Origin: Parapedobacter tibetensis
GTDB taxonomy: Bacteria; Bacteroidota; Bacteroidia; Sphingobacteriales; Sphingobacteriaceae
Assembly: GCF_024704835.1 (NCBI RefSeq)
Contig: NZ_JAMXBE010000018.1
Coordinates: forward strand, 1-64,000
Reading direction: 5' to 3'
Length of the DNA: 64,000 bases
Positions within the stretch are counted from its first letter, which is position 1. Each line of letters begins with the position of its first letter. Positions 1 to 64,000 of the stretch are shown one piece after another. The notes beneath the pieces were generated by a model. It was not told where the DNA came from. It saw only the letters and a program-made list of their open reading frames with translations, and ran no database searches. Made by a program: the position numbers and the translations under genes.

Positions 1-1
1 C

Positions 2-76
2 AATTGGGGCTTGACCATCTCTCAGCTTTATATTAAATTTGGTGAAAGGCTGCGACTGGATCAAAACAGTGTTTAG
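2..76 (+). other. 3' end of an open frame entering from the left edge
   Basis: A reading frame is open from the left edge and ends with TAG at 74-76, giving 24 residues ending in KFGERLRLDQNSV. The basic, aromatic tail would suit the end of a transposase or other DNA-binding protein, but I cannot assign a family. It lies outside the repeat array that starts about 150 bases later. It may be a chance frame. Confidence 0.2.
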
Positions 77-224
77 GAATAGGTTGATCCGGATGACACA
101 GTTCATGTTACACTACCACACCCTCCCGCATCGCGATACACGCCGGATGCCCTAGCCATCGTTGGATGGTTCCTTTTCCGCCCGTTCCGGCGGTAGCCGT
201 TACCCAAACTATCCGCCGGTTGGC

Positions 225-1400
225 GGGCTTGCGCCTTATTCCGACGTCCAACCGGGTTGGGTCTACACCGACATGAACCCGTCCCACACCGACATGGACC
301 CATCCGCGTTCCGGATGGGTTCGGTTGTATTCCGGATGGGTTACTTCCCGTCCCAACCGGGTTACTTCCAACGTTAAATTGAACCCGTCCGCGTTCCAGA
401 TGGGTTCGGTTACGTTCCAGATGGGTTACTTTCCGTCCCAACCGGGTCACTTCTAACGTTGGGTTGAAACCGTCCGCGTTCCAGATGGGTTCGGTTGCGT
501 TCCAACCGGGTCACTTCTAACGTTGGGTTGAACCCGTCCGCGTTCCACATGGGTTCGGTTACGTTCCAGACGGGTTACTTCCCGTCCCAACAGGGTTACT
601 TCCAACGTTGGGTTGAACCCATCCGCGTTCCTGTTGGGTTCGGTCGCACTCCCGATGGGTTCGGTTGCATTCCAGAGGGGTTCGGTTCTGACACAACCGG
701 GTTACTTCCGACGTTGGATTGAACCCCTCCGCGTTCCTCATGGGTTCGGTTACGTTCCAGACGGGTCACTTCCCGTCCCAACAGGGTTACTTCCAACGTT
801 GGGTTGAACCCATCCGCGTTCCAGATGGGTTCGGTCGCACTCCAGATGGGTTCGGTTGCATTCCAGATGGGTTCGGTTCTGTCCCAACCGGGTTACTTCC
901 AACGTTGGGTTGAACCCATCCGCGTTCCAGATGGGTTCGGTCGCACTCCAGAGGGGTTCGGTTGCATTCCAGATGGGTTCGGTTCTGTCCCACCCGGGTT
1001 ACTTCCAACGTTGGGTTGAACCCTTCCGCGTTCCAGATGGGTTCGGTTGCATTCCACATGAGTTCGGTTCTGTCCCACCTGAACCCATTCCCACGCCGGA
1101 GGGGTCACTTCTAACGTTGGGTTGAACCCATCCGCGTTCCAGATGGGTTCGGTTGCATTCCACATGAGTTCGGTTCTGTCCCACCTGAACCCATTCCCAC
1201 GCCGGATGGGTCACTTCTAACGTTGGGTTGAACCCATCCGCGTTCTGGATGGGTTCGGTTGTATTCCAGATGGGTTACTTCCGGTCCCAACCGGGTTGCT
1301 TCCAACGTTAAATTGAACCCGTCCGCTTTCCAGATGGGTTCGGTTGTATTCCACATGGGTTCGGGTCTGTCTCACCCGAACCCGTCCAGGCTTCACCCGG
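225..1400. repeat. Nested tandem repeat array (21-bp module in 64/85/106-bp units)
   Basis: Direct inspection shows a degenerate tandem array. The anchor AACGTT (GACGTT once) recurs at 370, 455, 519, 604, 710, 795, 901, 1007, 1113, 1219 and 1304. The intervals are 85, 64, 85, 106, 85, 106, 106, 106, 106 and 85, all equal to 43 + 21n with n = 1 to 3. The 21-bp module is close to GTTCCAGATGGGTTCGGTTG; the 43-bp core carries CCAACGTTGG and GGGTTGAACCC, both palindromic. Degenerate copies extend left to about 225 and right to about 1400. All unit lengths are 1 mod 3, so no single frame can run through the array; both strands carry only short overlapping open frames. I see no function; it is best described as a noncoding minisatellite with high potential for secondary structure. 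Confidence 0.93.
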
Positions 1401-1450
1401 TTTACATCCAATATTCCCATGGGACCGGTCGGACGTTCCATGGACCCGTT

Positions 1451-1823
1451 CTGGCGTGGAACGGTTTCATGTCTGGCACGAAACCGGCTTGTTGCAGAAA
1501 TTGGCCATGTACGTAAATGTCGTTGGCGACGGAAACCTGGCCAAGTTGTACAGTTCGGGTTTTCCCGTGCTGGCCAAACGCCGAAAGGGGAAGTCGCCTT
1601 TGATTTCAAGCCCGTTGGGCGCGATATGTTCTACGACTATTGCTTTGCGACAGCGGTAGATAAACGGGGCAACCCCATCTGGGGTGAGCTGCGCGTAACC
1701 ACGCGTTCGTAGACGGATTATGCCGAAGGATTTACCCCTGGCGCTGTCTATTTCCGTGTGCGGGCACGCAACAAGCACGGGGTAAGTCATTGGACGCAGC
1801 CGATCCGGTGGATGGTACAATGA
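1451..1823 (+). pseudogene. Remnant of a fibronectin type III-like domain protein
   Basis: Two frames together resemble a Bacteroidota family of about 200-residue proteins with an N-terminal helical part and a C-terminal FN3-like domain. Frame one (from about 1456) gives KLAMYVNVVGDGNLAKLYSSGF, the usual junction before the FN3 domain. A frameshift near 1600 moves to the frame giving VAVDKRGNPIWGELRVTT, then TAG at 1710-1712. The same frame continues after the stop with GAVYFRVRARNKHGVSHWT and ends at TGA 1821-1823. One frameshift and one internal stop make it a pseudogene. The 5' part merges into the repeat array. The family assignment is from memory of the motif pattern and is moderate. Confidence 0.6.
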
Positions 1824-1884
1824 TTAAACCAAGTATAGACATCGCTGCCGCCCATTCACTTCCAAAGATGCGTTTACTTTATTT

Positions 1885-2072
1885 TACGAGCGCGATCGTA
1901 CCACGATGTACCGTGCCGCGATGGACGGTACGGCCAGTGAGGCGCTCCAGCAGATACTGGACCGCGGCTACCTGGCTCCGTATGCCACGGATTCCCGCAA
2001 GAAAACAGCCATTGGTATCAGTTTTTCCTCGGAAGACCGGCAAGTATCGGAGTACCTTGTGATGGAAGTATA
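1885..2072 (+). pseudogene. C-terminal remnant of an AAA-ATPase/PD-(D/E)XK nuclease family protein
   Basis: The frame ending with TAG at 2070-2072 reads DGTASEALQQILDRGYLAPY and then KKTAIGISFSSEDRQVSEY. This matches the end of the large Bacteroidota family with an AAA-ATPase-like domain and a C-terminal PD-(D/E)XK nuclease domain (DUF1703 type), whose members end with a pattern of the form AL.QI..KGY..PY....K....IG..F....R....W. Only about 60 residues remain, with no ATPase domain upstream, so it is a decayed 3' end. It follows another remnant and a repeat array, which marks the stretch left of lysS as a place where DNA was lost. Confidence 0.6.
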
Positions 2073-2199
2073 GCTTGCTTTGATTCCATAGGAACACCTC
2101 TCACCCACACGGGCTAATGGACTGCTATCCATGATAAAGCAGATGAAGCTGTATGCGATGGCTCTGCAAGCGAAAGCCAATTGATTTACTTGCGGCCAA

Positions 2200-2222
2200 T
2201 TTTCACGCGCGTTGCGTGAAAA
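2200..2222 (-). terminator. Hairpin downstream of lysS
   Basis: Perfect 9-bp inverted repeat TTTTCACGC / GCGTGAAAA with a 5-nt loop, 12 bases beyond the lysS stop. The A/T ends of the stem supply the U-rich tail on either strand, as in bidirectional terminators. Confidence 0.55.
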
Positions 2223-2233
2223 CATTGGTTTGA

Positions 2234-3952
2234 TTATTCAAACCACTTTAAAACCTCTTCCTTCGTAGGCATTGGAATATCCAACTTCATTTTCTTACGT
2301 AGTCCGCCCAAGTCGTTAAAAACTTTGTTGGGATTCGCCGCTTTCAGCGTTTCGATGGTGTTGAATCCCATTTTTTGTAACACGGGTATCCATTCTTCGG
2401 GTATGCCTTGCGCTTTATAGTCCTCCAAACCCGCATGTTTTACTCCCTTTTCAGGACGCATCTGCGGGAAGAACAGTACATCCTGAATGCTTTGCTGGTT
2501 GGTCATCAGCATTGCCAATCGATCAATACCAATACCAATGCCTGCAGTGGGTGGCATGCCGTACTCCAATGCCCGGAGGAAATCGTAATCAACAAACATG
2601 GCTTCATCATCACCGCGTTCCATGAGTTTGAGCTGCTCCTCAAACCTGATCCGCTGGTCGATGGGGTCATTCAGTTCGCTATAGGCGTTTGCCAGCTCCT
2701 TGCCGTTGACCATCAACTCAAAGCGTTCCACCAAATCTGCCTTGCTGCGGTGTTTTTTGGTGAGCGGACTCATTTCCACAGGGTAGTCAATGATAAATGT
2801 AGGCTGTATATAATGGTGCTCGCATTGCTCACCAAAAATTTCATCGATGAGCTTGCCCTTGCCCATGCTTTCCGTGGTGGGGATACCCAGTTGCTTGCAC
2901 ACATCACGCAGCCCACCTTCATCCATTCCGTCTACCTCGAATCCAGTATGTTCCTTGATGGCGTCATAGATGCTTACACGGGGGTATGGTGCTGCAAAAT
3001 TAATTTCCTGATCACCCACCTGCAGCGTTGTATTGCCATTGGTGGCTAGCGCCACATGCTCGAATAGTTTTTCCGTGATTTCCATCATCCACAGGTAATC
3101 CTTGTAGGCCACGTAAAATTCCAGCACGGTAAATTCGGGATTGTGCGTACGATCCATGCCTTCATTCCGAAAGTTGCGGCTGAACTCATATACCCAATCG
3201 TAGCCACCCACTATGAGACGTTTGAGGTATAGCTCATTGGCTATGCGCAGGTAGAGGGGAATGTCAAGTGCGTTGTGGTGCGTGATGAAGGGCCTAGCCG
3301 CCGCACCTCCCGGAATGGGCTGCAGCACAGGTGTATCTACTTCCAAGGCTCCTCTTTCGTTGAGGAAATCCCGTATGGATGTTTTCACTTTGGATACCTT
3401 TGCAAATGTATCGCGCACTTGAGGATTGATCACCAAATCCACATAACGTTGACGATAACGGAATTCAGGGTCGGTAACCGCATCGAACGTCTTGCCATCC
3501 GCCGACTTAACCACAGGCAAGGGTTTTAATGATTTTGCCAACAACGTGAGTTCTTGCACATGGATGGAAATTTCGCCTGTATTGGTGGTGAAAACAAAAC
3601 CAGTGATGCCAATGAAATCGCCGATGTCGAGTAATTTCTTGAAAACAGTGTTATACAGGGTTTTGTCTTCATCTGGGCAAAGGTCATCGCGCTTCAAGTA
3701 GGCCTGAACTCGCCCGGTTGCATCCTGCAATTCAATGAAAGAAGCACTGCCCATCACGCGGCGGCTCATCATCCGACCAGCGATACGGATATTTTTATAG
3801 TTGAGTTTATCCCGCTCATAGTTTTCCAAGATATCGCTGGCGGTAGCATTGATTTCAAAAGCATTAGCAGGATAGGGGTTGATACCTAATTGCTCCAGGG
3901 CAGTAAGCGCCTGTCTACGTTGTAGTTCCTGTTCAGATAATACGATACTCAT
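2234..3952 (-). CDS. lysS: Lysine--tRNA ligase (class II)
   Basis: Charges tRNA-Lys with lysine in the cytoplasm. The 572 residues hold an N-terminal OB-fold anticodon-binding domain (about 50-145), then the class II catalytic core: motif 1 region around PGGAAARPF, motif 2 with NFRNEGMDRTHNPEFT, and motif 3 GIGIGIDRLAML near residue 480. After the core there is a tail of about 70 residues (from MRPEKGVKH to KWFE) absent from the 505-residue E. coli enzyme but usual in Bacteroidota. The ATG start is supported by a promoter whose -7 element lies 21 bases upstream. Monocistronic, transcribed away from the sigma factor gene. Confidence 0.97.
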   Translation of the reverse strand: MSIVLSEQELQRRQALTALEQLGINPYPANAFEINATASDILENYERDKLNYKNIRIAGRMMSRRVMGSASFIELQDATGRVQAYLKRDDLCPDEDKTLYNTVFKKLLDIGDFIGITGFVFTTNTGEISIHVQELTLLAKSLKPLPVVKSADGKTFDAVTDPEFRYRQRYVDLVINPQVRDTFAKVSKVKTSIRDFLNERGALEVDTPVLQPIPGGAAARPFITHHNALDIPLYLRIANELYLKRLIVGGYDWVYEFSRNFRNEGMDRTHNPEFTVLEFYVAYKDYLWMMEITEKLFEHVALATNGNTTLQVGDQEINFAAPYPRVSIYDAIKEHTGFEVDGMDEGGLRDVCKQLGIPTTESMGKGKLIDEIFGEQCEHHYIQPTFIIDYPVEMSPLTKKHRSKADLVERFELMVNGKELANAYSELNDPIDQRIRFEEQLKLMERGDDEAMFVDYDFLRALEYGMPPTAGIGIGIDRLAMLMTNQQSIQDVLFFPQMRPEKGVKHAGLEDYKAQGIPEEWIPVLQKMGFNTIETLKAANPNKVFNDLGGLRKKMKLDIPMPTKEEVLKWFE

Positions 3953-3972
3953 ACGGTCTTGCTATTATGCGG

Positions 3973-4003
3973 CAAACATAGCTAAAATGCGCCTGATTTA
4001 CAA
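3973..4003 (-). promoter_or_regulatory. lysS promoter
   Basis: On the minus strand TATGTTTG (3980-3973) fits the Bacteroidota -7 consensus TAnnTTTG, with TTG at 4003-4001 after a 20-nt spacer as the -33 element. Predicted leader is about 15 nt. Confidence 0.6.
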
Positions 4004-4007
4004 TATG

Positions 4008-4113
4008 GAACACGGATGGAACGGATAACCGCGGATTGAATAAATAATAATTAGTGTAAATCCGCATGATCTGCATTATCCGCGTTCTAACTTTCCGACT
4101 TCCGGACTTACCA
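4008..4113. repeat. Degenerate intergenic repeat tract
   Basis: The 336-bp gap between lysS and the sigma gene holds no gene. It contains low-complexity text with CCGCGGATT, AAATCCGCATGATCTGCATT and ATCCGCG echoes, followed by CTTTCCGACTTCCGGACTTA, a slippage-type GACTTCCG repeat that recurs in reverse orientation after amt (30075-30200) and before trxA (about 23055). These look like drifting intergenic simple repeats. Confidence 0.5.
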
Positions 4114-4237
4114 ACTAAACAAGTGTAGCGTTTTAAATGCGACATACGTCATCTACTCAGTGAGTGATATTCAAGCATGTATGGCGCATGAGTTAAATTT
4201 TTTACTAAGGCAGGCTACATACCCCATAAATTGAGCG

Positions 4238-4245
4238 TATATTTG
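4238..4245 (+). promoter_or_regulatory. -7 promoter element of the sigma/anti-sigma operon
   Basis: TATATTTG fits the -7 consensus TAnnTTTG 43 bases before the GTG start of the sigma gene. No convincing -33 TTTG is seen at 19-21 nt, so the operon may need an alternative sigma factor (perhaps itself) or have a weak promoter. Confidence 0.4.
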
Positions 4246-4288
4246 TGTTGTAAATTAACAAGCTGATTAATAGTGTTGTAGCCTTATA

Positions 4289-4897
4289 GTGAGTTTCAAT
4301 ATCCGATACTTGAAGGGAAAGCATGCCCCATCATTGGAGCGTGCAGTGAGGGAATGTGCCCAAAATGGGGATGAACGGAGCAAGGAATTTATCTACAAAA
4401 GCTGCTATGGTTATGTCCGTTCAATAACATTGCGTTATGTCAAAAATACGTATGATGCGGAAGAGTTGACGAATGAAAGTTTCATACGGGCCTTTGGTAA
4501 AATGGGAACATTCAATAATGGAGATTTGGGTGATCGATTTGAAAAATCGTTTAGGGCATGGTTGGCCCGCATAGCCGTAAACATCTCTATTGATTTTTTA
4601 CGGGGCAAAAAACAATTTGTCGCGTTGGACGAAATGAATGAAGGGGGTATGGAGCAGCAACATGTGGAAGTATCTGGGAATTTGCATGTAGAGGATATCT
4701 TAAAGCTATTGGCACAATTGCCAGATATACAACGCTCGATATTCAATTTATATGAAGTAGAAGGGTATTCACATGAAGAGGTTGCGACCATGCTTGACAT
4801 TCCTGAAAGCACGTCCCGTACCTATTTGACCCGTGCCAAGAAGAAATTACGGAAGCTTTACTTGGAATCGATAAATATCACGGCCGGATTTCAATAA
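4289..4897 (+). CDS. ECF-type RNA polymerase sigma-70 factor
   Basis: Directs RNA polymerase to a dedicated promoter set. In 202 residues region 2 is visible as FIYKSCYGYVRSITLRYV through DAEELTNESFIRAF and WLARIAVNISIDFLR (about 35-115). Region 4 runs from LLAQLPDIQRSIFNLYEVEG through YSHEEVATMLDIPESTSRTY (about 140-185), with a canonical helix-turn-helix. The start is GTG at 4289; the next in-frame Met is far inside region 2. The gene is 22 bases before a gene for a protein with an anti-sigma head and an outer-membrane barrel, so the pair is probably a sigma/anti-sigma system. Regulon unknown. Confidence 0.9.
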   Translation: MSFNIRYLKGKHAPSLERAVRECAQNGDERSKEFIYKSCYGYVRSITLRYVKNTYDAEELTNESFIRAFGKMGTFNNGDLGDRFEKSFRAWLARIAVNISIDFLRGKKQFVALDEMNEGGMEQQHVEVSGNLHVEDILKLLAQLPDIQRSIFNLYEVEGYSHEEVATMLDIPESTSRTYLTRAKKKLRKLYLESINITAGFQ

Positions 4898-4919
4898 TAC
4901 AGCGATCACAAATGCTGAG

Positions 4920-6257
4920 ATGAACGAAAGTAAGAAAAATAAGGAACTGATTCAACGGATGGCAGAAACGCTGCGCAACCATACTGAACCTTATAAAGAG
5001 GGGGCATGGGAGCGGTTTTCGGCCAAATACGGCATCCCAAAGAAGAGAGGCATGGTGCAATGGCCTTATTGGGGTGCGGCGGCACTGCTGTTGATGGCCA
5101 TGGGGCTGTTTTTGTTCGATCGACAAACCGATGAATTGGACGTGGTGCAACATGATATCGTACAACCCACCGGGGAGCTAAGAAGAACAGAGGAACAACC
5201 GACAGCCGAAATAGCGGATAAACCCCAAGATCCCGTGGAATTGGCGGCACCAAGGCAAACAACCCAAAGCCGAGAACAGCTGGCTGGTGCCAAGTCCATA
5301 GAAGCCGAGGTGCCTACATATGCAAGAGGCCGTCAAGACACATTTTTACCTGTTAGCGGACAAATACTCGCAAGTAACGCGAGGGTTGTGGAGGATTCTA
5401 AAGATCCAGAAGAGGCGAACTCAAAAGAGGAACTTATGACAGCTAGGGTTGACCATGATACCGTTTCGAATGATGCCAAATTACTAGCCGATGGAGGCAT
5501 AGAGCAATTCCCAGGAAACGAATCGTTCGGTAAGGACATGTTGGATAATGAGTATCCAGAAAAGGCTACAGAAGCAAGGCGCGATTTCAAGAAATGGGAT
5601 TTAGGGCTGGTGGTTTCGCCATCCCTCACTAACGAAAAGGTAAATATGGGAGGGGGGATTGCCATTGCATATCGATTATCCGACAAGTTTTCATTAAGCT
5701 CAGGTGTATCGGTCGGTCAACTGGGCTTAGGGCAAAACCCAAACTATGAGCCAATGGCAAACTCAGATATGCAAGCTGCCCCAATATACGGTTCGGAAAA
5801 TCAGGGTTTTGTAAGTGAAGCTTCTTCAAATCGCAAGGAGGTTACCTCCGTGACGAGCAACCTGTTGGCTTTGGATATACCGATTGATTTGCGGTATAAC
5901 ATCACGGAAGGGTTTTACACTTCAGTTGGCATTTCTTTCCTGACTGTTTTGAACGAACAGCGCACCAATCATCTTGTGGACCGTGGTATCAACCAGCCCA
6001 CATTCGAGAAAAGCGGTTCGAATAAGGATTTGGAATCCGCCGTGCAGGCCACCTATTCATCGGAAAGAACTGCTTACCAACCTTTGGAGGGAAAAGGCTA
6101 TACGGGTTTTGTTAATTTTTCCGTAGGCCGTAAAGTACCACTATTTCGTAAATTTTCACTCTCCATAGAACCCTATTTCAAGCTCCCAATCGGAAGCTTA
6201 TCACGTGAAGAAATGGATTTTACCAACGGAGGGATCCGGATTATAACAGGATTTTAA
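4920..6257 (+). CDS. Candidate dual-membrane-spanning anti-sigma factor with C-terminal outer-membrane barrel
   Basis: The 445 residues fall into four parts: a charged cytoplasmic head (1-46) with PYKEGAWERFSAKYG, typical of short Bacteroidota anti-sigma heads; one transmembrane helix (47-66, WPYWGAAALLLMAMGLFLF); a polar, low-complexity linker (about 67-220) rich in E, T, D and Q; and a C-terminal part (about 223-445) starting KKWDLGLVVSPSLTNEK that has the alternating pattern and aromatic girdle of an 8- to 10-strand beta barrel, ending in GGIRIITGF with a terminal Phe. No cleavable signal peptide is seen. The architecture matches the dual membrane-spanning anti-sigma factors (Dma) reported in Bacteroides thetaiotaomicron, where the head binds the cognate ECF sigma and the barrel sits in the outer membrane. 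It is cotranscribed with the sigma gene 22 bases upstream. Function is inferred from architecture and context. Confidence 0.75.
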   Translation: MNESKKNKELIQRMAETLRNHTEPYKEGAWERFSAKYGIPKKRGMVQWPYWGAAALLLMAMGLFLFDRQTDELDVVQHDIVQPTGELRRTEEQPTAEIADKPQDPVELAAPRQTTQSREQLAGAKSIEAEVPTYARGRQDTFLPVSGQILASNARVVEDSKDPEEANSKEELMTARVDHDTVSNDAKLLADGGIEQFPGNESFGKDMLDNEYPEKATEARRDFKKWDLGLVVSPSLTNEKVNMGGGIAIAYRLSDKFSLSSGVSVGQLGLGQNPNYEPMANSDMQAAPIYGSENQGFVSEASSNRKEVTSVTSNLLALDIPIDLRYNITEGFYTSVGISFLTVLNEQRTNHLVDRGINQPTFEKSGSNKDLESAVQATYSSERTAYQPLEGKGYTGFVNFSVGRKVPLFRKFSLSIEPYFKLPIGSLSREEMDFTNGGIRIITGF

Positions 6258-6358
6258 CCTTGTTCACGTTCAAGTTGCTGTTATTTTGACATATCCCGTG
6301 TATTGAGCGACTTTTAAATGTCCTGTTTGTAAATCGTAATTATTTAACGCCCGATAAG

Positions 6359-6390
6359 TTTGATTATTAATAGAATAACACCTACATTTG
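6359..6390 (+). promoter_or_regulatory. Promoter of the histidine kinase/response regulator operon
   Basis: TTTG at 6359-6362, a 20-nt spacer, and TACATTTG at 6383-6390 match the Bacteroidota -33/-7 consensus closely. It predicts a transcript start near 6397 and a 5' leader of about 290 nt before the kinase ATG. Confidence 0.7.
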
Positions 6391-6396
6391 GCCGAT

Positions 6397-6687
6397 AATT
6401 AGTTAAAATCACCAAACCAAACACCTAAAATCTACCTATTGATTTATTTGGGATTGCAAGATGCACTCCGACGGGAGTCGAATGTTAAGCTATGCAATTT
6501 AGCCCCATCCATACTGAGCGTAGGGCTTTATGAGACGGACCAGAGGGATACCTAACCATTTTGTGGATTGCCGGACGGTACTGATATACCGTGTCGGATA
6601 AAATTCGCACGTTAATTACTACGATAAGTATCAACGGTTGAAGTAGTATTTAAACGTATTATGAGAGCTTAAAAATAATTTTTTCGG
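6397..6687 (+). promoter_or_regulatory. Long 5' leader with two hairpins before the kinase gene
   Basis: The stretch holds no gene. Two hairpins stand out: ACTCC/GGAGT with a 4-nt loop (6465-6478) and a longer stem at 6571-6597 (CCG then ACGGTA pairing with TACCGT then CGG, 6-nt loop). No known riboswitch class was recognised and no U-rich terminator follows the second stem. It could be a regulatory leader or a separate small RNA. Confidence 0.4.
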
Positions 6688-8613
6688 ATGAAAAATAGTC
6701 GTATGCGTTTTTACTTATTACCTCTTTTTTTAATGGTAATTTATGGTTCTGCTACCTATGCTTTCCAAACCAATGTTTCCCTATTGCAAAAGGACACGGC
6801 TATTATCAACGATTGGTATACGGATGCCTTCCTTTCCATGAAAGATGATTTGAAGAAATCGGATGATTTTATCAATAAGGCATGGAAAATGTCTATCGAT
6901 ATAGCGTATGAAAAAGGTGTGTCTGATGGATATTACTATACGGGATGTGTATATGAACAAAAGGGGGCAATGAACGTTGCCAGTCGGTATTTCGAGAAAG
7001 CTATTTCGCTATACGTTCAAGGTCAATTTTTAGACAATTTGCCAGACTGCTATAGGAGATTGGGTGAAATTTACATGAATCAAGGAAGGAATTATACCGC
7101 TTTACTGAATTTTCTGAATGGATTGCATGTCGCTGAGGACCAACGGGATTATGTCAATCAGATCGAATTGAGCATTCAACTCGCTAATTATCACAATCGC
7201 GTTTCAAAGGATTACGATGGTGCGATTTCCGTACTCAACAACGCAGAAAAACTTGCAAATAAGCAAATTTATCTATCCGCCTTCGGTCCTATTTATTTGC
7301 AATATGGTATCAGCTATTGCCGGCAACGGAATTATGAGCAGGCACGCTATTATGTGCGTAAAGCCAAGCAAGAATTTGATGTAACCTCAAGTCCTGATAA
7401 CCACTTGAAAGCCCTCTTTGTGGAAGGTGAAATTTATGAAAAGCTGCTTGATGGAGAACAGCTGTTTGCGGTGCTTAATCAGGCCAAGCCATTGCTCGAT
7501 TCCATTGTAAACGATAGCTTGGAAACCACCTATGGCTTATTGCGTGCAAAAGCATTGTACCAAACAGGTGATTATAACGCAGCCTTAGCAGCCTGTGAAG
7601 AATTAAATACCAAGTTGGCCGACCAAAAGCGCGAGGACGACCAGTACCTTATTTTTGCACTGCAATTCAAGATATTGTATGCCCTGCGTGATTTCCGTAA
7701 GGCTGACCAGTTGTTTAATGACTATGAATACACAAGAGATAGCCTCTACACTGCCCAATACATAGGTCAGGGAATAGAAATGAGCGAAAACTATAAATTG
7801 GATAAATTTAAAAGACAAATTCTGGAGCAGGAGCTGAAGCTTTCCAATTCCATCTACCAACGATATGGCTTTATTGCTGGTATCGCGGTATTGTTAATTA
7901 TATTGGGCATCCTTTATTTCCACTTCCGGGAAAAAGATAAATTGGCACATCGGGAGGTTATTAAAAACAGCGAAATTTCTGTGCAAAATGAAATACTGAA
8001 ACAGACAAACAGACATAACGAACTGCTTATGCGGGAAATCCATCATCGGGTAAAGAATAATCTCCAAATTATCAACAGCCTGCTTAGTCTCCAAGCTCGG
8101 AAAACAACTAACCGGGAAGTTGTGGAGATGATGAAAGAAAGCAGGAGTCGGATAAATTCCATTGCACTCATCCACAATAAACTGTACCAACAACAGAGCC
8201 TCAATAAATTGAACATCCAAGACTATATTGAGCAACTCGGCGTTCATTTATTAAGTATTTACAATAACAATAAGAACGTACGTATTCATGTGGATACCGG
8301 AGAGGTTACCTTGGATATCGATATAGCCATCCCCGTGGGGCTGATATTGACGGAGTTGATTACGAATTCCTTGAAATATGCTTTTGTGGAACGTGAAGAT
8401 GGAGAGATTTATATCCATGTGAAGCACAATGGCGAAAATGATTATGAGCTTATTTTCAAGGACAATGGGATTGGTATCCCTGAAGCAAAATTGAATCAAA
8501 ACAACGACACGTTGGGATTTAGGTTAATTCATTCCCTGACCAAACAATTAGCCGGGATTATCCATTATACATTTGGAGAGTTTTCCCTGTACAATATCCG
8601 GTTCAAAGGGTAA
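6688..8613 (+). CDS. TPR-sensor histidine kinase (HisKA_2/HWE-like)
   Basis: Membrane-bound sensor kinase of 641 residues. A signal peptide (about 1-26, ending near TYAFQ) leads into a periplasmic region of tandem tetratricopeptide repeats (about 45-370; e.g. GGMNVASRYFEKAI-like and YEQARYYVRKAKQEF units). A single transmembrane helix at about 392-412 (FIAGIAVLLIILGILYF) is followed by a short coiled coil, then the HisKA_2 phospho-acceptor box REIHHRVKNNLQIINSLLSL (His about 451-452) and a HATPase domain with N-box ELITNSLKYAF (about 555) and DNGIGIP (about 592). The receiver-only regulator follows after 40 bases. The ligand of the TPR region is unknown; in this architecture it often serves protein-protein sensing. 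Confidence 0.9.
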   Translation: MKNSRMRFYLLPLFLMVIYGSATYAFQTNVSLLQKDTAIINDWYTDAFLSMKDDLKKSDDFINKAWKMSIDIAYEKGVSDGYYYTGCVYEQKGAMNVASRYFEKAISLYVQGQFLDNLPDCYRRLGEIYMNQGRNYTALLNFLNGLHVAEDQRDYVNQIELSIQLANYHNRVSKDYDGAISVLNNAEKLANKQIYLSAFGPIYLQYGISYCRQRNYEQARYYVRKAKQEFDVTSSPDNHLKALFVEGEIYEKLLDGEQLFAVLNQAKPLLDSIVNDSLETTYGLLRAKALYQTGDYNAALAACEELNTKLADQKREDDQYLIFALQFKILYALRDFRKADQLFNDYEYTRDSLYTAQYIGQGIEMSENYKLDKFKRQILEQELKLSNSIYQRYGFIAGIAVLLIILGILYFHFREKDKLAHREVIKNSEISVQNEILKQTNRHNELLMREIHHRVKNNLQIINSLLSLQARKTTNREVVEMMKESRSRINSIALIHNKLYQQQSLNKLNIQDYIEQLGVHLLSIYNNNKNVRIHVDTGEVTLDIDIAIPVGLILTELITNSLKYAFVEREDGEIYIHVKHNGENDYELIFKDNGIGIPEAKLNQNNDTLGFRLIHSLTKQLAGIIHYTFGEFSLYNIRFKG

Positions 8614-8653
8614 GAATGGGGGCTAAATTTGGAGTGATTTAAGTGATTCAAGC

Positions 8654-9040
8654 ATGAAAAAGGATATAGCTATAATGGAAAGAATCTACATCGTAGAAGA
8701 CCAAATGATTATTACGTTGGATTTGCAGCATATGCTTGAAGATTTAGGGTATGAGGTCTGTGGGATATCCCCAAGCTACCATGAAACCCTTAATAACATT
8801 GAGGTGGTCAAGCCAGACTTGATTTTATTGGATATTTTCCTCCAAGGTGATAAAACGGGGATAGACCTTGCACACGTACTTAATCAAAATTATCATATAC
8901 CCTTTATCTTCTTGACTTCCCACACAGACGATCAGACCGTCAAGATAGCCAAAGAGACCCAGCCAAGGGGCTATCTGGTGAAACCGTTTAAGCTAAACGA
9001 ACTGTATGCCGCGATTGAAATGGCATTTGGCAGAACCTAA
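8654..9040 (+). CDS. Stand-alone receiver-domain response regulator
   Basis: 128 residues form one receiver domain and nothing else. The acidic pocket (VEDQM), the phospho-acceptor Asp in LILLDIFL (about residue 61), the switch Thr/Ser (FLTSH) and the Lys in YLVKPF (about 107) are all present. There is no DNA-binding output domain, so it probably acts through protein binding or as a phosphorelay intermediate for the upstream kinase. Met 8 (MERIYIVED) is an alternative start that would match the usual domain boundary better. Confidence 0.9.
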   Translation: MKKDIAIMERIYIVEDQMIITLDLQHMLEDLGYEVCGISPSYHETLNNIEVVKPDLILLDIFLQGDKTGIDLAHVLNQNYHIPFIFLTSHTDDQTVKIAKETQPRGYLVKPFKLNELYAAIEMAFGRT

Positions 9041-9130
9041 CAAAAGCATCCGTAAGTTAAATGATGATCACTTCATATAGGATTAACATTATATTCCTAT
9101 TTTTAGCGCGTTAAATCAATAAACTTGCTA

Positions 9131-10552
9131 ATGAAACGTCGGGATTTTTTTAGGAATACAGCCTTTGCGGCTGCGGGTGCTACTGTATTAACGCCCTTTA
9201 GGTCTATTGCCGGGAATAATGATCGGAACCTGGGCCACCCACCGGGAAAAACAGCCAAAAATATCATTTTCATGGTCAGTGACGGCATGAGCATCGGCAC
9301 GTTGAGCATGGCTAATATGCTGAATGAACGCCGAGCAGGCAGGTTGTGTGAATGGATGTCATTGTACCATGATGGAGTGGTAAGCAGGGGATTGATGGAT
9401 ACGGCATCAGCCAATAGCTTGGTGACCGACTCAGCGGCCGCAAGTTCATCATGGGGAGGAGGGATCCGTGTAAACAACGGTGCGCTTAATGTCGCACCAG
9501 ATGGGAGCCATCCGATACCCATCCTGCAAAAATTCAAGGCAGCAAATAAAGCCGTGGGATGCGTGACCAGCGTGCCGATTACCCATGCCACCCCCGCGGG
9601 ATTCTGTGTGAACAGTAATAGCCGCTCGGACCAACCCGGTATAGCGCTCATGTACCACGACCTACGATTTGACGTAATGATGGGCGGAGGTACCGAATTT
9701 TTTAGTGCCGAGAAAAGGGAAGATAAACAAGATGTCTTCGGAAAGTTTGCTGCCAGTGGCTTCCAAGTGGCAAAGACAAGGGAAGAAATGTTGGCCATAG
9801 ATGCCGGAGCTAAGGATGCGCCGATCCTAGGCGTATTCCATCAAGACGGCTTACCCTATGCCTTGGATAGGGAACATGATGAAACGTTGAAGAATGGCAC
9901 ACCCGCTCTTGCTGAAATGGTCGGTACCGCCATCCGACACTTACAGAAAAATCCTAATGGATTTGTGTTACAGGTAGAAGCTGGTAAAGTGGATTGGGCA
10001 GCACATGCCAATGATGTTGGCGCACTACTCTATGACCAACTGGCATTTGATGAGGCCGTGGCTACAGCCATCGCGTTTGCCGAGGCAGATGGGGATACCA
10101 TGGTCATCATTACCACAGATCACGGGAATGCCAACCCTGGGTTGTTTTCGGGCAGCAAGGCTACCACAAATTTCGAACGTATCATGGATTTCAGGCATAC
10201 CAACGATTGGATACTACAGGGTATTTCCAGGGATTTTACCCCGGCTCAAGTACGTGAACGAATTGAATATGCGCAGGATATTGCAGTGAGTGGAGATGAA
10301 GCCAAGCAAATCCTTTCCTATTACGTCACTGAACCTAATGAAGATGGGTTATATAATCCATATAAGCTGCCATTTAGAGACTTGGCCGCTATACAGGAAA
10401 GGTATACTTCGGTTGGTTGGGGTAGCATGGGGCATTCTGGAGATCATGTGGAGATCGCTGTCTATGGAGCCGGACGGGAGTTGCTTAAACCATTTGTTCG
10501 CAACACCGATATGCATAACCTGATGCTAGAGGCAGCTGGAGTGCATCAATAA
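9131..10552 (+). CDS. Alkaline phosphatase, Tat-exported
   Basis: Hydrolyses phosphate monoesters outside the cytoplasm. The start is taken as ATG 9131, two codons inside a TTG, giving 473 residues. The N-terminus KRRDFFRNTAFAAAGATVL is a twin-arginine signal. The phosphoserine signature VTDSAAASSSWGGG (about residue 100) carries the nucleophile, and metal ligands appear as MVSDGMS near the start of the mature protein, VDWAAHANDVG and ITTDHGNANPG. The penultimate domain has SMGHSGDHVEIAVYG with the last zinc His. Monocistronic, converging on the HAD gene. No Pho box was identified. Confidence 0.93.
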   Translation: MKRRDFFRNTAFAAAGATVLTPFRSIAGNNDRNLGHPPGKTAKNIIFMVSDGMSIGTLSMANMLNERRAGRLCEWMSLYHDGVVSRGLMDTASANSLVTDSAAASSSWGGGIRVNNGALNVAPDGSHPIPILQKFKAANKAVGCVTSVPITHATPAGFCVNSNSRSDQPGIALMYHDLRFDVMMGGGTEFFSAEKREDKQDVFGKFAASGFQVAKTREEMLAIDAGAKDAPILGVFHQDGLPYALDREHDETLKNGTPALAEMVGTAIRHLQKNPNGFVLQVEAGKVDWAAHANDVGALLYDQLAFDEAVATAIAFAEADGDTMVIITTDHGNANPGLFSGSKATTNFERIMDFRHTNDWILQGISRDFTPAQVRERIEYAQDIAVSGDEAKQILSYYVTEPNEDGLYNPYKLPFRDLAAIQERYTSVGWGSMGHSGDHVEIAVYGAGRELLKPFVRNTDMHNLMLEAAGVHQ

Positions 10553-10558
10553 AAGCCA

Positions 10559-11182
10559 TCAGAGTTCATCAATCCTCACCCAATCCATACCCGCGGCAAT
10601 GGCTCCCTGTACACCGGGGTTGCCATCCTCGAATACCAAGCAATCTTGGGGGGCAACCCCGAGTTGCTGTGCGGCGGTTAAGAATGGATCCGGGTACGGT
10701 TTGCCCCGATCAATATCGTCGGCACAAACCAATGTCTCGATGAGGTCGATGAGTCCGATTATCGTAAGCGTTCGTGTTACGGTTTTACGGCTGCCTCCAG
10801 ATACTACACCGATACGGACCTTGCCAATATGGTCTTTAAGATGTTGTACTACAAAATCTATCGGTATGGTTTTGGAGATATAGCGCTCAAAAAATATGGT
10901 CGATTTCTCCACAGCAAACTCATGGGGAGGTACTTGGGTATGGTACCGCTTATTGATTTCTTCGGCAATCAACGCAGTTGGCCAACCCGCCAATTCATCG
11001 ATAATAGCCGTGTCAAGTGTAATCCCATATTTTATTGCAGCTTCTCGGTAAGCAGCCTTGTGCGCATGCATATTATCTGCGAGTGTGCCATCGCAATCAT
11101 ATAAAAACGCTCGGTAAGGCTTCTTGCTGCTAATGCGGGTGAGCGTGTTTAGTTTGTCTTGTGTGAACATGTATGAAGTCAT
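10559..11182 (-). CDS. HAD-superfamily sugar-phosphate phosphatase/mutase-like hydrolase
   Basis: 207 residues with all four HAD motifs: I FLYDCDGTLADN, II VVSGGS, III the Lys in DRGKPYPDPF, and IV VFEDGNPGVQGAIAAGM. The cap between motifs I and II is helical, as in the beta-phosphoglucomutase/YqaB group, so the substrate is probably a small sugar phosphate; the exact one cannot be read from sequence. It overlaps the proline dehydrogenase gene by 4 bases (ATGA), so both are cotranscribed. Confidence 0.85.
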   Translation of the reverse strand: MTSYMFTQDKLNTLTRISSKKPYRAFLYDCDGTLADNMHAHKAAYREAAIKYGITLDTAIIDELAGWPTALIAEEINKRYHTQVPPHEFAVEKSTIFFERYISKTIPIDFVVQHLKDHIGKVRIGVVSGGSRKTVTRTLTIIGLIDLIETLVCADDIDRGKPYPDPFLTAAQQLGVAPQDCLVFEDGNPGVQGAIAAGMDWVRIDEL

Positions 11183-12375
11183 TTAGTAGATTTTCTCCGC
11201 TTCTTTTCCTTGGCGATGAGTGAAAGTTCCCTTCCAGTTTGTCCAGCCACCGACGTGTTTTCCTGTGCCCTCCTGAACAGATAGGGCATCACAGCTTTCA
11301 CTGGGCCATATGGCATGTATTTGGCAACATTATAGCCAGCATTGGCTAAATTAAAACTTAGGTTGTCACTCATGCCAAGCAACTGAGCAAAATGAACATG
11401 GGGATGGTTGTGTAGTAATTGCCGCTTATCCATTTCTTCAGCTAATAACCTGCTGCTAGCCTCATTATGTGTGCCCGCCATGAACCCAACCCTGTCGATG
11501 TGATCGAGACAAAAGTGTATGGCATGATCATAGTCGCGGTCTGATGCGGATTTATCAGGTTGGATAGGGGCAGCGTACCCGTTTTTATCAGCTCGTTTGC
11601 GCTCGATTTCCATGTATGCACCGCGTACCAATTTTGCGCCGAGGAAAAAGCCCGCCGTTTCAGCTAGGTAATAATCCGCTTTGAGCGAAGCCAATTTATC
11701 ATGCCGGTAAAGCTGATAGGTGTTGTATACAATGACGGCATCTTGATTGTATTTTTGCATCATTTCCCGTGCAAGGTCATCAATCACATCCTGTATCCAG
11801 GAATGTTCGGCATCAATCAGCACCTTTACCCCCGCCTCATGGCAAGCCCTGCATATCTGTTCCACCCGTTGTTTTACCTGCATGTATTCTGTTTCCTCCG
11901 CTTCGGTGAGTGGTTCCTGGCCATTGATCTTTACGAATAGATCAAAGCGGCCCAAGCCCGTGGGTTTAAAAACGGAGAACGGGATGTTTTCGTTGTCTTT
12001 TGCGTATTCAACAGTACGCAGGATTTCTTGGCAAGTTTCATTGAATACCCTTTCCGAATCTTCCCCTTCCACCGAGTAATCGAGGATGGTACCCACACCT
12101 TGGGAAGCTAGGTTATCGACGGCTTCTGCGCACCCCGCTATGGATTCTCCTCCGCAGAAATGCTTGAAAATGGTATTGCGAATGATACCAGTGATCGGTA
12201 GGCCGATATGGATAGCGAAATTGGTGACAGGAGGGCCAATCTTGGTCAGGAAATTGCTCGCTAAAATCTTAAATAGCCAATAAGCCCTGTTTAAATCTTT
12301 GTTGCTTTTGCCTCTGAAAGCAATCTCTGTGTTTTCAAATGAAAGCTCGTTCTGTTGTTGCGTCTGTTGAGCCAT
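11179..12375 (-). CDS. Proline dehydrogenase
   Basis: Oxidises L-proline to pyrroline-5-carboxylate with FAD and feeds electrons to quinone. In 398 residues the PRODH TIM barrel is recognisable from ILDYSVEGED, VFKPTGLGR, VLIDAEHSWIQ, IVYNTYQLYRHD, LVRGAYMEIERKRA (the substrate-gating region) and FAQLLGMSDNLSFNLANAG. It is the stand-alone form, without the PutA aldehyde dehydrogenase part. A strong promoter lies directly upstream. First gene of a two-gene unit with the HAD hydrolase. Confidence 0.93.
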   Translation of the reverse strand: MAQQTQQQNELSFENTEIAFRGKSNKDLNRAYWLFKILASNFLTKIGPPVTNFAIHIGLPITGIIRNTIFKHFCGGESIAGCAEAVDNLASQGVGTILDYSVEGEDSERVFNETCQEILRTVEYAKDNENIPFSVFKPTGLGRFDLFVKINGQEPLTEAEETEYMQVKQRVEQICRACHEAGVKVLIDAEHSWIQDVIDDLAREMMQKYNQDAVIVYNTYQLYRHDKLASLKADYYLAETAGFFLGAKLVRGAYMEIERKRADKNGYAAPIQPDKSASDRDYDHAIHFCLDHIDRVGFMAGTHNEASSRLLAEEMDKRQLLHNHPHVHFAQLLGMSDNLSFNLANAGYNVAKYMPYGPVKAVMPYLFRRAQENTSVAGQTGRELSLIAKEKKRRKSTK

Positions 12376-12397
12376 TAAGTACTACAATTATGGGTGG

Positions 12398-12429
12398 CAA
12401 ACTTAGCTAAAGTTGCTGTTTTTCACAAA
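12398..12429 (-). promoter_or_regulatory. Proline dehydrogenase promoter
   Basis: On the minus strand TTTG (12429-12426), a 20-nt spacer and TAAGTTTG (12405-12398) match the consensus fully. The leader is about 15-20 nt. Confidence 0.7.
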
Positions 12430-12506
12430 TTTGTTTTGGATGCTCAAACGTTGTTTATTACCTGCGTTTTTGGTGTTAATGATATTTTTTCCTGTACGCA
12501 CATGTT

Positions 12507-12534
12507 GATTTGCCGGCAATTAAGCAGTACATTT
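12507..12534 (+). promoter_or_regulatory. Promoter abutting the S4-domain gene
   Basis: TACATTTG at 12527-12534 fits TAnnTTTG, with a TTG about 20 nt upstream. The -7 element ends only 5 bases before the ATG at 12540, so the transcript would start at or next to the start codon (leaderless). Confidence 0.55.
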
Positions 12535-12539
12535 GCACC

Positions 12540-12749
12540 ATGACTACGTATAAAATAACTGGAGAATATATCCAGTTGATCCAATTGCTCAAGGTGCTTA
12601 ATTGGGTGGAACATGGCGGTGAGGCGCAGGCTGTGGTATCGGCGGGTTTGGTCAAGCACAACAATAACGTGGATTACCGCAAACGACTCAAAGTGAAACC
12701 AGGTGATGTAGTCGAATATAAGGACATGCAGGTACAGCTAATCGGATAA
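12540..12749 (+). CDS. S4-domain RNA-binding protein (YaaA/RlbA type)
   Basis: 69 residues form a single S4 RNA-binding fold: ITGEYIQLIQLLKVLNWVEH, then GGEAQAVVSAGLVKHNN with the basic turn VDYRKRLKVKPGDVVEY. Proteins of this size are thought to bind rRNA or ribosome assembly intermediates. I place the start at ATG 12540; the upstream in-frame TTG at 12510 lies before the predicted transcript start. First gene of a probable operon with the lipoprotein gene (4-bp gap), aroB and the ThuA gene. Confidence 0.85.
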   Translation: MTTYKITGEYIQLIQLLKVLNWVEHGGEAQAVVSAGLVKHNNNVDYRKRLKVKPGDVVEYKDMQVQLIG

Positions 12750-12753
12750 ATCT

Positions 12754-13194
12754 ATGAATAGGTGTCTTCTACTCGTTTTGGTTGTGATATTATGTGCTTG
12801 TGATCGTGGTAATAAGAACACAAACAAGCCTTATGTTTTAGCGATTGCTGTGGAGACCTATGCTAACGCAAAAAAGGACAAGAAGGCCCCGGATGCCGTG
12901 GTGGAAAAAATCGAAACGGACACGGTGATGGTTCCTTCGGCACTGGCAGCCTATTCCAAGGGAATCCAAAAATATGCGGCTGTATTGATGCATATCCAAC
13001 AATTCCCTGATTCGATAAAAGGTACAAAGGGAATTAAAATATGGGATGAAAAAGACAACGATATCGTTGCCACCATTCCGCAAAGCCAACGAGATAGTAT
13101 CGTCATGAATTTCATACAATTCGCCAGAAGATCGTCTATACCTTATTATAAACGGGTGAAGGATTTTGAACTGAAATTGATGACAGCGAGATAA
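12754..13194 (+). CDS. Small lipoprotein of unknown function
   Basis: 146 residues. The N-terminus MNRCLLLVLVVILCAC ends in a lipobox with Cys16, so it is an exported lipoprotein. The rest is a charged, helical domain with no motif I recognise. It sits 4 bases after the S4 gene and 31 bases before aroB, so it is cotranscribed with both; the context gives no clear clue to its role. The body is rich in Lys, Asp and Ile and should be soluble in the periplasm. Confidence 0.7.
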   Translation: MNRCLLLVLVVILCACDRGNKNTNKPYVLAIAVETYANAKKDKKAPDAVVEKIETDTVMVPSALAAYSKGIQKYAAVLMHIQQFPDSIKGTKGIKIWDEKDNDIVATIPQSQRDSIVMNFIQFARRSSIPYYKRVKDFELKLMTAR

Positions 13195-13225
13195 ACGATG
13201 AACGCAAATAAACTAATCAATTGAT

Positions 13226-14341
13226 ATGGACGAACAGTCACCATCCGTTACGGCAACACCTACGGGACAATATATTTCAAGTATAGGTTATGATGTTATC
13301 TTTGACGATACGTTGGCAGAACTGAGCACGTTCATCGAGACGGCCAATTATTCCAAAGCATTAATACTGACCGACCGGAACACGACCGAACATTGCCTTC
13401 CCGTGCTGCAAGCTGCAATGCCAGGTTTCGACAGCTATGATGTCATTGAGATCGACCCCGGTGAAGAAAACAAGAATATCGATTTCTGTGTGGGTATTTG
13501 GAAGATGATGCTCGATTTTGGTGCTGATCGGCAAAGCCTTTTAATCAATTTGGGCGGGGGTGTGGTGACCGATATGGGAGGCTTCGCGGCATCCACATTC
13601 AAGCGAGGGATAGATTTCATCCAGGTACCCACCACCCTGTTGTCTCAGGTTGACGCTTCCGTGGGGGGCAAAACAGGCATCGATATGGACAACGTGAAGA
13701 ATATCATTGGTACGTTCGCCCAGCCCAAAGCGGTGTTTATATCCACAAAATTCTTACAGACATTGGATAAGCGCCAGCTGGTGTCGGGGTTCGCCGAAGT
13801 GATTAAACACGGTCTTATCCGTGATGCCGGCTTTTATGAAGAGGTAAAGGCGCTCGATGTGTCGGCGTTGACCGCTGCGCATATCCAGCATTCTGTGTCG
13901 ATCAAAAATGGGGTGGTCATGCAGGATCCAACCGAAAAAGGAATACGGAAAATCCTGAACTTTGGCCACACCATCGGCCACGCCATTGAAGGGTATTCAT
14001 TGGCACATGACAGCAGGCCTTTGCTCCATGGAGAAGCCATTGCTGTAGGGATGATCTGCGAGGGATACTTATCCCATCGGATCAATGGGCTGCCTGAGGA
14101 GGCGCTGGACGATCTTATCCATACCTTCCGGAAGCACTTCCCCGATTATCACTATAGCGAAGCGTCCTACGAACAGTTTATAGGCTTAATGAAGAGTGAT
14201 AAGAAGAACACCGGGGGGAAGATTGGTTTCGCCTTGCTCAGTGACATCGGCCAATGCAGCACCGATAGGTTTGTGGAGGAAGGGCCGATCAGGGAAAGCC
14301 TGGACTTCTACCGGAAATTAACTACTAATCAATTGGCATAA
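13226..14341 (+). CDS. aroB: 3-dehydroquinate synthase
   Basis: Second step of the shikimate pathway: converts DAHP to 3-dehydroquinate using NAD and a divalent metal. The 371 residues show the NAD-binding LLINLGGGVVTDMGGFAAST, VPTTLLSQVDASVGGKTGID, and the metal-binding sites SGFAEVIKHGLI, FGHTIGHAIEG and LHGEAIAVGM. Slightly longer than typical because of an N-terminal stretch of about 15 residues. It is the third gene of the S4/lipoprotein/aroB/ThuA cluster. Confidence 0.95.
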   Translation: MDEQSPSVTATPTGQYISSIGYDVIFDDTLAELSTFIETANYSKALILTDRNTTEHCLPVLQAAMPGFDSYDVIEIDPGEENKNIDFCVGIWKMMLDFGADRQSLLINLGGGVVTDMGGFAASTFKRGIDFIQVPTTLLSQVDASVGGKTGIDMDNVKNIIGTFAQPKAVFISTKFLQTLDKRQLVSGFAEVIKHGLIRDAGFYEEVKALDVSALTAAHIQHSVSIKNGVVMQDPTEKGIRKILNFGHTIGHAIEGYSLAHDSRPLLHGEAIAVGMICEGYLSHRINGLPEEALDDLIHTFRKHFPDYHYSEASYEQFIGLMKSDKKNTGGKIGFALLSDIGQCSTDRFVEEGPIRESLDFYRKLTTNQLA

Positions 14342-14351
14342 ATCGACGAAG

Positions 14352-15080
14352 ATGAAGCGTTTCAATAAAACCACAGGATTTGCATTTTGCTTGCTGTTAG
14401 CCATGATTACTGGCTGCCAGGTCCACGCACAACCGAAGATACTGGTGTTTTCCAAAACTACGGGATTCCGACATGATAACATAGAAAAAGGGGCTGCAAC
14501 CATCAAGCAACTGGGGGCAACCCACGGCTTCTTGGTAGACCATACTGAGGAGGCCTCGAAGTTTACGGATGAGAGCCTGAGGCAATACCGGGCGGTGGTT
14601 TTCTTGAGCACGACGGGGACAGTGCTTGACGATGCGCAGAAAGCAGCATTCATGCGGTATATTCAAGCGGGCAACGGATATGTGGGTATCCATGCGGCCA
14701 GCGACACCGAATACCAATGGCCGTGGTATGGCAAGATGGTGGGCGCTTATTTTATGAGCCACCCGCAGGTACAGGCGGCAGACCTCCATGTGGTAGATCG
14801 CAAGCACAGCGCAACAAAACATCTCCCAAAGACGTGGAATCGTACGGATGAATGGTACGACTTGAAGGATTTGAACCGTGAAGTAAACTTGTTGATGAAG
14901 CTCGACGAGCAATCTTACCAAGGCGGCAAGATGGGCGACTATCACCCCATCGCGTGGTACCACGAGTACGATGGCGGTCGCGCATTTTATACCGGATTGG
15001 GCCACACGAAGGAATCTTTTGACGAACCTGCCTTCCAACAGCACATCGTGGGCGCGATATGGTATGCCATTGGGCAATGA
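14352..15080 (+). CDS. Secreted ThuA-like domain protein
   Basis: 242 residues with a signal peptide (about 1-27; a Cys in MITGCQVHA could alternatively be lipidated). The mature part is a ThuA/class I glutamine amidotransferase-like fold: KILVFSKTTGFRHDNIEKG, VVFLSTTGTVLDDAQKAAF, GNGYVGIHAASDTEYQWPWY, HPIAWYHEYDGGRAFYTGLG. ThuA relatives act in sugar (trehalose/ketosugar) metabolism, and Bacteroidota exported copies are common near carbohydrate loci, but this one follows aroB by 10 bases and its substrate is unknown. Confidence 0.87.
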   Translation: MKRFNKTTGFAFCLLLAMITGCQVHAQPKILVFSKTTGFRHDNIEKGAATIKQLGATHGFLVDHTEEASKFTDESLRQYRAVVFLSTTGTVLDDAQKAAFMRYIQAGNGYVGIHAASDTEYQWPWYGKMVGAYFMSHPQVQAADLHVVDRKHSATKHLPKTWNRTDEWYDLKDLNREVNLLMKLDEQSYQGGKMGDYHPIAWYHEYDGGRAFYTGLGHTKESFDEPAFQQHIVGAIWYAIGQ

Positions 15081-15095
15081 CCCCCGGGTAGCTCG

Positions 15096-16211
15096 TTAAT
15101 TGCTGTGTAGAAAGGACGTTATCAATGCTGCCGTGCGCTTAGACGCACCAGGTTCGCCCATTTTTTGCATCAGCAGGTCATAATTTTCAACGATATTATC
15201 GCGGTATTCTTTGTTATTGATAAGTAGGTCAAGCTCATCGGCTATGCTGTCCACATTGCAGTCCTTTTGGATCAATTCACGCACAGCGAGCATGTTGGTG
15301 ATGAGGTTGACCAGGGAGATGAAGCGAACCTTGATGACCATCTTGGCGATGGCGATGGATATGGGATTGGCTTTGTATACGACGACCTGTGGCACCCCTA
15401 GTAAAGCAGCCTCCAACGTGGCCGTTCCACTGGCCACGACTGCAGCCTCGGCATGTTTGAGCAAGTCATATGTGGCATCAAATATCACGGGTAGCTCCAG
15501 CCCGTTCATATGCTGGTTATAGTATGCTTTAGTAAAATTAGGTGCGCCAGCGATGACACAGTGATGAGCAGGAAAGAGCAGCGATACGTTGGCCATAATG
15601 GGCAGCAACTTGTTGATTTCCATTTCACGGCTACCAGGCAGCATGGCAATGATAGGCTTGTCCCCAAGACGATGTTCCTCAAGGAAATTGTTCTGGTAAG
15701 TGTAGTTCGTAATAGCATCTAGAAGTGGGTTGCCAACATAATCTACTTCCATACCCCATTCCCTGTAAAAATCTACTTCAAAGGGGAGGATACAAAACAT
15801 CTTATCCACCACACGCTTGATTTTCAATACCCGTTTCTGGTTCCATGCCCATACTTTCGGCGAAATGTAATAGCATACCTTGAAGCCGTTTTTCTTGGCA
15901 AACGCTGCGATTTTAAGATTGAACCCGGGGAAATCGATGAGTACCAAGGTGTCTGGTTGGTAGGCGGATACATCCGCTTTCACGAGGTTGAGGTTTTTGC
16001 TGATGATACGGATATTGGATAGCACCTCCACAAAACCCATAAAGGCCATTTGGGAAGTATGGATGACGGCGGTTTGGCCGGACGCTTGCTGCATACGGTT
16101 TCCACCGACGATCCGAAATTCAGCTTCTTTGTCTTCCTTTTTCAGTGCTTGGATAAGGTTGGCGCCATGTAGGTCGCCAGAAGTCTCTCCTGCTATGATG
16201 TAGTATTTCAT
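15096..16211 (-). CDS. lpxB: Lipid-A-disaccharide synthase
   Basis: Transfers GlcNAc-1-P from UDP-2,3-diacylglucosamine to lipid X to make the lipid A disaccharide; peripheral membrane glycosyltransferase (GT19). The 371 residues show the N-terminal IIAGETSGDLHGANLI, VLIDFPGFNLKIA, ISPKVWAWNQKRV, IAMLPGSREMEINKLLP and ASGTATLEAALLGVPQVVVY of the donor site. It converges with the ThuA gene (15-bp gap) and follows the porin gene in the same direction after a 63-bp gap with degenerate CAGCAATCTGCTATCAGC text. Confidence 0.95.
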   Translation of the reverse strand: MKYYIIAGETSGDLHGANLIQALKKEDKEAEFRIVGGNRMQQASGQTAVIHTSQMAFMGFVEVLSNIRIISKNLNLVKADVSAYQPDTLVLIDFPGFNLKIAAFAKKNGFKVCYYISPKVWAWNQKRVLKIKRVVDKMFCILPFEVDFYREWGMEVDYVGNPLLDAITNYTYQNNFLEEHRLGDKPIIAMLPGSREMEINKLLPIMANVSLLFPAHHCVIAGAPNFTKAYYNQHMNGLELPVIFDATYDLLKHAEAAVVASGTATLEAALLGVPQVVVYKANPISIAIAKMVIKVRFISLVNLITNMLAVRELIQKDCNVDSIADELDLLINNKEYRDNIVENYDLLMQKMGEPGASKRTAALITSFLHSN

Positions 16212-16274
16212 TTTTAGTAATCAGCTTGCAGCAATCTGCTATCAGCAGCCGGTCATCAGTATGTTTCAAATGAA

Positions 16275-17483
16275 CTATATCCCCAGTTCAATCTGGAATG
16301 TCGCGCTCCAGTTGTTTCCTTCATGGTCGGTCTGGTAAATTCCATCTTTGGTCTGGTAATGCGCGTTAAGTTGCAGTTTGAGACGATGCGAGCGAAAATA
16401 TTTGGTCAAACCAAGCTCGACTACCTCGGTCTGCGCTTCATATGCACCAATATCTTGATGCGGCTTAATCCAGGTGTACCTGCCGGCGAGTTCATAACCC
16501 GAGTCCCTGCTCAAGAGGTAGGACAGCTGTTGGTTTATACCTTTCCCTTTGAAAGCATAGATGGTTTCACCTTCCTCATCGGTGCTGAAGGGATCGTCTA
16601 CGCCGCGTTCCATGTACTCAACCTGATATGCCCAGCCCCGGTATTTGAAAATCGCATCGTAGAATGAAGTTTTCAGGGAGAGCGGTGTGGTAATGTACTT
16701 GCCGGTTTGGCCACCGGAGCGCGTCGTACGGTCATTGAAGCTATAGCCACCCCCAATGGAAAGTTTGGGTGTTTCCTCATATTCAAGGTCTCCTTCATAA
16801 TAATCGCCATTATTGGTAAATTCGCCAAGGGGCAGGAATTCGGCCCGTCCAGTATAGGCCAACCCATCATCCGTCATATTGGCTACCCGTCCTTCTCCGG
16901 TACTGATGGCCCCTTTGACGTGGACGGGCACTGATCCAATCTTGGGTGAGTAATAGGCTTTGATGCCAAAGTCGCGGTCGATATTGAATCTCGCATTGAC
17001 CAGCGAGCGTTCAGCAAATTGCAATTCTCCTGAGGAATTTACTCGTTGACGGTTCCCAGGGAGTTTATTCTGCCCAAAAGCAACATAGAAGTTGTCCGTA
17101 AAGTTATAGAAAATAACGGCATCACGTACAATATTTGGGACATCCGTATCGTCATAATCCTGATCACCACGGGTAAATCCCAGCTGTATGCTATACGACA
17201 ATTTGGGGTTATAGATATAACCATCCATACGTAGCCTCAACCGCCGGATACGGGCTTCAAAGCTTTCCGCACTGAAGTCGTTTCCACTCAAAGAGTTGTA
17301 TCTCAAACGGCTTTGCATCCTGAACCTGAAATTGATATAGAAGGTTGAATCGTCTCCGGTATATTGGATGCCTTTGAAGTTTTCAATTGTCGGGCGCTCG
17401 TCGCGTTGGCGCTGTGCTACAGCGTGAAAGGTTGCAGTTAAAACAAATGTAAATATTAAGCAAGAATGGATAATTTTGTTCAT
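16275..17483 (-). CDS. Phosphate-selective-porin-like (OprP/OprO) outer-membrane protein
   Basis: 402 residues with a signal peptide (about 1-23, ending AVAQ) and a mature beta barrel. FKGIQYTGDDSTFYINFRFR at the start and IRRLRLRMDGYIYNPKLSY with FGQNKLPGNRQRVNSS are typical of the porin O/P family in Bacteroidota; the chain ends in a barrel-closing strand, FQIELGI. Family members form anion or polyphosphate channels, but the substrate of this one cannot be read. It lies 26 bases after aguA in the same direction and may be cotranscribed. Confidence 0.85.
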   Translation of the reverse strand: MNKIIHSCLIFTFVLTATFHAVAQRQRDERPTIENFKGIQYTGDDSTFYINFRFRMQSRLRYNSLSGNDFSAESFEARIRRLRLRMDGYIYNPKLSYSIQLGFTRGDQDYDDTDVPNIVRDAVIFYNFTDNFYVAFGQNKLPGNRQRVNSSGELQFAERSLVNARFNIDRDFGIKAYYSPKIGSVPVHVKGAISTGEGRVANMTDDGLAYTGRAEFLPLGEFTNNGDYYEGDLEYEETPKLSIGGGYSFNDRTTRSGGQTGKYITTPLSLKTSFYDAIFKYRGWAYQVEYMERGVDDPFSTDEEGETIYAFKGKGINQQLSYLLSRDSGYELAGRYTWIKPHQDIGAYEAQTEVVELGLTKYFRSHRLKLQLNAHYQTKDGIYQTDHEGNNWSATFQIELGI

Positions 17484-17509
17484 CTCTTGTGATTATGGTG
17501 TATCAATTT

Positions 17510-18571
17510 TTATATTTCAGGTTCCTGTTGGCTCAAACAATGCCAGCTGCCAAGTCCCCATATGATATCGATGCTATCTATACCCACAACTTTGCGATCG
17601 GGAAAACAAGTTGCAAGGATATCTAATGCTTTTTGGTCATTTGGATCACGGTAAGTGGGAACCACCACGGCAGCGTTGGAAATGTAAAAGTTGGCATAGG
17701 ATGCAGGCAGTTGCTGGCCCTCATACATTACCGGGGCAGGCATGGGCAACTCAACAATGTTAAATTGCTTACCATCCATGAGACGCATGTTCTTAAGTGA
17801 TTGCAAATTTTTCTGCAGAATGGGATAATTTTCATCCGCTCGATTTTCTTCCACAACGGTCACGATGGTGTCGGCGTTGACAAAACGTGTAATGTCATCG
17901 ATATGGCCATCGGTGTCGTCACCCACTATGCCCTCATCAAGCCAAAGGATTTGTGAAACACCATAGTATTGGTAAAGGTATTCCTCGATTTGATGCTGAT
18001 TGAGATGTGGGTTACGGTTTTTGTTCAACAAGCAAGCCCGCGTGGTGAGGATAGTACCCTTTCCGTTGAAGTCAACCGAGCCACCTTCCATTACAATACC
18101 AGGATAGTAAACCGGGATATCCAACGCTTTGCCTACGAGGGTGGGGATGATGTCGTCCTGTTCATAGGGTGGATATTTGTTCCCCCAGGCATTATAGCCC
18201 CAATCTATGATGACCTTTTTGATGTCGGCTTCAGGATTGATGAGGAATGCCGGACCATGGTCCCTGCACCAGGAATCATCCGTTGGATGGAGGAAGAAGG
18301 TGATGGTAGTGAGATCCACCTCTGCGTTGATGAGGTAGTTGGAAGCAAGTTCTTCCATCGCTTCGTCAGTCACGTTGATACAGACCTGTTCGCCGAGAGA
18401 CACTTCCTTGATGAATCGGCTATAGGGTTCGTATATGGTATGGAGTTTGCCGGGCCAGCTAGCTTCTTTATGGGGCCAGCTCAGCCATGTGGCAGCGTGT
18501 GGATGCCATTCGGCTGGAAAGTAATAACCTTTTTCCTTTGGAAGCCCGGTCTTCCCAATTAATTCATTCAT
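17510..18571 (-). CDS. aguA: Agmatine deiminase
   Basis: Hydrolyses agmatine to N-carbamoylputrescine and ammonia (peptidyl-arginine-deiminase fold). The start is taken as ATG 18571 (MNELIGKTGLPKEKGYYF), giving 353 residues and an 8-bp overlap with the upstream gene; a longer frame upstream is probably not used. Key segments: MEGGSVDFNGKGTILTT, VGDDTDGHIDDITRFVNADT and the C-terminal WGLGSWHCLSQQEP holding the catalytic Cys. Followed by the porin gene. Confidence 0.93.
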   Translation of the reverse strand: MNELIGKTGLPKEKGYYFPAEWHPHAATWLSWPHKEASWPGKLHTIYEPYSRFIKEVSLGEQVCINVTDEAMEELASNYLINAEVDLTTITFFLHPTDDSWCRDHGPAFLINPEADIKKVIIDWGYNAWGNKYPPYEQDDIIPTLVGKALDIPVYYPGIVMEGGSVDFNGKGTILTTRACLLNKNRNPHLNQHQIEEYLYQYYGVSQILWLDEGIVGDDTDGHIDDITRFVNADTIVTVVEENRADENYPILQKNLQSLKNMRLMDGKQFNIVELPMPAPVMYEGQQLPASYANFYISNAAVVVPTYRDPNDQKALDILATCFPDRKVVGIDSIDIIWGLGSWHCLSQQEPEI

Positions 18572-19430
18572 CAATGAAACGTTTTGTGATGGGCTGATAA
18601 CTATCCACTCGCCGGTCACGCAGGAACGGCCAATGTGTCCGGTAATAATCAGACTGTCCGAGATCCACTTCGGTCACCGCGGTTTCCTCGGTATCATGCG
18701 ACGCTTTATAAAGCAAGCTGCCAAAGGGGTTGGCAATGAATGATCCTCCCCAAAACTTCATATCTGCTTCTGCACCCACCCGGTTCACGGATACGACGGG
18801 AATCCCATTTGCCACGGCATGCGACCGTTGGATCGTCTGCCAGGCATTGTATTGCTCGGTATTGGTGGCATCTTCCTGCATGTTGGCCCAACCGATTGCG
18901 GTAGGATAGAAGAGTATCTCGGCACCCATTAAAGCCGTGATACGGGCCGCTTCGGGATACCATTGATCCCAACAGATTAGCACGCCAATCGTAGCGTATT
19001 TTGTTTTGAAAACCTTATAGCCTAGATCTCCGGGAGTGAAGTAGAATTTTTCATAATATCCGGGATCGTCTGGGATGTGCATTTTGCGGTATTTGCCCAG
19101 GTAACTACCATCCGCATCGATTACCGCTGTCGTATTATGATATATGCCTTGCGTGCGTTTTTCAAACAGGGAGGCGATCACCACCACACCCAATTCAGCT
19201 GCAACGGCAGAAAGTGTATCAGTAGATGGTCCAGGAATGCTTTCTGCTAGTAGAAAGTTGTCATAATCTTCCACATCACAGAAATACAAGGTATTGAAGA
19301 TCTCCTGTAGGCATATGATTTGCGCGCCCTTGTCGGCGGCCACTCGGATTTGTCCCACGGCCTTGTCGAGGTTGGCACCCTTGTCGGCTACGCAACTCAT
19401 CTGCACGGTTCCGATTCTTACTTTGGTCAT
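18564..19430 (-). CDS. aguB: N-carbamoylputrescine amidase
   Basis: Second step from agmatine: N-carbamoylputrescine to putrescine, CO2 and ammonia. A 288-residue nitrilase-family enzyme with the Glu-Lys-Cys triad visible in CLQEIFNTLYFC, KYRKMHIPDDPGYYEKFYF and GVLICWDQWYPEAAR. ANMQEDATNTEQYNAWQTIQ and GSFIANPFGSLLYKAS are typical of this subfamily. Overlaps aguA by 8 bases and follows rpoN after 33 bases, so the biosynthetic pair is probably translated together. Confidence 0.93.
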   Translation of the reverse strand: MTKVRIGTVQMSCVADKGANLDKAVGQIRVAADKGAQIICLQEIFNTLYFCDVEDYDNFLLAESIPGPSTDTLSAVAAELGVVVIASLFEKRTQGIYHNTTAVIDADGSYLGKYRKMHIPDDPGYYEKFYFTPGDLGYKVFKTKYATIGVLICWDQWYPEAARITALMGAEILFYPTAIGWANMQEDATNTEQYNAWQTIQRSHAVANGIPVVSVNRVGAEADMKFWGGSFIANPFGSLLYKASHDTEETAVTEVDLGQSDYYRTHWPFLRDRRVDSYQPITKRFIDE

Positions 19431-19463
19431 GACTCGATGTTTTGAACGAGCAAAATTACGAAA

Positions 19464-20939
19464 TCACAGCTGTTTCCGCAACCGTGCCACCGGTATCCCC
19501 ATAGCCTCCCGATATTTAGCCACAGTGCGGCGTGCAATAGTATAACCCTTTTCTTTTAATATTTCGGTCAGTTTCTCATCCGCCAACGGTTTTCGTTTGT
19601 TCTCGGAGGAAATGCACTCTTCCAATATTTTCTTCACCTCTTTATTAGACACTTCCTCGCCACTATCGGTTTGGATGGCTTCCGAAAAGAATGATTTGAG
19701 CAGGAAAGTACCAAATTCCGTCTGCACATATTTAGAATTGGCTACGCGAGATACCGTGGAAATGTCCATATCAATGCGGTCGGCGATATCTTTGAGGATC
19801 ATCGGTCTCAGCTTACGCTCATCAGCCGTAAGGAAATAGTCATATTGGTAGTTCATGATGGCGTTCATGGTCTTGAGGAGCGTCTGTTGGCGTTGCTTGA
19901 TGGCATCGATAAACCATTTTGCCGAATCGAGCTTTTGCTTGACGAATTGTACTGCCTCTTTCATCTTTTTATCTTTTTGGGCAGCCTTATCGTAATGATC
20001 GAACATTTCTTGATAAGATCGGCTTACGCGAAGCTCTGGCGCATTGCGAGCATTGAGCGTCAGGTGGAGCACCCCATCGTTGTTGCTGATATGGAAATCC
20101 GGGATGATGTGCAACTGCTTACCGGCCACGGCTCCCGAATCACCAGGCTTAGGATTAAGCTTGAGGATTTCGTTTACGATTTCCTTCAATTCACTCGAAT
20201 TGATATTGAGTGAACGTTCCAACTTGTCATAATGCTTTTTGGTGAATTCATCGAGGTGGTTTTCTACAACAGCCATTGCCTTTTTGATGATGGGGCTCTC
20301 CTGGTCCTTTTTGCGAAGTTGTATAAGCAGACACTCTTGTAGGTTGCGCGCGCCAATGCCTGGAGGATCAAATTCCTGGATGATTTTTAAGAGGTCTTCC
20401 ACCTCATGTTCTTCGGCGATGACATTCTGAGAAAACGCTAAGTCATCGATTAATGAGGAAATGGGCCTTCTAAGGTAGCCATCGTCATCCAAACTGCCAA
20501 TGATTTGCTGTCCGACAAGAAAATCCTTGTCAGATAATGCCAGAAGGTCCAATTGCTGTTGAAGATTTTCGAAGAATGAGTTTTGGACGGCTATGGGGAT
20601 TTCCTTGCGGTCATCCTCGTCATCGCCACCATTGCTTTGATTACCTGCATAGTCACTGACATCATCCGCCTGTAGGTAGTCGTCCACATTGAATTCATCA
20701 AGGTCACTACTTTGGCTATCTTCGCTAAAACTCTCCTCATCTGGGTCCTTATCCGGATACTCCTCCGCAGGCTCGTTCATATTGGCCAAGCTGATGTCAT
20801 CCAGAGCAGGGTTTTCTTCCAATTCCTCCTTGATGCGGGTATCCAATGATACGGTAGGCACCTGCAGCAGTTTGATAAACTGGATTTGCTGAGGGGATAA
20901 TTTTTGTAATAATTTCTGTTGTAAAGTCTGTCTTAGCAT
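19464..20939 (-). CDS. rpoN: RNA polymerase sigma-54 factor
   Basis: Alternative sigma factor for enhancer-dependent promoters. The start is ATG 20939 (MLRQTLQQKLLQKLSPQQIQ), 491 residues. Gln-rich region I (about 1-45), acidic region II (about 50-110), the core-binding domain, the helix-turn-helix region (TVSRVANSKYVQTEFGTF) and the RpoN box ARRTVAKYREAMGIPV near the C-terminus are all there. It heads the minus-strand run rpoN-aguB-aguA-porin. A -7 element TATGTTTG lies at 20962-20955, about 16 bases before the ATG. Confidence 0.96.
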   Translation of the reverse strand: MLRQTLQQKLLQKLSPQQIQFIKLLQVPTVSLDTRIKEELEENPALDDISLANMNEPAEEYPDKDPDEESFSEDSQSSDLDEFNVDDYLQADDVSDYAGNQSNGGDDEDDRKEIPIAVQNSFFENLQQQLDLLALSDKDFLVGQQIIGSLDDDGYLRRPISSLIDDLAFSQNVIAEEHEVEDLLKIIQEFDPPGIGARNLQECLLIQLRKKDQESPIIKKAMAVVENHLDEFTKKHYDKLERSLNINSSELKEIVNEILKLNPKPGDSGAVAGKQLHIIPDFHISNNDGVLHLTLNARNAPELRVSRSYQEMFDHYDKAAQKDKKMKEAVQFVKQKLDSAKWFIDAIKQRQQTLLKTMNAIMNYQYDYFLTADERKLRPMILKDIADRIDMDISTVSRVANSKYVQTEFGTFLLKSFFSEAIQTDSGEEVSNKEVKKILEECISSENKRKPLADEKLTEILKEKGYTIARRTVAKYREAMGIPVARLRKQL

Positions 20940-20954
20940 AATCAAATCACTTCA

Positions 20955-20962
20955 CAAACATA
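20955..20962 (-). promoter_or_regulatory. -7 element of the rpoN promoter
   Basis: TATGTTTG on the minus strand fits TAnnTTTG; predicted leader about 10 nt. No clear -33 TTG is found at the usual spacing. Confidence 0.4.
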
Positions 20963-21146
20963 CGTAAAATATGATATAATATCGTGTGGATACACGACAA
21001 ATCGCACGCTGGTATCAATAGAGTAGCCTTTCCTTGGAATTCCCCTGTTTGAACGGTTTTTTATATCACGTACTATTTTTTGAGTTTTATTTGGACGTAT
21101 GAAGTTTCTTTATTTACTTTGTAATTCAAAGTTCTTTTAAGTTATT

Positions 21147-22589
21147 ATGATTATGAAACCAGAACAGCAACGCTATGGACTAGGCCAATGGCTTAGCAGA
21201 TCAGTATCAGCCAAACTTTTATTCATCGGTACGCTCATTTTGCTGCTGTTGATTCCCTCATTATGGATTTCCTCACTCATCGAGGAGCGACAACACCGAC
21301 AGCAAAGCGTGGTTAGGGAAATCGGACAGAAGTGGTCCGGTCAGCAGGTAATCGGCGGCCCCGTAATGGTGGTGCCCTACAAAACAATGATTAAAACCAT
21401 GGTCGGCGAAGTGGAGAAGTTTGAGGAACGCATTCAGTACTTGTATGTATTGCCCGATGAATTGGAGGTTGCCGCGCAAACGAAAACTGAGTTGCTTTAC
21501 CGAGGTATCTTCAAAGCGGTGGTATACCAAGCCAAGTTACAGGTAAAAGGGCACTTTGGGCCACTGGATTTGGCTAGGGCTAAAGTGGCTGCTGAGGATG
21601 TGCAATGGGATGAGGTTCGCTTGGCAGTAGGAGTAGGGGATCTGAAAGGGCTGAAAAATAACCCGAACTTGGACGTTGGCGGACAGGTATACGAGCCTGA
21701 GACGGATTTTTCCACCAAAGGTGCCTTTAGCCAAAACTTGATGGTGGCCCCCGACCTTGGGGAGGGATTGTTGGACGGTGTACCCTTCCGTTTTGAGTTA
21801 GACCTCAAGGGTAGTGAGTCGCTCCACTTCATTCCATTGGCCAAAAACACGATCGTATCAATACAGGGCGATTGGGCGACCCCCAGCTTCGGGGGGAGTT
21901 TTCTGCCCGAAACACGTAAAGTGGATGACACTGGGTTTACGGCATCATGGCAGGTACCACATTTTTCACGGAAATTGCCCCAACAATGGACCTCGGATGG
22001 CACCACTATCCAAGGAGTATGGAATGATTTTAATGACATCGAATACTACACCACCGAAGTGATGCCCGGAAACTCGCGATCGGCCTATGCAGATGTACAA
22101 GAGGCGGAAGCCTTTGGCGTTCATTTTCTCCAGCCGGTAGACCATTACCAGAAAGCGGAACGCACGGCGAAATATGCTATCCTCATCATCCTGCTAACAT
22201 TTGTATCGCTCTTCTTCACCGAGATCATTACCAAAAAGCGGATACACATCATCCAATACTTGTTAATTGGTGCTGCCATGATTGTGTATTACTGTCTTTT
22301 GTTATCGTTTGCAGAGCATGTAGGCTTTAACATGGCATACTTTATTGCCTCGTCGGCCACCATCATCTTGGTCAGCGTTTTCATTGCCAAACTGCTTGGT
22401 CGGCTCAAGATGGCCTTATTATTTGCTGCCATCATGTCGTTTTTTTACTTATTTATCTTCACAATCATTCAGTTGCAGGACATGGCCTTGCTTTTCGGTA
22501 GCATCGGACTTTTTATTACGATCGCTTTACTGATGTATTTTTCGGGACGGATAAATTGGCAACAGGAAGAGGAGCAGGCTTCTAAATAA
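21147..22589 (+). CDS. creD: Inner-membrane protein CreD family
   Basis: 480 residues. N-terminal transmembrane helix (LLFIGTLILLLLIPSLWISS), a large periplasmic domain (about 50-345) with the CreD motifs GPVMVVPYKT and FRFELDLKGSESLHFIPLAK, then five or so C-terminal helices (about 350-465). CreD proteins are linked to envelope integrity and beta-lactam/colicin responses in enterobacteria; the role in Bacteroidota is not established. No creBC two-component genes are nearby. An ATG two codons in (21153) is an alternative start. Confidence 0.9.
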   Translation: MIMKPEQQRYGLGQWLSRSVSAKLLFIGTLILLLLIPSLWISSLIEERQHRQQSVVREIGQKWSGQQVIGGPVMVVPYKTMIKTMVGEVEKFEERIQYLYVLPDELEVAAQTKTELLYRGIFKAVVYQAKLQVKGHFGPLDLARAKVAAEDVQWDEVRLAVGVGDLKGLKNNPNLDVGGQVYEPETDFSTKGAFSQNLMVAPDLGEGLLDGVPFRFELDLKGSESLHFIPLAKNTIVSIQGDWATPSFGGSFLPETRKVDDTGFTASWQVPHFSRKLPQQWTSDGTTIQGVWNDFNDIEYYTTEVMPGNSRSAYADVQEAEAFGVHFLQPVDHYQKAERTAKYAILIILLTFVSLFFTEIITKKRIHIIQYLLIGAAMIVYYCLLLSFAEHVGFNMAYFIASSATIILVSVFIAKLLGRLKMALLFAAIMSFFYLFIFTIIQLQDMALLFGSIGLFITIALLMYFSGRINWQQEEEQASK

Positions 22590-22617
22590 AGGTTGGCCTA
22601 GTTATAGGCATAAAAAA

Positions 22618-22642
22618 GAGGCTATCGAATAGCCTCTTTTTT
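22618..22642. terminator. Bidirectional terminator between creD and trxA
   Basis: GAGGCTAT, 3-nt loop CGA, ATAGCCTC, then six T; six A precede the stem, so the structure works on both strands for the converging creD and trxA. Confidence 0.85.
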
Positions 22643-22655
22643 ATATAACTTGTTT

Positions 22656-22973
22656 TTACAGTTGCTTAACCAGTTTATCAGTCAATACGGATTTGGGTAC
22701 AGCACCAATTTGCTTATCCACGATCTCGCCATTCTTGAAAAACAACAATGCCGGAATATTACGGATACCATATTTTACCGAGATATCGGGATTATGGTCC
22801 ACATTTACCTTACCCACCACGGCCCTGCCGTCATATTCTTTGGCCAATTCTTCCACAATGGGGCCCACCATGCGGCACGGACCGCACCATTCTGCCCAAA
22901 AATCTATCAATACAGGTTTGTCCGATTGCAATACAACTTCATCAAAGTTGCTGTCTGTGATTTCTAATGCCAT
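22656..22973 (-). CDS. trxA: Thioredoxin
   Basis: 105-residue cytoplasmic disulfide reductase. The WCGPC active site is at about residues 28-32 (FWAEWCGPCRMVGPIV), the cis-Pro loop appears as IRNIPALLFFKNGE. A -7 element TACCTTTG (23090-23083) lies about 110 nt upstream; the leader between has drifting CTATCAGC repeats. Confidence 0.97.
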   Translation of the reverse strand: MALEITDSNFDEVVLQSDKPVLIDFWAEWCGPCRMVGPIVEELAKEYDGRAVVGKVNVDHNPDISVKYGIRNIPALLFFKNGEIVDKQIGAVPKSVLTDKLVKQL

Positions 22974-23134
22974 GATTTTTGTTAGTTATGACTATCAGCT
23001 ATCAGCCATTCGCTTTTAGCTACCAGCCGTTTTTATTTGATAATTTACTTTTTAAATCCAACTTCCGGATTTTCCGTCTTCACAAAGGTAATCATCAAAT
23101 TCATTGCCAAGGCATAAAAGCAGACAATCTGACA

Positions 23135-26100
23135 TTAATTTAACTTGTAGTTGACACCGTTCATTTCGGTAAGTGCCTCAATAAAATCGTTGCTTGGGCT
23201 GATTTTTACGCCTTTCGACGGCATTTCAATGCTGATTTCCGCGTCGAAATCCCGCACCGCAAATCTCAATTGGCAGGTTTTGTTTTCGTGTTGCTCCATA
23301 TTGGCGTGCACGATGTGTTTGATACGGCTCACAAAATCATCATCCAATTCATGCAAAGGGATTTGTATGGTGATGCATTTGGCTAGCTTATCCCGCAAAT
23401 CCGAAAGCAGCTGCATGCTTTTCACCTCAAAACCCCAATTACCAACCTGTCGGTAACGTTCTTGAATGACACCCCTTACCTGTATGAAGTAACCCTCGTG
23501 GAGGTATCCCTTCATCTTCACATAATCCTCGCCAAATAAGGCAATTTCATAGGAGTCCGTATAATCCTCAAGCATCATCACGCCAAAGGGTTTGCCGTTT
23601 TTGGTGATACGGTGGTTGGCGGCAGTTACCATTCCACCAATGATGAGTTCCCTATTCTTAATTTTATTGAATTCCATACGGACCTCATCGTCTATTTCCA
23701 GTCCCTTTACTTTATCGATGAACGTAAGCAAACGTACCGGATGTTGGCAGAAATGGTCGATTTCGAACCTATAATTGTCTAACGGATGGCTGGTGAGGTA
23801 AATACCGATGACATCCTTTTCGTACTTTAGTTTTTCGATTAATCCCCATTCCGGGCAAACGGGGAGGGTAGGTTCGGGGATCTGAATTTCACTGCTGTCA
23901 CCAAAGAGGCTTACCTGTGCCGAATTTTCATTCTCCTTATATTTTGCGCTATATTTCAACGCCTTTTCCAAGGCAGTCCCCCCATCTCCGTCGGCATGGA
24001 AATATTGTGCACGGTGCGTGCCCGGGAAACAATCAAATCCGCCGGCATAGGCAAGGCTTTCAAAAGCCTTTTTGTTGGCAGCCCGCAGATCAATACGTCT
24101 TGCGAGGTCAAAGATGGATTTATAGGGGCTGTCTTCTCGATTTTGGACAATGGTTTCCACGGCTCCAGCCCCCACGCCTTTCACAGCTCCCATCCCGAAA
24201 CGGATAGCATTCTGTTCGTTTACGGCAAATTTATAGAACGACTCATTGACATCGGGCCCCAAGACCTGTAGGCCCATCCGCTTGCATTCTTCCATGAAGA
24301 ATGTAACTTGTTTGATGTCGTTCATGTTGTTAGACAGCACGGCAGCCATATACTCTGCGGGGTAGTGGGCCTTGAGGTAGGCAGTTTGGTAGGCCACCCA
24401 AGCGTAGCAAGTGGAATGCGACTTGTTAAACGCATAGCTAGCAAATGCTTCCCAATCTTTCCATATTTTCTCAAGCACTTTAGCGCTGTGGCCGTTGGCG
24501 GCGGCTTGCTCGATAAATCTTGGCTTCATCTTATCGAGTACATCACGCTGCTTTTTACCCATGGCTTTACGGAGTACATCCGCCTCGCCTTTGGTGAAGT
24601 TGGCGAGTTTTTGCGACAAGAGCATCACCTGCTCTTGGTATACGGTTATTCCGTAGGTTTCCTTGAGGTATTCCTCACAGGCTTCCAAATCATAGGCAAT
24701 GGGTTCATGGCCATGCTTACGGCGGATGAAACTGGGAATATATTCCATAGGACCCGGACGGTATAAGGCATTCATGGCTATCAAGTCACCAAAAACCGTA
24801 GGCTTAAGATCCTTCATGTGTTTTTGCATGCCGGGCGACTCGTATTGGAAGATGCCGATGGTTTCGCCGCGTTGGAAAAGCTCGTAGGTTTTTTGGTCGT
24901 CTATCGGGAATTCATCGGGGTTGAGCTCAATACCATGCCGAAGCTTCACGATTTTCACCGTATCCTTGATAAGCGTAAGGGTTTTAAGGCCCAGGAAGTC
25001 CATTTTGAGCAACCCAGCGCTTTCTACTACGGAGTTATCAAATTGTGTAACGTACAGATCGGAATCCTTGGCTGTAGCTACCGGTACAAAGTTGGTGATG
25101 TCATCAGGCGTGATGATGACGCCGCATGCATGTATACCTGTGTTGCGTAGTGATCCTTCGAGTATTTTGGCTTGGCGGATGGTTTCAGCTTCCACACCGG
25201 TGCCGCCTGCAATGGAGACCAGTTGTTGAACGTTTTCCAATTCCTCCGAACGCAGGGCACTTTTCAGTGCCTGCGCATCCATACTGAAGATTTTATTGAG
25301 TTTCAGGTTGGGAATGAGCTTGGCAATCTTATCGGCCTCAAACAAAGGTAAATCCAGCACCCTTGCCGTGTCACGTATTGAGGATTTGGCTGCCATGGTG
25401 CCATAGGTGATGATCTGAGCTACCTGGTTTGCGCCATATTTATTGATCACATAATCCATCACGCGTCCGCGGCCCTCGTCGTCGAAATCAATGTCGATAT
25501 CGGGCATGGAAACACGGTCAGGATTGAGGAACCGTTCGAAAAGCAGGTCGTATGCAATGGGGTCGATGTTGGTGATGCCCAAGCAATAAGCCACCGCCGA
25601 GCCTGCCGCTGAACCCCGGCCGGGCCCTACCGATACATCCAATTTTCGGGCCTCTGCAATAAAATCTTGAACGATGAGGAAATAGCCCGGATATCCGGTA
25701 TTCTCGATGGTTTTCAGTTCGAAATCCAATCGCTCGCGTATTTCGGGCGTAATTTCCGGATATCGTTTTTCTGCCCCTACATAGGTGAGGTGGCGTAAAT
25801 ACTTGTTTTCACCCCGTTTTCCACCATCCAGTTTATCCTCATCCACTTGAAACTCGTTCGGGATACCAAACTTAGGTAACAGCACATCACGATACAACGA
25901 GTATGGTTCGATTTTATCCAGGATTTCCTGGATGTTGAGGATGGCCTCGGGTAGGTCGACAAAGTCCTTTCGCATTTCCTCGCCCGATTTGAAGTAGTAT
26001 TCGTCATTGGGAAGCCCGAAGCGGAAACCACGGCCACGACCCTTTGGGGTGGTCAGTTTTTCCCCATCCTTCACACAAAGCAGGATATCGTGCGCATGGG

Positions 26101-27565
26101 CGTCTGCTTTGTTTATATAATACGTATTGTTGGTTGCCACCACGTTCACCTCATGCTTGTTGGCCAATGCAATGAGGCTTTGGTTCACGCGGTCCTCATC
26201 TTCCTGACCATGTCGCATCAGCTCGATGTAAAAATCACTGCCGAATGTGTTTTTCCACCAAACCAAGGCCTCTTCAGCTTGGTTTTCGCCCATGTTGAGG
26301 ATTTTACTGGGGACTTCGCCATAGAGGTTGCCGGAGAGGACGATGATATCTTCCTTGTATTGCTCAACAACCTTTCGGTCAATCCGAGGTACATAATAAA
26401 ACCCTTTGGTATAAGCTATGGACGACATTTTGGCCAAGTTATGGTAGCCGCGTTTGTTTTTGGCTAACAATACGATTTGGTAACCATTGTCTTTTCGGGA
26501 TTTATCCGTGTGGTCTTCGCACACGAAAAATTCGCAACCCACGATCGGCTTGATGACCGTCTCTGTAGGCGTTTCACCATTTTCGACGGCGGTCTTGTTT
26601 TTAGCTTCCGCACCCTTGTTATGGTTGAGTACACTGCTCACAAAATGGAATGCTCCCATCATGTTGCCATGGTCGGTAATTGCCACAGCCGGCATCCCCT
26701 GATCGGCAGCCGCTTTGACCAGGTTTGTGACGGAAATGGTGGATTGCAATACGGAAAACTGCGTATGGTTATGCAGGTGCACAAAATCCACCTTGGCCAT
26801 ATCCCTTTTGTTGGCCTCAAGCTCCTGTTTAGAAATATCTGATGCTTGATGGCTTTGTTGGCGTCTGCGGATTTCATCAGACGCAGCCTTGAGGTTGATA
26901 TGGGTAAGCCCAATGGGCTGTGCAGGTTGGGGGTGGTTCTTCCTGAATTCAACGAAATAGCCGGTATCTGCCTGCAGTTCCTCAGGCGTGAAGATATCCC
27001 GTTTCACCAATTCGAGGAAACAACGCGTGGTAGCCTCTACGTCAGCCGTAGCATTATGCGCTTCGGAAAAAGGGATACCGAAAAGGTACTGGTGTAATTC
27101 AGTAAGGGTGGGCAATTTGAACTTGCCTCCGCGGCCACCGGGGATTTTGAGCAACTCGGCGGTCACTTCTGTACAAGTGTCCAATATAGGTATACTCGCC
27201 AAAGCAGTATCCACACCAAGGCGGTGGAACTCACATCCCATGATGTTGATATCGAAGCCAATGTTTTGCCCCACCACAAACTTTGCCTTGGCCAACGCCA
27301 CATTGAACTTTTCGAGCACTTCTTCCAAGGCTATGCCTTGTTCGCTGGCCAATTCGGTGGAAATACCATGGATACGCTCTGCATCAAAGGGGATGTTAAA
27401 CCCATCTGGTCTCACCAGGTAATCCTGATGCTCCAAGAGGTTGCCCATCGCATCATGCAATTGCCAAGCGATTTGTATGCATCGTGGCCAGTTGTCGGTA
27501 TCGGTAATAGGCGCATCCCACCGCTTGGGAAGGCCTGTCGTTTCGGTGTCAAATATCAAATACAT
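23135..27565 (-). CDS. dnaE: DNA polymerase III alpha subunit with N-terminal proofreading exonuclease
   Basis: Replicative polymerase, 1476 residues from the preferred ATG 27565. The first 190 residues are a DnaQ-type 3'-5' exonuclease: Exo I YLIFDTETTGLP, the middle VVGQNIGFDINIMG and Exo III HNATADVEATTRCF. After a linker comes the PHP domain (VDFVHLHNHTQFSVLQS), the polymerase core with the catalytic MPDIDIDFDDEGRGR and GPGRGSAAGSAVAYCLG, a helix-hairpin-helix region and a C-terminal OB fold (ELIIGGMVTAANHRITKNG). Fused exonucleases in DnaE are known in Bacteroidota; E. coli uses a separate DnaQ. An upstream TTG (27607) is excluded because a -7 element lies at 27616-27609. Confidence 0.95.
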   Translation of the reverse strand: MYLIFDTETTGLPKRWDAPITDTDNWPRCIQIAWQLHDAMGNLLEHQDYLVRPDGFNIPFDAERIHGISTELASEQGIALEEVLEKFNVALAKAKFVVGQNIGFDINIMGCEFHRLGVDTALASIPILDTCTEVTAELLKIPGGRGGKFKLPTLTELHQYLFGIPFSEAHNATADVEATTRCFLELVKRDIFTPEELQADTGYFVEFRKNHPQPAQPIGLTHINLKAASDEIRRRQQSHQASDISKQELEANKRDMAKVDFVHLHNHTQFSVLQSTISVTNLVKAAADQGMPAVAITDHGNMMGAFHFVSSVLNHNKGAEAKNKTAVENGETPTETVIKPIVGCEFFVCEDHTDKSRKDNGYQIVLLAKNKRGYHNLAKMSSIAYTKGFYYVPRIDRKVVEQYKEDIIVLSGNLYGEVPSKILNMGENQAEEALVWWKNTFGSDFYIELMRHGQEDEDRVNQSLIALANKHEVNVVATNNTYYINKADAHAHDILLCVKDGEKLTTPKGRGRGFRFGLPNDEYYFKSGEEMRKDFVDLPEAILNIQEILDKIEPYSLYRDVLLPKFGIPNEFQVDEDKLDGGKRGENKYLRHLTYVGAEKRYPEITPEIRERLDFELKTIENTGYPGYFLIVQDFIAEARKLDVSVGPGRGSAAGSAVAYCLGITNIDPIAYDLLFERFLNPDRVSMPDIDIDFDDEGRGRVMDYVINKYGANQVAQIITYGTMAAKSSIRDTARVLDLPLFEADKIAKLIPNLKLNKIFSMDAQALKSALRSEELENVQQLVSIAGGTGVEAETIRQAKILEGSLRNTGIHACGVIITPDDITNFVPVATAKDSDLYVTQFDNSVVESAGLLKMDFLGLKTLTLIKDTVKIVKLRHGIELNPDEFPIDDQKTYELFQRGETIGIFQYESPGMQKHMKDLKPTVFGDLIAMNALYRPGPMEYIPSFIRRKHGHEPIAYDLEACEEYLKETYGITVYQEQVMLLSQKLANFTKGEADVLRKAMGKKQRDVLDKMKPRFIEQAAANGHSAKVLEKIWKDWEAFASYAFNKSHSTCYAWVAYQTAYLKAHYPAEYMAAVLSNNMNDIKQVTFFMEECKRMGLQVLGPDVNESFYKFAVNEQNAIRFGMGAVKGVGAGAVETIVQNREDSPYKSIFDLARRIDLRAANKKAFESLAYAGGFDCFPGTHRAQYFHADGDGGTALEKALKYSAKYKENENSAQVSLFGDSSEIQIPEPTLPVCPEWGLIEKLKYEKDVIGIYLTSHPLDNYRFEIDHFCQHPVRLLTFIDKVKGLEIDDEVRMEFNKIKNRELIIGGMVTAANHRITKNGKPFGVMMLEDYTDSYEIALFGEDYVKMKGYLHEGYFIQVRGVIQERYRQVGNWGFEVKSMQLLSDLRDKLAKCITIQIPLHELDDDFVSRIKHIVHANMEQHENKTCQLRFAVRDFDAEISIEMPSKGVKISPSNDFIEALTEMNGVNYKLN

Positions 27566-27608
27566 CGCTTGCCTCAAAAAAACCGGTTGGGTAAACGAAT
27601 TACCCAAA

Positions 27609-27616
27609 CAAACTTA
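27609..27616 (-). promoter_or_regulatory. -7 element of the dnaE promoter
   Basis: TAAGTTTG on the minus strand. Transcription would begin near 27603, which supports ATG 27565 rather than an upstream start. Confidence 0.5.
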
Positions 27617-27720
27617 CGGTTTTTTAAAAGGAAAGCCTAATGAGATCATGGGCTTTAATCAGGAGGATACGCCAATTGGTTGTGTTTATACGGATTAGGT
27701 TTTCCACATTTAAGATTATA

Positions 27721-27767
27721 ACCTCGCAGGTTTGTGCGCAGTTATCGCACTGGAGTACCTGCGAGGT
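27721..27767. terminator. Nested hairpin downstream of the DinB-like gene
   Basis: An 11-bp perfect outer stem ACCTCGCAGGT / ACCTGCGAGGT (27721-27731, 27757-27767) encloses a second hairpin GTGCG/CGCAC (27734-27738, 27746-27750). T-runs flank it on the plus strand side (GGTTTTGGGTATTTTA). It probably ends the DinB-like transcript; its cloverleaf-like shape also fits a mobile intergenic palindrome. Confidence 0.6.
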
Positions 27768-27781
27768 TTTGGGTATTTTAT

Positions 27782-28423
27782 TTAGTTTGTAGGAAAACCA
27801 TCGGTCGCCTTCACCTCCTCAATTTGCAAGGTGTGGCGCGCGGTATGGCCAGCAATGAAAAGCAACCAATGATAGGCATCCGTAGCCCCGAAAGGGGAGT
27901 CGCTGATGTGATTGCGCAGGTCATCGATGGATACCTTTTCAATGAGCGCCAGTATTTCGGCCCGTTGGTTAGTTAAATCATCCAACGCGGTTTTCTGATC
28001 GGTGTATATTCCTTTAGGTTGCAGCCCTTCGGATGCCTTGACCTTGGAACTGCGGTCCGTGATGCCATCAATGATTTTTTGGTCGGTCACTTCTACCTCA
28101 TTTCTCCGTTCCGGATTGGCCGGCTTATCAAGCGATTCCTTGGTCATGTCGAAGAGCATTTTCTCGGTCAGGATAATGTGTTCCAAGCACTGGCTTATCG
28201 ACCATTCCTCAGCAGAGGGCTTGTATTGCAGTTGAGCCTCACTCAGGTTTTCGACGCTTTTTTGTAAATCATTCCCGGTTTTGCGGTAATAATCCCGCAG
28301 GAAGGCCTTGTCGTTTTGCAGTAAAACAAAACTGCTGTGCGTGTGATCCGCAGGATGGTTTACCTCTTTCGAAGTAAATGAAAAGGCCAAAAAGGCCATG
28401 AACATAAGCAATAGCTGTTTCAT
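27782..28423 (-). CDS. Exported DinB/DfsB-superfamily protein
   Basis: 213 residues from ATG 28423, preceded by an open but unlikely extension. A signal peptide (MKQLLLMFMAFLAFSFTS) is followed by a DinB-like four-helix bundle: LQYKPSAEEWSISQCLEHII, and HWLLFIAGHTARHTLQIEEV with the His residues of the metal site (His in CLEHII, and GHTARH). DinB-fold proteins include thiol-dependent transferases and many uncharacterised ones; function unknown here. Divergent from amt. Confidence 0.85.
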   Translation of the reverse strand: MKQLLLMFMAFLAFSFTSKEVNHPADHTHSSFVLLQNDKAFLRDYYRKTGNDLQKSVENLSEAQLQYKPSAEEWSISQCLEHIILTEKMLFDMTKESLDKPANPERRNEVEVTDQKIIDGITDRSSKVKASEGLQPKGIYTDQKTALDDLTNQRAEILALIEKVSIDDLRNHISDSPFGATDAYHWLLFIAGHTARHTLQIEEVKATDGFPTN

Positions 28424-28618
28424 GATGTTAAACGGTTTAATACATAGCGGGTTATTCCGCCATGATACAAATATAAGGTTAATCACAAAAATCAATAGGG
28501 GGGATTGAGACTTTATAGCGGGTACAATGCGACAACTTGACGTGCGTATTTAGTTGAATAATAATTTTATTAAATTTTCTATTTATCTTGAAAATAATTC
28601 AAAAAAATAAACATTTTA

Positions 28619-28649
28619 TTGATAAATTTATATTTATATGCTACTTTTG
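28619..28649 (+). promoter_or_regulatory. amt promoter
   Basis: TTG at 28619-28621, 20-nt spacer, TACTTTTG at 28642-28649. The surrounding 150 bases are very AT-rich. The predicted leader is about 100 nt. No NtrC or sigma-54 site was recognised. Confidence 0.6.
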
Positions 28650-28756
28650 TCTTTAATTAATCGCTAATCAAACAAAATAAGCTGTCAAATCAGAGTTTTT
28701 ATGAAAATTCTGGGATAACGACTGGCTTGTTGGAGTATTAAATTGCTACATAACTA

Positions 28757-30067
28757 ATGAAATCAAAAAAATCTACGATTCCTTTTATTTTGCTCGTCAT
28801 TGTCGTCCTATTGGCGCTGTTTTATCCTGGAATGCCTATCGATGGTGACAACGAATATGATACCGCCGACATCGCTTGGATGTTGACCTCCACAGCTTTG
28901 GTGTTGATTATGACACCAGGTCTAGCTTTTTTCTATGGCGGTATGGTCAAGAAGAAAAACGTAATTTCCACCATGCTCCAAAGCTTTATCTGTATGGCTG
29001 TGGTAGCGGTCGTATGGGTGGTATTTGGTTTCAGCTTGGTATTTGGAGAGTCTGTTGGCGGCATCATAGGCAATCCAGCCACTTACTTTATGTTTGAAGG
29101 GGTGCTAGGTGGGCCTAATTGGCCTGGAGCGCCCACCATTCCTTTTGTTTTATTTGCGATGTATCAACTCAAGTTTGCCATCATTACCCCGGCCTTGATT
29201 ACGGGAGCTTTTGCCGAGCGGATAAAATTTACATCCTATGTGTTGTTTATTTGCTTGTTTTTTGTATTCATATATGCCCCGCTCGCTCACGCTACTTGGC
29301 ATCCCGATGGGCTATTGGCCGGTATGGGGGTGCTCGATTTCGCGGGGGGCACGGTGGTGCACATGTCTGCTGGTGTCACGGCATTGGCCTCGGCCCTTTA
29401 CCTCAAACAGGGCTACTCGAACGGGGGACATAACCCTGCGCGAATTACCTATGTAATATTAGGTACGGGCTTGCTATGGTTTGGATGGTTCGGGTTCAAT
29501 GCCGGCTCCGCATTTGAAGCAAGTGATTTGGCAGCTACCGCATTGGCCACCACCAGCACCGCCTCCGCCGCTGCCGCCTTGGCATGGATATTTTTCGATG
29601 CTGCAAGGGGTAAAAAGCCCACCGCCATGGGCGTATGCATCGGGGTAGTGGTTGGCTTGGTTGCCATCACACCTGCAGCAGGTTTTGTAACGGTGCCCCA
29701 TTCGTTGATTATCGGGGTGGTCGCGTCCATTATCAGCAGGTTAGTAGTCGAATGGCGCACCCATTCACGGGTGGACGACACGCTGGATGTGTTTCCAAGC
29801 CATGGTGTGGGTGGCATGGTGGGGATGCTGTTTACAGGGGTTTTCGCTACGCATACTATAAATGAAGCGGTGGAGACTGATGGGTTGTTTTTCGGGGAGA
29901 CCGGTCTTTTCATTGCGCATGTCATCGGCTTAGTTGGCGCTGCCGTCTTCACGTTTGTGATGGCGTTTGCTTTGTTGAAAGTTACCGACCTGATCAGTAA
30001 ATTGCGTGTATCCCCGGAAGAGGAAGAAATGGGGCTGGATATCAGCCAGCATGGGGAGACACTGTAA
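28757..30067 (+). CDS. amt: Ammonium transporter (Amt family)
   Basis: 436-residue inner-membrane channel that conducts ammonium/ammonia. It has an extra N-terminal helix (IPFILLVIVVLLALFYPG), then the 11-helix Amt core: LVLIMTPGLAFFYGGMVKKK, ITPALITGAFAERIKF, the signature DFAGGTVVHMSAGVTALASA with the first pore His, and DVFPSHGVGGMVGMLFTG with the second pore His. No PII gene follows in the window; the next gene is a PurF-like enzyme in the same direction after 227 bases. Confidence 0.96.
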   Translation: MKSKKSTIPFILLVIVVLLALFYPGMPIDGDNEYDTADIAWMLTSTALVLIMTPGLAFFYGGMVKKKNVISTMLQSFICMAVVAVVWVVFGFSLVFGESVGGIIGNPATYFMFEGVLGGPNWPGAPTIPFVLFAMYQLKFAIITPALITGAFAERIKFTSYVLFICLFFVFIYAPLAHATWHPDGLLAGMGVLDFAGGTVVHMSAGVTALASALYLKQGYSNGGHNPARITYVILGTGLLWFGWFGFNAGSAFEASDLAATALATTSTASAAAALAWIFFDAARGKKPTAMGVCIGVVVGLVAITPAAGFVTVPHSLIIGVVASIISRLVVEWRTHSRVDDTLDVFPSHGVGGMVGMLFTGVFATHTINEAVETDGLFFGETGLFIAHVIGLVGAAVFTFVMAFALLKVTDLISKLRVSPEEEEMGLDISQHGETL

Positions 30068-30074
30068 CGGAGTG

Positions 30075-30205
30075 ATGAAGTCCAGAAGTCAGAAAGACCG
30101 AAAATCAGGAAGTCTGCAAGTAAAGGAAAGGTATCTTTGCGGGAAGCGAAGCGTCTTTGCGGGCTTTGCGTGAAAGGAGTCGGGAAGACCGAAAGTTGGG
30201 AAGTA
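30075..30205. repeat. Degenerate GGAAGTC / CTTTGCGG intergenic tract
   Basis: The 227-bp gap after amt contains drifting copies of GAAGTCCAGAAGTCAGAAAG and AAGTTGGGAAGT type text and TCTTTGCGGG...TCTTTGCGGGCTTTGCGTGAAA. Similar GACTTCCG text is found reversed at 4089-4113. No gene or strong terminator is seen. Confidence 0.5.
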
Positions 30206-30269
30206 GTGTGGCCGTATAAAAATAGCAATAAAACCAAAAACACAAAAAAATAAATACATAAAAATTGTG

Positions 30270-30277
30270 TATCTTTG
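30270..30277 (+). promoter_or_regulatory. -7 element of the PurF-like gene
   Basis: TATCTTTG fits TAnnTTTG and ends 17 bases before the ATG at 30295; it also lies inside the upstream part of the longer open frame, which supports the shorter start. Confidence 0.5.
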
Positions 30278-30294
30278 CGTCCTCAAAACACAAC

Positions 30295-32208
30295 ATGAGT
30301 GACGCTATCAAACATGAGTGCGGTATCGCACTGATTCGCCTGCTAAAACCCCTTTCATATTATCAGGAAAAGTACGGTACGGCCCTATACGGCATCAATA
30401 AGTTATATTTATTGATGGAAAAACAGCATAACCGTGGACAGGACGGAGCCGGTATTGCTACCATCAAACTCAATGTAAAACCCGGAAACCGCTACATCAG
30501 TCGTTACCGGTCCATGGCGCCAAACGCGGTGGCCGATATTTTTGAGTATGTACAGCGGAAATTCGCAACCGTGCAGCGCACCTACCCAGATCGATTTGCA
30601 GATAGTCAATGGCTCAAGGAAAATGTGAGTTTTACCGGAGAAGTGCTGATGGGACACCTGAGGTATGGCACACACGGCAAAAACAGCATCGAAAGCTGCC
30701 ATCCATTTTTGCGTCAAAACAATTGGATGACACGTAACCTTGTGATAGCCGGCAATTTCAACATGACCAATGTGGATGAATTGCTTGAGCAGCTATATGA
30801 ATTGGGCCAGCACCCAAAGGAAAGGGCAGACACCGTCACAGTATTGGAAAAGATCGGCCACTTCCTGGATTCCGAGAACCAAGAACTGTTCGACAAATTC
30901 AAGCTTGAAGGCAACCACAGTAACATCGATATCAGTGGATTGATTGCTGATAACCTCGATGTGGCTCGGATTTTGCGCAAATCGGCAAAGACCTGGGATG
31001 GGGGATATACCATCAGTGGAATATTGGGTCATGGCGATGCTTTTGTGATGCGTGATCCAGTGGGCATCAGACCGGCATACTACTACATCAATGACGAAAT
31101 GGTGGTGGTCACCTCCGAGAGGCCCGCCATCCAAACCGCATTCGATGTGAAGTTTGAAGAGATCAACGAGATCAAACCGGGCTATGCATTGATTATAAAA
31201 AAAGACGGTACCATTACCGAGGAGATGTTCAGGGAACCCGTGGAAAAGAAGGCGTGCTCGTTTGAACGGATTTACTTTTCACGGGGCAGTGATGCAGCCA
31301 TCTATCAGGAACGGAAGTATTTAGGTAGATTATTATGCCCGCAAGTACTGGATGCGATTGACCGTGATATTAAAAACACGGTGTTTTCATACATCCCAAA
31401 CACGGCGGAAGTGGCTTTCTATGGCCTCGAAGAGGGTATCAATGAATATGTTCGCAACTTGCAGAAGGATACCCTGCTGAACAGGGCAGATAAGATTTCT
31501 GATAAAGAGTTGGACGATATGCTGAGTATCGCACCCCGATTTGAAAAGCTAAATATCAAAGACGCCAAGCTCCGGACATTTATTACACAGGATGCCGACC
31601 GACAGGACATGGTACAGCATGTGTATGATACGACCTATGGTGTGGTAAAGAGCCATGTGGATACCATCGTGGCGGTAGACGACTCGATTGTGAGGGGCAC
31701 CACCCTTAAACAAAGTATCTTGACCATTCTCGACCGGCTACATCCCAAAAAAATCGTTATCGTTTCCTCCGCACCGCAAATCCGCTACCCCGATTGCTAC
31801 GGCATTGATATGTCGCGCATGGGTGAATTCGTGGCCTTCGAGGCAGCGGTTTCCTTGTTATACAAGCACGGGATGGGTGAGGTTGTAGAAGAAGTATACA
31901 GAAAATGCCTAACATCATTGGAAATGCCCAAGGAAGAAGTGGAAAATTACGTGAAGGCCGTGTATGCGCCATTCACGGATGAAGAGATTTCCAAGGAAAT
32001 AGCGGGCATCATTCGCGGAACGCATATTAAAGCCGATGTGGAGGTTATATACCAAAAACTGGATAACCTGCATATCGCGTGCCCCGGCCATAAGGGAGAT
32101 TGGTATTTTTCCGGCGATTACCCAACCCCAGGAGGCAACAGGGTAGTCAACAGGGCATATATGAACTGGGTGGAAGGCAAGAATGTACGCGCGTATTTTA
32201 GCGCTTAG
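30295..32208 (+). CDS. Amidophosphoribosyltransferase-like enzyme, long form
   Basis: Class II glutamine amidotransferase fused to a phosphoribosyltransferase, as in PurF (PRPP + Gln to phosphoribosylamine). From ATG 30295 it has 637 residues, much longer than typical PurF (about 470-510). The N-terminal HECGIALIR puts the catalytic Cys at position 9 after a Glu, as in PurF enzymes that cleave a short propeptide. GHLRYGTHGKNSIESCHPF and VIAGNFNMTN belong to the glutaminase; IVAVDDSIVRGTTLKQSI is the PRPP-binding loop near residue 460. Extra segments lie between residues 155-240 and in the C-terminal 100 residues. It may be a PurF variant rather than the main purine enzyme. Confidence 0.85.
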   Translation: MSDAIKHECGIALIRLLKPLSYYQEKYGTALYGINKLYLLMEKQHNRGQDGAGIATIKLNVKPGNRYISRYRSMAPNAVADIFEYVQRKFATVQRTYPDRFADSQWLKENVSFTGEVLMGHLRYGTHGKNSIESCHPFLRQNNWMTRNLVIAGNFNMTNVDELLEQLYELGQHPKERADTVTVLEKIGHFLDSENQELFDKFKLEGNHSNIDISGLIADNLDVARILRKSAKTWDGGYTISGILGHGDAFVMRDPVGIRPAYYYINDEMVVVTSERPAIQTAFDVKFEEINEIKPGYALIIKKDGTITEEMFREPVEKKACSFERIYFSRGSDAAIYQERKYLGRLLCPQVLDAIDRDIKNTVFSYIPNTAEVAFYGLEEGINEYVRNLQKDTLLNRADKISDKELDDMLSIAPRFEKLNIKDAKLRTFITQDADRQDMVQHVYDTTYGVVKSHVDTIVAVDDSIVRGTTLKQSILTILDRLHPKKIVIVSSAPQIRYPDCYGIDMSRMGEFVAFEAAVSLLYKHGMGEVVEEVYRKCLTSLEMPKEEVENYVKAVYAPFTDEEISKEIAGIIRGTHIKADVEVIYQKLDNLHIACPGHKGDWYFSGDYPTPGGNRVVNRAYMNWVEGKNVRAYFSA

Positions 32209-32232
32209 TTGGTTATCGGCGGTCAGTTCTAT

Positions 32233-33207
32233 TTACATATCCAATAATTCCCTTACCTTTTTCTCATCGACGGACATTTGATCCACTAATTCTTGCATGG
32301 TCTCAAACCATTGGTCGTGCCGGATGAAATGAAGGAACTTCACACGTAGTGTTTTGCCGTAAATATCCCCTTGGAAGTCGAAGAGATGTACTTCAATGCT
32401 TCTACTTACACCATCGACGGTAGGTCGGGTACCGATATACCCCATCCCTTTGACAATGTGTTCAGGTATGTTCGGACGGTAAGGCCCTGTTTTGATTTCC
32501 TTTGGCTCAATGATGGCTGCCTCCACGGCATATATGCCGTAGGCGGGGATGAGCTTATGGTTCTCCTGCACTTGGAGATTGGCCGTAGGATAGCCGATAC
32601 CCCTTCCCAATTGATTGCCCCTGATGATCCTGCCCGTTAATAGGAACGGATATCCTAAATAGCTGTTTGCCGTATCAATGTCGCCTTTGATAAGTGCCTC
32701 CCGTATTTTGGTGGATGACACGGCTACATCATTAATATCCTGCTCAGGGATCTGTTCCACCTCGTAGCCATAGATTTCGGCATGCTTGAGCAAATCCTTG
32801 AGCGATCCTTCACGGTCCTTGCCAAACTGATGGTCATAACCGATAACGATTTTTTTGGTGCCAATTTTGCCCACCAGCACCTCGCGGATATATTCTTCGG
32901 GCGACTGGTTTGAAAAATCACGGGTAAATGGGGTGATGATGAGGTGGTCTATACCGGCATCTGCCAGCAGTTGTACTTTTTCCTCGATATCACTGATGAT
33001 CCGTAGGCTGTCGTCCTCCGGGTGCAGAATCATGCGGGGATGTGGAAAAAAGGTAAGCAATACCGTTTCGCCGTTGATATTCCTAGCGCATTCCTTTAAT
33101 GTGCTCAATATTTTTTGATGACCGATATGTACACCATCAAAGGTGCCAATGGTGACCACTGCATTATCCAAAGGGATAAAATCTTCAAGGTCTCTATAAA
33201 TGTTCAT
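32233..33207 (-). CDS. ribF: Bifunctional riboflavin kinase/FAD synthetase
   Basis: Makes FMN from riboflavin and FAD from FMN. The 324 residues start with the FAD synthetase nucleotidyltransferase domain (VTIGTFDGVHIGHQKIL, VIGYDHQFGKDREGSL) and end with the flavokinase barrel (GRGIGYPTANLQV, YGIYAVEA, KFLHFIRHDQWF). Last gene of the ftsX-DUF3098-uppP-truB-ribF run, 55 bases after truB. A TACCTTTG (33231-33224) just upstream could give it its own start. Confidence 0.96.
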   Translation of the reverse strand: MNIYRDLEDFIPLDNAVVTIGTFDGVHIGHQKILSTLKECARNINGETVLLTFFPHPRMILHPEDDSLRIISDIEEKVQLLADAGIDHLIITPFTRDFSNQSPEEYIREVLVGKIGTKKIVIGYDHQFGKDREGSLKDLLKHAEIYGYEVEQIPEQDINDVAVSSTKIREALIKGDIDTANSYLGYPFLLTGRIIRGNQLGRGIGYPTANLQVQENHKLIPAYGIYAVEAAIIEPKEIKTGPYRPNIPEHIVKGMGYIGTRPTVDGVSRSIEVHLFDFQGDIYGKTLRVKFLHFIRHDQWFETMQELVDQMSVDEKKVRELLDM

Positions 33208-33223
33208 CTAGAAACTGTTTGTG

Positions 33224-33231
33224 CAAAGGTA
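33224..33231 (-). promoter_or_regulatory. Possible internal -7 element before ribF
   Basis: TACCTTTG on the minus strand, 17 bases before the ribF ATG. No good -33 partner. Confidence 0.35.
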
Positions 33232-33262
33232 AAAGTTTTCAGTGGCTTATGCATTCAGGGCT

Positions 33263-33982
33263 TCAATCGTTAGCGGCAGCTTTCGTCTCCCGTATGTGTT
33301 TGACCAAATCGGCCACTTGCCAAGCGTTTTCTACTTGGAAATTTCCACTTTTTGTCCTTCTCAGACTGCTTAAGTGGCCACCATTACCCATGACCTTACC
33401 AAAGTCGTGAGCCAACGAACGAATGTAGGTGCCCTTACTGCATACCACCCTAAACTCGACATCAGGCAAGGCAATGCTCACCACCTCGAATTCACGGATT
33501 TGAACGATACGTGATTTGATATTAACTATTTCACCGCGTCGGGCCTTTTCGTATACACGCTCCCCATCTATTTTTACCGCCGAATGTGCAGGGGGTATTT
33601 GTTCGATTTCACCTACAAAGGATGCTGCTGTTTCCGCAATCATTTCATTGGTGATGCCTGAAATATCAAACCGCTGGTCTATCTCGCGCTCCAAATCATA
33701 GGATGGGGTGGTGGCCCCCAAGGTGATGGTGCCTGTATATTCTTTTTCTTGAGCTTGGAATTCTTCAATTCTTTTCGTGAATTTACCCGTGCATAGGATA
33801 AGCAGGCCAGTAGCCAAGGGGTCGAGCGTGCCCGCGTGGCCTACCTTTACTTTCTGTGGTTTGATGGCATTGCGGATTTTCTGCACAACATCGAAGCTGG
33901 TCCATGTGAGTGGTTTATCAATCAACAGCACCTCGCCCTCGGTAAAATGGAATGGGGTATGATGTGTGGGAGGAAGTTCCAT
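33263..33982 (-). CDS. truB: tRNA pseudouridine(55) synthase
   Basis: Converts U55 of the T loop to pseudouridine in most tRNAs. 239 residues with the catalytic Asp in VGHAGTLDPLATGLLILC (about residue 52), the GEVLLIDKPLTWTSFDVV start and KGTYIRSLAHDFG. It lacks the C-terminal PUA domain of the E. coli enzyme, as is common in this phylum. The ATG shares one base with the uppP stop (TAATG), so translation is probably coupled. Confidence 0.95.
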   Translation of the reverse strand: MELPPTHHTPFHFTEGEVLLIDKPLTWTSFDVVQKIRNAIKPQKVKVGHAGTLDPLATGLLILCTGKFTKRIEEFQAQEKEYTGTITLGATTPSYDLEREIDQRFDISGITNEMIAETAASFVGEIEQIPPAHSAVKIDGERVYEKARRGEIVNIKSRIVQIREFEVVSIALPDVEFRVVCSKGTYIRSLAHDFGKVMGNGGHLSSLRRTKSGNFQVENAWQVADLVKHIRETKAAAND

Positions 33983-34776
33983 TATAAGATTTGCAGGCTG
34001 TGCCCACTTAGCAACATGGCAATGATAATGCCGCCCACAATGATTCGATACCAGCCAAATGCCTTAAAGCCGTATTTGGTGACCACACCTATAAAGGACT
34101 TGATGGCAATGATGGCCACGACAAAACCAATCATGTTGCCAATGATAAGCAGGTTGATTTCCTTACTGTCTAACCCATTTCCATTGTCAAAATGACTTTT
34201 CAGCTTCAGCACAGTGGCCCCAAACATCATTGGAACAGCCAAGAAGAAGGAAAACTCCGCAGCCGCTTTACGGGTGAGGTTCTGTGTCATCCCCCCAATG
34301 ATCGTGCTTGCGGATCGTGAAGTGCCCGGTATGAGCGCCAAGCATTGGAATAAACCGATTTTTAGGGCTTGCATGTAACTGATGTCGTCCGAATCATCTA
34401 TCGTCGGTTTATTGAATAAGCTATCGATAAACAATAATACGACACCACCAATAACCAGCATAATGGCTACCGTCAATGGGCTTTCGAGCATGCCATCGAT
34501 ATGGTCGCTGAACAAAAAGCCAAATATGGATGCAGGTATGGCGGCCACCACGAGTTTATAGTAAAACGTCAGCGAACGGAAAAAGCGCTTATAGTAGAGT
34601 GCCAAAACCGAAAGGATGGTGCCAAGCTGAACGGCAATGGTAAACAATTTGACGAATGGGGTGGGGGGTATCCCCATCAAGGCCGATACGATAATCATAT
34701 GGCCAGTGGAAGATACGGGTAAAAACTCCGTGAGGCCTTCGACAATGGCCAACACAATCACTTCAAATAAAGACAT
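33982..34776 (-). CDS. uppP: Undecaprenyl-diphosphatase
   Basis: Integral membrane phosphatase that regenerates undecaprenyl phosphate for peptidoglycan and other glycan synthesis (BacA family, bacitracin resistance). 264 residues, about eight helices, with the two active-site regions EGLTEFLPVSSTGHMII near the N-terminus and IPGTSRSASTIIGG in the middle. Both ends overlap neighbours by one base (TAATG at each junction). Confidence 0.96.
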   Translation of the reverse strand: MSLFEVIVLAIVEGLTEFLPVSSTGHMIIVSALMGIPPTPFVKLFTIAVQLGTILSVLALYYKRFFRSLTFYYKLVVAAIPASIFGFLFSDHIDGMLESPLTVAIMLVIGGVVLLFIDSLFNKPTIDDSDDISYMQALKIGLFQCLALIPGTSRSASTIIGGMTQNLTRKAAAEFSFFLAVPMMFGATVLKLKSHFDNGNGLDSKEINLLIIGNMIGFVVAIIAIKSFIGVVTKYGFKAFGWYRIIVGGIIIAMLLSGHSLQIL

Positions 34777-35015
34777 TAACTGTTCCTGGGGGTTTTAGGT
34801 TTTATCAAAATAGCTACCACACCTAACGCAAAACCCAATACCACCGTAAACGGGGCAAGCGTGATTTTGGTGAAACTATAAATGTCTTCTGTCCCGATCA
34901 TCAGGATGAATCCGAGTAGAACCACCGCAATGCTCAGTAAAAACAACTGGTAATTTCGTTTTCCAAATACAAAAGAGACCTTTCCAGGCTGTTGTGGTTT
35001 TTTCTGTTGTGACAT
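34776..35015 (-). CDS. DUF3098 small membrane protein
   Basis: 79 residues with two transmembrane helices (LFLLSIAVVLLGFILMIG and LAPFTVVLGFALGVVAILI). It matches the DUF3098 family found between ftsX and uppP in many Bacteroidota. Position in the operon suggests a role linked to division or envelope synthesis, but none is proven. Overlaps uppP by one base and lies 13 bases after ftsX. Confidence 0.85.
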   Translation of the reverse strand: MSQQKKPQQPGKVSFVFGKRNYQLFLLSIAVVLLGFILMIGTEDIYSFTKITLAPFTVVLGFALGVVAILIKPKTPRNS

Positions 35016-35028
35016 AAGCGATATGATA

Positions 35029-35907
35029 TTATCTGTATAGTTCGTTGGATTTCAACCTTAAGTATTTGCTGACGGCAAAATAGGTGCTCAATCCTGAAAT
35101 CAAGATTCCAAGTAGGGCTACGATAACGAATATGGCAATGAATTCAATCCAGTTGCGCAAGAACACCAATTCAGGGATTTCCCGTTGCCCAAAATGCAGG
35201 GTTAGCAGCAAGAGCAGGATGGCAATGAGCGCTCCGAGCAGTCCATGCAGGATGCCGTAGCCCAAAAACGGGCGCCTGATGAACCCCTTGGTAGCACCGA
35301 CCATCTGCATGCTTTTAATCAGGAAACGCTGCGAATAAACGGCCAACCGGATCGTGTTGTTGATGAGGGCTACGGCTATGATGAGCAGGATGGCTGTAAA
35401 CGCTAGTATCACTAACCCAATGATGCGGATGTTCTGGTTAACCATGTCGATGAGCGACTCCTGATAAACCACTTCCTTCACCATTTTATTAGCTGATACC
35501 TTTTCGATAAACGTGGTGATGCTATCCGTATTCGCGTAAGCGGCTTTCAGATATACATCGATGGAAGACAACAATGGATTGTGCCCCAGGAAAGACACGA
35601 AGTCTTCGCCCAATTCCTCCGAAAGGTTCTTGGCGGCCAACTCCTTGCTGATGTACTGCGAACGTAGCACATACTCATCCGCATTCAGATCCTTTTGCAA
35701 AGCCAAAACATCTCCTTCGCTCACCCCTTCATTCACGATGATGTTCAGCACGATGTTCTCTTTTACATAATTGGATAAATTCTTCGCATGCACCAATATA
35801 AGCCCCAGCAAACCGGTCATCAACAGGACCAAAGCAATGCTGATAACCGTAGATATGTATACGGATTTGGTCTTTTTTGAGGATGCACTTACTTCATAGA
35901 CTTCCAT
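35029..35907 (-). CDS. ftsX: Cell division protein FtsX
   Basis: Permease-like partner of FtsE that transmits a signal to peptidoglycan hydrolases at the septum. 292 residues from ATG 35907 (a GTG two codons upstream is possible). Helix 1 is at about 22-44 (YISTVISIALVLLMTGLLGLI). The extracellular loop (about 45-160) follows, then three helices in the C-terminal FtsX domain, including IRIIGLVILAFTAILLIIAV and the conserved KSMQMVGATKGFIRRPFL. ftsE is not next to it in this window. First gene of the five-gene run and divergent from leuS. Confidence 0.93.
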   Translation of the reverse strand: MEVYEVSASSKKTKSVYISTVISIALVLLMTGLLGLILVHAKNLSNYVKENIVLNIIVNEGVSEGDVLALQKDLNADEYVLRSQYISKELAAKNLSEELGEDFVSFLGHNPLLSSIDVYLKAAYANTDSITTFIEKVSANKMVKEVVYQESLIDMVNQNIRIIGLVILAFTAILLIIAVALINNTIRLAVYSQRFLIKSMQMVGATKGFIRRPFLGYGILHGLLGALIAILLLLLTLHFGQREIPELVFLRNWIEFIAIFVIVALLGILISGLSTYFAVSKYLRLKSNELYR

Positions 35908-36010
35908 CTTCACATGGTTTTGCAGGCGAAATTACTGATAAGATATGAGATATTGGCCATTGGATTGAGATTTTTTGTATTTTCGCCGTTCTTATTAATT
36001 CCCGATATAC

Positions 36011-38800
36011 ATGGACTACCAGCATAAAGCGATTGAGGAAAAGTGGCAGAAATTTTGGGCGGATAACCATACCTTCCGTGTAGATAATACGTCTGAAAAG
36101 CCAAAATATTATATATTGGATATGTTTCCGTATCCATCCGGTGCTGGATTGCATGTCGGACATCCATTGGGATACATCGCTTCGGATATCTTTGCGCGCT
36201 ATAAGCGGCTGAAGGGGTTCAACGTCCTTCACCCCATGGGTTACGATTCCTTTGGCCTTCCGGCAGAGCAATACGCCATCCAGACTGGGCAGCATCCCGC
36301 CGTCACCACAGCGGCCAACATCGAGCGTTACCGCGAGCAGTTGGATAACATCGGCTTCTCATTTGATTGGGAAAGGGAAGTGCGCACCAGCGATCCCGCT
36401 TTTTATAAATGGACGCAGTGGATTTTCACGCAACTTTTTGATGCCTGGTATAACAAAGCCAACGATAGGGCAGAGCCTATTGCTACACTGATCGCGCACG
36501 TTGAAACTAACGGAAGCAATGGTCTCCTCGCGGTATCTGATGAAGATACCGCCATATTTACGGCCGCGCAGTGGGCGAGTTTTAGCGAAGAACAGCAACA
36601 ACGGGAATTGCTGAAATACCGACTGGCCTACCTGCGGGAGAGTACAGTCAATTGGTGCCCCGCATTGGGCACGGTATTGGCCAATGACGAAGTGGTCAAC
36701 GGCGTTTCCGAACGTGGCGGCTATCCCGTGGTACAGAAGAAGATGATGCAATGGAGCATGCGTATCACAGCTTATGCGGAGCGTTTACTCAACGGGTTGG
36801 ATACCGTCGATTGGCCGGATCCTTTGGTGGAAATGCAGCGCAACTGGATAGGGAAAAGCATAGGTGCAAGCGTAAGGTTTACCGTACCTTCCCTTGGGGA
36901 TGATCAATATATCGAAGTCTTCACAACCCGTGTGGATACCATCTATGGTGTAAATGCCCTGGTACTTGCACCCGAAAATGAGCTGGTCAATCAGTTGACC
37001 ACCCCAGGACAGCGAGCTGAAGTGGATGCCTATGTGGCGCAGACCAAGAAGAAATCCGAACTTGACCGCATGGCCGATGTAAAAGCGGTTTCTGGGGCAT
37101 TCACTGGCTGCTATGTGGTGCACCCCCTTACAGCCAAAACCATACCCATATGGATAGCGGATTATGTGTTGGCTGGATACGGCACGGGCGCGGTCATGGC
37201 CGTGCCTTCGGGTGATCAACGGGACTATTTGTTTTCTACGCATTTCGGCTTACCCATTATCCCTATTTCAGATGCCCAACAACTGGATGGGCAAGCAGAC
37301 GCAACGAAGGAGGGTAGGTATATCAATTCGGGTATCATCAATGGCCTCACTTACCTAGAAGCGGTGGACGTGCTGGTTGCTGAGCTGGAATCCATCGGAG
37401 CGGGCAAGGCTACGATCAATTACCGGATGCGGGATGCCATCTTTGGCCGCCAACGCTATTGGGGCGAACCAGTGCCTGTTTACTTCAAGGATGGGCTGCC
37501 CCAGTTGATTGAAGAAGGCGAATTGCCCCTCATATTGCCCGAAGTTGACAAATACCTTCCTACCGAATCCGGCGAACCGCCTTTAGGCCGCGCCAAGGGA
37601 TGGAAGTACCGCGACACCTTTGAATATGAATTGAGTACCATGCCCGGTTGGGCCGGGTCGAGCTGGTACTGGTACCGGTATATGGATGCCCATAATGCGG
37701 GTGAGTTTGCATCTAGGGAAGCGGTAAACTATTGGAAAGCCGTGGATTTATATATCGGTGGTTCGGAACACGCTACAGGGCATTTGCTCTATAGCCGCTT
37801 TTGGAATAAATTTCTCAAGGACATGGGTTATGTTCCCGAGGAAGAGCCGTTCAAAAAGCTAATCAACCAAGGAATGATCCAAGGGCGTAGTAATTTCGTA
37901 TATCGCGTGTTGGATGCAGAAGGCAAGGGTACCAATACCTTTGTATCCCATGGGCTGAAAGACCAATACGCTACGGTAGCATTGCATGTGGATGTCAACA
38001 TCGTAAGCAACGATACCCTCGATCTGGATTCGTTCCGTCAATTTAGGCCCGATTTTGTCGATGCCGACTTTATCCTCGAAAATGGCAAGTATCACTGTGG
38101 GCATGAGGTAGAGAAGATGTCGAAGTCCAAGTACAACGTCGTAAACCCGGATGACATTATCGAACAATACGGGGCAGACACGCTCCGGATGTACGAAATG
38201 TTCCTCGGCCCATTGGAACAAAGCAAGCCCTGGAATACCAACGGTATTGAGGGGGTATATAAATTCCTCCGGAAGCTATGGAGGCTGTTCCATGATGGCC
38301 AGGGCAATTTTTCCGTGTCCGATGAATCATCCAGCAAGGCGGAGTTGAAGGCCTTGCATAAAATCATCAAGAAAGTGGAAGAAGATATCGAACGGTTCTC
38401 GTTCAATACCTCTGTATCGGCCTTCATGATTTGCGTGAATGAGCTTACCGACCTGAAGTGTAACAAACGAGGCATATTGCATGATTTGTGTATCGTTTTG
38501 CATCCCTATGCCCCTCATATCACGGAGGAGCTATGGACGTTGCTGGGAAATGAACCGGGCAAGTTGTCCTATGCAACATACCCCGCATTCAATCCCGATT
38601 ACCTCGTAGAAAGCGAATTTGCCTATCCCATCTCCGTCAATGGCAAGATGCGGATGAACCTCCCCTTATCACTCAGCCTGGAACCAGCCGATGTGGAGCA
38701 AGCCGTGTTAGCGAATGAGGACGTGCAGCGCTATCTTGAGGGCAAATCTATACGCAAGGTTATTGTGGTGAAAGGCAGGATAGTGAATATTGTGGTATAA
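36011..38800 (+). CDS. leuS: Leucine--tRNA ligase
   Basis: Class I synthetase of 929 residues. The HIGH-like site is in [16 protein letters not shown] (about 40-55) and the KMSKS loop in [14 protein letters not shown] (about 700). The editing domain CP1 (about 240-440) includes [15 protein letters not shown] and [17 protein letters not shown]. The length exceeds the E. coli enzyme (860) because of insertions, one near residues 155-205 ([17 protein letters not shown] to QQQREL) and one just before KMSKS ([13 protein letters not shown] to DADFIL), both usual in Bacteroidota. Confidence 0.97.
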
Positions 38801-38839
38801 TTCTCATTAATTCATATGGAACAACCAAAATTATATATT

Positions 38840-40960
38840 ATGAATAAAAGTATATACCTGCTAATAGGTGCTTTCCTATTATTTACATACCAAATAGAAG
38901 CCCAAACCAAACGCTTGGATTTGGAGCAGTCCCTCGGGCTTAAACCATCACTGACTAAAACCATCAATCCCATACAGGGTTGGGCTGATGCGCAGCATTA
39001 CATCGAATATGATGCCCAGACGCGTCAACAATACCAGGTGCATATCAAGAGCGGCGAACGTACGCCTTATACACCGCCACCTAGCAGCGATGTGGAGGTG
39101 TATGTGGGAAACAACGATGTTTTTATCCGCCGTGGCGCCGATGACCCCAAGCAATTGACCCATTCACCGGATGAAGAGGAGAAAAATCCAACGCTGTCGC
39201 CCAATAACCAGTATGTGGCATTCACCCGCAACAACGATCTCTATGCGATAAACGTGTCCGATGGCCGCGAAATCCGTTATACAAGCGACGGAACCGATGT
39301 CATCTACAACGGTTGGGCCTCATGGGTGTATTTCGAAGAGATACTGGGTCGCCCCACGCGCTATAAAGCATTCTGGTGGGCACCCGATAGCAAAACGTTG
39401 GCCTTCATGCGGTTTGATGATACACAAGTACCCATGTTTCCTATCTATGGCTCCACCGGGCAGCACGGCTACCTGGAACAGACCCGCTATCCGAAGGCTG
39501 GCGACTCCAATCCCGAAGTGAAGGTTGGTTTTGTGCCCGTAGGGGGAGGGAATGTGGTATGGGCAGATTTCAACGAAAAGGACGACCAGTATTTCGGTAC
39601 GCCGTATTGGAGCTATAACAGCAATAACCTGATGGTGCAATGGATGAACCGCGACCAGACCAACCTCAAGTTCTACCAGGTAAATCCCCAAACAGGAGCG
39701 AAGAAAGAAATCTACGACGAGCACCAGAACGAATGGATCGATTTGGACCATAGCGAACGGATTACCTACTTGGAAGACAATAAGCATTATATCCTCAAAA
39801 GTGATAAAACGGGATGGGCGCATTATTACCTGTATACCTTGGATGGTGCGTTGGTCAACCCCATTACCCAAGGTGAATGGCAGGTATCAAGCTTGGAATT
39901 GGTCGACGAGAAAAACAAGACGATTTATTTTACCGCGCGCAAGGAACACTCGGCAACAGTAGACCTTTACCGCGTGAATTATAATGGCAAGAATTTACGA
40001 CGCCTTACTTTTGGCGATTATACCCATCAAGCGCAGGTGGCGCCCGATGGAAAGCATTTCATTACCACGTATTCCAATGTAGGCACTCCGACTAAGGTGG
40101 CCTTGCTTGATAACAAGGGCAAAGTTGTGAGGAAATTGGCGGATAGTAAGGCAGATGATTTCGACGATTACATGTATGCCAAAACCGAACTGATTACCAT
40201 CCCTACCCCCGATGGATACCAACTTCCTGCCACCATCACATGGCCGACGGATTTCGATGAGACAAAACCTCATCCGGTGATTTTCAGTATCTATGGTGGG
40301 CCAAATGCAGGTAATGTACGCAACACGTGGAAAGGCACGGCCAACCAACATTGGGCAAACGAAGGGATTATCCAGATCAGTGTAGATCACCGCGCATCCG
40401 GGCATTTTGGAAAGGAAGGGGTGGCCTTGATGCACCGCCAGCTGGGCCATTGGGAAATGGAAGATTACATCACGGCTGCCAAATGGCTCAAAAGCAAATC
40501 CTGGGTAGCCAAGGACAAGCTGCTCATTACGGGACATAGCTATGGGGGCTATATGACCTGCTTGGCGCTGACCAAAGGTGCGGACTATTTCGATTATGGC
40601 ATCGCTGGGGCGCCTGTGACCGGTTGGGAATTGTATGACACTCACTATACGGAGCGGTTCATGGATACTCCGCAGGATAACCCAGAAGGGTATAAAAACG
40701 GGTCGGTACTGACTTATGTGGATAATTACAAAGGGGTGCTGCGTATCATGCATGGCAGTATGGACGACAATGTGCATATGCAAAACACCATCCAGTTGGT
40801 GGATGCGTTGACTAACCGTGACAAACATTTTGAATTGATGATTTATCCCGGTAGCCGACATGGCTTTGCCCGTGAAAAATCAGCATATGACCGTAAGGAG
40901 CGTATTCGTTTTTATTATCAATACTTGCTGGAAAAGCCGGTACCGGAGGGATTGCGGTAA
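38840..40960 (+). CDS. DPP IV-type S9 family serine peptidase
   Basis: Exported dipeptidyl-peptidase releasing X-Pro or similar dipeptides. From ATG 38840 (MNKSIYLLIGAFLLFTYQ) it has 706 residues with a signal peptide to about 22 (IEAQ); an ATG 24 bases upstream adds eight residues before the signal. A beta-propeller (about 60-470; HSPDEEEKNPTLSPNNQYVA, WASWVYFEEILGR) leads to the alpha/beta hydrolase domain with catalytic Ser in LITGHSYGGYMTCLAL, Asp in MHGSMDDNVHMQNT and His in YPGSRHGFAREK. The Glu pair in YFEEILGR matches the DPP IV N-terminus anchor. Follows leuS by 39 bases. Confidence 0.93.
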   Translation: MNKSIYLLIGAFLLFTYQIEAQTKRLDLEQSLGLKPSLTKTINPIQGWADAQHYIEYDAQTRQQYQVHIKSGERTPYTPPPSSDVEVYVGNNDVFIRRGADDPKQLTHSPDEEEKNPTLSPNNQYVAFTRNNDLYAINVSDGREIRYTSDGTDVIYNGWASWVYFEEILGRPTRYKAFWWAPDSKTLAFMRFDDTQVPMFPIYGSTGQHGYLEQTRYPKAGDSNPEVKVGFVPVGGGNVVWADFNEKDDQYFGTPYWSYNSNNLMVQWMNRDQTNLKFYQVNPQTGAKKEIYDEHQNEWIDLDHSERITYLEDNKHYILKSDKTGWAHYYLYTLDGALVNPITQGEWQVSSLELVDEKNKTIYFTARKEHSATVDLYRVNYNGKNLRRLTFGDYTHQAQVAPDGKHFITTYSNVGTPTKVALLDNKGKVVRKLADSKADDFDDYMYAKTELITIPTPDGYQLPATITWPTDFDETKPHPVIFSIYGGPNAGNVRNTWKGTANQHWANEGIIQISVDHRASGHFGKEGVALMHRQLGHWEMEDYITAAKWLKSKSWVAKDKLLITGHSYGGYMTCLALTKGADYFDYGIAGAPVTGWELYDTHYTERFMDTPQDNPEGYKNGSVLTYVDNYKGVLRIMHGSMDDNVHMQNTIQLVDALTNRDKHFELMIYPGSRHGFAREKSAYDRKERIRFYYQYLLEKPVPEGLR

Positions 40961-40998
40961 TACGAAATATTCAGGTTTGAACTTTCTGTTTTTTTACT

Positions 40999-41030
40999 TT
41001 TGATTTTTGACTTTTGAATTAGTACATTTG
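40999..41030 (+). promoter_or_regulatory. Promoter of the tRNA-Ala gene
   Basis: TTTG at 40999-41002, 20-nt spacer, TACATTTG at 41023-41030. It ends 13 bases before the tRNA. Confidence 0.7.
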
Positions 41031-41043
41031 CAATCCGAAAAAA

Positions 41044-41120
41044 GGGGGATTAGCTCAGTTGGCTAGAGTACTTGCCTGGCAGGCAAGGGGTCACCGGTTC
41101 GAATCCGGTATTCTCCACCA
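41044..41120 (+). tRNA. tRNA-Ala (anticodon GGC)
   Basis: 77 nt with encoded CCA. The acceptor stem GGGGGAT/ATTCTCC contains the G3-U70 pair that marks alanine tRNAs. The anticodon stem CTTGC/GCAAG encloses the loop CTGGCAG, with GGC at 41078-41080; the T arm is ACCGG TTCGAAT CCGGT. Reads GCC and GCU codons. It has its own promoter and a strong terminator. Confidence 0.96.
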
Positions 41121-41128
41121 CTTGTCAA

Positions 41129-41156
41129 ACTCTTCAGGAAACTGAAGAGTTTTTTT
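41129..41156 (+). terminator. Rho-independent terminator of the tRNA gene
   Basis: ACTCTTCAG, GAAA tetraloop, CTGAAGAGT, then six T. Also serves the converging SRPBCC gene. Confidence 0.9.
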
Positions 41157-41159
41157 GTT

Positions 41160-41681
41160 TTATAGGTCTATGCCAGCATTATTTGATTCTAAAATCTCTT
41201 TCAATTTTTGCAAATCCGCTGTTACCGCTTTTGCATCTTCATTAAATTCTTTTTCTGTTCTATTGGGCAACCAAAATAGCGTAAAGATGAATTCACACCC
41301 CTCATTGTTAGGAACAACCCGCATCGGGTTGTTAACTATTTCTCCATTGGTCAATGTTACTTGATGGTCTATAATTCTAAAATCGTTTGGGGGTGTCCAT
41401 TTTATTTTTAGATCACCGATGTCGGACTTCCCAATCCAAAGGTCATTTTGCTTGGTAACTGATTTAATGAATGCTACCCATTCCGGGAAATTTTCAGGAT
41501 CTGAAGCATACCGATACACCTCATCGGCAGATTTGTTTATCGAAATACTGATGTGCTTTACTGGATAAGTCATGTCGTTCAATTTTGTCGATTGCCTGAC
41601 AGCATCCTTCTGGTTAGTTGAATGCTGACAAGCAGATAGCATTAAAGAATTCAATATTAAAATGATTAAAATCTGTTTCAT
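41160..41681 (-). CDS. Lipoprotein with SRPBCC (START/polyketide-cyclase-like) domain
   Basis: 173 residues from ATG 41681 (MKQILIILILNSLMLSAC), a lipoprotein signal with Cys18. The remainder fits the SRPBCC helix-grip fold: HISISINKSADEVYRYASDP, PENFPEWVAFIKSV, and the C-terminal helix after LFWLPNRTEKEFNEDAK. Such proteins bind hydrophobic ligands; the lipid anchor is unusual for the family. It lies 22 bases after the VOC gene and is probably cotranscribed. Confidence 0.8.
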   Translation of the reverse strand: MKQILIILILNSLMLSACQHSTNQKDAVRQSTKLNDMTYPVKHISISINKSADEVYRYASDPENFPEWVAFIKSVTKQNDLWIGKSDIGDLKIKWTPPNDFRIIDHQVTLTNGEIVNNPMRVVPNNEGCEFIFTLFWLPNRTEKEFNEDAKAVTADLQKLKEILESNNAGIDL

Positions 41682-41703
41682 GCCAAATACGTTATATTGC
41701 TTG

Positions 41704-42063
41704 TCACTCAGACCAGACGGCAAGTTCATAACCATCAGGGTCTATAAAATGAAACCGTTTACCACCAGGAAAATTAAATATATCTTTCTCTATAATGCCT
41801 CCAGCCTGTATAATTTTATCTTTAGTTGCCTCAATATTTTTAGAATAGAGAACAATTAATATGGTGCCTTTTACAGGTTCACCAGTCGTAAAACCACCAT
41901 CAACATATTCACCTTCAAAAGCGGTATATTCCGGCCCGTAGTCAGTAAAAACCCAACCAAAGCACTTTGTATAAAACGCTTTGGCCCGCATAATGTTTTT
42001 TGATAGAAATTCAATGTATTGTATTTGCTCGTTCCACAACTTATGTGAATCAATTTTAGCCAT
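41704..42063 (-). CDS. VOC-family (glyoxalase/bleomycin-resistance-like) protein
   Basis: 119 residues with two beta-alpha-beta-beta-beta modules: IQYIEFLSKNIMRAKAFYTK and GTILIVLYSKNIEATKDKII. The C-terminal module ends HFIDPDGYELAVWSE with the metal-site Glu. The same arrangement is found in glyoxalase-like proteins of unknown substrate. First gene of a pair with the SRPBCC lipoprotein, read from a consensus promoter at 42106-42136. Confidence 0.85.
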   Translation of the reverse strand: MAKIDSHKLWNEQIQYIEFLSKNIMRAKAFYTKCFGWVFTDYGPEYTAFEGEYVDGGFTTGEPVKGTILIVLYSKNIEATKDKIIQAGGIIEKDIFNFPGGKRFHFIDPDGYELAVWSE

Positions 42064-42105
42064 CTCTTTTTTTTACAAATTTAGGGGATACCTTTTAATT
42101 AGATG

Positions 42106-42136
42106 CAAACTTAGATAAAGTTGCTTTTTTTGCAAA
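42106..42136 (-). promoter_or_regulatory. Promoter of the VOC/SRPBCC pair
   Basis: On the minus strand TTTG (42136-42133), 19-nt spacer, TAAGTTTG (42113-42106). A second -7-like TAAATTTG lies closer to the gene at 42083-42076. Confidence 0.6.
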
Positions 42137-42156
42137 TATAATTGGTTGCATGAACC

Positions 42157-42172
42157 TCCGCCAATTGGCGGA
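42157..42172. repeat. 16-bp perfect palindrome TCCGCCAATTGGCGGA
   Basis: A perfect palindrome in the gap between the VOC promoter and the DinB remnant. A related CCGCCGGTTGGCGG lies at 213-226 by the left repeat array. Could be a mobile palindromic repeat or a dimeric protein site. Confidence 0.6.
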
Positions 42173-42345
42173 AGCTCGAACACCACTGAAAAAAACACTT
42201 GTGAGAAAAAGCAATTTTATTCGTTATTGTCTGTTCCCAAAGGCACTCATGAATGCTTTGCAGTTATCGATCTACTCGGCTGCCGCTAAAAAATAGCTTT
42301 TATAGAGGAAATGTAGTAATCTCACGCAAAAAAAAGGATACTTAC

Positions 42346-42477
42346 AGCAGTCTAATGTATGACCAGGTAAAAAACGAATACCGGTTTGTCATTCACGGCA
42401 TGTTCCACCATGATATCTACCACCTGGGCCAACTGGGAATCATTATCAAATTGCTGAAAGGGACCGGCAACGGCTGA
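42346..42477 (+). pseudogene. C-terminal remnant of a DinB-family protein
   Basis: The frame ending with TGA at 42475-42477 reads NEYRFVIHGMFHHDIYHLGQ then LGIIIKLLKG. That is the last helix of DinB_2-type proteins, where the pattern HG...HD.YH.GQI is conserved. No N-terminal part exists upstream; the 93 bases before give an unrelated open frame. It is a truncated fragment next to a toxin-antitoxin module. Confidence 0.6.
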
Positions 42478-42514
42478 CCGCGGCATCTATACCCCAAACG
42501 CCGGACAGAGGCGG

Positions 42515-42871
42515 TCAGACCAGGAAAACCTCGGCGGGGATGCCGAACCGTTCATGCAGCAGTTTGGCTATCCGGAGCGTGAGGGGTTTCTTCCCGTTCA
42601 GCAATGCCGAGACATAGCCCTTGCTGCCCAGCCACGGGGTGAGGTCCTTGTTATGCAGGCCCTGCTCCTGCATTTTCAGCCTGACGGCCTCCAGGGGGTC
42701 GGGGGCAGGGATGCGGTAGTGCTCGTCCTCGTAGTTTTTGATGAGTAGCAGGGCCATTTGCAGGCGTTCCCCGGCTTCGCTCTCCAAGTTTACCCCGGCA
42801 TCGAACTGGGCATCCACCCAGTCGAGCATGGCATCGTATTCCTTTTCGGATTTAATGATCTTCAGTTCCAT
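42515..42871 (-). CDS. higA: HigA-type antitoxin with Cro/C1 helix-turn-helix
   Basis: 118 residues. The N-terminal half is helical (KEYDAMLDWVDAQFDAGV); the C-terminal half is a lambda-repressor-like domain: LKMQEQGLHNKDLTPWLGSK, then VSALLNGKKPLTLRIAKLLH. It follows the HigB toxin gene by 2 bases in the inverted toxin-first order of higBA. Likely neutralises HigB and represses the pair's promoter. Confidence 0.88.
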   Translation of the reverse strand: MELKIIKSEKEYDAMLDWVDAQFDAGVNLESEAGERLQMALLLIKNYEDEHYRIPAPDPLEAVRLKMQEQGLHNKDLTPWLGSKGYVSALLNGKKPLTLRIAKLLHERFGIPAEVFLV

Positions 42872-42873
42872 GG

Positions 42874-43182
42874 CTATCCCTTATAGTTTACCGTTCTCAC
42901 GTCGATTTTGTCATACTCCTTGTGCGTCCCGAACCATTTGATTTGGATGGCCTTATAGGTGAAGACCATCCGGATCACCAGCCGGTAATGGTTGCCCATG
43001 ATGTTCAGCACCACCCGGTCATCCCCCACGAGGCTGGCGGCCGAATACATCCGCTTCAATTCCTGGAAGGTTCTGAAATCGCTGTTCAGGAATTCGTAGT
43101 ACCATTCCAGGAGTGCATTCCGGGCGTCCGGGTACCGTTCGCAGTATTTCAATAGCGTCCTTCTGGTAATGATGTTAAACAT
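42874..43182 (-). CDS. higB: HigB-family mRNA interferase toxin
   Basis: 102 residues in the HigB/RelE fold: FNIITRRTLLKYCERYPDAR, LEWYYEFLNSDFRTFQELKR, VLNIMGNHYRLVIRMVFTYK and IQIKWFGTHKEYDKIDVRTV. The conserved H in GNHYR and the GTHKEYDKID motif are present. It cuts mRNA on the ribosome when free of HigA. Its start abuts the truncated transposase frame on the other strand. Confidence 0.9.
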   Translation of the reverse strand: MFNIITRRTLLKYCERYPDARNALLEWYYEFLNSDFRTFQELKRMYSAASLVGDDRVVLNIMGNHYRLVIRMVFTYKAIQIKWFGTHKEYDKIDVRTVNYKG

Positions 43183-43234
43183 ATCGCGCGCGCCGGAAAG
43201 TCTGGTGCAAATATCGGAGTTTTCTATTAGAAAA

Positions 43235-43585
43235 CCAAGTGCATTCCAAAAGGGTACCGAAGCGGGAGTTTATTGGATCAGTTTGAAGCCTTCTCAAATA
43301 GCGGGATTATTTTTCGAAAAGCATGGGATACATCAGTATCCCGATGCAAACAATATCCTGCATTTATGTGATGCGGGCGGGGCAAATTCCTACCGGCACC
43401 ATGTGTTCAAAAAGGAGTTGATGCGGTTTTCAGAACAAACAGGGTTGTCGGTAATAGTCTGTCATTACCCGCCTTACTGCTCAAAATGGAACCCGATAGA
43501 GCATCGTTTATTCAGCCCGGTACACAGAACAATGGGCGGTGTCCACTTACTAAAACAGGTGCGAAGACGGTACGCTATCCGTTAG
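43235..43585 (+). pseudogene. C-terminal remnant of an ISAzo13-type transposase
   Basis: The frame ending TAG at 43583-43585 contains LHLCDAGGANSYRHHVFKKE, then TGLSVIVCHYPPYCSKWNPI and EHRLFSPVHRTMGGVHL. This matches the DDE region of ISAzo13-like transposases (pattern LCD.GGSNS.RH..FK and HYPPY.SK.NPIEHR.F). About 250 N-terminal residues are missing and no inverted repeats are visible, so it is a fossil. It marks a past insertion beside the higBA module. Confidence 0.75.
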
Positions 43586-43598
43586 AGATAGCTTTTTT
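43574..43598 (+). terminator. Terminator after the transposase remnant
   Basis: GCTATC, 7-nt loop, GATAGC, then six T. The first bases overlap the last codons of the remnant. Confidence 0.75.
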
Positions 43599-43659
43599 CG
43601 TTTTATTTTTCAAATAGCCAAACTTTATCCCACCTTTGCGTTAAGTTTTCACTAATCCG

Positions 43660-44445
43660 ATGATTCAGTTTTTGAAAAATAGTACGTTTGCCGTCAATGA
43701 GGTAATCAATAAATCCTGGGATTTGCTCAGGAAACATTATTTCTCCATTGCAGGCCTATGTTTTCTCTTGTTTCTCACGTCCAATACCTCAGGTATCTTG
43801 GCTTTTTATTTCAATGAAGTGAATACGTTCCTTAGTATATTCATGGCGTTCCTTTTTGTGATTTTATATTTTGGTACCCAATTGACGCTATTTAAATACA
43901 TCTTTACCCTTATCGATAAAAAAGAAAAGATAAACCTATCGGACACCATACCCAGCACCAAGGAATTGCTATACTTTTTTACGGGGATGTTTAGCATTGC
44001 ATTATTGGCCTTCGTATTTTACCTGCTCATCTCCGTATTGGGATTTCCATTGGTTTATGCCCACATTGATGTCAGCTTGATGGTCAACATCACGCGCGTC
44101 GTTTCGGCGGTCTTTGTCTTCCTTTTTTTGCTCCGAGTGGCCTTTTACCCTTTTTTCATCATCGACCGCCATGCCACACCGTTCCAGGCCATCCGTCTCA
44201 GTTTTGCGCTCACCAGAGGAAATGTCACCAAACTATTGCTCATCTTAGCATTTTTTGCCATTTTGCACCTTTTATATGTGTATTTCAACTATAGCGGATA
44301 TCCCATGGTGTCTACAGCATTGAGCATACTCAATTCCTTTTTGGTTGCCCCACTATCAAGTGTGGTTATCGCGGTAGCTTACCGCGATATGATGGCGGAC
44401 TACCACGGAGGTGAAGACCCGAGGTTGTTGAAGAACATTATTTAG
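43660..44445 (+). CDS. Six-helix membrane protein of unknown function
   Basis: 261 residues with about six transmembrane helices, e.g. YFSIAGLCFLLFLTSN, FLSIFMAFLFVILYFGTQL, LLYFFTGMFSIALLAFVFYL, VSAVFVFLFLLRVAFYPFFI, KLLLILAFFAILHLLYVY. The conserved-looking RVAFYPFFIIDRHATPFQAI followed by RLSFALTRGN resembles membrane domains of DUF975/glycerophosphodiester-phosphodiesterase membrane-type proteins. No enzyme motif is seen. It precedes dxr by 71 bases in the same direction and a similar protein is often found near dxr in relatives, but I cannot verify that here. Confidence 0.75.
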   Translation: MIQFLKNSTFAVNEVINKSWDLLRKHYFSIAGLCFLLFLTSNTSGILAFYFNEVNTFLSIFMAFLFVILYFGTQLTLFKYIFTLIDKKEKINLSDTIPSTKELLYFFTGMFSIALLAFVFYLLISVLGFPLVYAHIDVSLMVNITRVVSAVFVFLFLLRVAFYPFFIIDRHATPFQAIRLSFALTRGNVTKLLLILAFFAILHLLYVYFNYSGYPMVSTALSILNSFLVAPLSSVVIAVAYRDMMADYHGGEDPRLLKNII

Positions 44446-44516
44446 AAACAATTGACAAGGAAAGTTCAAGCTATGTTTTTGAATGCGAGAAGAATGTATC
44501 AGCGGCTGTATATATC

Positions 44517-45740
44517 TTGGAAGAAAAAGTTAAACAAGCGCTAAGCAAAGATATTTTGACAAGAAAGAGAATAGCTATACTAGGTGCCACAGGGAGCATC
44601 GGCACGCAGGCGTTAGAAGTGGTACGTGCATGCCCCGGTTGGTTCGAGATACAGGTGCTTACGGCCGCTACAAATGCCGAAGCGTTAATTCAGCAGGCAT
44701 TGGAATTTCTTCCGAAGGTGGTAGTCGTTGCTGATGAAAGCAAATATCAAGAAGTGAAGGAGGCCTTATGGGGCACATCTGTGATGGTCATGGCAGGGGC
44801 AGCCGCTCTTGAAGAAGTGGTACAACACGCCGAAGTGGATTTGGTGCTGAGCGCTTTGGTTGGCTCGGCCGGACTACGACCCACCGTGGCCGCCATCAAG
44901 GCCGGAAAAGATATCGCACTTGCCAATAAGGAGACGCTGGTAATGGCTGGTCAATTGGTGATGGACTTGGTGCACAAGCACCAGGTAAGCCTATTGCCCG
45001 TGGATTCCGAACATTCGGCCATCTTCCAATGTTTGGTGGGCGAAGACCGTAATCCCATAGAAAAAATATACCTCACAGCATCGGGAGGGCCATTTAGAGG
45101 AAAAAGCCGAGACTTTTTAAGTACAGTCACCCGCGAACAGGCCCTGCAACACCCCAATTGGGTGATGGGCGCCAAAATCACCATAGACTCGGCTACACTG
45201 ATGAATAAAGGGTTGGAAGTGATTGAGGCAAAATGGCTGTTTGGATTGCAAACCCGACAAATTGACGTGGTGGTCCATCCGCAGTCCATCATCCATTCCA
45301 TGGTACAGTTTGAAGATGGAACCATCAAAGCACAGCTTGGATTGCCTGACATGAAATTTCCCATACAGTATGCGCTAACCTATCCCAAAAGGGTAGAAAA
45401 TAGCTTCAAAAGATTCAATTTCATGGATTTCCCTAAGTTGACTTTTGAGCAGGCGGACACGGACACATTCCATAATCTGGCATTGGCTTACCGTGCCTTG
45501 GAAACGGGAGGAAACGTTCCATGCATCCTCAACGCTGCCAATGAGATGGTCGTGGCAGCATTTTTGAAAGACAAGGTTGGATTCCTGCAGATGAGTGACA
45601 TCATTGAAGAAACCATGGAGGTGGTTCACCGCATTGATACACCGTCTTTGGACGATTATGAAGATACAGATCGGAAAAGCAGGGCGATAGCAGGAGAACT
45701 AATAACAAAAAGTAATAAAACATATCATATCGTAAAATAA
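44517..45740 (+). CDS. dxr: 1-deoxy-D-xylulose-5-phosphate reductoisomerase
   Basis: Commits DXP to the MEP isoprenoid pathway (NADPH-dependent). The 407 residues show the Rossmann motif RIAILGATGSIGTQALEVV, ALANKETLVMAG, PVDSEHSAIFQCL, LTASGGPFRGKSRDF and AKITIDSATLMNKGLEVIEAKWLF. No ATG lies in frame before the Rossmann motif: the frame opens with TTG at 44517, and a second TTG near 44556 just before ACAAGAAAG would give a start typical of the family. Followed by rseP after 5 bases. Confidence 0.95.
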   Translation: MEEKVKQALSKDILTRKRIAILGATGSIGTQALEVVRACPGWFEIQVLTAATNAEALIQQALEFLPKVVVVADESKYQEVKEALWGTSVMVMAGAAALEEVVQHAEVDLVLSALVGSAGLRPTVAAIKAGKDIALANKETLVMAGQLVMDLVHKHQVSLLPVDSEHSAIFQCLVGEDRNPIEKIYLTASGGPFRGKSRDFLSTVTREQALQHPNWVMGAKITIDSATLMNKGLEVIEAKWLFGLQTRQIDVVVHPQSIIHSMVQFEDGTIKAQLGLPDMKFPIQYALTYPKRVENSFKRFNFMDFPKLTFEQADTDTFHNLALAYRALETGGNVPCILNAANEMVVAAFLKDKVGFLQMSDIIEETMEVVHRIDTPSLDDYEDTDRKSRAIAGELITKSNKTYHIVK

Positions 45741-45745
45741 ATTAG

Positions 45746-47077
45746 ATGGGTGTATTGATAATGATTGGACAAGTAGTGTTAGGCTTGTCCATATTGATTG
45801 TGGTGCATGAGTTCGGTCATTTTCTGGCGGCTCGTGCATTTGGGATTAAGGTTGAGAAATTCTATTTGTTCTTTGACGCATGGGGCGTCAAACTATTCAA
45901 ATTCAATTATAAAGGTTGCGAGTATGGCATAGGCTGGTTGCCACTGGGTGGATATGTGAAGATAGCCGGCATGATAGATGAATCCATGGATACCGAGCAG
46001 CTGAAGGGCGAACCACAACCCTGGGAGTTCCGGTCGAAACCCGCATGGCAGCGCCTCATCGTGATGATGGGCGGGATTATCGTCAACGTCATCGTTGGGA
46101 TATTTATCTTTTGGATGCTTACGTTTAAGTATGGTGAAACATATGTCAATAATGAGCGCTTGGTCAATGGCGTGGCTCCAGGAATCATAGGCCAACAGAT
46201 TGGCATACAGGCAGGCGACCGGATTACGGAGATCGATGGACAGAAAGTTGTTCGGTTTAACGACATCATGAGCTCAAAAGTGCTTATGGGCAATACCACC
46301 CTAACGGTTGAACGCGGTGGGGAAACCGTTAAGATTGATGTTCCAGGAGATATCCTCAATTCGGTGGCTGACCACGACCGGAATGAATTGGTGACCGTTC
46401 GGGAACGTACCATGTCTATTTATCAAGTGATTAAAGGGAGCATTGCAGAAAAAGTAGGACTTAAGTCCGGAGACAGCATCCTACGCATTAACGATGCACC
46501 TACACCGCTTTTTTGGGATGAGGTACGTGAAATGGTTAGTGTCAATGCCGGTAAAACGATTTCACTGCTGCTGCTACGTGATGGCGATAGCGTAGCTGTT
46601 CAGGCCATAGTGCCTGATAACGGTGCATTGGGTTTTTCCGCTAAAAGAGATAACGCGATTCCCTTTGAAACGCAATATTATGGCTTTTTCGAAGCGTTAC
46701 CCATAGGAGCTTCCAAGGCATGGGGCTCATTGATAGACAACGCAAAGGGCTTAGGCAAGATCGCCAAGGGTGAGTTACGTGCCGATAAGGCAATTTCAGG
46801 CCCGGTGCGCATTGCCACCATGTTTGGTTCGGAAGTAGATTGGATTAGATTTTGGACATTGGTGGGGCTATTATCCATGGCATTAGCATTGATGAATTTC
46901 CTGCCCATACCAGCCTTGGATGGGGGACATGTGGTGTTTCTGCTGGTCGAAATGGTCCAAGGCAAGCCCTTGAGTGATAAGTTCCTCGAAAAAGCCCAAG
47001 TCGCAGGCTTCTTCATTCTATTGGCGCTGATGGTGTTTGTCTTTGGTAATGATATTATCAAGATTGTGAATAAGTAG
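45746..47077 (+). CDS. rseP: Site-2 metalloprotease RseP
   Basis: Intramembrane zinc protease that cleaves anti-sigma factors and remnant signal peptides. 443 residues. The zinc motif HEFGH lies in VVHEFGHFLAARAFG (about residue 20). Two PDZ domains follow (GIQAGDRITEIDGQKVVRF and VGLKSGDSILRINDAPTPLF). The C-terminal LMNFLPIPALDGGHVVFLL carries the third ligand (Asp). Cotranscribed with dxr, as in many bacteria. Relevant here because the window encodes at least two anti-sigma proteins (4920-6257 and the FecR at the right end). Confidence 0.96.
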   Translation: MGVLIMIGQVVLGLSILIVVHEFGHFLAARAFGIKVEKFYLFFDAWGVKLFKFNYKGCEYGIGWLPLGGYVKIAGMIDESMDTEQLKGEPQPWEFRSKPAWQRLIVMMGGIIVNVIVGIFIFWMLTFKYGETYVNNERLVNGVAPGIIGQQIGIQAGDRITEIDGQKVVRFNDIMSSKVLMGNTTLTVERGGETVKIDVPGDILNSVADHDRNELVTVRERTMSIYQVIKGSIAEKVGLKSGDSILRINDAPTPLFWDEVREMVSVNAGKTISLLLLRDGDSVAVQAIVPDNGALGFSAKRDNAIPFETQYYGFFEALPIGASKAWGSLIDNAKGLGKIAKGELRADKAISGPVRIATMFGSEVDWIRFWTLVGLLSMALALMNFLPIPALDGGHVVFLLVEMVQGKPLSDKFLEKAQVAGFFILLALMVFVFGNDIIKIVNK

Positions 47078-47210
47078 CTTTTAGTTATGAAATTGCTCAT
47101 TCGACCATGCGCAGATACGCGAATAAACGAAACCCGACGTAGGAGGGTTCATTGATGCCTTTAAAAGCAAGCAGGAAATCAATAATAAGCAAACCAACAA
47201 ATAAACAAAA

Positions 47211-47660
47211 ATGGAAAGACGCAAGTTCATCAAACAGACAGGAGCAGCAGTTGCGTTAGCCGGTACTGGTGCCGGATTGCTAGCAGCATGTGCTTCGCCC
47301 TCAACAAATCAAGAAACGGAAGAAACTATGGAAAACGAAGAAGTAATTGCACATTACGTGCTTTTTTGGCTCAATGACGACCTCTCCGAAGACGAGATCA
47401 ATAATTTTGTAGGCTTTTTTGAGGTGTTGAAAACAATCCCGACAATCAAATCATTGCATTATGGACGGGCAGCCAATACCCATCAGCGAGACGTGGTAGA
47501 CAATAGCTTTACCTACAATCTTCTGGTGTTTTTCGATACCATGGATGACCTGAATGTATACGAAACACATCCGATACACGTTGAAGCCATCGAAAAATAT
47601 TCAAAATATTGGCGAAAGGTAGCCGTACATGACTCCATGTTGAAGCAGGCCGTGAAATGA
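47211..47660 (+). CDS. Dabb-domain (stress-responsive A/B barrel) lipoprotein
   Basis: 149 residues. The start MERRKFIKQTGAAVALAG carries a twin-arginine-like motif and the signal ends GLLAAC with a lipobox Cys about residue 27. The rest is a single Dabb ferredoxin-like barrel: EVIAHYVLFWLNDDLSEDEI, FFEVLKTIPTIKSLHYGRAA, YNLLVFFDTMDDLNVYETHP and HVEAIEKYSKYW. Function of these exported single-domain proteins is unknown. Standalone. Confidence 0.85.
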   Translation: MERRKFIKQTGAAVALAGTGAGLLAACASPSTNQETEETMENEEVIAHYVLFWLNDDLSEDEINNFVGFFEVLKTIPTIKSLHYGRAANTHQRDVVDNSFTYNLLVFFDTMDDLNVYETHPIHVEAIEKYSKYWRKVAVHDSMLKQAVK

Positions 47661-47716
47661 AGAGCATTGAGCGCAGATAGCTGAATGCCGACGGCTGGAA
47701 GCAGATAACCGATAAC
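47661..47716. repeat. Drifting GATAGCTGA/GACGGCTG intergenic repeat
   Basis: AGCGCAGATAGCTGAATGCCGACGGCTGG followed by AAGCAGATAACCGATAAC. Related text occurs at about 16218-16262, 22983-23030, 32206-32226 and 52353-52378. It fits a family of degenerate palindromic spacer repeats. Confidence 0.5.
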
Positions 47717-47911
47717 ATGGACGGAAAACAACGTAAAGACATCTATCCGGGTCTGGGGGTGGCCATCATCCTCAAGAAGGACCAACGTACCGGAAAGCAG
47801 ACGGAGGGCGTGGTGAAGGATATCCTTACCTCGGCACCTTATCATTCCCGCGGCATCAAAGTCCGGCTGGAAGATGGACAAATAGGTCGTGTGACGGAGA
47901 TATTGAGATAA
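47717..47911 (+). CDS. ywbE: YwbE family protein
   Basis: 64 residues: MDGKQRKDIYPGLGVAIILK then KDQRTGKQTEGVVKDILT and the strongly conserved HSRGIKVRLEDGQIGRVTEI. This is the whole YwbE family fold, a small basic beta protein found in Firmicutes and Bacteroidota with no settled function. Ended by a hairpin at 47922-47940. Confidence 0.9.
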   Translation: MDGKQRKDIYPGLGVAIILKKDQRTGKQTEGVVKDILTSAPYHSRGIKVRLEDGQIGRVTEILR

Positions 47912-47921
47912 ATAAAAATCC

Positions 47922-47946
47922 CATAGGTTTATCACCTATGAGGTTT
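47922..47946. terminator. Bidirectional terminator after ywbE
   Basis: CATAGGT, 5-nt loop, ACCTATG then AGGTTTT; AAAATC precedes it. Lies between the converging ywbE and the T9SS remnant. Confidence 0.65.
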
Positions 47947-47954
47947 TAGGAAGG

Positions 47955-48641
47955 TCAATTGTTTGTATTCCTGATAAGGGTTATAAAGCCTTTGAACGTC
48001 TGCCAACGCCCCGTATGTGGCTTAAGCTCCAATATGTAATAGTAGGTGCCTTCAGCTAAGCTGCTGCCGTTCCAGTCGTTTTGATAACGGTTGGACTTAA
48101 AGACCTCATTGCCCCATCGGTTGAAGATGGATATGCGGTTTTCCGCGAAAAACTCCAATCCACGGATTTCAAAGTAATCATTTAACCCATCACCGTTTGG
48201 CGTGAAGACATTCGGGATACTCAGGGAGATGATCCCGACCAATGCCGTAGCTTCGTTATTTTGTAGATTGTTGTCTTCTTCCGTGCTGACGACAGTAGCC
48301 AGGTGAGCGGTACTGCCCGCGTTATCGGCGGTGACCGAGATGGTCAGTGTTTCGGACTGCCCGGCGTTCAAATCTCCTGGGTGCCATAAGATTTCACGAC
48401 TGTCACTCAGGTATTCAAAGGTGCCTGCGTAATTTCCCAGTATTTGCTTGTAAGATACCTGCTCCGGCAGTATTGCTCTGACCAGTACCCCGGTGGCAGG
48501 CCCCACACCATGGTTCGTAATCATCAATTGGTAAGAGAAATCGTTTCCAAGTAACACCATGGGCTGGGCTGGGGTGTTGCGGATCTGCATGTCTACCATG
48601 ATGGGTTCCCCATCCGGATCTACGATGACTTGTACGATACT
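47955..48641 (-). pseudogene. Beheaded T9SS-secreted protein (DUF11 repeat plus gliding-motility C-terminal signal)
   Basis: The frame opens directly after a TAA at 48644-48642 and reads VQVIVDPDGEPIMVDMQIRN, an inner part of a surface protein with no signal peptide. A DUF11-type beta domain (FSYQLMITNHGVGPATGV, DLNAGQSETLTISVTADN) leads into SIPNVFTPNGDGLNDYFEIR, then ISIFNRWGNEVFKSNRYQND. It ends in LAEGTYYYILELKPHTG, the classic type B gliding-motility/T9SS C-terminal domain. A protein without an N-terminal signal cannot be exported by this route, so it is a 3' fragment of a large adhesin-like gene. The internal ATG at 48599 could still be read but would be cytoplasmic. Confidence 0.8.
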
Positions 48642-48766
48642 TTATCCAATTTGTCTATCAGATGCTGACAGCATTCGTCCTAAGACATGGTCGCCCACGC
48701 TATGCGATAATTGGTGTAAAAACTCAATAAAATAACTAGCTAAGATTTATTAAAATTCACTATTCT
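48642..48766. other. Intergenic sequence without recognisable gene
   Basis: Between the beheaded gene and the phased repeats. Only a short ATGCTGACAGCAT hairpin (about 48662-48674) stands out. Composition turns sharply AT-rich near 48715. Confidence 0.5.
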
Positions 48767-48835
48767 ATCGTCTTTTCATCGTCTTTTTATCGTAAATTAA
48801 TCGTCTTTATTACGATAAAAAAACGATTAATTTAC
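48767..48835. repeat. Helically phased 11-bp ATCGTCTTTTT repeats with inverted copies
   Basis: ATCG occurs at 48767, 48778, 48789 and 48800, exactly 11 bp apart, heading the units ATCGTCTTTTC, ATCGTCTTTTT, ATCGTAAATTA, ATCGTCTTTAT. Two inverted units TACGATAAAAA and AACGATTAATT have CGAT at 48813 and 48824, again 11 bp apart. GTAAATTAATCGT (48792-48804) and ACGATTAATTTAC (48823-48835) form a 13-bp perfect inverted repeat. The array ends about 100 bases before the first DUF6266 gene. One-turn phasing suggests a cooperative protein-binding array (operator or iteron type). Confidence 0.75.
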
Positions 48836-48922
48836 CTTATATAGATGATAAATTATAAATTTAATACTGATATTAGCTTATTATTTTAGTCAGTTTATTT
48901 AAGAAATTGTCAGGATTTGGCT

Positions 48923-48930
48923 ATACTTGC
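48923..48930 (+). promoter_or_regulatory. Possible -7 element before the DUF6266 pair
   Basis: TATACTTG differs from TAnnTTTG by one base and lies 2 bases before the ATG at 48933. If used, the transcript would start inside or at the first codons, so another start upstream is as likely. Confidence 0.3.
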
Positions 48931-48932
48931 AT

Positions 48933-49586
48933 ATGGGAACGATCAAAGAAGGTATCAATGGCCCGTTCAGGGGAAAGGCCGGAAGCGTAATTGGGAGCAG
49001 TTGGCGGAAGATCAACTACATCAAGGGACTGCCCCGTTTCAAGAAGAAGCGAGTCCCCTCCACCGGACAGGCGTTGCAACGGGAGAAATTCGCGTTGCTG
49101 AACCATTTCCTCTACCCGCTGTCGGGCATCCTGGAGACAGGTTTCAAGCAGTTCACGGGTGCCGCCACCGGCCGGAACGCGGCTTTCCGATACAATTACG
49201 ACCATGCTTTCCTCGTCGAAGACGGTGAAGTCAAGTTGGATTACCCGGCTTTGCAGCTCAGCCACGGATCGCTGTTCACGGCGGGCGACGAAAAGGCCGA
49301 GGTGGATGGTGATATCCTGTATGTTTCCTGGAACCCCGATACCTACGGCATGGGCGGGATGATGGATGACACGGCTTGCATTGTCGTGTACGATGAAACC
49401 CTCGAAGTGCTGCTCAGGAACGATATGACGGCAATCCGCCATGACGGGGGCGATCAGGTACGTATTATCAAAGATACAGATGCCCACAGTAGCGATTTGC
49501 ATGTCTGGCTTTTCTTTGCCGATAAGCTGGGTAGGCATGTTTCAAAGACGGTGTACATCCCGGTTGAACATAAACTTAACCCTTAG
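48933..49586 (+). CDS. DUF6266 family protein, first copy
   Basis: 217 residues. The start MGTIKEGINGPFRGKAGSVI then GSSWRKINYIKGLP is the hallmark of DUF6266, a Bacteroidota family of about 200 residues with no known function. The rest is beta-rich (LDYPALQLSHGSLF, DILYVSWNPDTYG, CIVVYDETLEVLLRND). It ends with LHVWLFFADKLGRHVSKTVY. No signal peptide. GC-rich compared with the AT-rich upstream gap. A paralogue follows after 8 bases, so the pair is one transcript. Context (beheaded T9SS gene, phased repeats, toxin module) is accessory. Confidence 0.8.
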   Translation: MGTIKEGINGPFRGKAGSVIGSSWRKINYIKGLPRFKKKRVPSTGQALQREKFALLNHFLYPLSGILETGFKQFTGAATGRNAAFRYNYDHAFLVEDGEVKLDYPALQLSHGSLFTAGDEKAEVDGDILYVSWNPDTYGMGGMMDDTACIVVYDETLEVLLRNDMTAIRHDGGDQVRIIKDTDAHSSDLHVWLFFADKLGRHVSKTVYIPVEHKLNP

Positions 49587-49594
49587 GAGTGGCC

Positions 49595-50161
49595 ATGGAA
49601 TTTTTCTACGACAGGAGCAAACCCAAGAAGAAAGAGCAATCGTACGGCAAACTGGCCGTGCAGCAACGCATGCGTTTGGCCATGGCCTTTCTCAACCCGC
49701 TGAGGCAGGTCATTGCGGAAAGCTGGATGAACCAAGGCAACGGCAGTAAAAGCAAAGCGTTCGGCCAGGCGCTCAAAAAGCTGATGCAGGATGCCGTCGA
49801 GGGGCATTACCCCGACCAGCGGATCCTTCCCGAGCGGGTGGCGGTAAGCACCGGTATACTGCCCGGCCTCCAAGTCGGAGATGTGGTGCTCGGGTCGGCC
49901 GAACTAGAGGTTTATTTCTCAAGTGAACCGAATCCCATGGCCAGCCCGAGCGACCAGGTGGTGCTGGTGGTGTATAGCCCCGAAGAAGGCATCGCCGGAC
50001 GGAATACGCATGCCTGCATCCGGAGCGAAGGATACATCAGAGTCGACCTGCCCCCGCAGCTCCGCTCGGTGGCTTTCCACGTGTACATCTTCGTGCATAA
50101 CGCTAGGAAAAAACAATACAGCCGGAGTGTTTATGTGGGGGTATTGGGGCCTCAGGAATGA
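49595..50161 (+). CDS. DUF6266-like protein, second copy
   Basis: 188 residues from ATG 49595; the AGGAG at 49585-49589 is one of the few clear Shine-Dalgarno sequences in the window. It lacks the GKAGSVIGSSWR head of its neighbour but shares the body plan: LAVQQRMRLAMAFLNPLRQV, LEVYFSSEPNPMASPSDQ, VVLVVYSPEEGIAGRNT, ending FHVYIFVHNARKKQYSRSVY, parallel to LHVWLFFADKLGRHVSKTVY in the first copy. No signal peptide or membrane segment. Unknown function. Confidence 0.7.
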   Translation: MEFFYDRSKPKKKEQSYGKLAVQQRMRLAMAFLNPLRQVIAESWMNQGNGSKSKAFGQALKKLMQDAVEGHYPDQRILPERVAVSTGILPGLQVGDVVLGSAELEVYFSSEPNPMASPSDQVVLVVYSPEEGIAGRNTHACIRSEGYIRVDLPPQLRSVAFHVYIFVHNARKKQYSRSVYVGVLGPQE

Positions 50162-50271
50162 ACGGAAGTCCGAAGACGCTATCGACAGTGCCACCATACT
50201 AGTGCTATTGTATGCTTAGACAAGAAACGAGGAATAATTAAGAAACAAGTTTTTCGATGAAAGCGTGCCTG

Positions 50272-50529
50272 TTAATAATGCCCTTTCAATGAATATACGA
50301 CAAGCTGTCCAGATTCAACTTTATACACATAACGGTCGACTTGGTTGATTCTTCTAGACCATTTGCCGCTTAGATCGTGTTTTAAAGGTTCGGGTTTGCC
50401 AATTACCTTGTAAGGTGATTCGAGAATGGCTTCGGTCAATTGCGATATTTTTTTAAGTGTAGATTTGTTACCTGTTTTCTGCCAATACGTTAAATCATCA
50501 ATGGCCTCTGGGAGAAAAGTTACTTCCAC
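50272..50529 (-). CDS. YoeB/Txe-family toxin
   Basis: 85-residue mRNA interferase of the RelE superfamily: EVTFLPEAIDDLTYWQKTGN, KISQLTEAILESPYKVIGKP, EPLKHDLSGKWSRRINQVDR and LVVYSLKGHY. The C-terminal GHY with the catalytic His/Tyr pair is intact. The gene overlaps its antitoxin partner by 10 bases, downstream, in the antitoxin-first order. Confidence 0.9.
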   Translation of the reverse strand: MEVTFLPEAIDDLTYWQKTGNKSTLKKISQLTEAILESPYKVIGKPEPLKHDLSGKWSRRINQVDRYVYKVESGQLVVYSLKGHY

Positions 50530-50729
50530 AACGCTTCTAATTCTGCAATGGTCATCTTTGTACCTTCGCCTCTCTCCAAGGCTTCATCTCCCCGCTTGAT
50601 TTTTGCCACAAAGGCTTCATCGTATGGAGATTCATCAGCTTTTCTGAAATTAACACCCAAAGCCTTCAGTACTGCCTTAATGGCGGCTAATTGCTTCTTA
50701 TTATGTGGCTCTACGATCAGCGTTTCCAT
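50520..50729 (-). CDS. DUF2683-type antitoxin of the YoeB module
   Basis: 69 residues from ATG 50729 (METLIVEPHNKKQLAAIKAV), ending DEALERGEGTKMTIAELEAL. This is the Bacteroidota DUF2683-like antitoxin that accompanies YoeB/RelE toxins. A longer open frame upstream is unlikely to be translated because TACATTTG (-7 element, 50743-50736 on the minus strand) sits 5-6 bases before the ATG. That puts the transcript start at or next to the start codon. Confidence 0.82.
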   Translation of the reverse strand: METLIVEPHNKKQLAAIKAVLKALGVNFRKADESPYDEAFVAKIKRGDEALERGEGTKMTIAELEALWK

Positions 50730-51030
50730 AATTACAAATGTACAAATATTTACTGTAATCTTCCGTAAATTCGTGGTCATCTTCACAAAAAAATCACACG
50801 CTTTCCGTCCACTTTCGATTTTCAGGTTACTTACTCGTAAGTATCGGGGCAACCCCATCAAATTGGAAACGCTATTTTTTTTCAAAAATCACATCAACAC
50901 ACCGGATGTACCTTTCTATGGCAGATATGTAGGATCCGTCTTCAATGGCCTTTTGAAATATCGTTAGTATATCCTAATCTTTGCGGTTGCGGTAAGCACA
51001 AAAAAATTTCCTAGTTATTCCATAAATCCT
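50730..51030. other. Gap between the toxin module and the carA leader
   Basis: About 300 bases. It holds the antitoxin promoter (TACATTTG at 50743-50736, minus strand). A short open frame (about 50880-50967) shows no family I know. No tRNA or strong hairpin. Confidence 0.5.
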
Positions 51031-51038
51031 TACCTTTG
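51031..51038 (+). promoter_or_regulatory. -7 element of the carA leader transcript
   Basis: TACCTTTG fits TAnnTTTG; TTTC about 20 nt upstream is a weak -33. Predicted start near 51044. Confidence 0.5.
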
Positions 51039-51043
51039 TCCCT

Positions 51044-51152
51044 CGTGAAAATTGAAGTAGCATACTTCAGGACGAAATACCCCAAACCCAGAAATCTTTC
51101 AGGTGGGTTTTGCTTTTTTAATACGTTTTTGGGCCCGATAAGGGCTTTTTTT
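51044..51152 (+). ncRNA. carA leader with tandem hairpins (attenuator or small RNA)
   Basis: The predicted transcript of about 108 nt contains GAAGTA/TACTTC (51054-51068, 3-nt loop), AAACCCA/TGGGTTT (51084-51110, 13-nt loop) followed by TGCTTTTTT, and GCCC/GGGC (51133-51145, 5-nt loop) followed by seven T. Two successive terminator-like stems in front of carA suggest premature termination control, or an independent small RNA. carA starts about 95 bases later. No known riboswitch class was recognised. Confidence 0.5.
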
Positions 51153-51247
51153 ATGGATAAGGGTGTAAGACAAGGCTCCGGTATGGATGAGCACCCTACT
51201 TTATGTACGATTACAAATACAAACCATCAATAGATAGATTACAACGA

Positions 51248-52345
51248 ATGACCAACTACAGCAAACTGCCGGCGATTTTACTACTGGAAGACGGCACCGT
51301 CTACCATGGCAAGGCTGCCGGGAAAATCGGCACCACCACAGGCGAGATTTGTTTCAATACCGGCACCACCGGTTATCAGGAGATCTTTACGGATCCTTCC
51401 TACTATGGCCAAATCATGGTGACCACCAATGCCCATATCGGCAATTACGGAATCACGGTGAACGAATCCGAATCGGAGCGGATACAGATCGCTGGTTTGG
51501 TCTGCAAGAACTACAGCGTAATCTACAGCCGGAAGATGGCCGACTCATCCATCCAAAAATATTTCGAGGATGGCAACCTGGTGGGTATCTCGGATATCGA
51601 CACCCGCTCATTGGTGCGTCATATCCGCAACAAGGGTGCGATGAACGCCATTATATCGTCCGAAACCTCGGATGTGGAAGAACTCATGCAACAGTTAGTC
51701 AAAGTCCCCTCCATGGCTGGCTTGGAGCTTTCATCAGCAGTGACCACAGAACAACCATATTATTATGGTAATGAAGACGCTTCACATCGCGTAGCCGTGC
51801 TGGATTTGGGTATCAAAAAGAATATCCTCCGCAATTTCGATACGCGTAAGGTGTATGCCAAGATATTCCCTGCTAAGACCACTTTTGCTGAAATGGAGGC
51901 TTGGGCGCCCCAGGGTTATTTCATTTCCAATGGCCCCGGCGACCCCGCAGCCATGGATTATGCCGTGCAGACAGTAAAGGATATCCTCGCTTCCGATAGA
52001 CCGTTGTTTGGGATTTGCTTAGGGCATCAATTATTGGCCTTGGCCAATGATATACGTACCAAGAAGATGTTCAATGGACACCGGGGAATCAATCATCCCG
52101 TGAAGAATGTGATCATTGACAGGTGTGAAATCACAAGCCAAAACCATGGATTCGGCGTGGTGGCCGAAGACATCAAAAACTCAGACAAGGTGGAGATCAC
52201 GCATGTGAACCTCAACGATAAATCCATCGAGGGCATACGGGTAAAGGGCAAGAGGGCCTTCTCGGTGCAATACCATCCCGAGTCGTCACCCGGCCCGCAT
52301 GATTCGCGCTACCTGTTTGACGATTTCTTGACCATGTTGGCGTAG
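51248..52345 (+). CDS. carA: Carbamoyl-phosphate synthase small (glutaminase) subunit
   Basis: Supplies ammonia from glutamine to CarB for carbamoyl phosphate (pyrimidine and arginine synthesis). From ATG 51248 (MTNYSKLPAILLLEDGTVYH) it has 365 residues; an ATG at 51203 would add a 15-residue tail not seen in the family. The N-terminal CPSase domain ends near residue 170. The class I amidotransferase has PLFGICLGHQLLALANDI with the catalytic Cys, QNHGFGVVAED and QYHPESSPGPHDS with the catalytic His. carB is not next to it; eno follows after 149 bases. Confidence 0.96.
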   Translation: MTNYSKLPAILLLEDGTVYHGKAAGKIGTTTGEICFNTGTTGYQEIFTDPSYYGQIMVTTNAHIGNYGITVNESESERIQIAGLVCKNYSVIYSRKMADSSIQKYFEDGNLVGISDIDTRSLVRHIRNKGAMNAIISSETSDVEELMQQLVKVPSMAGLELSSAVTTEQPYYYGNEDASHRVAVLDLGIKKNILRNFDTRKVYAKIFPAKTTFAEMEAWAPQGYFISNGPGDPAAMDYAVQTVKDILASDRPLFGICLGHQLLALANDIRTKKMFNGHRGINHPVKNVIIDRCEITSQNHGFGVVAEDIKNSDKVEITHVNLNDKSIEGIRVKGKRAFSVQYHPESSPGPHDSRYLFDDFLTMLA

Positions 52346-52382
52346 CGCTAGGGGGCAAGAAGCTGATAGCCGATAGCTTAAT

Positions 52383-52413
52383 TTTGCAAGTTTGTATTAA
52401 ATCGATATATTTG
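52383..52413 (+). promoter_or_regulatory. eno promoter
   Basis: TTTG at 52383-52386, a 19-nt spacer and TATATTTG at 52406-52413: an exact match to the Bacteroidota consensus. Leader about 75 nt. Confidence 0.8.
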
Positions 52414-52482
52414 GCAAACAAAATTGATAGTGTATTGTTTACACTAAGTTCAGGGATGTCACTATATTATAGATAACCATAA

Positions 52483-53789
<1,307 letters not shown>

Positions 53790-53790
<1 letters not shown>

Positions 53791-53826
53791 AATTTACGGG
53801 GGGGGGGGCAATCCCCCCATAAATTT
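53790..53826. terminator. Bidirectional terminator with an 11-G run after eno
   Basis: AAATTTA (53790-53796) pairs with TAAATTT (53820-53826); inside, a run of eleven G (53798-53808) faces CCCCCC (53813-53818). It serves eno and the converging GH43 gene. Confidence 0.8.
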
Positions 53827-53828
53827 TG

Positions 53829-55331
53829 TCAATCCCCAAACCCGTAAGCGCTTACTTCCGCTAGACCAGGTTGTGGCTGCGTGTCATGGCCGGATACCGG
53901 CTCCAACTTGAAATAACGGAATTGCTTTTGTTGCTGCAAATCCACATATTGCCGCAAACGATTAATGTTATTCAATTCGAACACACCTAAACTTTCCCAT
54001 GTTTCATTATCATTGCCCACAAAAATTTCCAGCTCCTTCACTTTACGGTCGCCATTTTTCTGGGAAACAATAAAGCCATCGACTTTCCTTACTTCACCCA
54101 TATCTACTGTAATCCAATGATCGGGATAATTTGTCGGGTCTGAAGAATAGCGGGTAATCCAATACGTGGTTAAATCATTATCGATCAAGCGGATAGCCAG
54201 GCGACTATTGTTGATTTCCTCCGAGCTGAATCCGGCGATCGACCAATCGTCCTTCGGATAGATCAGCCGGATGGTTTCGCCGGACGGCCGCTTTTGTGCG
54301 GTTTCGATGGGTACAGGCTCCCCGAAATTGGGTGTTCCATCGGTATTCCATGTAAACCGCTGGATACGGGGGTTGCGGCTGCCACCACCTGGGTTGGTGC
54401 GCGCATGGTAAATGATCCAGTCTTCCGTGCCGTCCGGCGATTTGAAGAATCCGTTATGCCCTGGTCCGTAGGCATTGCTCTCCGCTTTCATTGAAAAAAC
54501 GGGTTCCGGCTTTTTTGTCCAATCGGCCGGACTCATGGGATCTCCATCTTCCTGAAGTGTCAACAAACCGAGGCAATAGCCATCCACCCAATAACCGCTA
54601 CCTGAATAAACCACAAATACGCTCCCTTGAGGATTAATCAGTACCTGTGGGCCTTCGTTAATCGGATTCCCGTTTTTTTCCCAATCGTAGGTGGGCGAAG
54701 CGATGATCACTTTTTCACTGGAGATGGTCCACGGATTGCTCATTTCCGCAATATAGATATGCTGTGGCGGCGCTCCCGCATTGCCCCCCGACCACAACAT
54801 GTACAATTGCCCATTGTGCCGAAATACCGTACCGTCGATTGCCCATTGGTCTGATGCGTCGGCTACTTTTCCCTTCAGCTCCCAATTACCTTCCACCGGG
54901 TTGGGCGAGGTATTCTCGACCACATACATGCGGTGGTTGGCGTTTTGCCCATTGTCGGCAGCAAAATAAAAATACCATTTACCGTCAATCTCATGGAGTT
55001 CGGGTGCCCATAGATTCCTCGAATAGGGCATTCCAGTGGGCGGAATCCATACCTCGTGCCTACGTGCCGAAGCGAGTTCTGATAAATTCTCGGTCTCCAA
55101 GATCACCAACCTACCACCGTGTGTATACGTGTAGTAATAGGTTCCGTTTTTCTGGGTCACCCATGGATCCGGGCCACCAGGCAAAATCGGGTTTGTAAAT
55201 GTACTGTCTACAATAAGTCCTGACAGATCTTCCTGTGGTTCCGGATTATCCGTCCAGCCGGGCAATTTCTCGCATGCGCTCCACAGTATTGCACAACCGA
55301 GTGCACATACATTAAAAATCAATCGTTTCAT
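53829..55331 (-). CDS. GH43 glycoside hydrolase lipoprotein with C-terminal discoidin (F5/8C) domain
   Basis: Surface or periplasmic arabinan/xylan-type debranching enzyme. 500 residues; lipobox LWSAC puts the anchor at Cys20. The five-bladed GH43 propeller (about 45-345) carries the three catalytic acids: Asp55 in LPGGPDPWV (base), Asp166 in QWAIDGTVF and Glu226 in NPINEGPQV (acid). YGPGHNGFF and IIYHARTNP are typical family motifs. Residues 360-500 are an F5/8C carbohydrate-binding-like domain (WSIAGFSSEE, YPDHWITVDMGEV, FRYFKLEPVSGHD) shared with the next protein. Last gene of the PUL. Confidence 0.9.
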   Translation of the reverse strand: MKRLIFNVCALGCAILWSACEKLPGWTDNPEPQEDLSGLIVDSTFTNPILPGGPDPWVTQKNGTYYYTYTHGGRLVILETENLSELASARRHEVWIPPTGMPYSRNLWAPELHEIDGKWYFYFAADNGQNANHRMYVVENTSPNPVEGNWELKGKVADASDQWAIDGTVFRHNGQLYMLWSGGNAGAPPQHIYIAEMSNPWTISSEKVIIASPTYDWEKNGNPINEGPQVLINPQGSVFVVYSGSGYWVDGYCLGLLTLQEDGDPMSPADWTKKPEPVFSMKAESNAYGPGHNGFFKSPDGTEDWIIYHARTNPGGGSRNPRIQRFTWNTDGTPNFGEPVPIETAQKRPSGETIRLIYPKDDWSIAGFSSEEINNSRLAIRLIDNDLTTYWITRYSSDPTNYPDHWITVDMGEVRKVDGFIVSQKNGDRKVKELEIFVGNDNETWESLGVFELNNINRLRQYVDLQQQKQFRYFKLEPVSGHDTQPQPGLAEVSAYGFGD

Positions 55332-55397
55332 AGCATATTTGTTTTTAAAGGTTTGACAGATGATGTACTTGTGCTGAATGGAATACTATTCCAACTT

Positions 55398-56549
55398 TCA
55401 ATAATAATATGTGCCCGCTTCCGCTAGACCGGGCTGCTGTTGAGCGTCATGACCTGAAACGGGCACCAGCTTGAAGTATCTGAACGACTTCCGTTGTGGC
55501 AAGTCTATATGTTGGTTTTCGCGGTCGATATTGGCCAAGCTAAACAAACCTAAGTTTTCCCACGACTCGTTATCATCGCTGATGTGTACTTCCAATTCCC
55601 GGATCTTACGGTCGCCGTTTTTCTGGGCAAAGAAAAAGCCGTCCACGTCCAGTACTTCATCCATATCTACGGTGAGCCAATGGTCGGGATAAGTCGGGAT
55701 CGGGCCGCTATCTCCGGACCAGTTAGCAATCCAGAAGGTCCCTGCATCGCCATCGAGGACTTTCTCCGCCAGCCGACCACCCCTTGTCTCCTCGGAACTG
55801 AAACCTGCGATTGACCATGTTTCTCTAGGGTGAGTTGTTCGCTCAGTGACGATATAGTCCACTGGATCGATGGTTTGATTGGCCGCATAAAATGTGTCTA
55901 TTGCCAATGAAGTTGGTTTATAGCGCGTGCGAAAGTTAAACTGGGTCTCCGCTTTAAACTGCGGAAGTAAGGTTTGGTTGAGCGCGGGGCCGGTAACGAC
56001 GTGCGCGGAGTCTCCTGCACCTGTCTGGTAAGAAACAACGGTACCCAACAAGGTCGAATCAGCTGATTCCGGAAACCAATTAATGATAAGGTCTTCCCCA
56101 TCTTTTCTCACGTTATCGATAATCCGATTGTTGAGGTTGTCGCTGTAGCTTTGGCCATACACCCGGCCAAATATCTCGGAACGCATGGATTGGTTTCCCT
56201 GATTATCAAAGGTACGGACCTCAAACGTATAGATGCCCTCGGCAATTTCTGGAATGACCACCTCCTTGTAACCGGCAATCTCATTTGGAGCAATGTCTGT
56301 CTCAAAAACACCCTCCGCCCCCCAGGTGACACGCATTTTCGCGATCCGAGAATCCGTGCTGATGAGGGATCGAATAGCCGCTCGGTTATTGCCAGGCTTG
56401 AACAGCAACGAATCTACCCGGCCGGGGTAAACTTTTTCGGCGTTTTCCAGGTAATCTCGGTAGTGATAGTCAATCGGAGTACATTGCGCGAGCAACAGGG
56501 CCATGGTGAGCAGCACCCCTGCTTGTATATTTATCCTTCTCAATTTCAT
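55398..56549 (-). CDS. DUF4998 surface lipoprotein with C-terminal discoidin domain
   Basis: 383 residues; lipobox LLLAQC anchors it at Cys23. After YLENAEKVYPGRVDSL the DUF4998 region runs to about residue 235, with two Ig/FN3-like beta domains (LISTDSRIAKMRVTWGAEGV, EIAEGIYTFEVRTFDNQGN). Residues about 242-383 are an F5/8C domain (WSIAGFSSEETRGGRLAEKV, YPDHWLTVDMDEVLDVDGFF, KSFRYFKLVPVSGHDAQQQP) closely similar to the tail of the GH43 protein. Such proteins sit beside SusD as surface glycan-binding proteins; binding has not been shown here. Confidence 0.85.
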   Translation of the reverse strand: MKLRRINIQAGVLLTMALLLAQCTPIDYHYRDYLENAEKVYPGRVDSLLFKPGNNRAAIRSLISTDSRIAKMRVTWGAEGVFETDIAPNEIAGYKEVVIPEIAEGIYTFEVRTFDNQGNQSMRSEIFGRVYGQSYSDNLNNRIIDNVRKDGEDLIINWFPESADSTLLGTVVSYQTGAGDSAHVVTGPALNQTLLPQFKAETQFNFRTRYKPTSLAIDTFYAANQTIDPVDYIVTERTTHPRETWSIAGFSSEETRGGRLAEKVLDGDAGTFWIANWSGDSGPIPTYPDHWLTVDMDEVLDVDGFFFAQKNGDRKIRELEVHISDDNESWENLGLFSLANIDRENQHIDLPQRKSFRYFKLVPVSGHDAQQQPGLAEAGTYYY

Positions 56550-56600
56550 GTTGTATATAGATTTAAAGATCGTAGTAAAAACTAACCTAGCTGTATTAGG

Positions 56601-57803
56601 CTATTCCGCCCGGCCAAAAAAAGTGAGTTCGCCCATAGATACATCCGAATTGCCACCCCAGGTATCTGTTGTTTTCCATCGCCAATAACGGTAGGCTTCT
56701 TCCTGGTATTCTACTTCAAATTCTTCCCCGGCACGCGCATAGTTGAAATCATCGGTTGTTTGCTCGCCCAGCGGCAATCCGGAAGGTTTTATCGACGTGT
56801 AGGTTCCCACCTGTGTCCAGGATTCCCAGCTGCCGTCTGGATTGGGTGCATTCGAACCCCACAATTCAAAAACTTTAGGGTGATTGAATTGATATTCGTG
56901 GTTTAACCGGGAATACATCAGGAAGCGGCTCAGATTTGCAGCTACACCCATATCGAAGGTGAAATGCTGAGGTATCCCAGTGCCTGGAGCTGTGTGGAAA
57001 ATGGTGCTGGATACCCAATCGGCACCATCCCAAAGTACTTGCGTAGAATAGAAATTGGAGTGCTTGACGTGGGTATCTGTAGGCAAATTGTACTGTCTGA
57101 ATAGCGACTTGTCCATCATTATTTCGAAAACGGGGACAAAAGGCCGGATTAAGGTGTCCGATCGGTTGTTCCAACGGTCTGTTACAAAAATGCCGAATTC
57201 CCGTTCAACCGCAGGAAAGCCCCGTATACTGAACCCTCCAGAGGAAAGCTTGGTGTAAAAGTCCCGCGCCGTTTCCCATTCACCCAGGTCATTTTTTGCC
57301 AGCACATGGATAACGAGCGGAGCTTCTGCCATATTTTCGAAACGGACTTGGATGCCACCAAAGGTGGCGTTTAGATTACCCTCCCCGGCCAGTGTTTCGA
57401 GTGTTTGCAGGTAGGGCGGTGTCAACGCCGTAATCGTGATGCTTTTGGCAGCCGATTCGACTTCACCGACACCTACTGCGATGAGGTCGACTTGATAATC
57501 GCCAGCTGCAGCAAATCCGTCTACGGTAATCGAATTTTTGTAAATGGAAGATTTACTCTCACGGACACGACCATCAGCCATCGTATAAACCGCTTTGATG
57601 TATCGGAGGTCGCTACTGGCCGGCAGTTCATAGCTAATGATGGCACCACCAGCGATGCTCTCTGCTTCATACGTAGTAATGGGATTAGGCGTTTCTCCTT
57701 GCCGAGAAGGGGCAGGCTCTAGACCCTCTGCGCAACTAAACAGGAGGAGGCAAATCCAGCCCCAACTGATCAGGCGTGTTGTATAGTTTGATAACGTGTG
57801 CAT
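56601..57803 (-). CDS. DUF4959/DUF5000-type surface glycan-binding lipoprotein
   Basis: 400 residues; lipobox LLLFSC (Cys24). PSRQGETPNPITTYEAESIA then GGAIISYELPASSDLRYIKA is the DUF4959 start. A middle domain (LATLAGEGNLNATFGGIQVR-like) resembles DUF5126. The C-terminal about 150 residues (IPQHFTFDMGVAANLSRFLM, HPKVFELWGSNAPNPDGSWE) form the DUF5000 discoidin-like domain. The three domains usually occur in this order next to SusD, where they are thought to bind glycan on the cell surface. Gap of 39 bases to the SusD gene. Confidence 0.85.
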   Translation of the reverse strand: MHTLSNYTTRLISWGWICLLLFSCAEGLEPAPSRQGETPNPITTYEAESIAGGAIISYELPASSDLRYIKAVYTMADGRVRESKSSIYKNSITVDGFAAAGDYQVDLIAVGVGEVESAAKSITITALTPPYLQTLETLAGEGNLNATFGGIQVRFENMAEAPLVIHVLAKNDLGEWETARDFYTKLSSGGFSIRGFPAVEREFGIFVTDRWNNRSDTLIRPFVPVFEIMMDKSLFRQYNLPTDTHVKHSNFYSTQVLWDGADWVSSTIFHTAPGTGIPQHFTFDMGVAANLSRFLMYSRLNHEYQFNHPKVFELWGSNAPNPDGSWESWTQVGTYTSIKPSGLPLGEQTTDDFNYARAGEEFEVEYQEEAYRYWRWKTTDTWGGNSDVSMGELTFFGRAE

Positions 57804-57842
57804 ATCGATAATGTATGTTTTAAGTGATAATTATGTTTTTCT

Positions 57843-59780
57843 CTACCATAATGGAGATTGTAACAGCTTATCATTTCTCCGCAATTCATTGATACTGATC
57901 GGCCAGAAATAGTCCCGTTGTGTAAATGTCCGATTGTACATGACGACACGGCGGTAGTAAGTTTGTGGCGAATTTTGACGGTAATCCCAACCGAAGATAG
58001 GTGTATTTAACTCGTCTTGCGCTGTTTTCCATCGCCTTAGATCCCAAAAACGTTGGGATTCAAACGCCAACTCAATGGCACGTTCTTGGTGGATAATTTG
58101 TCGTAAACCTTCTTTGGTATTGGGTTTATTGGGATTTCTAGCGTGCTCGTTCCACGATTCTACCACTCCATCTAGTCCGCTTCGTTCTCGGATCAAATCC
58201 AGGTAATCAAAGACCTCATCACCGGGCCCGTTAATTTCGTTGAGGGCTTCCGCATAGAGGAGGTACAAATTGCCCAAGCGCATCATGGTGAACGGATAAG
58301 CATAGTTGGTAAATACGTTGTTTTCACCAATCACATTAAAGTAGCTCACCAATTTCTTGGGGGTATAGCCCGTACCGGAATATCGGGTAGGGGAATTCGT
58401 CGCCGCAGCATTGCCGCCGGGTCTGGCATTAATGGAAAAAGCAAGTTTGTCATCGGTATGGCTGCTCATGTAGTACCGTCCGCCATCAAAGGAAAGCGAT
58501 CCGTAGAAGCGGTCTTCTCGGTCAAAATGTAGGCCCACCGTGGTATAACCTGGGATCAGATCGTATTCGTAAGGCGACGCACCTAAAGGCACCTCGCGCA
58601 AGTCGAAACGTTTCGCGTAATCCCAGTCGTAGTCTTCTTCTATCGGAACACCGTTCTTGCTGTAAAATTTCATCGCCATGTTGAGCGTGGGTGCCATAAA
58701 ACCGCCCAAAGACTGGTTTGTGATTCGTGCCGGGTCTGCACTTCGCGGCGTAAACGCCCAGCCTTGTTCTGGTTGGTGAGCCCTGCTTCTGTTGTTAACC
58801 CAGATGGACTCGGGGTTATTCTGCCGTTCGGTAACGGCCTGCCGCAGGCTCATTTGATTGATGGTGCTTTGCTGTGGCTGGATGAGCATATTGGTAGGCG
58901 GAACCCATTTATACAGCGATCTGCCCGCCGCATGGGCTACCTCGATGGCTTCCCGACAGGCGTCAGCGGCTAACTGCCATTTTTCCACGCTGTGGGTGTC
59001 GTTGAACAAGGGTTGTCCCACGGCGTTTTGATAATTCGGGTAATCGGTATTGCCGTTGAATAAGGGGCTTGCCGCGGTCATCAGAATTTCCGCTTTCATG
59101 GCCTTGGCCACCAGCTGGGTAATTCGCCCATTGTCCTGTACAGGTGTCAACACATCCGGGAGGAGGGCAGGCATGGCTGCGTCAATCTTTCCGATGATAT
59201 AGGCAAAGACATCGTCGATCGGTTGCCGCTCATAATGCACATTTTCGGGGTCTTCAAAGGTTGGAATGTTTGTGTCCACAATGGGGATAGGCCCATAAAC
59301 GCGCAACAGGTAATAATGATAATAGGCTTTGAGAAATTCCACTTCGGCTGTCCACTGGTCTTTTTCCATTTGATCCATGTCCGGTACACTTTGAATATTC
59401 TCCAGGAAGATATTGCATTCGCGAATGCCCCGCCATAAGGGAGTTCCGCCCGCATTACCATCCCAATAATTAAGTAAAGGACTGTTGGAGTTTTGTCCGC
59501 CCATGGCAAGGTACCAATTGGGATAAGCAGATTGGGAGTAATTCGTGGTCGAGTTCAGCCAAAACTCATCCCCTCCCAATAAGGCCGGATTGCTGGTTAA
59601 ACTGAAACCACCGGGAATCCAACTGTAGCAGGTGAATAAGAAGCGCTCCGCCATCGTTTTCATCGAAAAAGCCTGTTTGAGTTCCGCGACATTATCGGGT
59701 ACGATATCCATGTATTTATTGCAGCTGCCGATGGATAACATGCCGAATAAAACCACTATTTTTATAATCTTAGTTGCCAT
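57843..59780 (-). CDS. SusD/RagB-family outer-membrane glycan-capture lipoprotein
   Basis: 645 residues; lipobox SIGSC (Cys20). TPR-rich helical SusD fold: CNKYMDIVPDNVAELKQAF, WRGIRECNIFLENIQSVPDM, FLKAYYHYYLLRVYGPIPIV, MMRLGNLYLLYAEALNEING, LRQIIHQERAIELAFESQRF and the end WDLRRWKTAQDELNTPI. SusD caps the SusC channel and captures the sugar. Follows SusC by 33 bases. Long for the family (usually 500-600). Confidence 0.96.
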   Translation of the reverse strand: MATKIIKIVVLFGMLSIGSCNKYMDIVPDNVAELKQAFSMKTMAERFLFTCYSWIPGGFSLTSNPALLGGDEFWLNSTTNYSQSAYPNWYLAMGGQNSNSPLLNYWDGNAGGTPLWRGIRECNIFLENIQSVPDMDQMEKDQWTAEVEFLKAYYHYYLLRVYGPIPIVDTNIPTFEDPENVHYERQPIDDVFAYIIGKIDAAMPALLPDVLTPVQDNGRITQLVAKAMKAEILMTAASPLFNGNTDYPNYQNAVGQPLFNDTHSVEKWQLAADACREAIEVAHAAGRSLYKWVPPTNMLIQPQQSTINQMSLRQAVTERQNNPESIWVNNRSRAHQPEQGWAFTPRSADPARITNQSLGGFMAPTLNMAMKFYSKNGVPIEEDYDWDYAKRFDLREVPLGASPYEYDLIPGYTTVGLHFDREDRFYGSLSFDGGRYYMSSHTDDKLAFSINARPGGNAAATNSPTRYSGTGYTPKKLVSYFNVIGENNVFTNYAYPFTMMRLGNLYLLYAEALNEINGPGDEVFDYLDLIRERSGLDGVVESWNEHARNPNKPNTKEGLRQIIHQERAIELAFESQRFWDLRRWKTAQDELNTPIFGWDYRQNSPQTYYRRVVMYNRTFTQRDYFWPISINELRRNDKLLQSPLW

Positions 59781-59813
59781 TTGAATAGTATTTATTATTG
59801 ATTACCTTCTGCC

Positions 59814-62800
59814 TTATAAGGTCATTAATATACCGAGATTGAATACACGCTGCAAGGGATACCGCAATCCAGAGCCTCCCATCTCGGGATCCCACAAATC
59901 GAATGCGCTAATATTAAAGAGATTGTTGCCACTGGCGTATATCCGAAACCGGTCGATCTTGTATCTGCGTGTAAAGTCGGAATCTAGTGTATATGCGATC
60001 TCCGCTTGTTTTAGACGGAGAAAAGCCCCGTCGCGCATCCAATAGGTACTGGTTTGTGTATTGTTAGGAAGGGGATTCTGACTGAGGCGGGGCCATAAGG
60101 CGTAGATATTCCGATTGTCTTCAGACCAGTGGCTATCGGCCCAGGGTTGTAGCACCGCATTTGGCGCACCCATGCTGCCAAAGGGAGCGGACCCACTATT
60201 ATTAGGATCATTGGGATCCCACGACAAAGGATTTATATGCATCGATGTGCGTGCCATCCCACTAAAGAAGAACGAGCAATCAAAGTTTTTGTAGCCGGTG
60301 GTCAGCCCAAATCCAAAATTGACCTGCGGTGTAGTAGGAAAGCCGATCGGCACGATATCGTTTGAATTGATCACACCGTCGCCATTGACGTCGAGGTATT
60401 TGATATCGCCACCCATCACCATTTGTCCGAAAGACTGCTGCGGACTATTGAATACCTCTTCGTCGTCAATAAACAAGCGCTCGGCAATGTATCCGCGGCG
60501 TTGATTCGCATCCAGTCCTATACGGCTCAGGTAGTCATGGTCGTAATTTGGTTCTTCATAGTAGAGGTATTTACCTCTGGCAAAAGTAAAGGTTCCCCTT
60601 CCCTGAAACCACAAATTTTGGTTGACACTCTGCATATAGGTTAACTCGGCGTCAAAGCCTTCACTTTGGTACTTTCCAAGGTTCGCAAGCACTTGTGCTG
60701 AGAGACCCATCGTGGAGGGTAGCGAAGCGCGCGGTTGTACGACGTTACTTCGTACCTGTCGAAAAATATCCCCTGTAAAACCGAACTTGCCGTTGAATAG
60801 ACCTAAATCTATACCGAGATTGGTCTGTCTTGATATTTCCCAAGTGACATAAGGATTGGCATAACGATTTATGGAAACACCATTCCTGTCATACTGTTCA
60901 TTTGGGGAAATCCCAAAAGTAAATCCACGACCACCGTTACTTAGGTTTACATTGGAAAGGTAGAAAAAGCGCTCGTCATTGATATTGTCGTTCCCGACTA
61001 ATCCATGGGTCAATCGGAGCCGTGCCGTGCTGAAAATATCACGAACAGGTTCCATAAAACGCTCATTATGTATGGTCCAGGCAATCCCAGCAGAAGGAAA
61101 GAAACCCCAACGGTAATTTTTTGCGAAAACCTCCGAACCATTGTAGCCAAAAGTGAACTGTGCGTGGTAGCGGTTGTCATACACATAGGTGAAGTTTCCG
61201 GAAAAACTGGCATTTCTGAACGGTAGGGTGGCGAGCAGAGAAGTCGTTCCGTCTCTCGGAAGGGTGATGCGGTTTCTGATCGTAGAAATCAGCATACCCG
61301 TTACGGAATGTTTATCCTGAAACGTACGAGAATAACTAAGCGCATTTTCCATATAGAAAAGCGACTCTTGGCCTCTTCCGTCTTCACTATAATCTAAGTA
61401 TTCAGTCCCGGTTAATGGATTAAGGGATAAGTAGGAATAGGAACCGGTATTGGGATCGACGGACCCCGGCATATAGTAAAACGGATTGTACTGCCTGCGG
61501 TACTCCATATAGGCGCTACGCGAAGCGTTAGCCAATCCCCGGTATTTCAGCCCTTCGACCCATTGGGACAGGTCTTGGTGGAGTTCAATCTGTACCTGCA
61601 TATTGCTTTGCGACCACTCCGAATAGCCTCGTACGATTTGGGCATAAGGATTAAGGTAGTTCGTACCACTTCCGTCATCGAAATTTCCAAAAAGTGGATG
61701 GCTAATGTACGATTGCTGTGGCCCGGGTTGGTATACGGGTTGGAACAACGCTGGGTTTGCACGCATGGCATTCCGGAAGGACGAACTCCCTCCCTCTGGG
61801 GGCCCGCTGTAATTCCTGAAATTGGCCACCGCACGCACCATTAACTGGGTGGACTTGGTAACGTTTACGTTGATGTTGCTGCGCAGGTTATAGACCTTAA
61901 AATCCACATTATTATTAAAATTATTGATTGGATTGACACGGATAAGCCCATCATCCTGTGTGAGGTTGCCACTTACAAGATAGCTGGCTACCCGTCCGCC
62001 GCCTGAAATGCTCAGGTTATAATTCTGTGTACGGGTGTTGGGTTTGGTGACTTCATCAAGCCAATTTACCGCAGGGTATTTAATGGGATCGGCACCTGCT
62101 GCCGTCATGGCAATTTTTTCTTCGCTGTAAAGTGTGAGGGCAAGTGGATCTCTCGTGAGGACGGCTTCATTGTGCATTTTCATAAAGGTTACGGGATCCG
62201 CAATCTCCGGCATACGCGTTGGCGTTGATAGGCGCTGCTCAGCCCGGAAAGTGATTTTTGGAGGCCCGTCTTTACCTAATTTGGTCGTAACCAATATCAC
62301 CCCGTTCGCTCCGCGGGATCCATACACAGCGGCTGCCGTTGCATCCCTTAGGATAGAGAAGCTGGCGATATCATCGACCGGGATTCGTGCCAAGTCATCC
62401 GAAGAAACTTCCATATTATCAATCAAAATCAATGGTCTACTGTTAACGCCGAACGTACCTACTCCACGGATGAAAAAGTCAGCATTGTCCAAACCGGGCT
62501 CGCCGCTACGCTGAAAGGATATCACTCCAGCCACCCGTCCTTGTAGTGCTCCAGTGAGGTTGCTGCTGGGAATCCGAAGTTCTTCCGGATTAATCGAAGA
62601 CACCGAGCCAATAAGGTCCGTTTTTCGCTGGCGTTGTCCAAAGGCAGTCACAACCGTTTCTTCCATCAAATTCTCGGCTTCAACCATAACGATATCAATG
62701 ACCTCTCTCCCCGAGGTGTTCACTTCCTGGGTTTCGAAACCAACCAAACTAAAAACCAACACGGAGTTGGCCGGTACATTTAAAATATACCGTCCATTTA

Positions 62801-63320
62801 AATCTGTGGTCGTCCCTACGCTTGGCCTGCTTTTTACAAATACGGAGACGCCGGTCAAAATTTGTCCCGTAGAATCCTGTACAATCCCTCGTATTTGCTG
62901 GTCTTGGATAAATGTGCGCGTTGGCAGCCGCTGAGGAGCATGGAGGTCAGGCTGCGTTGGCCGACTTTTTACTACAATTGTTTTTTTGTTAATCGTGTAG
63001 GTAACAGGTTGGCCTCGGAAACACTGTTCAAGAATTTCTTCTAGTAAGACATCCTTGAAATCCGCGGTGATGGATGTCGTTTTTGTAAGGGTCAACGGGT
63101 TATATAAGACGTTGTATCCGCTGGCCTTTCTAACCGTCTGCAGCATCTCCTCAAACGAACTGTTTTCGAGATGCACGGTTATCCGTTGCCCAAAGGTAAA
63201 TGCGTTGACATGTACGGTGCCAATAACGGTTAACAAGACAATGAGCTTCATAATCTTCAATAACATTATGGCATTACAAACGTTGAATCTATTTTGTAAT
63301 GCAGTATAGATTTTATACAT
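59814..63320 (-). CDS. SusC/RagA TonB-dependent transporter with N-terminal STN signalling domain
   Basis: 1168 residues. A hydrophobic export signal (about 22-42, MKLIVLLTVIGTVHVNAFTF; two other Met starts are possible) is followed by an STN domain (about 45-118; VHLENSSFEEMLQTVRKASG). Then come a carboxypeptidase-regulatory-like domain (about 148-220; GRYILNVPANSVLVFSLVGF), the plug (about 232-345; PSSNLTGALQGRVAGVI, YGSRGANGVILVTTK) and a 22-strand barrel ending in LQRVFNLGILMTL. The STN domain couples transport to an ECF sigma factor through FecR. Upstream is a FecR gene cut by the window edge. Confidence 0.95.
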   Translation of the reverse strand: MYKIYTALQNRFNVCNAIMLLKIMKLIVLLTVIGTVHVNAFTFGQRITVHLENSSFEEMLQTVRKASGYNVLYNPLTLTKTTSITADFKDVLLEEILEQCFRGQPVTYTINKKTIVVKSRPTQPDLHAPQRLPTRTFIQDQQIRGIVQDSTGQILTGVSVFVKSRPSVGTTTDLNGRYILNVPANSVLVFSLVGFETQEVNTSGREVIDIVMVEAENLMEETVVTAFGQRQRKTDLIGSVSSINPEELRIPSSNLTGALQGRVAGVISFQRSGEPGLDNADFFIRGVGTFGVNSRPLILIDNMEVSSDDLARIPVDDIASFSILRDATAAAVYGSRGANGVILVTTKLGKDGPPKITFRAEQRLSTPTRMPEIADPVTFMKMHNEAVLTRDPLALTLYSEEKIAMTAAGADPIKYPAVNWLDEVTKPNTRTQNYNLSISGGGRVASYLVSGNLTQDDGLIRVNPINNFNNNVDFKVYNLRSNINVNVTKSTQLMVRAVANFRNYSGPPEGGSSSFRNAMRANPALFQPVYQPGPQQSYISHPLFGNFDDGSGTNYLNPYAQIVRGYSEWSQSNMQVQIELHQDLSQWVEGLKYRGLANASRSAYMEYRRQYNPFYYMPGSVDPNTGSYSYLSLNPLTGTEYLDYSEDGRGQESLFYMENALSYSRTFQDKHSVTGMLISTIRNRITLPRDGTTSLLATLPFRNASFSGNFTYVYDNRYHAQFTFGYNGSEVFAKNYRWGFFPSAGIAWTIHNERFMEPVRDIFSTARLRLTHGLVGNDNINDERFFYLSNVNLSNGGRGFTFGISPNEQYDRNGVSINRYANPYVTWEISRQTNLGIDLGLFNGKFGFTGDIFRQVRSNVVQPRASLPSTMGLSAQVLANLGKYQSEGFDAELTYMQSVNQNLWFQGRGTFTFARGKYLYYEEPNYDHDYLSRIGLDANQRRGYIAERLFIDDEEVFNSPQQSFGQMVMGGDIKYLDVNGDGVINSNDIVPIGFPTTPQVNFGFGLTTGYKNFDCSFFFSGMARTSMHINPLSWDPNDPNNSGSAPFGSMGAPNAVLQPWADSHWSEDNRNIYALWPRLSQNPLPNNTQTSTYWMRDGAFLRLKQAEIAYTLDSDFTRRYKIDRFRIYASGNNLFNISAFDLWDPEMGGSGLRYPLQRVFNLGILMTL

Positions 63321-63395
63321 TTGGTTTACTTGGTTTGTGGTAATTAATAATTGTGTAAGTGTCCTGTTGTTAATTATATGGCCAAAGTATTTATG

Positions 63396-63420
63396 CCGGG
63401 GGCGGTTCGAGCGCTCCCGG
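63396..63420 (-). terminator. Hairpin between fecR and susC
   Basis: CCGGG(G)GCG pairs with CGC(T)CCCGG around a 7-nt loop. GC-rich, without a long U tract; may partly end the fecR transcript or stabilise the susC 5' end. Confidence 0.5.
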
Positions 63421-63449
63421 TATTCTTTCCTTGGCCTAGCAAGTATGCA

Positions 63450-64000
63450 TCACTCCATAACGATGATCCTCCTTCCTTCGATTTTGAAATTTACAGTACC
63501 CGTTAAGGCGAGCATGTCTAATACGTCTTGCACTTGGTCGTAGCGGGAGATGGTGCCTGAAAACAGCTTGCCTTCCATGTTGCCTTCATAGGCAATCTCC
63601 ACGTCATACCATCGTGCTATTTTCCGCATCACGCTTTCCACAGGTTCGTCTTTGAACATAAAATGGCCGGAACGCCAGGCTATGGCTTCCTCGGCGTCAA
63701 AAGCTTCCACCCGAACACGTTCCTTGCGTTTGTCAAATGTTGTACGTTGGCCGGGTTGCAGTGGGTAATCTTTTTGGCCGATGCGTACCAACACATGCCC
63801 TTGGAGCAATGCTGTTTGCACCTGGTGTTCGTCGGGATAGGCCATCACATTGAAGCGCGTACCCAGTACGGTGATGCGTTGGTCGTTTCCCTTTACGATA
63901 AACGGCTTTCCGGGTTGTTTTTCCACCTCCAGGTAGGCTTCCCCTATGATTTCCACGACACGCTCGTGACCAGTGAATGTTGCGGGAAACCGGATAGATG
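63450..64000 (-). CDS. FecR-family anti-sigma factor, C-terminal part
   Basis: The gene runs off the right edge; 183 codons are seen. SIRFPATFTGHERVVEIIGE then AYLEVEKQPGKPFIVKGNDQ with ITVLGTRFNVMAYPDEHQVQ is the FecR domain, and QVQDVLDMLALTGTVNFKIE with the closing GRRIIVME is the DUF4974 domain. FecR proteins sit in the inner membrane, hold the ECF sigma and receive the signal from the STN domain of the SusC. The sigma gene should lie just beyond the edge. Confidence 0.93.
   Translation of the reverse strand, partial: SIRFPATFTGHERVVEIIGEAYLEVEKQPGKPFIVKGNDQRITVLGTRFNVMAYPDEHQVQTALLQGHVLVRIGQKDYPLQPGQRTTFDKRKERVRVEAFDAEEAIAWRSGHFMFKDEPVESVMRKIARWYDVEIAYEGNMEGKLFSGTISRYDQVQDVLDMLALTGTVNFKIEGRRIIVME

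Follow-up and report, generated by a model that had tools for sequence, protein, structure and literature searches.

The locus studied here raises the question of whether one polypeptide chain can link the state of the outer membrane to transcription, and of which genes would then respond. We analyzed it within a window of 64,000 nucleotides, the whole stretch of Parapedobacter tibetensis DNA under study. On the forward strand, the window carries a gene for a 202-aa ECF sigma factor with a GTG start (4289–4897; Sigma70_r4_2, E 1.1e-17; Sigma70_r2, E 2.8e-11) and, after a gap of 22 bases (4898–4919), an ORF of 445 aa with an ATG start (4920–6257) that is predicted, from its reading frame, alignment and structure model, to encode a Dma-like dual-membrane anti-sigma factor. 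The sequence-only reading had placed an ECF sigma gene 22 bases 5′ of the ORF, and the profile matches to sigma domains confirmed it. Computation supported the architecture of the larger protein, its pairing with the sigma factor, the promoter of the operon and a set of conserved target genes.

We scanned genomes, one per species, with the motif of the N-terminal head and obtained 123 stretches, of which 95 encode relatives and 80 loci were kept. These span Parapedobacter, Olivibacter, Sphingobacterium, Pedobacter, Mucilaginibacter, Niabella and other Chitinophagaceae, and include bins labelled Bacteroidales and one Allomuricauda bin. A related sigma gene is adjacent in all 80 loci, as it is in 31 of 31 loci from a whole-protein search, whose genomes overlap with the 80; the two genes are paired far beyond chance. 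Head, helix and barrel are fused in one ORF in 78 of the 80 loci, and L086 and L090, in which Dma is split in two ORFs, were left out of the alignments. A search across the phylum gave matches in 78 of 296 genomes, a count that we did not use because many of the matches cover only the helix and the linker composition. Among the 29 loci examined from that search (L112–L140), 26 have an adjacent sigma gene; eight of the pairs lie in genomes outside the window's class, two of them with the GxWExF head core (L117 in genome G334 and L118 in G223).

Within the genus, a full-length Dma homologue was found in 9/9 Parapedobacter genomes searched, our own included. The homologues of the other eight are 46–51% identical to the window protein, while the sigma factors of the genus-mates are 74–84% identical to the window sigma, indicating that the anti-sigma drifts faster than its sigma. 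The GTG start of the sigma gene is kept in 9/9 Parapedobacter upstream regions. A HisKA_2 TPR histidine kinase and a stand-alone receiver lie 3′ of the operon (window 6688–9040); they were considered as part of the operon and set aside, being separated from it by a 430-base gap with no motif site within. The kinase directly follows Dma in 6 of the 80 loci, which are six of the eight named Parapedobacter loci (L032–L036 and L104), and the window has the same arrangement. Elsewhere in the window, at about 100–1600, short repeated units produce look-alike ORFs on both strands.

The predicted cytoplasmic head comprises residues 1–47 (4920–5060, forward strand, as are all features below) and is defined by alignment around the core YxxGxWExF; the core stretch, residues 24–38, reads PYKEGAWERFSAKYG. 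Y25, G28, W30, E31 and F33 are invariant in 21/21 proteins from the whole-protein search, among which A29 varies. The core is also invariant in the 79 rows of our main alignment, where this holds by construction since the relatives were found with the head motif as scan pattern; 21/21 is thus the independent figure. Residues 48–70 (5061–5129) form an inner-membrane helix, identified by hydropathy and modelled at 50–70, that is probably an uncleaved signal anchor. By hydropathy (mean of at least 1.3), a single such helix is found in 79/79 rows, and a crude pattern for an A-X-A-like cleavage site after the helix, used in place of SignalP, matched in 0/79. Lysines and arginines are more numerous before than after the helix in 71/79 rows, which fits a cytoplasmic head.

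The helix is followed by a predicted disordered periplasmic linker of 153 residues (71–223; 5130–5588), recognized by low pLDDT and low sequence identity. In the AlphaFold model made with the 79 rows, residues 71–220 have no structure (pLDDT of 41–56 in blocks of ten). Mean identity to the window protein is 10.8% in the linker, compared with 37% in the helix, 34% in the barrel and 42% in the head, the last being inflated by the motif-based search. The length of the linker is nonetheless rather uniform, with a median of 147, a range of 113–227 and a coefficient of variation of 0.10. At 0.34 nm per residue, by our own arithmetic, even the shortest linker of 113 residues has a contour length of about 38 nm, which exceeds the usual width of the periplasm, so the tether can reach across. 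The sequence-only reading had expected linker length to fit the periplasm width; the rather uniform length would suffice for a tether and does not by itself make the linker a ruler.

Residues 224–445 (5589–6254) are predicted, from their strands and an OmpA/OmpX-type match, to form an outer-membrane beta barrel. The model contains helices at 3–20, 29–37 and 50–70 and, from 226 to 444, nine stretches of strand that mostly have high pLDDT; its loops at about 273–305 and 351–380 are loose. Foldseek ranked small barrels of known structure first, with OmpA (E 2.9e-6) in the lead and Ail, OmpX and OprF after it, at a moderate fit (TMt 0.43–0.64, rmsd 8–19). The last residue is phenylalanine in 74/79 rows, and the Pfam family OMP_b-brl_2 is matched by 42/79 relatives but not by the window member, on which Pfam and NCBIfam gave nothing significant. 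A profile search against PDB sequences gave four weak matches (E 0.005 to 0.27) to the helix and linker only. The protein had been drawn from its sequence as a short cytoplasmic head, an uncleaved inner-membrane helix, about 150 disordered residues and a C-terminal barrel. This outline stood throughout, the absence of cleavage as probable, and for residues 223–445, where a prediction of no barrel would have spoken against it, strands were modelled from 226 to 444.

This layout is not new. Dma proteins are already known as a class from the phylum Bacteroidota (PMC13088901), to which Parapedobacter belongs, and a 2022 study had met this layout in Phocaeicola (PMC9308784); the window pair is thus one more member. 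The sequence-only reading had seen an instance in a Sphingobacteriaceae-like genome as extending the class; the layout and the likeness were supported, but the class was already phylum-wide. The single transmembrane helix, the long disordered tether and the C-terminal beta barrel that mark a Dma protein are all found here. Dma1 and Dma2 of Bacteroides thetaiotaomicron, with their sigma partners Das1 and Das2, are reported to have a cytoplasmic sigma-binding head, one helix, a long disordered tether and a C-terminal barrel, with the ECF sigma gene adjacent as in the window (PMC13088901); the likeness lies in the layout as described and not in a sequence comparison. The adjacent sigma of the class is of the ECF21 family, and that of the window is an ECF sigma with Sigma70_r2 and Sigma70_r4_2 domains. 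By description, the sigma/anti-sigma pair M0N98_03761/03760 of Phocaeicola vulgatus shares the layout as well (PMC9308784).

The genetics reported for these counterparts concerns both the operon and its targets. Dma proteins are described as inhibitors of their sigma whose loss raises vesiculation. The dma2 operon itself rises when dma2 is lost, and it includes BT_1557 (DUF4943), unlike the DUF4397 gene met below (PMC13088901). In Phocaeicola, a transposon in the anti-sigma counterpart changed 15 genes, 14 of them upward; treatment with a toxin led to a 33-fold rise of the sigma gene and to increases in NigD-type putative lipoprotein genes, and the response, which follows envelope attack, includes an LPS glycosyltransferase (PMC9308784).

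In the RseA/sigmaE system and in FecR-type cell-surface signalling, a membrane anti-sigma likewise frees an ECF sigma upon an outer-membrane signal, but the outer-membrane sensor there is another protein, whereas in the window sensor and anti-sigma would be one chain.

For the contact between head and sigma, we modelled the sigma and head of P. luteus as a read-through chain, with an alignment of 11 other read-through pairs and 25 sigma-only rows. The model reached pLDDT 84 and pTM 0.74, with head residues 5–34 at pLDDT 87–94 and residues 35–44 at 71; residues 1–40 of the window head, modelled without the sigma and from a different alignment, reached 71–83. The best match of the chain was SigW held by RsiW (TMt 0.65–0.67, rmsd about 5), followed by NepR (0.59–0.60), SigK–RskA (0.57) and CnrH–CnrY (0.55), while RNAP-bound ECF sigmas gave only TMt 0.32–0.45 with rmsd 21–27. 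SigmaE–RseA and AlgU–MucA, which are also anti-sigma complexes, gave 0.44–0.48, around the top of the values for RNAP-bound sigmas. The closed sigma of this model favours an inhibitory head–sigma complex, though the closed form may be independent of the head. A natural fusion is found in Dma3 of B. thetaiotaomicron, in which a sigma domain forms the N terminus of the Dma chain (PMC13088901), whereas the window partners are separate genes. From this model of a relative, we infer that the window head probably binds and inhibits its sigma factor.

One alternative is that Dma acts as a positive partner of the sigma, or is an unrelated outer-membrane protein of the same operon. Inhibition by Dma is indeed deduced here from computation, but the conserved head, the positive-inside helix and the pairing with a sigma in 80/80 loci all speak for an inhibitor, as does the genetics of the counterparts in two genera (PMC13088901; PMC9308784), and we consider this alternative highly improbable.

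Upstream of the operon, we identified the predicted ECF promoter TGTAGC-N17-CGT at 4124–4149. The same pattern lies within 400 bases 5′ of the first gene in 62 of the 80 related loci, where 0.22 would be expected as computed from the rest of the same 80 loci, and any other spacer from 12 to 22 occurs in at most two loci. Relaxing the −35 element to TGT[AT][GA]C raises the count to 66/80. Two of the 18 loci without the exact spacer-17 site have a spacer of 16, and the loci lacking the site are mainly distant members. Closer to the sigma gene, TATATTTG (4238–4245), a probable basal promoter element, fits TAnnTTTG, which has been named as the −7 consensus of the Bacteroidota housekeeping sigma (PMC9723704) and is invariant in 9/9 Parapedobacter upstream regions. 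The two elements together suggest an operon with an autoregulated and a basal start. An inverted pair, GGCTACA (4213–4219) and TGTAGCC (4277–4283), flanks the TATATTTG element and is largely kept across Parapedobacter; an operator or a hairpin was considered.

In 33 of the 80 loci, a gene of a DUF4397 cluster lies within 300 bases 5′ of the sigma gene on the same strand, and in 26 of these 33 the promoter site precedes this operon-opening gene. The cluster was built by blastp, and both of the two members checked were DUF4397 (L046, E 3.6e-34; L057, on the opposite strand, E 2e-26). In Pedobacter relatives, the DUF4397 gene precedes the sigma, whereas in Parapedobacter it lies elsewhere in the genome with the promoter in common. 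Four distant loci (L103, L107, L108 and L110) have a lipoprotein gene from a single cluster next to the pair. This gene precedes the sigma in three of them and follows Dma in the fourth; two of these genes were checked and encode FKBP proteins.

The genome of the window has 41 sigma-like matches. In the paralogous sigma–Dma pairs L149, L002 and L031, TGTAGC is followed by GTGTTT in place of CGTT, and in the less clear paralogue L030 by GGGTTT; paralogues thus seem to have diverged in the −10 code but to have kept the −35 in common. TGTAGC-N17-CGT was absent from the five other sigma loci checked in the genome of the window. On contig C8 (L145:1056–3328), a sigma gene is accompanied by genes for a head-helix protein of 272 aa and, separately, for a protein of 302 aa that by eye resembles an outer-membrane protein, a trio that is possibly a split Dma layout.

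Across the own genome, we found 45 TGTAGC-N17-CGT sites compared with 51 for the reversed pattern. With an N20 spacer there were 26 sites and 63 reversed, showing the reversed control to be a poor baseline, and an excess can still not be claimed from it. The total does not exceed that of the reversed pattern, and 26 of the 45 sites fall within ORFs. Many individual sites must therefore be noise, and the claim of a regulon rests on position, spacer control and orthology. Defining promoter position as outside ORFs and at most 300 bases before a same-strand gene, 16/45 N17 sites but only 1/26 N20 sites were in such a position (Fisher p 0.002); all our p-values ignore the kinship of the sequences and are too small for that reason. 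A stricter pattern gave 54 sites in nine Parapedobacter genomes against 17 reversed. After setting aside seven in the own genome and three in operons already counted, 44 were classified, with 34 in promoter position, nine in ORFs and one other. In eight genomes of other genera, the numbers were 35 and 16 reversed, and 20 of the 29 classified sites were in promoter position. The gene caller is crude, and the sites of the P. composti serpin and the P. pyrenivorans DUF4397 gene (L208, L214), called within ORFs, in fact lie just 5′ of the matched genes.

Orthology was the stronger test. The best homologue of the DUF4397 lipoprotein has an exact site within 450 bases 5′ in 15 of 16 genomes. In three genomes this homologue is the operon's own gene (G020, G033 and G013), with a site in two and none in G013; in the 13 genomes where it is located away from the operon, the site is present in 13/13. 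Further DUF4397 homologues in these 16 genomes have the site in only 3 of 14 cases. An FKBP-like lipoprotein (Pfam E 1.3e-4 over 38 residues) was matched in 14 genomes; leaving out the partial match of G033, 11 of 13 have the site, the exceptions being G002 and G022. For a serpin, the site was found in four of the five genomes with a match, G024 lacking it. Other targets in the own genome include ecotin, an S41 peptidase, a family 2 glycosyltransferase, a transglycosylase and further lipoproteins, and those in other genomes DUF4254, CpsB/CapC and a barrel protein, with lipoproteins, FKBP-like proteins, serpin, DUF4254 and glycosyltransferase recurring.

By a strict pattern, 34 of 65 target proteins have a lipobox compared with 55 of 830 genes of the L032–L111 loci, the 65 including repeated orthologues, 14 DUF4397 proteins among them, and the 830 also including DUF4397; 13 more of the targets are lipoprotein-like by eye. 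In genome G033, small genes that by eye are mostly lipoprotein-like form two clusters (L327, L333, L339, L344, L349 and L352), each with its own near-identical TGTAGC-N17-CGTT copy upstream. On these sequence patterns, we infer that the sites mark a lipoprotein-led regulon of this sigma, each target being a candidate for activation. We found no earlier report of this promoter or regulon in the literature searched, outside which most subscription journals lie.

The site may instead be read by several ECF sigmas, with the pair controlling little beyond its own operon. The 41 sigma-like matches in the genome and the paralogous pairs with TGTAGC and a different −10, GTGTTT, are in its favour, the latter implying that −35 elements are shared, and a CGT-box motif of F. 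psychrophilum is thought to serve perhaps several ECF sigmas (PMC9723704). The exact site nevertheless stands before this orthologous pair in 62/80 loci and before none of the five other own-genome sigma loci checked, which makes such sharing rather unlikely.

Our preferred reading, to which we give a probability of about 0.7, is that the pair forms an autoregulated envelope-stress switch of the Dma kind over a lipoprotein-led regulon. A housekeeping-type promoter would make a little sigma and Dma. Dma would be held in the inner membrane by its uncleaved helix, with the linker spanning the periplasm and the barrel inserted in the outer membrane, and at rest its head would clamp the sigma in a closed form, as in several known sigma–anti-sigma complexes. 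A signal sensed through the barrel, whether failure of barrel assembly, perturbation or cleavage of the chain, would release the sigma, which would then transcribe from TGTAGC-N17-CGT promoters its own operon together with lipoprotein (DUF4397, FKBP-like and serpin), LPS and peptidase genes.

A wider version, which we hold only tentatively and regard as doubtful, gives the pair the place of sigmaE: in the Sphingobacteriales it would be the general response to outer-membrane stress, with a sensor that watches its own barrel assembly. Only Dma inserted by BAM would silence the sigma, and failure of BAM or of barrel supply would free it; the regulon, with its lipoproteins, prolyl isomerase-like protein, protease inhibitors and LPS genes, would then rebuild and shield the surface. 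In our view a sentinel of barrel assembly would fit best, since many of the genes induced by a BamA-binding bacteriocin are also induced by the toxin that acts on the Phocaeicola counterpart (PMC9308784). The barrel could also be a receptor that binds an external ligand, for instance a glycan, with the pair running a nutrient or surface programme in place of envelope stress, and the Dma2 authors do suggest glycan sensing and report PUL changes (PMC13088901). We consider this unlikely here: SusC/SusD and glycoside hydrolases were absent from the 18 target proteins scanned with Pfam, the recurrent targets are those given above, and no PUL gene was noticed beside the pairs, where a minority of the neighbour clusters were named. 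A last reading has the linker cut at rest, leaving the head-helix piece as an ordinary inner-membrane anti-sigma and the free barrel with another job. The long, disordered and unconserved linker is a ready protease target, and on contig C8 the head-helix and outer-membrane-like proteins come from separate genes, but 78/80 loci keep head, helix and barrel joined in a single ORF and the linker varies little in length; these features are compatible with cutting as well, and we judge separate functions at rest improbable.

To our knowledge, the sigmaE, Cpx and Rcs systems of enterobacteria are mostly absent from Bacteroidota, and envelope-stress control there is poorly known. What is new here is probably the control circuit, that is, the promoter TGTAGC-N17-CGT and the target genes of a Dma-type pair. 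A promoter code common to Parapedobacter, Olivibacter, Sphingobacterium and Pedobacter would turn a structural curiosity into a testable circuit, in which a reporter carrying a single 26-base site should reveal the state of the dual-membrane sensor. DUF4397, a domain of unknown function, gains a regulatory place, and the regulon may help to explain the vesicle, lipoprotein and LPS changes seen in gut Bacteroides and Phocaeicola when Dma-type proteins are lost.
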